Below, in pieces: positions 1-38,363 of a DNA stretch of 38,363 nucleotides. The notes beneath the pieces were generated by a model. The model was not told the origin of the DNA. It ran no database searches and saw only the letters and a list, made by a program, of their open reading frames with translations. The position numbers and the translations under genes were made by a program. The DNA is from Candidatus Goldiibacteriota bacterium (lineage in GTDB: Bacteria; Oederibacteriota; PGYV01; DSYL01). The stretch covers positions 1 to 38,363 of the forward strand of contig JAGNJD010000021.1 of NCBI GenBank assembly GCA_018000835.1, read 5' to 3'. The stretch's first letter is position 1; each line of letters begins with the position of its first letter.

Positions 1-52
1 CCTCATACCAATATTCATGTCCATTTATCAGTTTTTTCCTAAAAAACGACAT
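1..52 (-). CDS. Start of an off-window gene, possibly a transposase (partial)
   Basis: An ATG at 52 (minus strand) opens a frame that stays open to the window edge and gives 17 residues, MSFFRKKLINGHEYWYE. It is preceded by a near-ideal Shine-Dalgarno, AAAGGAGGTGAT, at 57-68. A short basic start of the FFRKK...G.EYWY type resembles the beginning of IS1634/IS4-like transposases, which would fit a mobile-element edge. The piece is too short to be sure. It is divergent from, and only 20 bases away from, the truncated IS30 gene, so two mobile elements may abut here. Confidence 0.4.
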   Translation of the reverse strand, partial: MSFFRKKLINGHEYWYE

Positions 53-72
53 ATCTATCACCTCCTTTCGTA

Positions 73-789
73 GTGCCTAATATCTTATCATACATAAACA
101 ATAGACACAACATTAATCTTACTACCAGCGGAGAAATAGGGATAAAAGAAGAGGAGATGATATATGGAGGGAGGAGGAAGAGGAAATACAGGAAAGTAGG
201 CAAAATACGGCGAAGTAATGTATTTAAGAGCATAGAAGAAAGGCCGAAAGGAGTAAAAGGGAGGAAAGAATTCGGGCACTGGGAAATAGATGTAGTGAAA
301 GGTACAAGAAGGACGAAGGCGTGCCTGCTGACGTTAAGCGAACGAAAGACGAGGCAGGAAATAATATGCAAGATGAATTCGTGTAAAGGGGAAGAAGTAG
401 ACAAGGTGATGACAGAAATGGAGAAAAGATTAGGAAGTAATTTTAGGAAAATATTTAAGACAATAACGGCAGACAATGGATCGGAATTTTTAGACTGGGA
501 GGAATTAGAAAGGAGTAAGATAAAAGGAGGAGGGAGAAGGACAAAGATATATTATGCACATCCATATAGTTCATTTGAAAGAGGAACGAACGAGAATCAG
601 AGCCGGATGATAAGAAGGTTCATAAGCAAGGGCACGGATATAGGAAAAGTAACGAGAAAGACAGTGAGGGCAATACAAAATTGGATAAATAGTTATCCCA
701 GAGCAATATTAAACTATAAAACATCTAATAATATAACAAGTCAATTTCTTACAAAAAAAACATGTGAAATTTTGGGTGTGGTGCAATAA
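73..789 (+). CDS. IS30-family transposase, N-terminally truncated
   Basis: This is the DDE catalytic core of an IS30-family transposase, which moves its element by cut-and-paste or circle intermediates. Visible family motifs are SIEERP, FGHWEID (Asp73), ADNGSEF (Asp134), YYAHPYSSFERGTNEN (Glu174), RRFISKGTDI and the end motif YPRAILNYKTS. The three acidic residues of the DDE triad are all present. Full-length members are well over 300 residues and carry an N-terminal helix-turn-helix. This frame has 238 residues, starts at GTG 73 and lacks that DNA-binding part; a stop (TAA 40-42) closes the frame upstream. The first 25 or so residues do not look like IS30. It is therefore probably a broken copy, cut at its left end by the neighbouring element. 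It is the only convincing plus-strand gene in the window. Confidence 0.85.
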   Translation: MPNILSYINNRHNINLTTSGEIGIKEEEMIYGGRRKRKYRKVGKIRRSNVFKSIEERPKGVKGRKEFGHWEIDVVKGTRRTKACLLTLSERKTRQEIICKMNSCKGEEVDKVMTEMEKRLGSNFRKIFKTITADNGSEFLDWEELERSKIKGGGRRTKIYYAHPYSSFERGTNENQSRMIRRFISKGTDIGKVTRKTVRAIQNWINSYPRAILNYKTSNNITSQFLTKKTCEILGVVQ

Positions 790-961
790 AACTTGCAATT
801 TGCCTGCTTAATTTATTTTACACACAATACTTGACAGAATACTTATTCATTACGTTGTTTTTTATGCACGCGTTTTTATGAAATTCATTAATTATCTGAA
901 CATCAATCAGAACGGATTGATTGATAAATATATTGCATCTTTTGTTTTTTTATTTTGCACT

Positions 962-1783
962 TTACAATTGGCATTTGCCGTTGTAATTATTTATTTTTGC
1001 AGCTGCCTTGAATTCATCTGCAATGTATTTTTTCATTCCGTCATAGGCCAATCTAATATTTAAAGGCAGTTCTTTTTCTGTCTTACCATGGTCGAGCCCG
1101 TGTGAGATATGGGTAAAATATACCATATTGGCGTTAATTCTTTTTGAGATTTCAATTGCCTCCGTTAAATTAAAATGGGTTGGATGACTTTCCCTTCTTA
1201 ATGCATCAAGAACAAGAACGTTTACTCCATTTAAATAATCAAAGGATTTTTCGGGAATGGATGATGTGTCCGTCATATATACCATATTGCCTATTCTATA
1301 CGACATGACGTCCATGTTTCCATGTTTTACCAGAATGGGCAAAACAGTAATTTTTCCGGTTTTAAACTCCCTGTATGGCATGATTTCCGTCAAAATAAGT
1401 TTTGGTTTACCACCGCCTTCCTGTGTCTTTCTAAAAATATATTCAAATCTTTTTTTTACCTCTTTTAAGGTTTGTTTACTGCCAAAAACCGGAATGCTTT
1501 TTCCCTGAATCTCGTTATACCTTCTTATATCATCAAGACCGGCAATGTGGTCAGAATGGCAATGTGTAAGTAAAACTGCGTCTATTTTTCTTATCTTATA
1601 TTTTAAAGCCGCAAGACGGAATTCAGCCGGAGTATCTATTACAAGTGAAGTGCCATTTTTTTCCACGAATAGAGATGACCTGTTTCTGACATTTTTTGGA
1701 TTCTTTGAATTACAAACGCTGCATCTGCACCCTGCAATCGGAACGCCATGTGAAGTGCCCGTGCCAAGAAAAATTATTTTCAT
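962..1783 (-). CDS. PhnP-like metallo-beta-lactamase-fold hydrolase
   Basis: 273 residues of the metallo-beta-lactamase fold. The start GTGTSHGVP (7-15), the Cys cluster Cys19-x-Cys21-x2-Cys24, and the metal motif THCHSDH (73-79) followed by GLDD are the hallmarks of the PhnP group. Members include phosphoribosyl cyclic phosphodiesterase and related phosphodiesterases. A late THISHGLDHG segment supplies the last metal-binding histidine. The Cys trio is a structural zinc site in known PhnP. No other phosphonate genes are nearby, so a true C-P lyase role is unlikely and the substrate is unknown. It begins 3 bases after the uppP stop, so the two genes are almost certainly co-transcribed. A cytoplasmic phosphodiesterase role is the safest call. 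Confidence 0.85.
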   Translation of the reverse strand: MKIIFLGTGTSHGVPIAGCRCSVCNSKNPKNVRNRSSLFVEKNGTSLVIDTPAEFRLAALKYKIRKIDAVLLTHCHSDHIAGLDDIRRYNEIQGKSIPVFGSKQTLKEVKKRFEYIFRKTQEGGGKPKLILTEIMPYREFKTGKITVLPILVKHGNMDVMSYRIGNMVYMTDTSSIPEKSFDYLNGVNVLVLDALRRESHPTHFNLTEAIEISKRINANMVYFTHISHGLDHGKTEKELPLNIRLAYDGMKKYIADEFKAAAKINNYNGKCQL

Positions 1784-1786
1784 TTT

Positions 1787-2605
1787 TTATGCTCTCAAAA
1801 ATAAAACCACAATTGTCAGTCCCAGCAGTATTCTGTATATTACAAAAGGAAGGAAAGAATGTTTTTTTACAAAATTTATAAGAAATAAAATTGCAATGAA
1901 TCCTGCAACAAAAGATGAAACAAGACCGGTCATAAAAACCGCAATGTTTTCTCCACCACCTATTTTAAAAACTTCGTTAATCTTAAAAACAAATGCACCC
2001 AGTATGACGGGTATTGATAATAAAAAAGAAAATTCGGCAGATTCATCCCTTTTAAAGCCAAGAAATAAAGCCGAACTTATTGTAATGCCGGATCTGGAAA
2101 CTCCGGGAATAACTGCAATCGCCTGGAAACATCCTATTATCAGTGCGTCTTTTATCGTCATCTGATTCGTTTTCTTTGACAAATTTTTATTTTTGTCTGC
2201 AAAAAAAAGAACAAGGGCAAAAATAATTAAAACGGCAGCAATTAATATCGGGTTTCTGAATTTTTTTTCCGCATAATCATTCAAAAAATATCCTGCTAAA
2301 AAAGCCGGAATTGTTGCAGCAATAATAAAAACAGACAATTTAAAATCAGGATTATTTCTTTCCCTGGAATTAAAAAAGCCTATAAAAAAACCGGTAAAAA
2401 GGTCTGCTACTTTTTTTCTATAATATACTAAAACTGCAAGCAACGTTCCAAAATGCAAAACTACGTCAAAAGTAAGCGAATTCAATATTCCGGATTTTAA
2501 ATGTAAAATTTTCGGCACTAAAACAAGATGTGCAGAAGAACTTATGGGAAGAAATTCAGTCAGGCCCTGCATAACGCCGAGTATAAAAGAATATATTACG
2601 TCCAA
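1787..2605 (-). CDS. uppP: Undecaprenyl-diphosphatase UppP (BacA)
   Basis: Integral membrane enzyme that removes one phosphate from undecaprenyl diphosphate, recycling the lipid carrier for peptidoglycan and other envelope polymers. The two family signatures are clear: EFLPISSSAH (residues 17-26) and PGVSRSGIT in the second half. The protein is 272 residues with many hydrophobic segments, the usual size. The start is TTG at 2605, supported by an AAAGGAG ribosome-binding site 5 bases upstream; no ATG fits the conserved N-terminus MDVIYSFILGV. It has its own likely promoter at 2653-2680 and is followed directly by the PhnP-like gene. UppP commonly sits as a single gene, so the pairing with the metallohydrolase may be lineage-specific. 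Confidence 0.96.
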   Translation of the reverse strand: MDVIYSFILGVMQGLTEFLPISSSAHLVLVPKILHLKSGILNSLTFDVVLHFGTLLAVLVYYRKKVADLFTGFFIGFFNSRERNNPDFKLSVFIIAATIPAFLAGYFLNDYAEKKFRNPILIAAVLIIFALVLFFADKNKNLSKKTNQMTIKDALIIGCFQAIAVIPGVSRSGITISSALFLGFKRDESAEFSFLLSIPVILGAFVFKINEVFKIGGGENIAVFMTGLVSSFVAGFIAILFLINFVKKHSFLPFVIYRILLGLTIVVLFLRA

Positions 2606-2652
2606 CGTTTCTCCTTTCAGCCAGATAACATGAATTTATGATTTTTTTTTAT

Positions 2653-2680
2653 ATTATAACAAACGAACGTAATTTTGCAA
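2653..2680 (-). promoter_or_regulatory. Sigma70-type promoter for uppP
   Basis: On the minus strand: -35 TTGCAA (2675-2680), 16-base spacer, -10 TATAAT (2653-2658), about 50 bases upstream of the uppP start. The -10 is a perfect consensus match. It is judged by eye only. Confidence 0.55.
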
Positions 2681-2851
2681 CATTCTAAAAAATCCATAAA
2701 ACCACAATTGGAACAAATAATTTTTTAGTTTTAAACAACCTGCCCGCTTCACTCCTTTTGGTCGTTCGTAATTATATTTAACAAAATTTACAGGCGAACT
2801 ATCATTTTTTTGCATTCAGGGTGCGAAATCGGTTTCCACCATGAATGTTTA

Positions 2852-4039
2852 CTATCTTGCCAGATATTTTAACGGATCAATAGGCGTGGATTTTTTTCTT
2901 ATTTCCAGATACAATTCAGGGCCATAAAACGATTCGGTATCTCCTGCTTTTCCTATTTTTTCTTTCATATCCACATTTTGTCCGTTGCCAACGTTTATTT
3001 CCGATAGATGGCCGTATATTGAATAATAACCTCCACCATGATAAATTATTATCATTTTCCCAAAACCATCAAACCAGTCCGCATATTTCACAGTCCCTTT
3101 GAATATTGAATAAACGTCTTCTCCATAATTTGCAGCAATATGGATGCCCCTGTTATAAACGGTGGTACCAAATTGTGGATGTTTATATTTACCGAAACTG
3201 GATAAAATTTTTTTTGATTTAACCGGCCATGGAAATTTGCCCCTATATTTATTAAAAGCCTCTTCTGCACTTTTATCCTGCATGATAGTCTGGACCTCAA
3301 GTTTATCAATAAAATCAGCCAGATTTTTTGAATTTTCTTCAAGTTCATTTAATATTTTTTTTCTTTTTTCTATATTTGAACGAATGCTTTTAAGGGCTAA
3401 TCTTTTTTCCCATTTTATGTTTTTGTAATTTTCCCATTGCTTTTGCTTTTGCTTTTTTATTTCTTCAATCTCATTTTTATAATTTACCATCAATTCCTTA
3501 TCGTTTTCAAGTTGCATAAGAGTGGTTTTGTATTCTTTAATTTCCTGAAGGTTTTTTGAACTTAATATTTTTATAAATTTGTAATGATTAATAAAATCGG
3601 AAAAACTTCCAGAATTAATTAGAAGCGAAAAAGCGTCGGGAGTACCCTTCATGTATTGTACGCGCAAAATGTTTTTAACTACGTCTTTTTTTTTATTTAT
3701 GTATTCATTTGACTGTTTTATTCTTTTTTCAATGTCTTTAATATCTTCATTTAAAACTTTTAAATTGTTGTCAAATACATCCATTTCTTTTCTTACAAGG
3801 TCTATTTCCTTTTCCAGTTGTTGTAAATATTTTGCCGTTGCTTTTTCCTGTTGCTTTTCTTTTTTTATGGCATTCTTTTCTTCGTTTATTTTTTCTTTAA
3901 TTTTGTTTAATTCGCTTTTTTTATCTTCCAGATTTTTCTTATAATCTTTTACTTCTTCCTTTACGTATGCGGGAAAAAAGGCAAAAGGCAAAAAAAACAT
4001 AAAAATCAGGAAAAAGAAAAAAAAACGTTTAATACTCAC
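2852..4039 (-). CDS. EnvC-like murein hydrolase activator (coiled coil + degenerate LytM domain)
   Basis: 395 residues: a signal anchor (1-25), a long Lys/Glu-rich coiled coil (about 25-265) and a C-terminal LytM/peptidase M23 fold (about 269-395). The zinc ligands are not those of an active M23 enzyme. The usual HxGxD is Asn296-x-x-x-His300, and the usual HxH is Glu375-x-Tyr377 in GPELYLEIR; His344 of YGHL remains. This matches the EnvC pattern, where the LytM domain is catalytically dead and instead activates an amidase. The gene directly follows ftsX and overlaps it by 11 bases. That fits the known FtsEX-EnvC division pathway, in which ATP hydrolysis by FtsE drives the periplasmic coiled coil through FtsX. 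The start is GTG 4039 with GGGAG eight bases upstream. No partner amidase is visible in the window. Confidence 0.88.
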   Translation of the reverse strand: MSIKRFFFFFLIFMFFLPFAFFPAYVKEEVKDYKKNLEDKKSELNKIKEKINEEKNAIKKEKQQEKATAKYLQQLEKEIDLVRKEMDVFDNNLKVLNEDIKDIEKRIKQSNEYINKKKDVVKNILRVQYMKGTPDAFSLLINSGSFSDFINHYKFIKILSSKNLQEIKEYKTTLMQLENDKELMVNYKNEIEEIKKQKQKQWENYKNIKWEKRLALKSIRSNIEKRKKILNELEENSKNLADFIDKLEVQTIMQDKSAEEAFNKYRGKFPWPVKSKKILSSFGKYKHPQFGTTVYNRGIHIAANYGEDVYSIFKGTVKYADWFDGFGKMIIIYHGGGYYSIYGHLSEINVGNGQNVDMKEKIGKAGDTESFYGPELYLEIRKKSTPIDPLKYLAR

Positions 4040-4913
4040 CTTTTATTCTCCCACGGGAAAGCAGACTTCCTATCAAGCCAAGGGCAGCACCTGATATAAA
4101 GCAACCAATTAAAAATTTTATTGTAAAAAAATCCGGCTTAAAAAGATAAAAATCAAACAGGTTTATGCCAATTTCTTTTTGTATCTGTATTGACAGGATT
4201 TTAACGACCATATATATTACTCCCCAGCCAAGCAACCCTCCTATTATGCCATGTATTATGCCTTCCATGATAAAAGGCATCCTTATGTAACTTTCCGTTG
4301 CACCAACCATTCTAAAAACATAAATGTCATGTCGTCTTGCGTAAATTGTAAGATTAATAATGCCGGAAACTACGAGAATTGATGCAACGATAAAGATAAT
4401 CCCTGCTACGGCAGTTATAAGTTTTATTACGTTTATTATGTTTAAAAAATTGTCAACGTCTTTTCCGCCATACTGGACTTCCAGAACCCCTTCTTTGCCG
4501 CCAAAAAGTTTTGTAAATTTTTCAATGTTTTGTTTTGAATAATTTTTTAATCTTACCTTTATGGAATCGGGCAATGGATTACCTTCAAAACTATCAAGGA
4601 TCTGCTTCATCTCTGCGTCCTTCACAAATTCCTGATATGCATCCATTTTTGAAACGAAAACGACGTCGGTTATTTCCGGAAATTCTTTTATTTCCGTTAT
4701 AAGATTATCTATCTTATCTTTTGAAATGTCGTCCTCCAGGAAAACGACAATTTCAATTTTATCCCGTAATCTGTCGGTAAAATAATTTATGGTTTCATTT
4801 ATAAGATAATACCCGCCAAGAACCGTTACGGTGATAACTATGGTCCCTATGGAAACCAGACTTAAAAATCCGCTCCTTTTAAAATTTAAAAAAACTTCTT
4901 TTATGGCTCTCAT
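4029..4913 (-). CDS. ftsX: Cell division protein FtsX
   Basis: 294-residue permease-like partner of FtsE. It has the family topology: a short cytoplasmic N-terminus with RSGFLS, TM1 around 17-38, a periplasmic domain of about 120 residues containing VFLEDDIS, then three TM segments around 166-190, 215-240 and 262-287. FtsX passes the FtsE ATPase cycle to a periplasmic hydrolase activator, here probably the EnvC-like protein encoded next. The ATG at 4913 overlaps the ftsE stop as TAATG, a sign of translational coupling. Its own stop overlaps the next start by 11 bases, so ftsE-ftsX-envC form a tight operon. Confidence 0.95.
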   Translation of the reverse strand: MRAIKEVFLNFKRSGFLSLVSIGTIVITVTVLGGYYLINETINYFTDRLRDKIEIVVFLEDDISKDKIDNLITEIKEFPEITDVVFVSKMDAYQEFVKDAEMKQILDSFEGNPLPDSIKVRLKNYSKQNIEKFTKLFGGKEGVLEVQYGGKDVDNFLNIINVIKLITAVAGIIFIVASILVVSGIINLTIYARRHDIYVFRMVGATESYIRMPFIMEGIIHGIIGGLLGWGVIYMVVKILSIQIQKEIGINLFDFYLFKPDFFTIKFLIGCFISGAALGLIGSLLSRGRIKGEY

Positions 4914-5566
4914 TATTGAATCAACCTGCCTTTGTCCAGTTTCAGAACCTTGCCACCAATTTTTGAAATAATTTCCTTGTTGTGCGTTGCAATCACAACG
5001 GTTGTTCCATTTTTATTTATCTCCGTTAACATAGTTATGATCTCCCATGCAGAAAAATCGTCAAGATTCCCGGTTGGTTCATCTGCAAGTACGATGGAAG
5101 GACTGGTTATAAGAGCCCTGGCTATTGCCACTTTTTGTTTTTCACCACCGGATAAATGCCATGGATTCAATTTTTCCTTACCTGAAAGGCCGATTTTTTT
5201 TATATATTCAAGAACGATTTTTTTAATGTATTGCCTGTTGGCGTTTATTATTTCGAGAGGCAATGCAATATTGTCAAATACGCATCTGTCAAAAAGCAAT
5301 TTAAAATCCTGAAAAACAAAGCCAATGCTTCTTCTATATTGCGGGATTTTACTACCGCGTAAATGCGATATGTCCGCATTATTGACAAGTATGGTTCCCA
5401 TTGTAGGAATATCTTCTCTGTAAAGCAGATTAAGTATGGTTGATTTCCCGGCACCGGATGGCCCTGTTATAAACACGAATTCCCCGCTATTAATTTCAAA
5501 ATTTATGTCATCAAGCGCTTTGATGTCTTTTTCATAAATTTTATATACATGCTTGAATTTAATCAC
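4913..5566 (-). CDS. ftsE: Cell division ATP-binding protein FtsE
   Basis: 217-residue ABC ATPase, the standard FtsE length. Walker A GPSGAGKST at 35-43, signature LSGGEKQ at 138-144, and Walker B IVLADEPTGNLD at about 158-169 are intact, followed by the ATHNKEI switch region. It acts at the inner face of the membrane with FtsX to control septal peptidoglycan splitting. The start is GTG 5566, with GAGGT four bases upstream. The 80-base gap to the preceding gene could hold a promoter, but none stands out. Confidence 0.95.
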   Translation of the reverse strand: MIKFKHVYKIYEKDIKALDDINFEINSGEFVFITGPSGAGKSTILNLLYREDIPTMGTILVNNADISHLRGSKIPQYRRSIGFVFQDFKLLFDRCVFDNIALPLEIINANRQYIKKIVLEYIKKIGLSGKEKLNPWHLSGGEKQKVAIARALITSPSIVLADEPTGNLDDFSAWEIITMLTEINKNGTTVVIATHNKEIISKIGGKVLKLDKGRLIQ

Positions 5567-5646
5567 GTTTACCTCATTAAATATGGCACCGTTTAACGAA
5601 AAATTATTCTCTTACTTTTTTTCTATGCCTGTTTACAGGAGTATTT

Positions 5647-7053
5647 TTACAGTACTTCTTCATATCCTGTTTCAGGCGCTATGACGTTATTTATGCCTTC
5701 TTTATTTAATCTATCTATCAGTACTTCCTGTTGTTCCGGTTCACCATGCACAAGAAATATTTTTTTTAATCGTCCGTCTTTTTTTGCTTCTTTTATGAAT
5801 GAAACCAGATCTTTGCTTCCTGCGTGTCCGGAGAATTCATTAATGACGAAAACGCCTGCGTTTACCTTGTATGGTTCGCCAAAAATTTTTACCTCTTTTT
5901 CTCCATTTACCAGTTTTCTTCCAAGCGTTTCTTTTGCCTGATAACCAACTATCAAAATTGCGTTTTTGGCATCCTCTATGTTATTTTTCAAATGATGAAG
6001 AATTCTTCCTGCTTCGCACATTCCCGTTGCAGATAAAATAATGCATGGTTTATTATAATCATTTATTGCTTTCGATTCTTCAACGCTCACGGTATATTTT
6101 AAAAGTTCGAGATAAAACGGATTATTGTTATTCGTCATCATTTCAAGCATTTCAGGGTCAAAACATTCGCTATGTTTCATAAAAACTTCCGTTATGCTTT
6201 TTGCCAGCGGACTATCCACGAATACGGGCATTGCCGGTATTTTTTTATTTACGTATAATTTATTCAGAACATACAATATTTCCTGTGCCCTTTCAACCGT
6301 AAAAACGGGAATTATTACTTTCCCGCCTTTTGAATGCGTTTCGCTTATTATTAAAGAAATTTTTTCAAGGGCTGTATCTATTGGTTTATGATCTTTGCCG
6401 CCATAGGTGGATTCACAAATGAGATAATCTACGTTGTACATGATATCCGGATCAAGTATTATCGGTAGTTGTTTTCTGCCGAGGTCGCCCGTGAATCCGA
6501 TTTTTATTTCTCTTCCGTCATCAAACATTTTTAAAATGACCATGGCTGAACCAAGAATGTGACCTGCGTTTAAAAAATATGCCATAATTTCACCGTTTCC
6601 TGAAACGTTAAAATATTCCCCTATGTTTTTTGATTCAAAACATTTTAACGACTCCTGTGCCTGTTCTATCGTATACAACGGTTCAAAAAGATTTTTGCCT
6701 TGTTTTGCCCTTTTTTTATTTACGTATTCGAGGTCTTTCAACTGAACGTAAGCAGAATCCGGCAACATCAAATCACACAAATCTTTCGTTGCGTGAGTAC
6801 AAAAAACCTGCCCTTTATATCCCTGGACGATAATCGTTGGTATGTTACCACTGTGGTCAATGTGTGCATGGGACAATATAAGAGAATTTATGTCGTAAGG
6901 AGAAAAAGGGAAATTCCTGTTTCTTTCAAAACTTTCTTTTCGTTTTCCCTGTTGCATTCCGCAATCAAGCAATAATTTAAAGCCGTCTTTTTCAATTACA
7001 TGCATTGAACCGGTAACCTGTCTTGCTGCTCCGTAAAATTTTATCTTTACCAT
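5647..7053 (-). CDS. Beta-CASP metallo-beta-lactamase-fold protein (CPSF/Ysh1-like, RMMBL domain)
   Basis: 468 residues. The N-terminal metallo-beta-lactamase fold has SHAHIDHSG (61-69), NAGHILGSA (His165) and FTGDLG (Asp190). The middle beta-CASP insert carries ICESTYG and VFVDSPLA, and the C-terminal RMMBL segment has FSGHAG and LVHGEPEQ. This architecture is that of RNA-processing nucleases related to CPSF73/Ysh1 and bacterial RNase J relatives. All metal ligands seem present, so an active hydrolase is likely; the RNA target is unknown. The start is ATG 7053, with GGAGAAATT just upstream. It lies between pfkA and ftsE with gaps of 140 and 80 bases, so it may be transcribed alone or read through. 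Confidence 0.9.
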   Translation of the reverse strand: MVKIKFYGAARQVTGSMHVIEKDGFKLLLDCGMQQGKRKESFERNRNFPFSPYDINSLILSHAHIDHSGNIPTIIVQGYKGQVFCTHATKDLCDLMLPDSAYVQLKDLEYVNKKRAKQGKNLFEPLYTIEQAQESLKCFESKNIGEYFNVSGNGEIMAYFLNAGHILGSAMVILKMFDDGREIKIGFTGDLGRKQLPIILDPDIMYNVDYLICESTYGGKDHKPIDTALEKISLIISETHSKGGKVIIPVFTVERAQEILYVLNKLYVNKKIPAMPVFVDSPLAKSITEVFMKHSECFDPEMLEMMTNNNNPFYLELLKYTVSVEESKAINDYNKPCIILSATGMCEAGRILHHLKNNIEDAKNAILIVGYQAKETLGRKLVNGEKEVKIFGEPYKVNAGVFVINEFSGHAGSKDLVSFIKEAKKDGRLKKIFLVHGEPEQQEVLIDRLNKEGINNVIAPETGYEEVL

Positions 7054-7193
7054 AATTTCTCCTGAAAAATTTTATTCACCGCAGAAAGCCATCTGATTTT
7101 ATGTTCATAAACCAAAATATGACGTTATGCAAATCCGTAGTGCGATGCAGACAAACAGGCAACGCATAAATCCCGATATAAGCGACTTATTTT

Positions 7194-8168
7194 TTATATG
7201 GTAAAAATTTTATTTATATCATATAATTTTTTATCTATCTTTTTTTCTTTGCCCATTACGTCTTTTATGTTGTGTTTAACGAATTTCCCGTTTTCAAAAC
7301 CAATCATTTTGCATTCGCCTTTTTTCATGGCTAATAATGCCGATACTGCTTCATATCCGAATACAAGGCCAAGTTTTCTGCTTAATGCGGTTGGGATTCC
7401 ACCTCTTTGTATATAACCCAAAACGGTATATCTTGTTTCCATGCCCGTATAACTTTCGATTTTTTGTGCCAGATTGTTTATTTTTCCAAATCCTTCTGCT
7501 TTTACAATTATGGAACTATCCTTTCCTCTCCTTATGCCTGCTTCCAGTATTTTACATATATTTTCGGTATTTACGTCTTTTTTTAATTCGGGAACGAGTA
7601 TGACTTCTGCACCGCCCGTGAGACCTATTTCAAGTGCAAGAAATCCATGTTCCCTGCCCATAACTTCTATGATAAAAATACGTTCGTGAGATGAAGCCGT
7701 ATCCCTGATTTTATCAATTGCGTCAAGCCCTACGTTTACAGCCGTATCAAAACCAATTGTCATGTCCGTCCCGTAAACGTCGTTATCAATGGATGCCGGA
7801 ATAAAAGATACTGGTATTTTATTTTCTTTTGAAATAATGTCCGCCCCTTTTTTTGAACCATCCCCTCCAATTACTATAAGACCCTCTATCTTTTTATCTT
7901 TTAAATATTCATAGGCAATTTTTCTTTTAGATCTAACCTGAAAATCTTTTGAACGAACGGTCCGCAAAATCGTCCCGCCTCTATTTATTATGCCGCTAAC
8001 TGATTTTAACGTCATTTCAACAAATTTATTTTCAAGAAGTCCGTTAAAGCCTTCTTCCACGCCAAATATTTCCAGTCCTGAAAAAATAGCAGTTCTTGCG
8101 ACAGCCCTTATTGCCGCATTCATTCCAGGTGCGTCCCCGCCCGTTGTCATAACAGCAATGCGTTTCAT
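7194..8168 (-). CDS. pfkA: 6-phosphofructokinase
   Basis: 324 residues, the size of the bacterial ATP-PFK family. It makes fructose 1,6-bisphosphate, the committed step of glycolysis, and so can take up the sugars released by the cellulases encoded further right. TTGGDAPGMNAAIRA (8-22) is the nucleotide loop, GGDGS (101-105) carries the Gly typical of ATP rather than pyrophosphate enzymes, and SIDND (126-130) supplies the catalytic Asp128. The usual PGTIDND reads PASIDND here: Ala replaces the ATP-type Gly, and Ser replaces Thr. Pyrophosphate enzymes have Lys at the Gly position, so ATP use is still favoured. The start ATG 8168 follows a strong AGGAGG. Confidence 0.95.
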   Translation of the reverse strand: MKRIAVMTTGGDAPGMNAAIRAVARTAIFSGLEIFGVEEGFNGLLENKFVEMTLKSVSGIINRGGTILRTVRSKDFQVRSKRKIAYEYLKDKKIEGLIVIGGDGSKKGADIISKENKIPVSFIPASIDNDVYGTDMTIGFDTAVNVGLDAIDKIRDTASSHERIFIIEVMGREHGFLALEIGLTGGAEVILVPELKKDVNTENICKILEAGIRRGKDSSIIVKAEGFGKINNLAQKIESYTGMETRYTVLGYIQRGGIPTALSRKLGLVFGYEAVSALLAMKKGECKMIGFENGKFVKHNIKDVMGKEKKIDKKLYDINKIFTI

Positions 8169-8243
8169 TTTGGCCTCCTGATTATTTAAGATATTTAAGG
8201 TATTTTAATAATTATCCAAGCGTTGAAATAAGTAATGGGAATA

Positions 8244-8819
8244 TTACAAAGTGATTTTTTTATCCTTTACCATTTTCCACATTTTAACACGCAAATCTTC
8301 TTCATCATGGTTATTCCAGTAAAAAGAAGTATCAATTACCTCAAGATCTTTTATGTATCTCTTTTTTAAATATTCCAGCATCTTAATTATCCTAATGTGT
8401 TTATCTGCATTGTTTGTATAAATTTTAATGTAGGGATAATATAAAAACTCGTATTTTTTTACAACCAGTTTTTTGTTTAAACCGGCAGTATCCGTCGTGC
8501 AAAAGGAAATCATTGCTAATTTTCCGCTTTTATCAAACGTAATACGAAGCGGTTCGGAATATTTATCAATGAATAATGCAATTCCTTCCAAAAAAACGTC
8601 TGAACTGTTTAAAATTAACGAATCTTCGTCATCGTCAATGTCACCGTAAAAAAGACTGCTTTGACGTTCCCTTTTTGACGCTGACGTAAGCGTATTAAAA
8701 TTTTCTATGATACGTTCGTATTGCCAGTTACTTATCTGAGCAATTTCAATCAATTCATCTTCTAATGGTGGTATCAAATTTCTGTCTTGTATGTTTCCAC
8801 TATATTTTATGTATATCAT
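8244..8819 (-). CDS. Hypothetical protein, acidic, no signal peptide
   Basis: 191 residues that I do not recognise. There is no signal peptide or membrane segment. A short acidic stretch (DIDDDEDS) occurs near residue 60, followed by beta-strand-like hydrophobic and aromatic patches (KKYEFLYYPYIKIYT) and a basic C-terminus. Codon and base composition match the neighbours. ATG 8819 is preceded by a GGGTGA ribosome-binding site. It lies 75 bases upstream of pfkA on the same strand and may share its transcript. No function can be assigned. Confidence 0.7.
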   Translation of the reverse strand: MIYIKYSGNIQDRNLIPPLEDELIEIAQISNWQYERIIENFNTLTSASKRERQSSLFYGDIDDDEDSLILNSSDVFLEGIALFIDKYSEPLRITFDKSGKLAMISFCTTDTAGLNKKLVVKKYEFLYYPYIKIYTNNADKHIRIIKMLEYLKKRYIKDLEVIDTSFYWNNHDEEDLRVKMWKMVKDKKITL

Positions 8820-9007
8820 GTTTCACCCGTTAAAAAAACATTCACTTACAAAAACCGTTCTTTGCTTCTTTCATAATTAACTTAATTAATTTTATCTTAA
8901 AAAAAATCACCGGTAAAAATTCCGGCATTTTATTGCGGCTTACATTCTTATCAATAATTAAAGTGCCAAAATCGCATCCAGGAGTGAATCAAATTTATCT
9001 TAACAAA

Positions 9008-9913
9008 TCAGGAATTTATTACAAAAACCATTCTATAATTCTTTGGAGTACTTGTATCTTTATATGTTTTAATGTTAAATTTATCCCTGGATATCTTTAA
9101 AGAATTTTCAAAAATTCTGATTAAAGAATCTGCCTGTTCTTTTGCCATGTCTGCATCTTCTGAAAAAACCCTTATTTCAACAGGAAATTTGTTGGACATT
9201 TTTATGTAATCTTCAATTTCGGTTATAATTTCTTTGCCTTTATCCGTAAATCTATCTTTTCTTTCTTTATCAAATAAAACGGAATTGGATGCTTCTATGT
9301 ATAATTTTGAATCTTTATAATATTTAATTACCTGGACAATCTTTGGTTCTTTCTTTCTTACCGAGCCTGGATTTCCTGCTTTATCCATATAAGACAAGAG
9401 GTATGAATATGGAGCATTGAGTTTCAGCATGTTTCCATTGTTATCAAAACCATCCCATTCAAATTTTGACGGCAGATTTCCAGAACCTTTCTGCATCATA
9501 ACGGTAGCCCCGGTTGGGTCCGTAATTTTAAAAGTCCATTTTTCCATTTCAATTCCAGAAGGGACTTTTGGAATTACTTTAAAAATCGGCTGAGATTCAA
9601 CGTTGTTCAAATATGCATGATATTCAGGCCTCGTTTCATTTATTACGGACGGCAAACCAAGTTTAATGTCTTTTACGTCGGATGGAGAAAGTCCAAGAAA
9701 ACTTTCTTCCGTCTTTACGAGTGCTTCTGCCACGTCATTTGAATTTGTTTTTATCGTTATTTCAGGTCTCTCCGTTTCTATTTTTATTTTTAACTGGCCT
9801 TTAACTATAACTTCCTTTGATGCATCCGTAGTATTTGACTGTTGTTCTTCTGCATATAAAAAAACGCAAAAAATAAATGACAAAATAAAAACGAATGTAA
9901 ATTTTTTTTTCAT
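9008..9913 (-). CDS. Periplasmic protein with FlgD-type Ig segment and OmpA-like C-terminus
   Basis: 301 residues with a cleavable signal peptide (about 1-21, ending LYA). The middle holds a FlgD-like Ig motif, WDGFDNNGN...YSYLLSYMDKAGN (about 160-190). The last 85 residues look like a divergent OmpA/Pal peptidoglycan-binding fold: a KFPVEIRVF strand, a helix with AKEQADSLIRIF, and a final strand. The key Asp/Arg pair of OmpA is hard to find, so peptidoglycan binding is uncertain. It is the last gene of the TonB/ExbBD operon, 3 bases after the tonB-like stop. It probably anchors that complex in the periplasm, as Pal does for Tol. It could also be a plain scaffold protein. Confidence 0.65.
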   Translation of the reverse strand: MKKKFTFVFILSFIFCVFLYAEEQQSNTTDASKEVIVKGQLKIKIETERPEITIKTNSNDVAEALVKTEESFLGLSPSDVKDIKLGLPSVINETRPEYHAYLNNVESQPIFKVIPKVPSGIEMEKWTFKITDPTGATVMMQKGSGNLPSKFEWDGFDNNGNMLKLNAPYSYLLSYMDKAGNPGSVRKKEPKIVQVIKYYKDSKLYIEASNSVLFDKERKDRFTDKGKEIITEIEDYIKMSNKFPVEIRVFSEDADMAKEQADSLIRIFENSLKISRDKFNIKTYKDTSTPKNYRMVFVINS

Positions 9914-9916
9914 TTA

Positions 9917-10879
9917 TCACCTCTCAAGCATGAATCTAAACGTTGCATATCCCGATTGGTCGTCGGAACCGGGAATGGGTGCAAATTTAAATTGTAAAAG
10001 TGCTTCTTTTGCCAGATTATCAAGTTCAGGATAATTTGACGAACGTTCTATTATTAAATTATCCTTAACCGTGCCATCAGGTCTGACTACGAAATATATT
10101 GTAACCGTTGCTTCCAGTCCCTGTTCCTGTGCCCATCTTGGATAAGATGGTTTTTTTGCGACAAGAATTTGTCTTCCTTCAATGTCACCCTGAATCAAAA
10201 GCGCCTGTTTTTTCTCAATGACTATTTTTTCCGTTGCGAGTGATTTTTTTGGTTCGGGCGTTGGTTTGCCGAGTTTAAAAGATGACTGTTTGATGCCCGT
10301 TTGCGTCTCCCTGTTTGAACTAAGAGAAATGCCGCCTGGATTTGCAGCAGGAAGTATGCTGGATTTTTTTGTCTGCGTTCCCAGGTCAATTTTAGTTGAT
10401 GGAGCAGATGCAAGCGACTGTTTTTTCTGCAAATCAATCTGAGCCTGGACCATTGCCGGAGATATCTTTTTTTGTCCTATTTCATTGTCCAGATCAATTG
10501 CTTTTGCCGCCGGTTTTAAATCTTCAAGTTTCGTTTTATCAAGTGACAACGCTTCCGGCTTTTGCATTTCAAGTTTTGGTTTTTCAAGGTCGAGGGACTT
10601 TGGTTTTGCAATTTCAATTTGTGCATTTTGTTTTATTGGAATCACCTGTTTTAAAACATCCATCATGTTTTTGGGTTTTTCAATCTGAACCGGCTGGATT
10701 GGTTTGGGCTGGTCAGGGATCTCCTGTATTATAGTAATTTCAGTTAAAGTATAATCGGCAAGTTTACTCTTTTGTTTTTGCTGATAAAAAAATATCAGAA
10801 AAATTATAAGCAGGTGCACCGTGATTGAAAATAAATACGATTTGGTTACTCCGCCTCTGTCAAAATCATTTGCAAACAT
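9917..10879 (-). CDS. TonB/TolA-type energy transducer
   Basis: 320 residues from the ATG at 10879; a TTG two codons earlier is less well placed relative to the GGGTG ribosome-binding site. There is one TM helix near the N-terminus (about 15-34, LFSITVHLLIIFLIFF), then a long Pro/Lys/Gln-rich periplasmic spacer (PDQPKPIQPVQ...), then a typical C-terminal TonB domain of about 80 residues with PRWAQEQG, VVRPDGTV and FKFAPI. TonB proteins carry the force made by ExbB/ExbD across the periplasm to the outer membrane. It lies in one run with exbB and two exbD genes. Its target may be the PorV-like or giant surface protein of the same operon, because no TonB-dependent receptor is visible here. Confidence 0.9.
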   Translation of the reverse strand: MFANDFDRGGVTKSYLFSITVHLLIIFLIFFYQQKQKSKLADYTLTEITIIQEIPDQPKPIQPVQIEKPKNMMDVLKQVIPIKQNAQIEIAKPKSLDLEKPKLEMQKPEALSLDKTKLEDLKPAAKAIDLDNEIGQKKISPAMVQAQIDLQKKQSLASAPSTKIDLGTQTKKSSILPAANPGGISLSSNRETQTGIKQSSFKLGKPTPEPKKSLATEKIVIEKKQALLIQGDIEGRQILVAKKPSYPRWAQEQGLEATVTIYFVVRPDGTVKDNLIIERSSNYPELDNLAKEALLQFKFAPIPGSDDQSGYATFRFMLER

Positions 10880-10895
10880 ATTCAATCACCCTTTC

Positions 10896-11315
10896 CTATT
10901 GCAATTGTTCTTTTTTATGCTGAGTTGCGAAATAAATCTTTTTTGGATTTGCTTTTTTAGCAACATCAAGAGCATCAATAACCGTCCCATGGTCAATGTT
11001 AAGATCTGCTTTTATGATTATTATTTTTTCATTAACTTTCATAAGTTTCTGTGCAATAACCTGCTCCATTTCTTTTGGCGTATAAACGTTTTTTTCATTT
11101 ACTGAAATGTTGGCATCTTTATCAATCGTTATGGTTACGTATTCCTTGTCTTTTGCCTCGTCTGTGACTGCCTGTGGCAATGTTACAGACAAACGCGATT
11201 GCGTCATAAACGGCGTTGCAACCATAAATATTATAAGTAATACCAGCGAAACGTCTACAAGTGGAATGATATTAATTTCTACCATCGGTTCTTCATCAAA
11301 ACTATCAACCGCCAT
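10896..11315 (-). CDS. exbD: ExbD/TolR-type proton-channel subunit (second copy)
   Basis: 139 residues: a short cytoplasmic tail, one TM helix (about 19-40) and a periplasmic domain. The conserved NIIPLVDV with proton-binding Asp21 is intact. ExbD/TolR works with ExbB/TolQ to turn the proton gradient into movement. It is clearly different in sequence from the other ExbD at 11382-11801, so this is not a recent duplication. ATG 11315 has a GGAGG site. The name exbD rather than tolR is by family only. Confidence 0.9.
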   Translation of the reverse strand: MAVDSFDEEPMVEINIIPLVDVSLVLLIIFMVATPFMTQSRLSVTLPQAVTDEAKDKEYVTITIDKDANISVNEKNVYTPKEMEQVIAQKLMKVNEKIIIIKADLNIDHGTVIDALDVAKKANPKKIYFATQHKKEQLQ

Positions 11316-11381
11316 AAAACTACCTCCATAAATATTTATTTCTTCACTTAAAATACAATCATTACACTAAAAAAACGTTTT

Positions 11382-11801
11382 TTATTTTTCTTTTTTTGTT
11401 TCTCTCATTATTGCAAGCGTCTTTGCTCCCTGCATCTTTGAAATGTCGAGAACTGAAACAAGACGGCCATGCTGGACGTCCCTGTCACACGTAATCATAA
11501 CGAGTTTTTTCTTATTCTCTTCCAATGCAGACTTTATAACAGCAGGAAATTTATCGTTATCAACTTTATTATTATTAATAAAAATACTATTCTTTGTTAA
11601 CTTTACCTGGACCGCGTCGCTCTTGGTTGATTTACCATGCGAGGCAGTAACAGTTGACGAATTCACCAATATTCCAGACTGTATGACCATTGGTGAAGTT
11701 ACCATAAAAATTATTAAAAGCACCAGGCAAATATCAATCAACGGAACTATATTAATTCCTGTTATTGCATCTCCTTCTTTTGAACTACTTCCGCCGTGCA
11801 T
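11382..11801 (-). CDS. exbD: ExbD/TolR-type proton-channel subunit (first copy)
   Basis: 139 residues when started at ATG 11801. The frame extends upstream to a TTG at 11825, but ATG 11801 has a GGAGAAGG site 5 bases away and gives the normal family length. NIVPLIDI with proton-relay Asp23, one TM helix, and a periplasmic domain are present. It overlaps the exbB end by 17 bases, which ties the two into one operon. With the second ExbD this gives one ExbB plus two ExbD paralogues, the same composition as the AglRQS motor of myxobacteria. Confidence 0.9.
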   Translation of the reverse strand: MHGGSSSKEGDAITGINIVPLIDICLVLLIIFMVTSPMVIQSGILVNSSTVTASHGKSTKSDAVQVKLTKNSIFINNNKVDNDKFPAVIKSALEENKKKLVMITCDRDVQHGRLVSVLDISKMQGAKTLAIMRETKKEK

Positions 11802-12438
11802 GAGCACCTTCTCCATAATTTGCAAGAATTACAAGGACTTTCCTTGTTACCGTATCCATTTCAACGACGATATTTTTTACCTTTTCAGTAAAATAGTTGT
11901 ACAATAAAACGGCAGGGATAGCAACGGCAAGACCACCAGCAGTTGCAACAAGTGCTTCTGCAATGCCAACCATAACAATTTCAGGTCCACCACCAGCAGA
12001 TGCAGCCAGATCCCTGAATGCCTTTATAATACCAAGAACCGTTCCAAACAATCCTATGAATGGTGCAGTGCTGCCAATGCTTCCCAGTATGTTAAGATAT
12101 CTTTGCAGATTGACTTTTTGTTCTGCCTGAGACGCTTCCATAAGTTTCGCCACTTCATCCCTTGGTAAATGTCGCTCTTCAAGACCTGCCCGGACGACAA
12201 TAGGAATTGCTCCTCTGGTTTTTTTAGAAAATTCAATTGCTTCGTCGTATTTTTCGTCAATGATATACGCTTTTATTTTTTCCAAAAATTTATCTGAATC
12301 GAGTTTTGTTCTCGCAAAATAGAACCACCGCTCAATTGCAACCGCAACGACAATGATTGACAAAACAATCATAAGAACAAGGACCCAACTGCTTCTTACT
12401 ACCTGCAACACATCAATCTGATATGCGTTTTGCTCCAT
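11785..12438 (-). CDS. exbB: ExbB/TolQ/MotA-type proton-channel subunit
   Basis: 217 residues with three membrane segments: about 15-35, 118-145 (SIGSTAPFIGLFGTVLGII) and 160-185 (ATAGGLAVAIPAVLLYNYF). These two later motifs are the ExbB/TolQ signature, with the channel threonines in GSIGSTAPF and ALVATAGG. It forms the inner-membrane pentamer around ExbD. ATG 12438 follows an AGGAGG site and sits 26 bases after the TPR gene stop. The protein could power TonB, a Tol-like system or a motility/adhesion machine; the neighbours favour a dedicated envelope machine. Confidence 0.93.
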   Translation of the reverse strand: MEQNAYQIDVLQVVRSSWVLVLMIVLSIIVVAVAIERWFYFARTKLDSDKFLEKIKAYIIDEKYDEAIEFSKKTRGAIPIVVRAGLEERHLPRDEVAKLMEASQAEQKVNLQRYLNILGSIGSTAPFIGLFGTVLGIIKAFRDLAASAGGGPEIVMVGIAEALVATAGGLAVAIPAVLLYNYFTEKVKNIVVEMDTVTRKVLVILANYGEGAHARRK

Positions 12439-12464
12439 GCTTTTCCTCCTTTTAAATTTTTAAG

Positions 12465-15400
12465 TTATTTCTTTTTTTCTTCTTTTTTTGTTTCTTTCTT
12501 ATCCTTAATCTCAGTTGTTTCAACTTTCTTAAAGAGGTCGGGGTATGCACTCTTAATTTCATTAATTCTGACTTTTGCACCATCTATATATTCTTTTTTG
12601 CAGCCACTATCTATAATTAACTCGTAAATTTTTACTGCGTCAACCCATCTTTGTTTTTCTTCATATATTATAGCAAGATTTAACAATCCTGTTGCCCTAA
12701 ATATGTTATCCTTTGGTTTTAAAGGAATGAGTTTACTGAGAGTTTCTATGGCGTGTTCGAAATCTTCTATTGTGCTATATATGTCACCTATCCTATATAA
12801 TGCTTCAAGTTGCATTTCTTCGCTTCCAGTATCTACAACCTCCTGATATGCCTTTATTGCATCTGAATATCTTTTTTGTTCAAGATAAATTGCAGCAATG
12901 TGAGCAGGGATGTCTTTTGTTTTTGTATCTTTTGGATATTCTTTCATATATCGTTTATACGCATTTACGGCATCATCCGTCTTTTTTAATTCCATATACG
13001 TAAGTGCAACATTATACATTGCGTTTTGAGCATATTCCGTTCCAGGATATTTCTCAATTATCCTCTCATAATAAAATGCTGCATCAGAAAATTTTTTTGT
13101 GTTATATGCAGCAGTTGCCAGACGGAACATAACGTCAGATGCAAGTTCATGCTTTGGATAATTTTTTATAAACGTTTTATAAGCAGAAATTGCCCCTTCA
13201 AAATTTTGCATGCCTTCGTAACAGGCCCCGATATAATAATTACTATTAATTGCAAGAGAATCATTTGAATAATTTTCAATGAGCCGGTTAAAAACGTCTA
13301 TTGCCTGCTGAAACTTTGACGTCTGATAATAAATCTCTCCTGCTTTATACAGTGCGTCAACGGCAAGTGGTGACTTTGGATATTTGTCGGCAAATTCAAT
13401 AAGCATAACGGGATCTTCCTTTTTTTCCGCTTTTCTATAATCAGCCCTTTGCATACCTTCTTCCACTGACTGGACTTTTTTGGAATCAGGATATTTTTTC
13501 ATAAAATCCTCGTATACTTTTACCGCTTTTGCTTCCTGGTCTGAATTATAATAAACTTCTGCAATGGCAAGCATTGCATCCTCTGCTATGGGGTCTTTTG
13601 GCCATCTGGTTAAAATCTCCTGAAAACCGGCAAGTGCTTTATCGTATTGTTGTGCCTTAAATAACAAATCTGAAATTTTATAAAGTGCTTCTGGCGCTCT
13701 TTTTGATTTTGGATAATTATAAACCAATGACTGCCATGATTTAATTGCATCGCTGTAATATTCCTGAATTTCATAAACTTTGCCCTGCTGGAAAAGCGCC
13801 TCAGCAATTAAATCAGGATTGCCTGTTTTTGCATAATTGTATGCAAATTCACCATAAGATAACGATGCTCTTTCATAATTTTTTTCACAAAAATATGAAT
13901 GCGCAATCAATATTTCACATGCCATTTTTACGTCTTTTGAAATGCCGGGATTGCTTACCACGTCTTTTGCCATCGTCCTTGCGCCTTTGTAATTTTCAAG
14001 TTCATAAAAACACCATGCAAGATTTGCTCTTGCTTCCGTTACTATGTCGCTGTCATATAATTTGTCTACTATTTCCTTAAATGCCTGAGTTGCGGGTCCA
14101 AACATACCCAACTTATAATATGCCATTCCAAGATAATAATAAGCACGTGCCCTTATGTTTTGGTTCGGCGATTGAAATTTTGATGACATTATTTCGAGCA
14201 TATGCGAAGCATCGCTTATAAGTAAACTGTATTGTTCCTGATTATAATATGAAAGTTCTGTCATCAAAAGTGCCGCTTCTGTCAAATCGGTATATCCGAA
14301 TTTATCAAGCAAAAATTTATACGATGCAATTGCGTCCGCATATTTTTTCTGATTGTATGAAGACGTACCAAGCAGATAATAACCAAGAGGCAAATCCTTA
14401 TGAGTTATGAATTTATTCGTAAACTCGGTTAAAATCGATTCTGCTTTGTTAAAATTTCCCTGGATAAGATAGCACCATCCGGATTTTAACTGCGAAGATG
14501 AAAATGCATCGTGTATTTTAGGATAATTTTGCAATTGGTTATATGCAAGAAGTGCTGCGTCGTATTTTTTTAGTAATCTATGACATTCACCTATTAGATA
14601 TTGTGCATATGCCATTATCCTTTCATCCCCGGAACCGTTTAGTACCTGTTGAAAATCCTTGATCGCCATATCGTACTTTTTAATCATAAAAAGAGACGAG
14701 CCACGTTTAAAACGGGCGTAAGGTGCAAGATTACTGTTTGGATATTTTTTTAAAAAATTCTCGTAATCATTAACTGCAACGGCGTAATTTTCACCCTTAT
14801 AAAACGACTCTGCTTTGTTGTATAACGCACTTTCCATATATTTACTATCGGGGTATTGCTCCGCTATCTTTTTAAACGCTCCTGCTGCTTCCGTATATTT
14901 ATTCGGAATTTTTAAATAACTTTGCCCGATATAATAATATGCAATGTCTGATTTTAATTCTTTTAGTTTTGCAACTGCATCTTCGTACCTTTCAAGATAA
15001 TAATCTATCATGCCCCCTATTAAAAGTATTTTTTCATCCTTTTTGTAAAAAGGATTACTTGCAAGGAATGACGACAGAGCATTATCTGCTTTTTTATATT
15101 CCTTTAAATTCAGATAAGAAAGTGCTATGCCATATACGGCCTCCATATCAAACATTGACTTTGAATATCTGAACCTGAACTGGTTCCACGTATCTATGGC
15201 ATCAAGGTATTTTCCCATGTTATACTGGCATTCACCCATTTTATACATTGCACTATCAGCGTAAGAGCTGCCTGAAAAGTTATTAAGAAGTTCTTTGAAC
15301 TCATTGTATGCCTGATTATATTTTTTATCCTGATAAAAAATATAACCTTTTAAATATTTGGCACGGGAAGCTTCATATCTATTGGAATCCTTCCACCTTA

Positions 15401-15566
15401 AAATAAAATTATCAATCTTATCCAGCGTTTCTTTTGAGGTTGGACTGGTTTTATATGAATTTAACACCATTTCCCAGTTATTTTCCAGTTCCTTTTCAAC
15501 GTCAGCTGCTTTTACGTATGGTGTAAATAATAATATTATACACATAACCAGTAAATATTTTTTCAT
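12465..15566 (-). CDS. Large secreted TPR protein (YbgF/BamD-type repeats)
   Basis: 1033 residues. A signal peptide (about 1-20, cut after YVKA) is followed almost entirely by tetratricopeptide-type repeats with the YPDS/YPKS turn (for example YPDSKYMESALYNKAESFY and YPKSKRAPEALYKISDLL). The C-terminal tail is Lys/Glu-rich (KDKKETKKEEKKK). I see well over twenty repeat units. YbgF (CpoB) and BamD use such repeats to bind partners in the periplasm. There is no lipobox Cys, so it is probably soluble or peripheral in the periplasm. It sits directly before exbB and 20 bases after the PorV-like gene, which suggests a scaffold between the motor and the outer membrane. Confidence 0.85.
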   Translation of the reverse strand: MKKYLLVMCIILLFTPYVKAADVEKELENNWEMVLNSYKTSPTSKETLDKIDNFILRWKDSNRYEASRAKYLKGYIFYQDKKYNQAYNEFKELLNNFSGSSYADSAMYKMGECQYNMGKYLDAIDTWNQFRFRYSKSMFDMEAVYGIALSYLNLKEYKKADNALSSFLASNPFYKKDEKILLIGGMIDYYLERYEDAVAKLKELKSDIAYYYIGQSYLKIPNKYTEAAGAFKKIAEQYPDSKYMESALYNKAESFYKGENYAVAVNDYENFLKKYPNSNLAPYARFKRGSSLFMIKKYDMAIKDFQQVLNGSGDERIMAYAQYLIGECHRLLKKYDAALLAYNQLQNYPKIHDAFSSSQLKSGWCYLIQGNFNKAESILTEFTNKFITHKDLPLGYYLLGTSSYNQKKYADAIASYKFLLDKFGYTDLTEAALLMTELSYYNQEQYSLLISDASHMLEIMSSKFQSPNQNIRARAYYYLGMAYYKLGMFGPATQAFKEIVDKLYDSDIVTEARANLAWCFYELENYKGARTMAKDVVSNPGISKDVKMACEILIAHSYFCEKNYERASLSYGEFAYNYAKTGNPDLIAEALFQQGKVYEIQEYYSDAIKSWQSLVYNYPKSKRAPEALYKISDLLFKAQQYDKALAGFQEILTRWPKDPIAEDAMLAIAEVYYNSDQEAKAVKVYEDFMKKYPDSKKVQSVEEGMQRADYRKAEKKEDPVMLIEFADKYPKSPLAVDALYKAGEIYYQTSKFQQAIDVFNRLIENYSNDSLAINSNYYIGACYEGMQNFEGAISAYKTFIKNYPKHELASDVMFRLATAAYNTKKFSDAAFYYERIIEKYPGTEYAQNAMYNVALTYMELKKTDDAVNAYKRYMKEYPKDTKTKDIPAHIAAIYLEQKRYSDAIKAYQEVVDTGSEEMQLEALYRIGDIYSTIEDFEHAIETLSKLIPLKPKDNIFRATGLLNLAIIYEEKQRWVDAVKIYELIIDSGCKKEYIDGAKVRINEIKSAYPDLFKKVETTEIKDKKETKKEEKKK

Positions 15567-15586
15567 ACGTTCACCCTTTTTATTTT

Positions 15587-16822
15587 TTATTCTTCAAGTT
15601 GTATCGTTCCCGGTTGCATTGGTATAGAACTTGAAATTTTTACCGTTTCATAATTTGATTCAAGAGTTTTTCCCGTCTTATCCTTTACTTTCATTATGCA
15701 TTTGTATTCGCCGTCAGAAACCGGCAACCCCCTGTCGTCTTTTCCATCCCATGTTACAAATTTAGGTGGTTTTTCGTTTCCCGAATAGGAACGAACTACG
15801 TCACCATCTTCATTAATAACGTTTAATTCCCATTCTTCTATTGGATATTTCGTTTCTGCATATATGGACACCGTCGTGTTTCTCCTGGTTCCAACGGGAG
15901 AGAATATTTTTGGTTCTGCGCTTAAATTAACGTCAAAACCGCCAAATTCAAAAGTAAGAGTAACGCGGTTGGAATAGCCAAGTTCACCAAAGCCAATGGC
16001 ATAATCAACTCTTACGGGCCTCCAGAAAATCCCTGCACCAAACGTAACTTCCGTCTCGTCTATTCCAGCACGAAGTGCAAGTTGCTGAAAAGGATATATG
16101 TCTATTCCCATTCTAAACTTAAAATCCCTGCCGCCAAACTCCTGTTCAACGTCCATGGTTGGCATTACTCTGTCCCCAAAAAGTTTTAAAGCGACCCCGC
16201 CTTTTAATATGATAGGATACGTCTCTGCCGTTTCCATAAGTTTTAAACTCGTAGGTGGTAATAGATTAATGCCGCTCAAACCAAATGAAATGTAATTTGA
16301 AGGGGACCATATAATTCCTGCATCAATGCCAAAACCGGTGGAATTTGCTTCAAAATTTGAATGATTAACGGCTTTTAAATTTAAACCAAAAGCAATCCAG
16401 TTCGTTATTTCTCGTCCATAAGACAATATAAAAGCCTGGTCTACGATGTCAAACTCCCCCATATCCGTCCATTGTTTATCCCTCGCGTCAAAACTCATTG
16501 ACCCAAGACGGACGTATCCAAAGCCAAAAGTCCCGATTCCTGAAATAGGATAAGTGGCTGCGCCAAAATCATACATCGTATCTTCAAACAAAAAGACGTG
16601 CTGAAATGCTATCTGTATGGGATTTTGCAAAGCAAGTCCTGCAGGATTATAATATATAGCAGAAGCATCATCTGCAAGAGCAGTAAATGCTTTACCCATT
16701 GCAAGCGACCTGGCACCTGCACCCCAGTTTAAAAATTCACCAGGAGAACCGTAATCGCCTTTTGCAAAAAGGATAAAAGGAACGATGCACAATACTGCCG
16801 CAAAAGCAGTTATTTTTTTCAT
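15587..16822 (-). CDS. PorV/PorQ-family outer-membrane barrel protein with FlgD-like C-terminal domain
   Basis: 411 residues from ATG 16822, which has GGAGG five bases upstream; a TTG at 16834 lies before the site and is rejected. A signal peptide ends near FAKG. The start of the mature part, GARSLAMGKAFTALADDASAIYYNPAGL, is the PorV/UPF0164-type signature, here broken by me for length: GARSLAMGKAFTALADD then ASAIYYNPAGL. Alternating barrel strands follow to about residue 300. The C-terminus is a FlgD-like Ig domain with WDGKDDRGLPVSDGEY. PorV in Bacteroidetes carries proteins with sorting-type C-terminal domains across the outer membrane. Here it follows the giant surface protein gene by about 100 bases, and that protein ends in such a domain. 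It is a likely export or attachment partner. Confidence 0.8.
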   Translation of the reverse strand: MKKITAFAAVLCIVPFILFAKGDYGSPGEFLNWGAGARSLAMGKAFTALADDASAIYYNPAGLALQNPIQIAFQHVFLFEDTMYDFGAATYPISGIGTFGFGYVRLGSMSFDARDKQWTDMGEFDIVDQAFILSYGREITNWIAFGLNLKAVNHSNFEANSTGFGIDAGIIWSPSNYISFGLSGINLLPPTSLKLMETAETYPIILKGGVALKLFGDRVMPTMDVEQEFGGRDFKFRMGIDIYPFQQLALRAGIDETEVTFGAGIFWRPVRVDYAIGFGELGYSNRVTLTFEFGGFDVNLSAEPKIFSPVGTRRNTTVSIYAETKYPIEEWELNVINEDGDVVRSYSGNEKPPKFVTWDGKDDRGLPVSDGEYKCIMKVKDKTGKTLESNYETVKISSSIPMQPGTIQLEE

Positions 16823-16923
16823 ATCCGCCTCCAAAAAATTATTATAAACGTTTATTTAACGACCGACTGCTTTTTATTATTTGCGGATTAAAAAATATCA
16901 ACGATAAGCAATCAGCAACGTTT

Positions 16924-19900
16924 TTATTTTCTTACCGCAATCTTACGCGTGTATTTTTCAGGACCTGCCGTTATATAGCATATATAACCGCCGTTTCCTA
17001 CAACCTTACCACGATTATTTTTTCCATCCCACTGTAACGTCACTATGTCTCCGGATTTCTGTCTCATAGTTTGCATTTCTTCTTTTGTCCACGTTTTTTC
17101 ATATACAAGACCGCCAAATAAATTATATATTTTCATATTTACGTCAACGTTTTCGGTTAATAAAAACGATATGTTCGTTGACTCGTTGCCGGCCATAAAT
17201 GGATTGGGATAATTGGAAATGCCTGCTGATGGGTCAACAAGAGAAACGTTTACCGTTGTCTGAGTTACCTGGACAGGGCTGCCATAATAAGTTCCCTGTA
17301 TACGGCATATCCCGTTTAAATATCCGCCGGTAAATGGGACAGTGGCAACGCCGTATTCATCCGTATTTGCAGTAGCCGTTGTTACTCCTCCAAAATCGCC
17401 GGTGCCTGACGAATTTTCAGGCAGGAACTCAAAAAATACATCGGCACCCGGAACTGGATTACCTCCGACGTCAATCACGGTTGCCCGGATAATAGAATCT
17501 GTGCCTGATCTTATGTTTTGCGGGCTTGCCGTTAACGTAAGGGTGGCGTTTAGTGAATTTGCACCAAAATCAATTATACAGGAAAATCTGTCTGCAAGAG
17601 CAGGTGTTGGCTGCGGGTCTATAACTTTTATCCTTATCCTTTCTGCCCTTGTATAACTCTGATCATTCATTGTGAACGTGCCGTTTGAAGCATTTCCATT
17701 AGACACTGCCAGTTGTCCATTTGCCTGTATACTCATATTTGAAGCAAGGACTGGAATAAACTGAAATGCATTATTTGCCCCGTAAACGGGATATTTTGAT
17801 ACGGAATCTATGACGTTTAGCGTAAGAGAAAACGTATCCGGATAACATATTGCCGTGGTTGAATTCGTCCCGGTTCCGTATGGAACTCCGTTTACTATTA
17901 ATTCATATTCAAGCGAACCGCCAATGGCAACCCAGATAAGAGGTTTACATGTAGATTTAAGAGTCCTCTCTAAATTCCCAGGATTTAAATCATTTGCATC
18001 AATTTGAACATATTGTGAAGAATTAACTATCATCTTTGCAGTTAAAGTAAGTTTATCAGGTGAAGAATCACTTAAATATCCATAAAATGGTGATGGACCA
18101 TTCGGCACAGATGGATCTGGTCCGGAGGAAGTCACCCTTATTCTGTTTGATAATCCTGCTGTCGTTGGATTTCCGTATATATCTGATGCCTGGACGGTTA
18201 TAGGGAAATATCCGCCGGATATCTGCGTTGATGCTACTCCCGTCACTCCATTAAACCATTCCATTCCATCATAGTAACCAGAACCATTTACAACGGACAT
18301 ACCTGGAACAAGGGTTTGTAGTCCATACGGAGTGCCTGCAAGCGTCGTAAACGTAGTAGTCGTATAATCAGCAACCCCGCCATAAGTCGTTGACCCTGAT
18401 ACGTACATACCTTCCCGTGCAGTATGGAATATTACAGATACCGTTTGTTGTCCTGTTACCCAGTTTATCGTCGTAGGCGTTATTGGAACGCCATAAGCGT
18501 CGTTTGTCCGCACCGTAACAGTATGTGCAGCCAGGTCTGGTAAATTTTCAACGACGTTACCATAAGCATCGCATGCATATACAATAAAATCATAACCGGA
18601 AGGGGTGTGATATGAATCGTTTACAACGGCACCAACCGGGAAAAATGGTGCCCCATCTACCATCGGGAAATTAACGGGGGACGTGCCGGTAAACATACCG
18701 TTTATTCTGGTCATGCCCAACGGCTGATACACAAGCAGACGTTTAAACTCGTTTGGAACCGTTACTATGTTATTACTGGTCCCTGATATAGAAGAATAAG
18801 ATGCAGAAATTTTTGCCGTCGTTTCAGGTGCTTTAAATAACTGCACGCTTGCAACGACTGAACCTTTTGAAAGCGTATATTGTCCGGGATACATGGTATT
18901 TGCACCCGTTGATGCCACCAAATTAACGGTTTCGTTAAAAGGAATTCCCCAGTTTCTGTCGTCACAGACGTTTTGAAATGCATCAAGAGCATAAATCGTA
19001 ACGTTAAAAGGCACTCCTGCCGTCTGTTGTGAAGAAGGAACTATAATGCCAAAGTGATCTACCGTAGTATGTCTGATGTAAATAGGAGGTGACGTATTGC
19101 TTGATAACGAACCGCCCGGTTCTGCCGTAATCGTCTGATAACTATTTGCCGGAACCGTTCTTAATACCATACCCGTTGAGGTTTCATAAGCGCCTGCTGT
19201 AATCGTAACTCTAACGTCTGATGAATAAAGCGAAACCCCATCTAACGTTGCAAAATCGTCAGACGAAGTAAGTTTACAATAATGCGTTGGATAACTATAT
19301 ACTCTGTTATAATTATCGTCAAGGTAATAAACTTTTAAACTAAATCCCTGCCCTGCTTCAACTACTTTTGGTGAACCTTCGTATCCTTTATACCCTGGTA
19401 TTCCTACGTGTTTTAATCCTGGTTTATGTGTCATGCCATCAACAAGAACAAGCAAATTTGTTACGCTACCAGGAACGACGTCAAAATTTTCCGAATCATA
19501 TTCTTTATTACCAAATTTTACCTTTATGTTTGCACCACTTCCATCAGGGTAGGAAGTCCTTGCCCTGTAAATCGTAACGGGCATGTTACATATTCCATTT
19601 ATAAAAGGTGCAGAAGTAGTTGGTTCTATACAATATTCCGATTCGTTATAATTCGTATTTGAACCAATACGAACCGTGACGTTATTAAAGCCGGTTGCGG
19701 TAACTCCATAAGAAGAATAAGCTACTATTCTGATATTAAAAGGAATCCCTGCCGTCTGCTGTCCAATAGGATTGCCATCAGGCCCTGTAATAATAAAAGT
19801 GGAAATAGTAAATATGTTTATTGCCGGAGAAGTATCTTCGGTTATGCCGCCGCGGTATGCATTGGAAACGGTGATACGGAAAGAAGATGATTCTATGGTA

Positions 19901-22347
19901 TTTGCAACCTGCATTAACGTCGTTCCGTTAGTTAAAAATCCCGTAACCGGCGGTTGAACCAGATCCTGTCCAACTCGTGAGGCAAGGGCATGAGTGTTAT
20001 CGTTTGTAGTCAATTGAATCGTATCCGTTGCGCCAGTCCCGGAACTTATCACGTTCCACCATGAATCACAGGCATTTATAGTTACGTAAAATGGCTGGCT
20101 CTTGATCTGTCCCATTGGTGTTCCTTCTTCCCCATCAAGAGTTCCCGGTCTTGCAATCATTCCAGGAACTATTACCTGCATTTTATTTATTGACGCGTGA
20201 TTAATTAAAACGGAATCACTGTATCCTATGTGCCCCGTATTTGATTGTGGGGTATCAAGTTCAACGTCGGACACGAACAATTTAACCGTATACGTCATTG
20301 ATCTGTAAAAACTCACGTTTAAAGATTTTAGTCCTGATCCCGCAGTAAACGTAACGTGCCATCTGTGTCCTACAAGTTCAACGTTTGTCCCTGACAATCC
20401 AATGGTCGTTTCATACGGCAAAGACCAGTCAGTATCAGGCGACGTTACCCACACGTTTCCGTTATATGACGTTATGAGATTGTTATACTGGTCAAGCGCT
20501 CTTATAACCATAGTTGTAGAGTTTCCTGCCGTCTGCGGCGAAGTAATTCCTGCAATTTCAAAATGATGAACTGTTCCTGAATTAGCACGTATGCTTACGG
20601 TCCCATTGGTAACGGACGTCGTTTCGTCAGTTACCGTAATCGACTGGATACCTGATTTATGAAAAATAAAATTAAAAGTATTAGTCCCTCCGCTTAAATC
20701 TATTCGCACCGGTAAAGTTACGCCATTTGCAAGTGCATTTGTATCCGTTGATTCTATTCTGACGGTATCGTTAACCGTCGTTATCTGGTTACCATACTGG
20801 TCAGTTGCATAAACAACGACTGAAAAAGAACCGCCAACCAGCTGGTCCGATGGTATGCCATATTTACCCCCGTTTGTAGTGTCTCCGGGGTCATACGTTT
20901 CTCCAGGTGCAATCAAAAGAATTTTACTAAACGTAGTTGGATTTATATTAAAAGTATTTGAATCACCGGTTATCCCTGAATAAGAAACGCGGACAGTAAC
21001 GTTTACAAGCCTCTGGAAAATACGAACGCGGGCAGTCCCTGCTATTAAGCCGGATGAAAATGAAGGCGAGGAAGGCGTAAGCGACCAGTTATTTGCATCA
21101 ATAGGAACACCGCCTGCCAGAACCTGTACGGTTACGGTATTGTTAAAACTCGTAACCGTATTATTATACGCATCCTGTGCGGATACGTATAAATACACGT
21201 TTGAACCCGCAGTTACGTTTGATGCAATGTTTTGATAAAAAGTAAAATGGTCCAGAGAGCCGGCAACGACAGGAACATTAACAGTGCTGGAAGATGCAGA
21301 ACCGCTGTGCGTTGCAGTAAGCGTTTGTGTCCCGGCTGTTCCAAGCGTAACTCTTACGTATGCTTTACCGCTTGAAAACGATGCAGGAGAAGGCGTTGCC
21401 GATAAATTTGGGTCGGATGAATTAATTGTAACGTTACCTGTCGCGGACGTTACTGTATTCCAGTATGCATCGCACGCATATACGGTTACGTAAAAATACG
21501 TGCCTGCAATCTGCTGGTTTGTAGTCGTTGAGCCATTTATACGGCCATTCCCTGTGGTTTTGCCGGGGTCAATGGATTGTCCTGGTCCTATTATCAAAAG
21601 CCGGTCAAAAGTATTTGCATTCACCGCAAAAGTATTTGACGAACCGGTAGCAGAAGGTGCTGTTGACGTACAGGTTAAGGTAACAGTCTGAGACCCTTCC
21701 GTTGCATCGTAAAGCATGATGTTACCCTCTGCAATGCCATTAACAAACTGAGCCGTCCCAACGTTTACCGTATAGGTTAAACCAGTATAACTCGCCGTTA
21801 TTGTTCCGGTTCCGTTAAAACTCGTGACCGTTCCACCGCCGGTCCTGCGTGCAGTTATCGTATATGAAATGTTATTTCCTGCGGTTTGCGGGGAAGAGAT
21901 GGTTGCAAAAGAAAAATCCTGTATCTGCTGGGAAGTTATCGTGACGTTATTGTATAAAATGCCGCCGCTTAAAGGTGCATCAATCCTAACGTCTCCATTT
22001 ACCGACTGATTAAAAGTCACCTGCACGTATTGCTTACAAGTCGACGTCCCTCCCTGACTTAAACTTAAAGTTGCAGTAGATGGATTAAAAGAAGTTGCTT
22101 GCGTTGCTGTTAATGCTACGCTGCCGTTCGTTGAAACAAGCTGCCACGACGAATCGTCCACAGAATAAACCGTAACGTAAAAAGGCACTCCTGCCGTTTG
22201 TGGATTTGGTGAACCTGATTTTTGCGATCCTGGATTATACGTTTCTCCCGGTGCCTGTATTAAAAATCTCGTTGCACCAAGAGCAACGTTTACACCTGAC
22301 AAAATTATTAAAAAAGCAAATAAGAAAATCTTTATTTTCAATTTCAT
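16924..22347 (-). CDS. Giant surface protein with alternating Ig-like repeats and a C-terminal sorting-type domain
   Basis: 1807 residues. A signal peptide (about 1-25) is followed by about twelve Ig-like modules of two kinds. Type A modules open with a PG motif (QAPGETYNPG, IGPGQSIDPG, IAPGETYDPG, IVPGMIARPG). Type B modules carry QTAG or a relative (SSPQTAGNNIS, ITSPQTAGNST, SSQQTAGVPF). Both continue with a DxYxN strand. A and B alternate through most of the protein. A Big_1/invasin-like module (SPQNIRSGTDS...VPGADVFFEF) precedes a C-terminal domain with YPNPF and WDGKNNRGKVVGNGGY, ending KIAVRK. Such proteins act as adhesins, filaments or S-layer-like coats. The start ATG 22347 has AGGAGG. 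It leads the operon of PorV, TPR, ExbBDD and TonB genes and has a good promoter at 22392-22420. Confidence 0.85.
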   Translation of the reverse strand: MKLKIKIFLFAFLIILSGVNVALGATRFLIQAPGETYNPGSQKSGSPNPQTAGVPFYVTVYSVDDSSWQLVSTNGSVALTATQATSFNPSTATLSLSQGGTSTCKQYVQVTFNQSVNGDVRIDAPLSGGILYNNVTITSQQIQDFSFATISSPQTAGNNISYTITARRTGGGTVTSFNGTGTITASYTGLTYTVNVGTAQFVNGIAEGNIMLYDATEGSQTVTLTCTSTAPSATGSSNTFAVNANTFDRLLIIGPGQSIDPGKTTGNGRINGSTTTNQQIAGTYFYVTVYACDAYWNTVTSATGNVTINSSDPNLSATPSPASFSSGKAYVRVTLGTAGTQTLTATHSGSASSSTVNVPVVAGSLDHFTFYQNIASNVTAGSNVYLYVSAQDAYNNTVTSFNNTVTVQVLAGGVPIDANNWSLTPSSPSFSSGLIAGTARVRIFQRLVNVTVRVSYSGITGDSNTFNINPTTFSKILLIAPGETYDPGDTTNGGKYGIPSDQLVGGSFSVVVYATDQYGNQITTVNDTVRIESTDTNALANGVTLPVRIDLSGGTNTFNFIFHKSGIQSITVTDETTSVTNGTVSIRANSGTVHHFEIAGITSPQTAGNSTTMVIRALDQYNNLITSYNGNVWVTSPDTDWSLPYETTIGLSGTNVELVGHRWHVTFTAGSGLKSLNVSFYRSMTYTVKLFVSDVELDTPQSNTGHIGYSDSVLINHASINKMQVIVPGMIARPGTLDGEEGTPMGQIKSQPFYVTINACDSWWNVISSGTGATDTIQLTTNDNTHALASRVGQDLVQPPVTGFLTNGTTLMQVANTIESSSFRITVSNAYRGGITEDTSPAINIFTISTFIITGPDGNPIGQQTAGIPFNIRIVAYSSYGVTATGFNNVTVRIGSNTNYNESEYCIEPTTSAPFINGICNMPVTIYRARTSYPDGSGANIKVKFGNKEYDSENFDVVPGSVTNLLVLVDGMTHKPGLKHVGIPGYKGYEGSPKVVEAGQGFSLKVYYLDDNYNRVYSYPTHYCKLTSSDDFATLDGVSLYSSDVRVTITAGAYETSTGMVLRTVPANSYQTITAEPGGSLSSNTSPPIYIRHTTVDHFGIIVPSSQQTAGVPFNVTIYALDAFQNVCDDRNWGIPFNETVNLVASTGANTMYPGQYTLSKGSVVASVQLFKAPETTAKISASYSSISGTSNNIVTVPNEFKRLLVYQPLGMTRINGMFTGTSPVNFPMVDGAPFFPVGAVVNDSYHTPSGYDFIVYACDAYGNVVENLPDLAAHTVTVRTNDAYGVPITPTTINWVTGQQTVSVIFHTAREGMYVSGSTTYGGVADYTTTTFTTLAGTPYGLQTLVPGMSVVNGSGYYDGMEWFNGVTGVASTQISGGYFPITVQASDIYGNPTTAGLSNRIRVTSSGPDPSVPNGPSPFYGYLSDSSPDKLTLTAKMIVNSSQYVQIDANDLNPGNLERTLKSTCKPLIWVAIGGSLEYELIVNGVPYGTGTNSTTAICYPDTFSLTLNVIDSVSKYPVYGANNAFQFIPVLASNMSIQANGQLAVSNGNASNGTFTMNDQSYTRAERIRIKVIDPQPTPALADRFSCIIDFGANSLNATLTLTASPQNIRSGTDSIIRATVIDVGGNPVPGADVFFEFLPENSSGTGDFGGVTTATANTDEYGVATVPFTGGYLNGICRIQGTYYGSPVQVTQTTVNVSLVDPSAGISNYPNPFMAGNESTNISFLLTENVDVNMKIYNLFGGLVYEKTWTKEEMQTMRQKSGDIVTLQWDGKNNRGKVVGNGGYICYITAGPEKYTRKIAVRK

Positions 22348-22864
22348 CTATTAGACCTCCTGTATTTTTAAGGTCTTTATTACCTTATAATATAATAATA
22401 AAAAATTACAATAATATCAAGTGTTTTTTACAAAATATTTAATTATTTTGATTTATTCACTTTATTAATAAATTTTATTGTTTTTAAACGAATTTTTCGT
22501 TTATTTAACATTTTTATTATAAAAACTATAAAACCTTATTCTTTCTATATTATTAATATCTCACTATCACATATGCCAAAAAGAAAATGGCAAGCGCATC
22601 AAATGCCGGGTAGCAAATAAAAAACAAAACCCAAAACATAGTAATCAATCCTCAACAAGCAGCCTGTAACCGGCAATAAAAAAGTGCCAAACGAAAAGAA
22701 CGCTTCCTTTATGTATAATTGCAATCAATCCTTTTATTTTTGTTGACGTCCACACAATCAAAACATTTAATTTAAAATGGACATACTTCAATAATTTTAT
22801 TTTTTATGCCACAATTAACAGAATCCCCCTTAATAGTTCGTAAATATCCGGATTGTTTCAGTTA
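22348..22864. other. Intergenic region with promoter and an inverted repeat
   Basis: 517 very A+T-rich bases between the kinase stop and the giant surface protein start. Besides the promoter at 22392-22420, it contains the inverted repeat AAACGAA-ttt-TTCGTTT (22486-22502), upstream of the -35. This could be an operator or a small hairpin. No gene or RNA is evident in the remainder (about 22520-22860), and no clear terminator for the kinase gene was seen. Confidence 0.5.
22392..22420 (-). promoter_or_regulatory. Sigma70-type promoter of the giant surface protein operon
   Basis: Minus strand: -35 TTGATA (22415-22420), 17-base spacer, -10 TATTAT (22392-22397), followed within about 50 bases by the AGGAGG site and ATG 22347. 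The stretch AAAAAACACTTGA overlapping the -35 (22417-22429) recurs exactly at the -35 of the RHH/kinase operon (24404-24416). Confidence 0.6.
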
Positions 22865-24064
22865 TCAGTTATATGAAACATCCGTATTCTTTACGTTATT
22901 ATTATTTACGTTGCCTTTGACCGGCAATATAAAACTAAAAATGTTCCCCTTATCCATATCATCCGAATACTCAAGCCAGATTCTGCCGTTATGGGCTTCT
23001 ATTATCGCTTTGGAAAGGGTTAAACCAAGTCCAAGTCCTTTTTTATCAGCATCGCTTTTTTCCTTTAAAACGTTATTGTCAAAAAATTTTCTAAACAGCA
23101 GTCGTTTATTTGCATATTTTATTTTATCGCCTTCGTCGCAGACGGATATTTTGACGTAATTTTCATTATTATACAGGAACGCCCGGACAATTATGCTTAT
23201 TCTTGTATCCGGCAAACTAAATCTAAATGCATTTTCAATTAAATGAGATAAAACTCTCCTGATTTTGTCTTTGTCACAGACAATTTTTTCCAATCCGTCG
23301 TAAATTTTTATTTCAATTTTTTGTTTTTGAACGTTCTCCAAATTTTCTTCGTTAATGACGCTGTTTATTATTTCCGTTACGTTATGCTCGCCTATTTTTA
23401 TTTTTTCTTCACAATTGATAATGGAATAAAGCATGGTAATGTCTTCTATGAGCAATTTCATTTTTTTTACGTTTTTTTCAACGTTCTTCAGGACTTCAAG
23501 TTGCTCGGGCTTAAATTTTCCGAATTCTTCCATTAAAAGGAGTTTTAACCATCCGGAAACGGAAGTTAACGGCGTACGCAAATCATGGGTATATTTGCTT
23601 AAAAAATCAATTTTGTCTTCCCGGATTTTTCTGATGCAATACTCGTCGGTAACGACGCATTTGTTAAAAACAGCCGATCTCACTTTTTCTTCCAGTTCCT
23701 TGAGTTCAAAGGGTTTTATGATGTAGTCAACCACTCCGTATTTTATTGCGTCCAGAGCAGTGTTAAGTTCAGGATATGCAGTTATTATGATGACCGGAAT
23801 TTTTTTGGAATATTCTTCAACCTTTTTTATAAGGTCCATGCCGTTAAGCCGGTTCATCCTTATGTCTGAAATTATTAAATCGCAATCTTCTTTTTCAATT
23901 ATGTCCAGAGCTTCCCTGCCATCAACTGCAAGTTTAACTTTATACCCTTTGTTTTCAAAAAACATTTTAAGTGCTTCCCTGATGGAATACTCATCGTCAA
24001 CGACCAATATGGACTTGTCGTTTACTTTATTTCCAGAATCCATCACGTCTCTTCTGTCATACAT
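22865..24064 (-). CDS. Response regulator-histidine kinase hybrid without a sensor domain
   Basis: 399 residues from ATG 24064, which has GAGGGTG upstream; the GTG two codons earlier lies inside the site. The following positions count from that GTG, so subtract 2 for the ATG start. The N-terminal receiver domain (about 20-135) has Asp25-Asp26, phospho-acceptor Asp69, Thr97 and Lys119. The HisKA helix has phospho-His162 in THDLRTPLTS, and the ATPase domain has the N box HLIENAFRFS, CDEGD and GLGLGLTLSKA. There is no TM segment, so it is cytoplasmic and takes its input as phosphate on its own receiver. It follows the RHH gene by 29 bases and probably shares its promoter. The output partner is not in the window. 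Confidence 0.92.
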   Translation of the reverse strand: MYDRRDVMDSGNKVNDKSILVVDDEYSIREALKMFFENKGYKVKLAVDGREALDIIEKEDCDLIISDIRMNRLNGMDLIKKVEEYSKKIPVIIITAYPELNTALDAIKYGVVDYIIKPFELKELEEKVRSAVFNKCVVTDEYCIRKIREDKIDFLSKYTHDLRTPLTSVSGWLKLLLMEEFGKFKPEQLEVLKNVEKNVKKMKLLIEDITMLYSIINCEEKIKIGEHNVTEIINSVINEENLENVQKQKIEIKIYDGLEKIVCDKDKIRRVLSHLIENAFRFSLPDTRISIIVRAFLYNNENYVKISVCDEGDKIKYANKRLLFRKFFDNNVLKEKSDADKKGLGLGLTLSKAIIEAHNGRIWLEYSDDMDKGNIFSFILPVKGNVNNNNVKNTDVSYN

Positions 24065-24093
24065 ATTCACCCTCTATTATATGTTTTTACAGA

Positions 24094-24333
24094 TTACTTT
24101 TTATATTCAGCAAGTAATTTTCTGTATTTTTCAAGCATCTGCTCGTATTTTTCAACTATTGCAAGATGGAGATCCATCTTTTTCTGTTCCTTAAATTCCC
24201 AGAGTAAACTTCTGAAAAATTCAGACGTGTTCATGCCTTCCTTTTTTGACAGCGTTTCCGCCAACTGTTTTTCTTCGTTGTTAACCCTGATTAAAATCTG
24301 TCTGTCTTTTCTGTTTTTTCCTTTACGTCTCAT
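24094..24333 (-). CDS. Small ribbon-helix-helix protein with a C-terminal coiled helix
   Basis: 79 residues. After a basic start (RRKGKNRKDR), the strand QILIRVNNEE and the helices LAETLSKKEG / MNTSEFFRSLLWEF match the ribbon-helix-helix (CopG/Arc/MetJ) DNA-binding fold. The rest is a charged helix (EKYEQMLEKYRKLLAEYKK), likely for oligomer contacts. The small size, own promoter and position 29 bases before the kinase gene suggest a local regulator, possibly of its own operon. It could also be an orphan antitoxin, but no toxin gene is adjacent. ATG 24333 follows AAGGAGG. Confidence 0.75.
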   Translation of the reverse strand: MRRKGKNRKDRQILIRVNNEEKQLAETLSKKEGMNTSEFFRSLLWEFKEQKKMDLHLAIVEKYEQMLEKYRKLLAEYKK

Positions 24334-24378
24334 GTTAATACCTCCTTATAACGTAAAATTAATTTCATGTTATATTGT

Positions 24379-24407
24379 ATGATATATGATTTTTCAAATA
24401 AAGTCAA
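24379..24407 (-). promoter_or_regulatory. Sigma70-type promoter of the RHH-kinase operon
   Basis: Minus strand: -35 TTGACT (24402-24407), 17-base spacer, -10 TATCAT (24379-24384), about 45 bases before ATG 24333. It shares the 13-base AAAAAACACTTGA with the surface protein promoter. Confidence 0.55.
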
Positions 24408-24455
24408 GTGTTTTTTGGGAGAGAATCGGGAATTGATGACGGGGGGGTAAATGAC

Positions 24456-24501
24456 ATAAGTGGAACCCCTTCTGGCTAAAGCCCGATGGGATCCCACTTA
24501 T
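24456..24501. repeat. Long inverted repeat (REP/MITE-like)
   Basis: Arms ATAAGTGGAACCCC and GGGATCCCACTTAT pair with two mismatches across 14 bases. Between them, GGCTAAAGCC makes a nested small stem. This compact two-level hairpin between genes is typical of dispersed palindromic repeats. Confidence 0.6.
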
Positions 24502-24502
24502 A

Positions 24503-24635
24503 CAAATCCCCCTCTTTCCCCTTTTTCAAAGGGGGATAAAAATTAATTTCCCCTCTTTGGAAAAGAGGGGTCAGGGGAGATTTTTATTCTTTCAAATCCC
24601 CCTTTGGTCCCCCTTTTTCAAAGGGGGAAAAGAAA
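24503..24635. repeat. Tandem C-tract/G-tract palindromes
   Basis: Three tandem imperfect copies of a C-run/G-run palindrome: AATCCCCCTC...CAAAGGGGGA (about 24505-24536), TTTCCCCTC...GAGGGGTCAGGGGA (about 24546-24581) and AATCCCCCTTTGG...CAAAGGGGGA (about 24596-24629). Each can fold on itself or with a neighbour. Such sequences are scattered in many environmental bacterial genomes; here they are the G+C-richest DNA of the region. Confidence 0.65.
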
Positions 24636-24652
24636 TAAAGTTTTAAATATGT

Positions 24653-24676
24653 AGAGACAGAGCTTGCTCTGTCTCT
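24653..24676. repeat. Perfect hairpin AGAGACAGAGC/GCTCTGTCTCT
   Basis: Perfect 11-base arms (24653-24663 and 24666-24676) with a two-base loop. There is no U-run on either side, so it is not an obvious terminator. Its CAGAGACA core recurs in the terminator stem at 25039-25075. Confidence 0.6.
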
Positions 24677-25028
24677 GAAAACGAATTAAATGGTGGAATT
24701 TTTCGCAAATGGTTATGAAAACAAAACAGCGGCTTATCCTGTGCTGGTTGCGTGGCACACCGTTTGAATATTCGCCTTGCTTATCTTTGAGACACAGCAA
24801 ACTTAAGTCTCTATGAATCTTGTTATAAACGGGGATGTTGTGAATTTAAGGGGTAAAAATGACGACGGATGATTAAATTCCATTAAAAACAAAAACCGGT
24901 TCCCGATTGCCCTGGAATGACAAACAAAAAACGCAGGAGGCCACGTAGTGACATTACTACAAAAAAACACGTTTTTCAGACAACCACATAAGGGCATCCA
25001 TACAAATTTTCCTTACTGCCAATTTAAT

Positions 25029-25076
25029 GAAAAAAAAAAAACAGAGACAGGTCTATAAAAAACCTGTCTCTGTTTT
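25029..25076 (-). terminator. Rho-independent terminator of the lipoprotein gene
   Basis: A perfect 14-base stem, AAACAGAGACAGGT (25039-25052) with ACCTGTCTCTGTTT (25062-25075), and a 9-base loop, are followed in the minus direction by an unbroken U-run (25030-25040). It starts 13 bases after the lipoprotein stop. Confidence 0.9.
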
Positions 25077-25088
25077 GTAAAAGACTAT

Positions 25089-25715
25089 TTACCATGTTAT
25101 ATCGTCAAATAAAATCGTTACAGTAGACGTAACAGGTTCTGACGTATCACCTGCTGTTACCTGAATTCCAACCTGTATAATTTTCGTTATGTCCTGACCT
25201 AATGAATCAGGTAACACCCATTCATACTTCTGCCATCCAGATGCCGTTATATTAAACCATTCAGCATCCCAGCCATAGCTCTCATCCTGCACAAATATCT
25301 GAACGCCATACGGAGTACTCGGTTGAACCAAATCAGCAGGAATATTTATCCATGCTGTTATTGTTTTTCCAGTAAAATTTGTTTCACTACCAAGAAATCT
25401 CTGAACTTCTCCTTTTGCACCTGGAGTTGTGAAATCACCCGTTACCTGCATACACCCAGGGGCTGTATGTCCTTCCTCTGAATTGTATGTTAAATCCGAG
25501 AAAGCCGGGTCATCGCCCAACGCCCAATCATCGGTTTGATCAGTATCAAATGGATATAATACTGGAACAGGCACTTCTGTTGCCGTAGGCACTTCTGTTG
25601 ATGTTGCCACAGGTTCAGGATTCGTTGGATTGTCGTCATCAGAGCTGCAGCCCATGAAAGAAATCATAGCCGTAACAAGGATAAAACTAAGAAAAACCGT
25701 CATTATTTTTTTCAT
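25089..25715 (-). CDS. Lipoprotein with a carbohydrate-binding-like beta-sandwich
   Basis: 208 residues. The signal peptide ends in the lipobox SFMGC with Cys23 as the lipidation site, followed by Ser-Asp-Asp-Asp and a Pro/Thr/Glu linker (PTNPEPVATSTEVPTATEVP). Residues about 55-208 form a jelly-roll-like domain rich in Trp and Tyr: WALGDD, GCMQVTGDF, TITAWINIP, GWQKYEW, and the end TVTILFDDITW. The final FDDI segment is typical of galactose-binding-like and CBM-type folds. It probably sits on the outer membrane and holds polysaccharide for the nearby cellulases. It has its own strong promoter, an AAAGGAGGTGA site and its own terminator, so it is a separate and probably highly expressed gene. 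Confidence 0.75.
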   Translation of the reverse strand: MKKIMTVFLSFILVTAMISFMGCSSDDDNPTNPEPVATSTEVPTATEVPVPVLYPFDTDQTDDWALGDDPAFSDLTYNSEEGHTAPGCMQVTGDFTTPGAKGEVQRFLGSETNFTGKTITAWINIPADLVQPSTPYGVQIFVQDESYGWDAEWFNITASGWQKYEWVLPDSLGQDITKIIQVGIQVTAGDTSEPVTSTVTILFDDITW

Positions 25716-25830
25716 TATATCTCACCTCCTTTCCCTTTTTATTTTAAATCTTTTATTAAATCCTCACCTCATATTTTTGATTATTTATGTTTGCAAATCC
25801 TTATGTGCGATTTTTAAATATCATAGATAT

Positions 25831-25858
25831 ATTATATTTATATATTATTTTCTGTCAA
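25831..25858 (-). promoter_or_regulatory. Strong sigma70-type promoter of the lipoprotein gene
   Basis: Minus strand: perfect -35 TTGACA (25853-25858), 16-base spacer, perfect -10 TATAAT (25831-25836). It sits 3 bases after the stop of the sugar isomerase gene, giving an untranslated leader of about 110 bases. Confidence 0.75.
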
Positions 25859-25861
25859 CAT

Positions 25862-26692
25862 TTAATAATATTTTTTTATCATGTCTTTTGCTTTTTTTAC
25901 TGCAATTCCAAAAAATTCAAATTCATTTTTTGATTTTTCTTCTTTTTCTGCCTGCAAAAATTCCTGGCCTTCATATTCTATCGTAATCCAGCCGCTATAT
26001 TTTGCATCGCTTAATATCCTGAAAATCCTGTCCATGTCAAAATCAGACGTCTGCCCGTCTTTACTTATCTTATGAACTTTTAAATGACAATACAAAGCAT
26101 ATTTCATTGAATCTGCTATTCCTTTATAAATATCTTCATCAAAGCCGAGATAATTGCCGGTATCTACGTTTAGTCTCACGTAAGGTGAGTTTACGTCTTC
26201 TATGAATTTAATGCTCGATTTAGAATCTGGCAGAAAGCCGCCATGGTTGTGCGGTTCAACAACTAAAGTTATACCCTTTTTCTCTGCATATTTTGCTGCT
26301 TCTTTCATGTATTTAACCGCATTGTTCCATAGTGCCTCACGTTTTCCCTGCGGAGGCCAGCCGGCAAAAACCCGGACAAAAGAAGCCCCGAGTATTTCTG
26401 CCGTGTCGACCGATTTTTTTACGTAATCCAGATTTGCCTTGTTGTCTTTTTCTTTTTCGTTTCCAAAATTATTTCCTGGCGATACTGCACATATTTCCAG
26501 TCCCGCATCATTTGCTTTTTTCCTTAACGCCCGCAGATGTTTTTCGTTATGGTCTTTTATGTGTTCCATTATAAATTCAATTCCGCCAAGCCCTTCTTTT
26601 GCATATAATTCTATCAGGCCGGAATCATCAAGTTTTCCTGTTTCAATGGAATGATGATGCGACCACGTCGTTGCAGATAATTTGTATGACAT
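25862..26692 (-). CDS. Sugar phosphate isomerase/epimerase (xylose-isomerase-like TIM barrel)
   Basis: 276 residues of the AP endonuclease 2/xylose isomerase-like TIM-barrel family. The metal-site residues typical of the family are visible: Glu146 in VVEPHNHG, Asp177 in RLNVDTGN, His203 in YCHLKVH and Glu239 in ITIEYEGQ. No signal peptide, so cytoplasmic. Members isomerise or epimerise sugars, keto-sugars or inositols; the substrate cannot be read from sequence. It follows the Gfo/Idh/MocA dehydrogenase gene by 38 bases, a very common pair in sugar and inositol catabolism. Together they probably handle a sugar derived from plant polymers. ATG 26692 follows GGAGGG. Confidence 0.9.
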   Translation of the reverse strand: MSYKLSATTWSHHHSIETGKLDDSGLIELYAKEGLGGIEFIMEHIKDHNEKHLRALRKKANDAGLEICAVSPGNNFGNEKEKDNKANLDYVKKSVDTAEILGASFVRVFAGWPPQGKREALWNNAVKYMKEAAKYAEKKGITLVVEPHNHGGFLPDSKSSIKFIEDVNSPYVRLNVDTGNYLGFDEDIYKGIADSMKYALYCHLKVHKISKDGQTSDFDMDRIFRILSDAKYSGWITIEYEGQEFLQAEKEEKSKNEFEFFGIAVKKAKDMIKKYY

Positions 26693-26730
26693 ATTCCCTC
26701 CGGATTTTTTATTTCGTTCCGCACTTCCGT

Positions 26731-27765
26731 CTAAACGTTTACTTTTTCAAATTTTCCGGTTTTTGCGGATTTTAATGCGGCTAATATCACCGCCATTGAT
26801 TTCATTCCTTCCACTCCGTCAACAATCGGCTTTTGTTTTTTTATTATGCAATCAACAAAATGTGCACATGGACTTATATATTTTGATTTTTCAGGAACTT
26901 TATAAGTATGCTCCTTTATTGTGTTATACGGATCTTCCGGCTTTATCGTCCATACGCGTATTCTTTGCGGGTCAATGTTTGACTGCTGAACAATTGCCTT
27001 TCCATGCGAGCCGCAAACTTCCACGCGGACTTCGTAAGGAGACGTAGACCATGATGCTTCAAACGAACCTAAAATTCCGTCTTTAAATTTTATGACGGCA
27101 TTAATGTTATCTTCCAATTTTATTTTTTTCTTTATCAAATTTGCGGTCTCTGCTGAAACGCTTACAATGTCTCTGTTATTTAAAACATATCTTATTAAAT
27201 CAAGTATGTGAATGCCTACATCCACACTTACGCCGCCGCCTGATTTTTTCTTGTCAAAAAACCAGGGGGAATTATCCGACCAGAACTCAGGTCCGGAATG
27301 CCCGAGTTTTCCTCTAACCGTTGCAATTTTACCAAGGATGCCGCTATCCACCACTTCTTTTAATATCTCATGAGCAGGGTCAAACCTGTGCGTCTGTTCA
27401 ACCATTAACACGACCCCGTTTTTCCTGCAGGCCTGAACCATGTTTTTCATGTCCTTAACAGACAAAGCCATTGGTTTTTCAACGAGAACGTGTTTTTTAT
27501 TTTTTGCGGCAAATATCGTCATGGATGCGTGCAGATAGTTTGGAACGCATACAGATACAGCATCAATATCAGATTCCATTATCATTTTTTTATAATCAAC
27601 ATAAACGTTTTTGATTTTATACTGCTCTGCTAATCTTACTGCTTTTTTCTTTATAATATCACATATTGCTACGATTTCCACGTCCGGGCATTCAGAATAC
27701 TGCGGTAAATGAAGCCGTTCTGCAATCTTTCCGGCACCAATAACTCCTACTTTTATTTTTTTCAT
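26731..27765 (-). CDS. Gfo/Idh/MocA-family NAD(P)-dependent oxidoreductase
   Basis: 344 residues. The Rossmann start has VGVIGAGKIA (6-15), the family EKP motif is at 96-98 (LVEKPMAL), and the catalytic-region VDVGIH is at 181-186 with Asp182 and His186. Family members oxidise or reduce sugars, sugar acids and inositols with bound NAD(P). It heads a two-gene operon with the sugar isomerase. The start ATG 27765 has a weak AAGGTGA site. The first 35 bases of this gene, plus the whole upstream region, are repeated exactly at 31470-31992 in front of the GH5 gene. Confidence 0.93.
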   Translation of the reverse strand: MKKIKVGVIGAGKIAERLHLPQYSECPDVEIVAICDIIKKKAVRLAEQYKIKNVYVDYKKMIMESDIDAVSVCVPNYLHASMTIFAAKNKKHVLVEKPMALSVKDMKNMVQACRKNGVVLMVEQTHRFDPAHEILKEVVDSGILGKIATVRGKLGHSGPEFWSDNSPWFFDKKKSGGGVSVDVGIHILDLIRYVLNNRDIVSVSAETANLIKKKIKLEDNINAVIKFKDGILGSFEASWSTSPYEVRVEVCGSHGKAIVQQSNIDPQRIRVWTIKPEDPYNTIKEHTYKVPEKSKYISPCAHFVDCIIKKQKPIVDGVEGMKSMAVILAALKSAKTGKFEKVNV

Positions 27766-28184
27766 ATTTCACCTTAATTATTTAATAGTTTTCATATAAA
27801 ATAACATACGAAAACGTTTTTGTCAATATGATTTAAAATAAAACGTAATAGTTTTATTTATAAGTAAACGCTCGTTTTATTCGAAAGGACGTAAATATTG
27901 ATGCACAGCAGGCTTAAATCAATACGTCTCGTTATTTTGTCTGGCGATTAAATTACGTCCTGTGGTGCGTGTTTTACGGTTTGTTATAGGTGATATATGT
28001 GATAGCAATGATAACGTATACTACTAATACGCAGCCGGCAATTTTATTTTACTATCTGCCTGCTGTATTTGTTTAATACCACGTAATAATATATATCTGC
28101 CGATACTTCTTTTTCAACCCTGTTTTTGCAATCCCATACTACCCTTATCTTATAAAATCGCTTATTACCTGTAGTTTTGTATTT
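27766..28184. other. Intergenic region upstream of the dehydrogenase gene
   Basis: 419 bases between the GH5 stop and the dehydrogenase start. Only the promoter near the right-hand gene is recognisable. I see no strong terminator after GH5 and no small gene. The whole region is duplicated at 31505-31923. Confidence 0.6.
27798..27826 (-). promoter_or_regulatory. Promoter of the dehydrogenase-isomerase operon with an operator-like palindrome
   Basis: Minus strand: perfect -35 TTGACA (27821-27826), 17-base spacer, weak -10 TATTTT (27798-27803). The spacer holds the perfect palindrome AAAACGTTTT (27811-27820), with a central CpG as in LacI-family operators. A repressor bound there would block polymerase directly. 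Confidence 0.55.
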
Positions 28185-31100
28185 TTACTTCAGTATTACC
28201 AATACTTCCGGTTTGCTCTGCGTTTTTCCCCCTTTTGTATTCATAACTTCTATTAAAATATAATATACCCCGTTTGCAATATCTTTCAGATATCTTTCCT
28301 GTATTTCTACGTCGTTTGTTCCAACGCCGTAATTTTCCGTCTGTGTTATCTGCTTTATTAATCTGAAACTGGTTGTATAAATCCTTACTTTTATTATTTT
28401 ACATTTCTGCGTTATTTCAAATTTGATTTTTAAATTTCCTTCGTCCGGATTGTCCGGATTATATGGGTTGGGATAAATTATTACGTTGCTTATCGTAAGT
28501 TGCTGATTTTCTGGCTGTGTTATTGTAGGCGTTGCCGTAAAAGACGTTGTCGGCTGCTGACTGTTGGTTGGCGTTCCGGTCAAACTTGGCGTTGCCGTCT
28601 GCGTGTTTGTTATTATCTGCGTATTTGTCTGCGTCCACGTCCATGTTGCTGTCCTGCTGAAACTCGGCGTCACTGTCCATGTATTTGTTATTACCATCGT
28701 ATTTGTTCTTGTCCATGTCGGCGTTCTTGTCCATGTTGCCGTATTAGTTGGTGTGAACGTTGAACTTTGAACATTGAGCGTTGAACTTGTAGTTGGCGTT
28801 CCTGTTGGCGTCCTTGTTCCCGTATTTGTATAAGTAGACGTTGGTAACGTTGTCCATGATTGCGTTATCGTTGGCGTATTCGTAGGCGAAGGTGGCGTCC
28901 CGGTCCATGTCTGCGTTATTGTTGGTGAAATAGAATGCGTCGTCGATATTGTCCGCGTTGCAGTCCCGGTGGGTGTCCTTGTCCATGTCCCTGTTGGCAA
29001 TGCTGTCCACGTATTGGTCATCTGCATCGTGTTTGTCCGCGTCGCAGTTCTGGTTGGCGTTCTTGTCCACGTGCTTGTCGGCGATGCTGTCAATGTTGCC
29101 GTTCCTGTCAACGTATTCGTTATTATCATTGTATTCGTCCGGGTAAACGTTCCCGTTGCGTTCTCTGTCCCTGTTGGCGTCCTCGTCCACGTATTTGTAT
29201 AAGTAGACGTTGGTAACGTTGTCCATGATTGCGTTATCGTTGGCGTATTTGTAGGCGAAGGTGGCGTTCCTGTCCATGTCTGCGTTATTGTTGGTGATAT
29301 TGAATGCGTTGGTGATATTGTTAGTGTTGGTGTCCCTGTCCGTGTTAAGGTTTGCGTTATACTTGGCGTGTTTGTCGGTGTTGATGTTCTCGTCCATGTC
29401 CCTGTTACTGTTCCTGTATAGGTAGGTGTATTTGTTCGCGTCCATGTCCATGTATTTGTCGCAACTGATGTGTTTGTCTGCGTCACTGTGGCTGTATGTG
29501 TCCATGTCCATGTTCGTGTAGATGTTCCTGTGTATGTGCTTGTTGAAACCTGCGTATTTGTCCGCGTTGCGGTCCCGGTTGGTGTCCTTGTCCATGTCGG
29601 CGTTGCTGTCCGCGTATTTGTTATTATCACCGTGTTTGTCCGCGTCGCGGTCCCTGTCCACGTTCTTGTTCTTGTGAAAGTATTCGTTATCGCCTGCGTA
29701 ACTGTTGGAGTTCTTGTCCGGGTATAAGTGGAAGTTGGTGGTTGTGCACATGCATTGCCTGATGAGCATGCTTCTATTCCTGAATTAGCGTCCTGCACTG
29801 ATGCACTGGTCCATTCGCACACAAGCACTCCATTTTCATATAATGCTGCATATTGCAGATTTGTCCAGTTACTGTTTGCAGGTAATCGCGAATAATCATT
29901 GCATCCATCATCTACAGGACTTGCCCAGCTACCGCGGTATAAATCCACCACCTTACCGGTTGTTAATTGTCCCCCATTTGCTGCAATTGTGCCTGCACTA
30001 AAACTAAATGTAACATATTGATTTGCCATTCTATTACCGCTTCCACAACTCGTCCCCATTGCTGTTCTCACTGCACTGCTTACTGCATCCCACGGACCAT
30101 TCACACCTATTGTATTAGTGGAATAAAACCACATTCTGACTGTCAGTGTAGTCCTGTCTATTGCAACTGTATCATAATTTGTTATCCTGAAGGCAATATT
30201 ATACACGTTTGCATTGCAAACATCATTTCCCGAAGTATTCTGCACCTCAAGATTCAATTTATGCGTCGGCGGTATCGTCGGTGATATAGTAGGCGTTCTC
30301 GTTATTGTCCGCGTAAAAGTTCTTGTTGCCGATAAATTAACGGTAGGCGTTCTCGTAGCCGTGCCGCACGTTGGTAAAACAAGAGCAGAATGATTATTTT
30401 TAAACGAATTGGAAGCAGGCGATACCTGCGTCCATCCGCCGTATGAGTCAACTCCATTTGACGTCCATGGCATCATTCCCTGCCATCCGTTGCTATATGC
30501 AGATTCATAATCCTGCGTAAGAGTATGACCCGTTGTCCCCATTGCAGAACATTCTCCTACGACGCAGGGTTTATCACTAATTCCAAAACTTGCAGGCGTT
30601 CCATACATTAACATTGTCCAGTATGGATCCATCCATGAATACCAGTGTGGTGAATAAAAATCCAGTTTTGCCCTGGTGTCTGAAACCCTTGCCTGTAATG
30701 CTGCATCGCTTACCTTGTTTCCCATTGAACCGCTTACAGTATCCGAATTGTATTTTATCACTCCCATGCCAACTGTTACCAGCACCTGACTGTTTGCATG
30801 TATGGCAACCGCTGCTTTTGCCCAAAAGGTCTGAAATCTTGTCCACGAAATTACTCCGCCTTCGTCAGTCGTAGCCCATTCAGGCTCGTTTGTCATATCA
30901 ATACACCATAAGGCAGAATTACCGCCATAGCGGGTTAAAAACGGAATCAGATAATTATTAATGTATGAATCAATGTTTGTGTCGGAATTTATCCAGTTTC
31001 TCCATCGCTGATAAGTCGTGTATGAATCCTTAAAATGGTCAAAAGAAATAAGGGTTGCTTTTATGTATACGCCGCGGTTGTTTGCTATGTTAAAAAAATC

Positions 31101-31457
31101 ATCCAGGTTGGACCAATGTGCCGCAGTTGCACCTGAAACGTAACCGGTTGAATCAATGTTGATGCCGACTTCTCCTGAGCAGGTAATCCATACTCTGGAA
31201 GAATTCAGTCCATAAGAATTAAACTGGGAATAATGACTATCCCACCAGGCAGAATCATAAGAACCACCAAAATCATTCCAGTTATCCCATGGCGTATTTG
31301 CCCCGCACATCCAGATACGATTTCCACATACCTGAAACTGTGAACCATTGACTGATATTCTTCCGGGGACTGCTGAAAATAATAAAGGTATTATGGTAAA
31401 AAAGGTTAGAATGATGATTAGATTTATTTTAGTAAAATTATTCAACTTAATTTTCAA
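28185..31457 (-). CDS. Secreted GH5-type endoglucanase/mannanase with CBM3, Thr-rich linker and sorting-type C-terminus
   Basis: 1090 residues. Signal peptide about 1-29. A GH5-like TIM barrel (about 32-365) has the acid/base Glu191 in DMTNEPEW, His271 in YSPHWYSW and probable nucleophile Glu302 in VVGECSAMG. After a short Thr-rich linker comes a CBM3-like cellulose-binding module (about 400-565) with RITNYDTVAIDRTTLTVRMW in two parts: RITNYDT and LTVRMWFYS. A long Thr-x-Thr linker (about 574-982) leads to a C-terminal domain of 108 residues with YPNPYNPD and ending PEVLVILK. It should hydrolyse beta-glucan or mannan outside the cell; GH5 substrate choice cannot be read safely. The start is TTG 31457, overlapping the TGA of a 16-codon upstream frame. 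The last 69 bases lie in the 523-bp repeat. Confidence 0.9.
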   Translation of the reverse strand: MKIKLNNFTKINLIIILTFFTIIPLLFSAVPGRISVNGSQFQVCGNRIWMCGANTPWDNWNDFGGSYDSAWWDSHYSQFNSYGLNSSRVWITCSGEVGINIDSTGYVSGATAAHWSNLDDFFNIANNRGVYIKATLISFDHFKDSYTTYQRWRNWINSDTNIDSYINNYLIPFLTRYGGNSALWCIDMTNEPEWATTDEGGVISWTRFQTFWAKAAVAIHANSQVLVTVGMGVIKYNSDTVSGSMGNKVSDAALQARVSDTRAKLDFYSPHWYSWMDPYWTMLMYGTPASFGISDKPCVVGECSAMGTTGHTLTQDYESAYSNGWQGMMPWTSNGVDSYGGWTQVSPASNSFKNNHSALVLPTCGTATRTPTVNLSATRTFTRTITRTPTISPTIPPTHKLNLEVQNTSGNDVCNANVYNIAFRITNYDTVAIDRTTLTVRMWFYSTNTIGVNGPWDAVSSAVRTAMGTSCGSGNRMANQYVTFSFSAGTIAANGGQLTTGKVVDLYRGSWASPVDDGCNDYSRLPANSNWTNLQYAALYENGVLVCEWTSASVQDANSGIEACSSGNACAQPPTSTYTRTRTPTVTQAITNTFTRTRTWTGTATRTNTVIITNTRTATPTWTRTPTGTATRTNTQVSTSTYTGTSTRTWTWTHTATVTQTNTSVATNTWTWTRTNTPTYTGTVTGTWTRTSTPTNTPSITQTLTRTGTPTLTISPTHSISPTITQTWTGTPPSPTNTPTITQSWTTLPTSTYTNTWTRTPTGTENATGTFTRTNTMIITNTLTGTATLTASPTSTWTRTPTRTATRTNTMQMTNTWTALPTGTWTRTPTGTATRTISTTHSISPTITQTWTGTPPSPTNTPTITQSWTTLPTSTYTNTGTRTPTGTPTTSSTLNVQSSTFTPTNTATWTRTPTWTRTNTMVITNTWTVTPSFSRTATWTWTQTNTQIITNTQTATPSLTGTPTNSQQPTTSFTATPTITQPENQQLTISNVIIYPNPYNPDNPDEGNLKIKFEITQKCKIIKVRIYTTSFRLIKQITQTENYGVGTNDVEIQERYLKDIANGVYYILIEVMNTKGGKTQSKPEVLVILK
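28512..29738. repeat. Degenerate Thr-x-Thr linker repeat of the GH5 gene
   Basis: About 1.2 kb of short degenerate repeats encode TWTRTPTGTATRTNT-like sequence on the minus strand. Two copies of a roughly 45-residue cassette beginning SISPTITQTWTGTPPSPTNT lie near 28800-28940 and 29165-29310. All linker frames, including the antisense, stay open over long stretches. Confidence 0.85.
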
Positions 31458-31504
31458 TTAAAAATTCCCCCGGCACCAATAACTCCTACTTTTATTTTTT
31501 TCAT
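31454..31504 (-). pseudogene. Vestigial 5' end of the dehydrogenase gene, now a 16-codon upstream frame coupled to GH5
   Basis: The right-hand repeat copy keeps the dehydrogenase ribosome-binding site, its ATG (31504) and 11 codons, giving MKKIKVGVIGAG. It then crosses the repeat junction and ends after GIFN at TGA (31454-31456). That TGA overlaps the TTG start of the GH5 gene (31455-31457) as TTGA, a classical layout for translational coupling. GH5 has no ribosome-binding site of its own just upstream (GGGGAATTTTTAA only), so it may rely on ribosomes finishing this frame. Confidence 0.75.
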
Positions 31505-31923
31505 ATTTCACCTTAATTATTTAATAGTTTTCATATAAAATAACATACGAAAACGTTTTTGTCAATATGATTTAAAATAAAACGTAATAGTTTTATTTAT
31601 AAGTAAACGCTCGTTTTATTCGAAAGGACGTAAATATTGATGCACAGCAGGCTTAAATCAATACGTCTCGTTATTTTGTCTGGCGATTAAATTACGTCCT
31701 GTGGTGCGTGTTTTACGGTTTGTTATAGGTGATATATGTGATAGCAATGATAACGTATACTACTAATACGCAGCCGGCAATTTTATTTTACTATCTGCCT
31801 GCTGTATTTGTTTAATACCACGTAATAATATATATCTGCCGATACTTCTTTTTCAACCCTGTTTTTGCAATCCCATACTACCCTTATCTTATAAAATCGC
31901 TTATTACCTGTAGTTTTGTATTT
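31505..31923. other. Intergenic region between GH9 and GH5 (duplicate of 27766-28184)
   Basis: An exact copy of the DNA upstream of the dehydrogenase gene. It contains the copied promoter and nothing else recognisable. Confidence 0.7.
31537..31565 (-). promoter_or_regulatory. Captured promoter in front of GH5
   Basis: Copy of the dehydrogenase promoter: -35 TTGACA (31560-31565), spacer with palindrome AAAACGTTTT (31550-31559), -10 TATTTT (31537-31542). It is about 80 bases upstream of the GH5 start and would place GH5 under the same control as the sugar catabolic operon. Confidence 0.55.
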
Positions 31924-34900
31924 TTACTTCAGTATTACCAATACTTCCGGTTTGCTCTGCGTTTTTCCCCCTTTTGTATTCATAACTTCTATCAAAATAT
32001 AATATACCCCGTTTGCAAGATCTTTCAGGTATCGGTTCTCTATTTTTACGTCATTTGTTCCAACGCCGTAATTTTCCGTCTGTGTTATCTGCTTTATTAA
32101 TCTGAAACCGGTTGTATAAATCCTTACTTTTATTATTTTACATTTCTGCGTTATCTCAAATCTGATTTTTAAATTTCCTTCGTCCGGATTATATGGGTTG
32201 GGATAAATTATTACGTTGCTTATCGTAAGTTGCTGATTTTCTGGCTGTGTCATTGTAGGTGTTATTGTATTTGTTAACGTCAAACTTGCCGTAAAAGACG
32301 TTGTCGGCTGCTGACTGTTGGTTGGCGTTCCGGTAAAACTTGGCGTTGCCGTCTGCGTGTTTGTTATTATCTGCGTATTTGTCCGCGTCCACGTCCATGT
32401 TGCTGTCCTGCTGAAACTCGGCGTCACTGTCCATGTATTTGTTATTACCATCGTATTTGTTCTTGTCCATGTCGGCGTTCCTGTCATTGTATTTGTTGGT
32501 TGCTGACTGCCGGTTGCTGTTTGTGTGAAACTTGGTGTTACTGTCCGTGTTGGTGTGAACGTTGAACTTTGAACATTGAGCGTTGAGCTCGCCGTAGGCG
32601 TTCCTGTTGGCGTCCTTGTTCCCGTATTTGTATAAGTTGACGTTGGCAGCGTTGTCCATGATTGCGTTATCGTTGGCGTATTCGTAGGCGAAGGTGGCGT
32701 CCCTGTCCATGTCTGCGTTATTGTTGGTGAAATAGAATGCGTTGATGTTGCCGTCCTCGTCCCTGTCTGCGTCCACGTCCACGTATTAGTCAGTTGTACT
32801 GTATTTGTCCGCGTTGCAGTCCCGGTTGGTGTCCTTGTCCATGTCCCTGTCGGCGATGCTGTCCGTGTCGACGTCCCTGTCCACGTATTGGTCATCTGCA
32901 CCGTGTTTGTCTGCGTCGCAGTTCTGGTTGGCGTTCTTGTCCACGTGCTTGTCGGCGATGCTGTCAATGTTGCCGTTCCTGTCAACGTATTCGTTATTAT
33001 CATTGTATTCGTCCGGGTAAACGTTCCCGTTGCGGTCTCTGTCCCTGTTGGCGTCCTTGTTCCTGTATTTGTATAAGTAGACGTTGGCAGCGCTGTCCAT
33101 GATCGCGTTATCGTTGGCGTATTTGTAGGCGAAGGTGGCGTCCCTGTCCATGTCTGCGTTATTGTTGGTGAAATAGAATGCGTCGGCGATATTGTCCGCG
33201 TTGCAGTCCCGGTTGGTGTCCTTGTCCATGTCCCTGTCGGCGATGCTGTCCGTGTCGACGTCCCTGTCCACGTATTGGTCATCTGCACCGTGTTTGTCTG
33301 CGTCGCAGTTCTGGTTAGAGTTCTTGTCCACGTGCTTGTTGGCGTTGTCGTCCGCGTCCCTGTCGGCGTCCATGTGAACGTGCCGGTTACCTGCGTGTTT
33401 GTTCTCGTTGCCGTTCTCGTCCATGTCGGCGTTGACGTCTGTGTCCATGTCCACGTCCATGTGAATGTGCCGGTTGCCTGCGTATTTGTTCTCGTTGCGG
33501 TTCTCGTCCATGTCGGCGTTATCGTCCACGTATTTGTTATTATCACCGTGTTTGTCCGCGTTGCAGTCCCGGTGGGTGTCCTTGTCCATGTCCATGTCGG
33601 CGATGCTGTCCGTGTTGATGTTCCTGTCGGCGTTCCTGTAAATGTGTTTGTTGCAACCTGCGTATCTGTTGGCGTTGCAGATGCTCCTTCTAACCTGATA
33701 TTGTCTATATCTACCGTCCAATCCACGTTCCAACTTGCTGCAAATCCTATAAAATCAATGACCGTCTGTCCTGCTTCAACCAGAACCGATAAAGGAACGC
33801 GAACAGTTTTCCAGGTCGTATCTATTGACCCACCTTCCACTATATATGTCGGATCAACCTGAACGATATTTGTCCAGTTTATCCTTACAAAAAGCTGGTT
33901 TACGGGATTTGGACTCGTTGATGCCTGTCTCACATTGAAAACAAGGTATGTGTTTGCCCCAATACTTACATTTGTCGTTTTATCCCACCAGTGCTCCTGC
34001 CACCACCCGGAAATGGAAGCATACGTAAGCCGCATTCCGTTTCCCGTCAAACCATAAACACCTTCTGTCATTGTGCCCGGAGAACCATTGTTAACCGTGC
34101 CGTCAGACAACCTGTATCCTGCCGTGTCACCGTCATAAATAAGGGTATATGGGGGGATTGGCGTTCCTGTTGGTGTGCTTGTAGGAGAATAATATGGTGT
34201 ATTTGTCGGCGTTCTTGTCCTTGTGGGCGTAAATGTCGGTGTACCTACATAAGGAGTGTTTGTTCTTGTCCTTGTCGGAGTTGCCGTAGGTCCTGTCTGC
34301 CCTGCGAACGCGGCGTTTAACATAACAAACGCTGCCTGGTATCCTGTTGATGGCTCTGTTATTTCCCACGAACTATCAGGCCATACAGAATTCCAGTCCC
34401 TGTATGATTTCATTGGTGGTTGCCCATAAGGTGGAACAACTGAACTGACACCGTAGTATTGATTGGGACCACCTGAAAGATATCCTGGTGCAGGATTGGA
34501 ATCCCACACTGTCCCATCTGCAAACCATCCATGAAAAATCTGAGTTATTGATTTATCCGCACCAAATAATTGCGACTGTGTTAAATAACAATAAGCAGTT
34601 GCATTCCTGCCAAAATAATAATGTAAATATTCTTCTGCAGTTTCAAGATATGTTGCAATCATTGATGGATTTACATTAAGATTTGCACCCCACAAGCACA
34701 TGTCTGCCCATCCGGCTTTCATTGAATTTGATCCCCAGCAGTAATGTCCTGACCACATATGTGCTTTGTATGGACAATTATTGATATTAGGAGTAATATT
34801 CCACTCAATACCATTTCTTAAAGAAGTTTTTATTGCATTTACCACAGAAGTTGTAGCACCAGGTGCCATTGCATATGAAACAAGACCCTTTTGCATATCA

Positions 34901-36144
34901 CCTGATGCACCGGTTTCAAAATAATTACTAATAATTGGCTGATGAGAACCATCTGCTGTATTTGAGTTGTTATAATTTGCATCGCAATAATTTTTATATG
35001 TCGTATTCCCGGTTAACCTGAACAGCTCAGCTGCAGCTATAAAACGCAGCTGGTTATCACCTGCTGAATTACGATTTGCATTAGCATTATCAAAATTTGT
35101 ATGGTCATATTGTATATTAGAAGGATGTGAAGATAAAAAATTCCATGCATTTACTGCTGCTGTCTGAAGCTGGGTGGAGTATCCCGGGTATGCCCCGCTG
35201 TATGGTGCAAACAGGCGCGCACCAATTGCAAAAGCTGCAGCACCAGAAGCAGTCGCGGCAGTTGAATAATTAGCATAAAAATATGGTCGTAAATCATAGG
35301 ATGGATCGCCATCAGCGGCTGTTCCAGTAATACCTGTCACAACAAAACATCCCGAATACAATGCACCATCCGGTCTCTGCATTTTTAACATCCAGTCCAG
35401 TTCCCATTTTATCTCGTCAAGAATGTCGGGTACACCGTTTCCGGATTCGTTTATGGCTGTGTTGTCGCCAAATCTGTCAGGATACCATTCATATGCATAA
35501 GCAAGATTCCATATAACAGCAGCCATCCATGACGTATATTTCCTATAGTCACCTGCATCAAACCAACCCTTTGTTATATCTCTCTGTGTTCCAGATTGCA
35601 CTCCGCCAAGTGAATTATCATAAAGCAAAGCAGAACCCTGTTGTGCATGATCATAAACATGTGTCCATGTCCCCCCTGTAGCAGCAGTAATGGTTATATT
35701 GGAACGATTGTAAAAATACATTTTTACAGATGCCTGTAGTGCCCCATTATAAATATTATCTCCTATATCAAAGTTATATGACTGTCTGTCGTTTGTTGGA
35801 TCATATATGTGGTAAGTCCCGGGAGTAGTAAAGGAAGTAAATTGTCCCTGCCATACTTTATCTCCCGAAAAAGTCGTATCAGTTGCACCGCCGTTCCATG
35901 CGGTCAGCGTTATCGTCTGCATAACGGCGTTGTCTGACGACCTGCGTAACTGAACCGATGCACCAGGCACATACGTTATTGCAGAATCATAGCCGGTTTG
36001 CGGGTCTTTTATCATAAACCATTTTGCAGAATTTGGCCTGTAGCCGATCTGATCTACTATTATCTGTTCAGATATTGGTGCGGATAAAATAATCTGGAAG
36101 AAAAATAAACTAATAAATAAACACAAGAATAATCTTTTTTTCAT
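31924..36144 (-). CDS. Secreted GH9 endoglucanase with CBM, Thr-rich linker and sorting-type C-terminus
   Basis: 1406 residues. A signal peptide (about 1-22) is followed by a CelD-type N-terminal Ig domain (VDQIGYRPN at 30-38, to about 125) and the GH9 (alpha/alpha)6 barrel (about 130-615). WFDAGDY has the catalytic-base pair Asp196 and Asp199; WEITEPSTGYQAAFV has the likely acid Glu597. A first Thr/Pro linker (617-665) precedes a CBM-like jelly roll (about 668-822, ending DIDNIRLEG). A long Thr-x-Thr linker (about 823-1301) leads to a 105-residue C-terminal domain nearly identical to that of the GH5 enzyme. GH9 enzymes cut cellulose, often processively. No cohesin or dockerin is present, so this is not a cellulosome enzyme. 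It has its own promoter and operator-like site. Confidence 0.93.
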   Translation of the reverse strand: MKKRLFLCLFISLFFFQIILSAPISEQIIVDQIGYRPNSAKWFMIKDPQTGYDSAITYVPGASVQLRRSSDNAVMQTITLTAWNGGATDTTFSGDKVWQGQFTSFTTPGTYHIYDPTNDRQSYNFDIGDNIYNGALQASVKMYFYNRSNITITAATGGTWTHVYDHAQQGSALLYDNSLGGVQSGTQRDITKGWFDAGDYRKYTSWMAAVIWNLAYAYEWYPDRFGDNTAINESGNGVPDILDEIKWELDWMLKMQRPDGALYSGCFVVTGITGTAADGDPSYDLRPYFYANYSTAATASGAAAFAIGARLFAPYSGAYPGYSTQLQTAAVNAWNFLSSHPSNIQYDHTNFDNANANRNSAGDNQLRFIAAAELFRLTGNTTYKNYCDANYNNSNTADGSHQPIISNYFETGASGDMQKGLVSYAMAPGATTSVVNAIKTSLRNGIEWNITPNINNCPYKAHMWSGHYCWGSNSMKAGWADMCLWGANLNVNPSMIATYLETAEEYLHYYFGRNATAYCYLTQSQLFGADKSITQIFHGWFADGTVWDSNPAPGYLSGGPNQYYGVSSVVPPYGQPPMKSYRDWNSVWPDSSWEITEPSTGYQAAFVMLNAAFAGQTGPTATPTRTRTNTPYVGTPTFTPTRTRTPTNTPYYSPTSTPTGTPIPPYTLIYDGDTAGYRLSDGTVNNGSPGTMTEGVYGLTGNGMRLTYASISGWWQEHWWDKTTNVSIGANTYLVFNVRQASTSPNPVNQLFVRINWTNIVQVDPTYIVEGGSIDTTWKTVRVPLSVLVEAGQTVIDFIGFAASWNVDWTVDIDNIRLEGASATPTDTQVATNTFTGTPTGTSTRTASPTWTWTRTPTGTATRTNTVIITNTWTITPTWTRTATRTNTQATGTFTWTWTWTQTSTPTWTRTATRTNTQVTGTFTWTPTGTRTTTPTSTWTRTLTRTATQTNTVQMTNTWTGTSTRTASPTGTWTRTPTGTATRTISPTHSISPTITQTWTGTPPSPTNTPTITRSWTALPTSTYTNTGTRTPTGTETATGTFTRTNTMIITNTLTGTATLTASPTSTWTRTPTRTATQTNTVQMTNTWTGTSTRTASPTGTWTRTPTGTATRTNTVQLTNTWTWTQTGTRTATSTHSISPTITQTWTGTPPSPTNTPTITQSWTTLPTSTYTNTGTRTPTGTPTASSTLNVQSSTFTPTRTVTPSFTQTATGSQQPTNTMTGTPTWTRTNTMVITNTWTVTPSFSRTATWTWTRTNTQIITNTQTATPSFTGTPTNSQQPTTSFTASLTLTNTITPTMTQPENQQLTISNVIIYPNPYNPDEGNLKIRFEITQKCKIIKVRIYTTGFRLIKQITQTENYGVGTNDVKIENRYLKDLANGVYYILIEVMNTKGGKTQSKPEVLVILK
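32242..33678. repeat. Degenerate Thr-x-Thr linker repeat of the GH9 gene
   Basis: About 1.4 kb of the same repeat DNA as in GH5, including two copies of the SISPTITQTWTGTPPSPTNT cassette (near 32600-32745 and 33040-33185) and blocks shared almost word for word with GH5. It is probably homogenised by recombination. Confidence 0.85.
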
Positions 36145-36165
36145 AATTACCTGCTTTTTTTCTTT

Positions 36166-36193
36166 AGTATACCATCTTTTCTGATTCTGTCAA
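36166..36193 (-). promoter_or_regulatory. Strong sigma70-type promoter of GH9
   Basis: Minus strand: perfect -35 TTGACA (36188-36193), 16-base spacer, -10 TATACT (36166-36171), about 22 bases upstream of ATG 36144, so the leader is short. It sits in the 86-base gap after the GH44 stop. Confidence 0.7.
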
Positions 36194-36195
36194 TC

Positions 36196-36209
36196 CTGAA
36201 ACGCTTACA
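36196..36209 (-). promoter_or_regulatory. LacI/CcpA-like operator candidate upstream of GH9
   Basis: TGTAAGCGTTTCAG on the minus strand, two bases upstream of the -35. It matches 8 of the 10 fixed positions of a cre-type TGNAANCGNTTNCA site, including the central CG. It resembles, but is not identical to, the palindrome in the dehydrogenase and GH5 promoters. Confidence 0.4.
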
Positions 36210-36230
36210 AAAAATCAGCACGGCTAATTT

Positions 36231-38363
36231 TTATTTAATTATGATGAAATGCGTTATTTTGCTTTTTTGTTCGTTCCCTTTTTTGTCCTTAACTACGCAT
36301 ACGTAATAATAAATCCCGCATGCAAGTTTGTTTATTTTATCCCGAGGAATTTCAAGAGTTGTGAATAAATTCCCGCTAAATTTTACTTCTTCTATCTCCC
36401 TGAACCCCATCGTATAAATTTTCAGTTTTATGGAATCTATCTGCCCTGAAACGTCACAATACAAAAAAACCTTTTGCGTATTTTTTACGACAGGGTTTGG
36501 ATATATGAAAACGTCGTTGATTGTCGTCTGCTGATTACCGGTTTCCGTAAAAGACGTTGTCGGCTGCTGACTGCCTGTTGCAGTCCGGGTTACCGTTATT
36601 ATCCATGTTGCTGTCACTGTTCGCGTTTGTGTTGGCGTTCCTGCCGCTGTTCTTGTCCATGTTGCCGTATTTGTTGCTGTAAACGTTGAACTTGGGACAT
36701 TGAACGTTGAACTTGCAGTTAACGTCGGCGTCCTTGTTCCAGTATCTGTATAAGTGGACGTTTGTGATATCGTCCATGACTGCGTTATCGTTTGCGTAAT
36801 CGTTGGGGAAGGCGGCGTCCCGGTCCATGTCTGCGTTATCGTAGGTGATACAGAATACGTAGGTGATATTGTCCGCGTCCACGTCAACGTTATACCCGGC
36901 GTTAACGTTAAACTTGGCGTTATTGTCCTTGTTGCCGTGCGAGTCATTGTGTTGACAGGCGTCCTTGTCGGCGTTGCATTTGATTTTAAAACAAAATGCA
37001 AAACAAAATGAGCAGGAACTGAATATGAAAAAGTATTTCCGGTTAAAACCGGTGCAGCCCTTGACGTTATGTTATAATTTGCTCCGCCAAATCCCCAGCA
37101 TTCAACAGATGTATAAGTCATACCGCTCGTAATATTTACGTTTGCGGTCTGGTTTGTTCCTGCCTTGTTTATTACAATTATGTGGAGTTCTTTTTCGTCA
37201 GAACCGTTTATTGAAGCATAAGTCGTCATGTTCGGGATGTCGTTTGATTCACAATATACTTTTGTATCCCCGTATTTGCCGTTTGCACCGTTATAATTCC
37301 TGAAAATTTTATATGCAGCGGAATGATATGGTCCGTAAGCCGTCTTCCACATGGTTGCCGCATAAACGCCGTATTTGCCGAAAATGCCCAGGGTATCTGC
37401 CATTGAAATGCCGCCTGAATAATCATTCCCTCCGCCATGTGCAAACTCAGTAATCGTGATTTTTGTCCCGGGATAATACGTATTAATTGAATTCTGTAAT
37501 TTGGGAATTAAAGGAAGTGCCCATGGATACCACTGTGCAATAGGACTGTTTTCCACGTAAGTTGTATCCCATAACGTCCTTGGCGCCTGCATCCTTGCAA
37601 TCTGCGCAGCAGACGACGTACAGGAATCCTCGGTTATTCTGCAAACCCCCGGAGTATTATACGTAAACGGTGGTGCCGTTCCTTCCCTTGCTTCTGAATA
37701 CCAGTGAAAATCAATTGCATCAAGTAACCGTCTGCCGTCAGTATCCGATGCCTGTTTCATTTTTGCGAGATAATAATCTACGAACCACTGATAACTTCCC
37801 TTTTCAGTTGTCCAGTCAGGCGGATTCCCAAAATCATTCATTGCCCAGAACCCAAAAAATACCGGCGCTAATATTTCACAATAAGGGTCAACATCTTTTA
37901 TTGCCTTTGCCGTTGCAATAGAACGGGTTACAATTTCTGATGCCCCGCATGGCGTTGGATGAATTCTTGGATGCGTATCGTCCCAGAGTGCAGGTTCATT
38001 ATCAAGATCATAAAATTTTACGCCGGTTTCGGTTGATGCATTGCCAAAAACGGATACAAGATAATTCACCTCTTCGTCAACATACACGTAATTATCCGTT
38101 AAATCCGGTGGATAAACAAGAGAAGACGACTTTTTGGGGACAACCTGTTTCCATCTTGAAGACGGGGCCGTCTGCGCAAGAGTTACAGTGCCTGCCTGGT
38201 CAGCAGCAACATAGCCGGCCATAGGAACGGTTATTATTGATTGCATGCCTGCGTTTAAACTTTCCTGATGGAATCGTCTTATGAGTCCACCAGGCTGATT
38301 ACAATCAGTGCCATACCCGTAATTACTTGAGCAGAGCCACGTATCAGACGTATGATACCAGTC
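36231..38363 (-). CDS. GH44 endoglucanase with Thr-rich linker and sorting-type C-terminus (5' end off-window)
   Basis: 710 residues visible. The frame stays open to the window edge (38363), where it reads DWYHTSDTWLCSSNYGYGTD, so the ATG at 38246 is internal and the N-terminus with its signal peptide is missing. GH44 motifs: DLDNEPALWDD with acid Glu123 of the visible part, and ITITEFAHGGGND with likely nucleophile Glu306. A beta-sandwich follows to about residue 465, then a shorter Thr-rich linker and a 102-residue C-terminal domain (FIYPNPVV...NKLACGIYYYV, ending HFIIIK). GH44 enzymes are endoglucanases/xyloglucanases. The C-terminal domain is the same type as in GH5 and GH9 but clearly diverged. 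The GH9 start is 87 bases downstream. Confidence 0.92.
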   Translation of the reverse strand, partial: DWYHTSDTWLCSSNYGYGTDCNQPGGLIRRFHQESLNAGMQSIITVPMAGYVAADQAGTVTLAQTAPSSRWKQVVPKKSSSLVYPPDLTDNYVYVDEEVNYLVSVFGNASTETGVKFYDLDNEPALWDDTHPRIHPTPCGASEIVTRSIATAKAIKDVDPYCEILAPVFFGFWAMNDFGNPPDWTTEKGSYQWFVDYYLAKMKQASDTDGRRLLDAIDFHWYSEAREGTAPPFTYNTPGVCRITEDSCTSSAAQIARMQAPRTLWDTTYVENSPIAQWYPWALPLIPKLQNSINTYYPGTKITITEFAHGGGNDYSGGISMADTLGIFGKYGVYAATMWKTAYGPYHSAAYKIFRNYNGANGKYGDTKVYCESNDIPNMTTYASINGSDEKELHIIVINKAGTNQTANVNITSGMTYTSVECWGFGGANYNITSRAAPVLTGNTFSYSVPAHFVLHFVLKSNATPTRTPVNTMTRTATRTITPSLTLTPGITLTWTRTISPTYSVSPTITQTWTGTPPSPTITQTITQSWTISQTSTYTDTGTRTPTLTASSTFNVPSSTFTATNTATWTRTAAGTPTQTRTVTATWIITVTRTATGSQQPTTSFTETGNQQTTINDVFIYPNPVVKNTQKVFLYCDVSGQIDSIKLKIYTMGFREIEEVKFSGNLFTTLEIPRDKINKLACGIYYYVCVVKDKKGNEQKSKITHFIIIK
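36540..36980. repeat. Degenerate Thr-x-Thr linker repeat of the GH44 gene
   Basis: About 440 bases of linker repeat with one diverged copy of the SPTITQTWTGTPPSPT cassette (near 36730-36870). It is shorter and less similar to the GH5 and GH9 linkers than they are to each other. Confidence 0.8.

Follow-up and report, generated by a model that had tools for sequence, protein, structure and literature searches.

The kind of event considered here, in which a duplication puts a gene under a new promoter, is already known, and the GH5 case would be a new instance of it. In Cit+ Escherichia coli, the rnk-citG duplication activated citT, with a captured promoter, a truncated fusion ORF and collapse through the repeats (PMC5918244). 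The locus analyzed here is similar in that a duplication appears to have set a gene behind a differently controlled promoter, a truncated leader ORF precedes that gene, and direct repeats would allow recombinational collapse. It differs in that the locus retains a single copy of GH5, upstream of which stands another gene, GH9, whose 3' end is paralogous. Moreover, the promoter that would have been captured here carries a conserved, putatively catabolic operator. If our reading is correct, a natural and apparently recent duplication has rewired gene regulation in an uncultured, polysaccharide-degrading bacterium, and the event can be set beside the best-known case from the laboratory.

The operators of LacI-family regulators of sugar catabolic operons are palindromes of roughly 16 bp with a central CG that overlap the -35/-10 promoter region. 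The palindrome described below shares these properties, and its putative identity is based on the palindrome itself and a phylogenetic footprint.

A likely related organism is the cellulase-rich Candidatus Cellulosimonas argentiregionis (Goldbacteria). The part of its description available to us lists many GH5, GH9 and GH44 enzymes and cellobiose phosphorylase, as well as assembly in SPAdes with k values as high as 127, and that part does not describe an operator or a gene-order duplication of this sort (PMC7031533). According to the same part, that genome comprises 2.74 Mb in 278 contigs, compared to 2.32 Mb in 74 contigs here (PMC7031533). The window that we analyzed is a stretch of 38,363 nucleotides from a Candidatus Goldiibacteriota bacterium, whose genome is designated G000.

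The repeat and its joint with GH5

Two direct copies of a sequence that we call R bound the unit that contains the GH5 gene (Table 1). An exact comparison finds them identical over 523 bp, with a mismatch at the next base on either side, and they account for all repeated 127-mers within the window. A match of 523 bp cannot arise by chance. There is no further full-length copy of R in the 2,318,936-bp, 74-contig genome, where the remaining matches consist of a part of about 95 bp, corresponding to the gene-end relic discussed below, and short, weak pieces. All window genes near R are on the minus strand, and we describe R in this direction.

Table 1. Positions in the window of the two copies of R, the features they contain and the genes around them
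Feature	Position	Strand	Remarks
Xylose-isomerase-like TIM-barrel protein	25862..26692	-	Second gene of the conserved operon
GFO/IDH/MocA dehydrogenase (DH)	26731..27765	-	Leads the conserved operon; the promoter and the 35-bp stub come from it
R1 (523 bp)	27731..28253	-	Last 69 bp of GH5, 419 bp non-coding, first 35 bp of DH; from identity and ORF boundaries
DH operon promoter	27798..27826	-	TTGACA-17-TATTTT; aligned with relatives
Putative LacI-type operator, original site	27808..27823	-	Palindrome ACAAAAACGTTTTCGT between -35 and -10 of the DH promoter
Relic of another C-terminal-domain gene end, in R1	28049..28144	-	VVWDCKNR..YYYVVLNKYSRQIVK*
Same relic, in R2	31788-31883		
GH5 gene	28185..31457	-	Signal peptide, mannanase-like GH5 domain, CBM3-like stretch, Thr-rich linker, C-terminal sorting-type domain
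16-codon leader ORF MKKIKVGVIGAGGIFN	31454..31504	-	MKKIKVGVIGA (from DH) + GGIFN; made by the junction
Novel joint	31458..31469	-	DH stub and 12 bp before the GH5 start; breakpoint match is a short GG only
R2 (523 bp)	31470..31992	-	Last 69 bp of GH9, 419 bp intergenic, 35-bp DH stub joined to GH5
Second promoter copy	31537..31565	-	Now 5' of GH5
Putative operator, duplicated site	31547..31562	-	ACAAAAACGTTTTCGT ahead of GH5
GH9 gene	31924..36144	-	CelD_N domain, linker, C-terminal domain closest to that of GH5 (94%); GH9 by Pfam

Most of what an earlier note on this DNA had claimed about the repeat agrees with these results. The coordinates of the identical copies are exact and neither end can be extended, and the ORF boundaries agree with a repeat of mixed coding and non-coding content. 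The repeat coordinates give a unit of 3739 bp, and a crossover between R1 and R2 would remove one R together with GH5, exactly as was proposed, leaving GH9-R-DH. The ORF list holds no transposase between or beside the copies of R, which bears out the claim that no insertion sequence is involved, and no inverted repeats were reported in the repeats or the unit, so that neither a transposase nor terminal inverted repeats mark an insertion sequence or composite transposon. The only transposase-like ORF in the window, which we take to resemble an IS30-type transposase, is at the far end of the contig (73-789), and this is probably an assembly break point. The earlier note overlooked the conserved operator and promoter within R, which in the second copy lead into GH5.

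The names of both glycosidases also stand: that of GH9 is supported by Pfam, and that of GH5 by phmmer matches to solved endo-beta-mannanases (5y6t, E 2.1e-26), on account of which mannanase is also its likely activity. Pfam gives no match for GH5 at E<=0.001, and the CBM3 match is weak (E 0.0014). The catalytic glutamate motifs expected of a beta-mannanase, NEP and GE, are present both in GH5 and in the homologue from a relative that is described below.

At R1, the DH reading frame continues past the repeat, while at R2 it is cut short where the repeat ends, 12 bp before the start of GH5. R2 thus brings the DH promoter, a ribosome site and 11 codons directly ahead of GH5. The arrangement has two properties that promoter capture should leave: the promoter segment is present twice as a direct repeat with one copy before its own gene, and the second copy immediately precedes a different gene on the same strand, with 12 bp between the joint and the GH5 start. 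The TGA of the leader ORF overlaps the TTG start of GH5 (TTGA), a layout that is typical of translational coupling. Because the start codon of GH5 is TTG, such coupling may be weak.

The promoter and palindrome within the repeat

The palindrome ACAAAAACGTTTTCGT begins within the -35 hexamer and occupies most of the spacer, and AAGGTG and then ATG follow downstream. We read it as the putative operator of a LacI-type regulon for polysaccharide use. The regulator would be a LacI protein, because of the palindrome and because LacI genes adjoin glycosidases in two genomes (G003 and G001). As expected of a LacI-type operator, the palindrome is kept at the promoters of orthologous operons; exact matches to its degenerate pattern ACNAAARCGYTTTNGT are found at the DH operon promoter in G000, G003, G004, G009, G010, G011 and G013, and a match with one mismatch in G007. 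An alignment and a pattern scan both show that further families of the order have the promoter and palindrome 5' of this operon as well. Within the window's own genome, exact operator sites number two, one per copy of R. A third site of the form AAAACGTTTTCG, on contig C22, was rejected, as it is within a coding region. We also set aside a promoter-like match on contig C23 of this genome, which is located ahead of a dehydroquinase-like gene and has no operator palindrome.

Among 14 genomes of the order, the degenerate pattern ACNAAARCGYTTTNGT has 14 exact sites, compared to 2 for a reversed control; when up to one mismatch is allowed, sites of the pattern are no more frequent than those of the control. 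Exact sites beyond the DH operon precede a GH94 phosphorylase gene (G008), a gene for a mannanase-type binding domain (G013) and, in both G003 and G011, the gene of a secreted protein with BNR repeats. These observations predict a 16-bp operator as a mark of polysaccharide genes throughout an order that has no cultured genetics. In the window's genome, an operator with one mismatch is found before the gene of a DUF6055 secreted protein that belongs to a run of C-terminal-domain genes on contig C29 (L105, G000 C29:30141), where further members of the regulon are possible. An Rfam scan of positions 25000-38363 gave no match, and the folding of the intergenic RNA has a z-score of -2.25.

Among 45 genomes of the phylum, including the window's own, there is one close homologue of GH5 (59%, G003), and it is located away from DH. 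An operator-like sequence, ACGAAAGTGTTTTCGT, is 142 bp upstream of it (G003 C1:153949-153964; L041 7950-7965). Allowing up to one mismatch, the 2.9 Mb of G003 contain four operator sites, one of which is this one; we estimate the chance of such a placement as about 2 in 10,000 for a 300-bp stretch, with the caveat that the site was noticed after the fact. Because the pattern with up to one mismatch is no commoner than the control, it is the position of this site that argues for it. If the site is right, GH5 would belong to the same regulon in both families, through its own promoter in G003 and through a borrowed one here. In another genome, a GH5 homologue appears as two broken pieces with stop codons, as in a decaying copy (L043 6556-6955, G012 C236).

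Possible origins of the arrangement

We consider it probable, though well short of certain, that a recent duplication put the DH promoter and operator before GH5, in other words that GH5 captured this promoter. The repeat is then probably a regulatory fusion as well as the boundary of a removable unit, since a conserved promoter with its operator is contained in R and, in the second copy, points into GH5. The copied segment would have comprised the last part of a glycosidase gene, the regulated DH promoter and the first 35 bp of DH, and would have been joined to the 5' end of GH5. Such an origin would require one illegitimate joint, between the DH stub and GH5, and one homologous crossover in the C-terminal-domain (CTD) ends of GH5 and GH9. 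These ends offer homology for the crossover, because the two CTDs are 94% identical, while the next paralogue is at 61%. The simplest route would be a tandem duplication of GH5-R beside DH, after which the first GH5 was lost by recombination with the end of GH9. Template switching with a homologous return would give the same product, and the data do not choose between these routes; an intermediate of the duplication was not found in the relatives.

In the resulting arrangement, GH5 would be transcribed from the second DH promoter, obeying the same LacI-type operator, and translated by coupling from the 16-codon leader. The duplicated promoter thus probably puts GH5 under a conserved sugar-gene switch, and if the capture is true, co-expression of GH5 with the DH operon is predicted. 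Excision and amplification by RecA between direct repeats of 523 bp are well established in general. Here, RecA could delete or multiply the 3739-bp unit, which is mechanistically sound and which we infer from the repeats. It is important, when direct repeats are found, to read their promoter content before calling them only the ends of a removable unit.

A single crossover of circular or linear DNA at a glycosidase end could also have put GH5 between GH9 and DH, such that the duplication of the promoter is incidental. Integration of this kind likewise leaves the order A-R-B-R-C, and the patchy distribution of GH5, with one close homologue in the 44 other genomes of the phylum, fits a gain by transfer. 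However, the incoming molecule would already have had to carry the DH stub joined to GH5, so that the illegitimate joint is needed in any case. In addition, GH9 is beside DH in none of the relatives read in context, and the end of GH5 is paralogous to CTDs of its own genome. We therefore view this origin as unlikely. Far less likely, to the point of being hard to credit, is an ancient duplication whose copies of R have been kept identical by gene conversion. The adjacent CTD-coding stretches do alternate between blocks with 100%, with about 93-98% and with lower identity, as conversion between paralogues would leave. Yet conversion has no reason to preserve 419 bp of non-coding sequence and a useless DH stub to the last base, and the identity of R ends abruptly at the joint.

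It is also necessary to consider the assembly. In several groups of contigs, the starts have exactly 126-127 bases in common, which indicates a de Bruijn short-read assembly with k=127. De Bruijn assemblers can merge small differences between repeat copies. As R, at 523 bp, exceeds k, the number of GH5 units, the perfect identity of R and variation in the population are not secure, and the assembler has in part inferred both the "perfect" identity and the presence of just one GH5 unit. Accordingly, differing copies of R might have been merged, or GH5-R might occur as a tandem array of several units, form a circle of its own or be confined to a part of the population. In a k=127 graph, R is one edge and the contig is one resolved path; a single insert, multiple inserts, or A-R-C together with a B-R circle would all agree with the graph A-R-(B-R)-C. 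On the other hand, all of the joints, including that of the DH stub with GH5, are sound because they are contained within single k-mers and need no resolution of the repeat. The junction also makes biological sense, with its operator, leader and overlapping start, and the completeness of the genome is 94.5%, with contamination estimated at 0%. That the arrangement is an effect of assembly seems to us quite improbable, more so than integration by a single crossover. A GH9-DH form or a B-R circle might be present in the population, and because of the length of R, short reads can test excision or amplification only if their fragments span more than 523 bp. Promoter capture by duplication remains our preferred reading.

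Gene ends and neighbouring genes

The earlier note proposed that GH9 followed by DH is probably the ancestral order. This proposal fits poorly with the relatives: among those of the order that have a close copy of DH, seven of which were read in context, none has GH9 beside it. Relatives of other families have the DH operon without GH5 and also without GH9 there, and genomes of the same genus lack a close DH. The nearest GH9 (83%, G001 C59) ends at a contig edge. A scan for DH in genome contigs gave one relative from the order (G009) and one distant match in Paenibacillus. DYJU01000015.1 (L087) groups with this order although its record title reads Candidatus Methylomirabilis; it is probably mislabelled.

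A further argument against the proposed ancestral order is that R holds the remains of a third gene. The relic, of about 95 bp, is a CTD gene end of a second type; it is 91-93% identical to gene ends on contigs C73, C55 and C4, and is worn. Since R contains the truncated end of a third CTD gene, an earlier deletion probably already shaped the junction between glycosidase and DH. The relic is in frame after the stop codon of GH5 and of GH9, and readthrough of the stop would append it. There are 33 CTD matches in the genome, and the DNA of the GH5 and GH9 ends is 100% identical over the last 69 bp, followed by 12 differences in the next 170 bp. As a broader and rather doubtful conjecture, the near-identical CTD gene ends might be recurrent points of recombination that shuffle secreted glycosidases among regulated promoters in this lineage. 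GH5 would then have been plugged again into the regulon to which its homologue belongs in another family, earlier rounds would have left the gene-end relics, and members of the population may carry different numbers of the 3739-bp unit.

In G004 and G009, the order of the operon is the gene of a small secreted protein, DH and the TIM-barrel protein. The small secreted protein, which leads the operon in G004, G009 and G012, is here behind the DH operon (25089-25858), and therefore the operon was reordered in the lineage of the window. In this location its gene has a perfect consensus promoter of its own, TTGACA-16-TATAAT, at 25858-25831. The DNA of the Thr-rich linkers of GH5, GH9 and GH44 (28500-29750, 32280-33700 and 36540-36885) is a mosaic of blocks with 60-98% identity, which suggests repeated exchange among these linkers.

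Follow-up and report, generated by a model that had tools for sequence, protein, structure and literature searches.

A recent segmental duplication appears to have placed a secreted GH5-type hydrolase gene behind the promoter of a neighbouring dehydrogenase operon

The gene encoding a secreted GH5-type hydrolase in a Candidatus Goldiibacteriota genome seems to have received the promoter of the adjacent Gfo/Idh/MocA dehydrogenase (DH) operon by a recent segmental duplication, in which its regulation was probably kept and the short coding leader that came with the promoter would be mainly a by-product. We give this reading a probability of about 0.75. The window, which is the whole stretch of DNA analysed (38,363 nt), corresponds to the entire contig C14 of a draft genome of 2.3 Mb in 74 contigs. 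Its minus strand shows, in this order, GH44 (cut at the contig end), GH9, GH5, DH and a xylose-isomerase-like TIM barrel protein. The GH44 gene is found at 36231-38246, at the contig end, and the N-terminal part of its GH44 domain is absent from the assembly. The features of the region are as follows:

25862-26692, minus strand: xylose-isomerase-like TIM barrel protein, encoded by the second gene of the DH operon, which also adjoins DH in relatives
26731-27765, minus strand: Gfo/Idh/MocA dehydrogenase (DH), native owner of the promoter
27731-28253, minus strand: left repeat copy, continuous with the intact DH gene
28185-31457, minus strand: GH5-type secreted hydrolase, with a TTG start, signal peptide, catalytic domain, Thr-rich linker and C-terminal sorting-like domain
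31454-31504, minus strand: truncated DH frame of 16 codons (MKKIKVGVIGAGGIFN), whose TGA overlaps the GH5 TTG
31466-31474, minus strand: Shine-Dalgarno (SD)-like site of GH5 (GCCGGGGGA), which spans the joint and pairs at -8.6 kcal/mol with the genome's own 16S tail
31469-31470, no strand assigned: novel joint, where DH codon 12 (GG) meets 12 nt of GH5-side upstream sequence (GGGAATTTTTAA)
31470-31992, minus strand: right repeat copy, with the end of the GH9 C-terminal domain, the intergenic region, the promoter and the DH 5' end to codon 12; no mismatches to the left copy
31537-31565, minus strand: promoter TTGACA-17-TATTTT with embedded operator, whose layout matches the upstream regions of the DH operon in relatives
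31547-31562, no strand assigned: LacI-type operator-like palindrome (ACAAAAACGTTTTCGT) right behind the -35, matrix score 22.3
31788-31883, minus strand: relic of a second C-terminal domain type between the GH9 stop codon and the promoter, with in-frame VVWDCKNRVEKEVSADIYYYVVLNKYSRQIVK
31924-36144, minus strand: GH9, whose 3' end lies in the repeat

Sequence comparison shows that 27731-28253 and 31470-31992 are a direct repeat of 523 nt with 0 mismatches, present in only two copies in the genome, and its identity is far above chance expectation. Within the repeat lie the 5' end of DH up to codon 12, the DH promoter, the full intergenic region and the last codons of the C-terminal domains of GH5 and GH9; between DH codon 12 and the GH5 and GH9 stop codons, the match is complete (454/454 bases). 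Past the exact repeat, a similarity of about 95% between GH5 and GH9 continues over the C-terminal domain and reaches the Thr-rich linkers, where indels occur, therefore the exact part should come from an event newer than the shared domains, or from recent conversion. The preliminary description had stated that the right copy supplies GH5 with a promoter, a ribosome-binding site and the first 11 codons of DH, and the exact repeat of 523 nt bears this out. On the other side of the joint, the GH5-side sequence starts with GGGAATTTTTAATTG. The relic of the second C-terminal domain type is 91-93% identical to the ends of intact C-terminal-domain genes in contigs C4, C55 and C73, and its in-frame sequence within an intergenic region suggests an earlier recombination at the same site. 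The same relic is also found at 28049-28144, directly past the GH5 stop codon. In addition, the Thr-rich linkers of GH5 (28500-29750) and GH9 (32250-33680) contain dozens of diverged short repeats, with in-frame indels between the two linkers.

The promoter in the right copy shows a -35 box TTGACA (31565-31560), a 17-nt spacer and a -10 box TATTTT ending at 31537; from its end to the leader ATG there are 32 nt, the same spacing as at DH, and to the GH5 TTG 79 nt. DH and its TIM-barrel neighbour are conserved in same-order relatives. Eight of the 13 relatives (G003, G004, G007, G009, G010, G011, G012 and G013, in families f2, f3 and f6) show TTGAC(A/T)-NAARCGYTTTCG(T/C)-N4-TAtnnT, with the -35, the operator-like palindrome and the -10 in fixed register, located before DH or before a lipoprotein gene preceding DH. 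In named genome records, two relatives of DH were found, one near (68% identity) and one distant. The GH5 ortholog of G003 (59%) is on contig C1 and DH on contig C15; the ortholog adjoins a GH8 gene and a LacI-type gene, and its promoter is otherwise different, yet it carries ACGAAAGTGTTTTCGT, which is the operator at one mismatch. Because the promoter is conserved at DH and absent at the GH5 ortholog of G003, it originally belonged to DH and was then copied, and the same evidence from the relatives indicates that the position and the promoter of GH5 in the window are derived; this comparison reads the ancestral GH5 promoter from one genome, as an intact close ortholog is present in one relative only. 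G012, which belongs to another genus of the order, holds just a broken GH5 remnant (locus L045, 5500-6123), which is interrupted by internal stops and has lost most of its catalytic domain; the 340 nt read upstream of this remnant show no operator-like site. The relatives examined include no case of a GH5 gene with such an upstream sequence together with a DH gene without it, the arrangement that had been named beforehand as contrary to promoter capture. The capture of the promoter of DH by GH5, as first proposed from the window, is well supported by the original that stays at the intact DH gene and by a layout found at DH in eight relatives and not at the GH5 of G003, and the copying is apparently recent.

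The operator is a CG-centred near-palindrome with a fixed place in the promoter that is conserved in relatives, and its exact copies in the genome are only those at 31547-31562 and 27808-27823. With up to one mismatch, it precedes a GH94 gene in G008, a GH74-like gene in G003 and G011 (the GH74 likeness was judged by eye, and Pfam gives only a weak Sortilin-Vps10 match), a gene encoding a mannanase domain in G013 plus its homolog in G007, a gene encoding a CE2-domain lipoprotein in G012, and genes for secreted proteins in G007, G009 and G013. It is also present in a TTGACA-17-TAAAAT promoter (TTGACACGAAAACGGTTTTGTTGTAAAAT) at site 4142 of contig C29 (locus L079), before the gene of a secreted DUF6055 protein. 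This DUF6055 gene stands downstream of a rhamnogalacturonan lyase gene. In G003 (2.9 Mb), three sites with up to one mismatch were found, before DH, GH5 and the GH74-like gene, vs none in the reversed control. With two mismatches allowed, the operator precedes a secreted protein on contig C9 of the genome under study, although in an AT-rich genome this search is noisy, with 35 matches vs 50 in the control. The genome contains nine LacI-type HTH matches, none of which could be assigned as the cognate repressor. DH and GH5 probably belong to one LacI-type regulon for plant polysaccharides, and the operator found before the GH5 ortholog of G003 and before other polysaccharide genes suggests that the capture kept GH5 in this regulon. 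DH had been described as unrelated to GH5; in function it probably is not, as the operator places both genes in one predicted regulon. Furthermore, the name cellulase initially given to GH5 is doubtful: the gene shows no Pfam match at 0.01, Cellulase (PF00150) included, and beta-mannanases are the nearest, and the sole, solved relatives found (best E 1.6e-26), so that its product appears closer to beta-mannanases than to cellulases as far as the nearest solved structures indicate.

The leader frame starts at the ATG 31504-31502, behind the ribosome site AAGGTGA, and encodes MKKIKVGVIGA (11 DH codons) followed by GGIFN and the TGA 31456-31454. This TGA overlaps the GH5 TTG (31457-31455) as TTGA, with both frames co-directed, as can be read directly in the sequence and as the preliminary description had reported. 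The latter also held that GH5 has no ribosome-binding site of its own; however, the site GCCGGGGGA, which ends 8 nt upstream of the GH5 TTG, contains GGGGGA, to which DH contributed two of the five G bases and the GH5 side the other three. Its pairing energy, computed against the 16S tail (anti-SD) of the same genome (GAUCACCUCCUUU), is as good as the -8.5 kcal/mol of the DH/leader site, which indicates that GH5 has a usable ribosome-binding site. The median for 110 sampled genes of the genome is -7.8 kcal/mol, and about 2% of random 20-mers of the window match the energy of the GH5 and DH sites.

All three frames of the GH5-side sequence show a stop just before, across, or about 10 nt past the start, all within about 12 nt, and 64 of the 110 starts sampled in the genome are NTGA; thus, the TTGA overlap is unremarkable, and chance alone would produce it about one time in five. 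In the GH5 frame, a TAA stands immediately 5' of the TTG, so that even before the event this frame could not extend upstream beyond TTG 31457. A fusion of DH and GH5 by frameshift is ruled out by this TAA, and an alternative GH5 start at TTG 31445 is less likely, with an SD energy of only -0.9. No known RNA element was found by Rfam in 27600-32100, and the predicted structure of the leader RNA is not more stable than those of shuffled sequences (z 0.54), which does not favour a reading of the attenuator type. With 0 changes between its copies, the repeat is too recent for selection on the 16-codon frame to show in the sequence. Leader-coupled translation of GH5 is possible, and the leader frame, which looks mainly like a by-product, may raise GH5 translation by coupling.

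According to the proposed mechanism, the duplicated stretch would have extended backwards from DH codon 12 across the DH promoter into a C-terminal-domain coding region, and its copy would have been joined to a GH5 gene, by then already a neighbour of the DH operon, at a point 12 nt before the TTG. Transcription of GH5 would now most likely proceed from the copy of the DH promoter, with a start near 31530, about 7 nt past the -10, giving an mRNA made of the DH 5' leader, the 16-codon frame and GH5. A LacI-family repressor probably blocks the promoter between the -35 and the -10 until a sugar derived from plant polysaccharides releases it, which would make GH5 and DH respond jointly. This repressor probably also controlled the ancestral promoter of GH5; with the same repressor before and after, the event would have swapped the promoter and kept the regulation. 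Ribosomes may start at the old DH ATG, read 16 codons, stop over the GH5 start and reinitiate, or may instead start directly at the GH5 TTG via the GGGGGA at the joint. We infer promoter activity, the existence and identity of the repressor, the inducer and the coupling from the DNA sequence. The present arrangement could have arisen by two routes. In route (a), the segment reaching from GH5 to DH codon 12 would first have been duplicated in tandem, after which the C-terminal domain of GH9 would have recombined with that of the first GH5 copy, so that one GH5 was lost. In route (b), GH5 would have entered between GH9 and DH, with a homologous exchange in the C-terminal domain and an illegitimate joint at DH codon 12; the location of GH5 away from DH in G003 slightly favours this route. 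The Thr-rich linkers of GH5 and GH9 are likely to be recombination-prone. No terminator was seen between the GH9 stop codon and the promoter, which makes read-through from GH9 an additional possible source of GH5 mRNA.

The 16-codon frame could have a larger part than that of a by-product, as a functional leader peptide that GH5 translation needs, or that was selected to promote it, through termination-reinitiation at the TTGA, which we consider possible but rather doubtful. TTG is usually a weak start codon, so arriving ribosomes could help GH5. The leader shows a good SD (-8.5) and an ATG, the TGA/TTG overlap and an SD within the upstream frame, features shared with the coupled pairs studied in E. 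coli and Haloferax (PMC6728339). However, GH5 itself has a comparable SD (-8.6), and the overlap needs no selection, given that each of the three frames meets a stop no further than about 12 nt from the start; in addition, the repeat is too young for conservation and its arrangement is found in no relative. The combined reading, in which a relocated hemicellulase gene regained its ancestral repressor via the promoter of a co-regulated operon and the coding stub is now also a working coupling leader, is unlikely.

At the other extreme, the duplication could be a passive by-product of recombination in the C-terminal domains and Thr-rich linkers, with GH5 expressed mainly by read-through from GH44 and GH9 and not from the copied promoter. 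The linker and C-terminal domain common to GH5 and GH9, the relic of another C-terminal domain between them and the lack of a visible terminator from the GH9 stop codon to the promoter are in line with this; nevertheless, the copied promoter is undamaged, matches exactly a promoter that different families conserve, keeps the DH spacing of 32 nt to the leader ATG and shows no sign of silence, which makes this explanation improbable. The draft genome could also contain an assembly artefact in which the two copies were misjoined, as it consists of 74 contigs, an exact repeat of 523 nt is long for a short-read assembly, and contigs C4 and C73 begin within C-terminal-domain genes. Nonetheless, the joint 31469/31470 lies at the repeat edge, between sequences without a shared stretch, and either resolution of the repeat needs a joint between the DH 5' end and GH5, the alternative being one that would place GH5 on a circle; the joint is thus independent of how the assembler resolved the repeat, and an artefact is very improbable.

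Promoter capture by duplication, the event preferred here, is best known from a laboratory evolution experiment. In the long-term evolution experiment with E. coli, citT captured a promoter by a rnk-citG tandem duplication (PMC5918244). In both cases a duplication sets a gene behind the copy of another gene's promoter with a truncated ORF in between, which in rnk-citT is a fusion ORF. The two cases differ in that the new promoter of citT gave new expression conditions (aerobic), whereas that of GH5 seems to carry the former type of operator, and in that the effect was measured for rnk-citT and is deduced for GH5. The GH5/DH pair would therefore represent a natural and apparently recent capture, caught with both copies still identical and with relatives that reveal the first owner of the promoter; its particular trait is that it seems to conserve the regulator, and it illustrates the replacement of a promoter sequence with regulation retained.

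Termination-reinitiation is a documented mode of coupling where stop and start codons overlap and an SD lies internally, and in E. coli overlapping pairs the removal of the SD strongly cut downstream translation in four of five pairs (PMC6728339), so that coupling and direct SD signals may act together at GH5. The 4-nt stop/start overlap and the SD in the upstream frame are shared with GH5; however, the documented pairs are ATGA or TGATG and that of GH5 is TTGA, and the upstream frame at GH5 is a fragment of 16 codons and not a gene.

The operator sites point to a LacI-type plant-polysaccharide regulon in an uncultured order, of which no description was found in the literature. In Clostridium thermocellum, GlyR3, of the LacI family, co-regulates the celC operon and manB (PMC5483248). 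The LacI-family control of several beta-glucan or mannan genes via CG-centred near-palindromes is similar, being a prediction in the present case, although the operator (TGAACGCGCGTACA at celC) and the organism are different. In G003, a cluster on contig C1 (locus L044, 26-10857) contains genes for GH8, GH5, a LacI-type regulator and another hydrolase-like protein, and a separate AGGTAAACGTTTACCT palindrome precedes the regulator gene.
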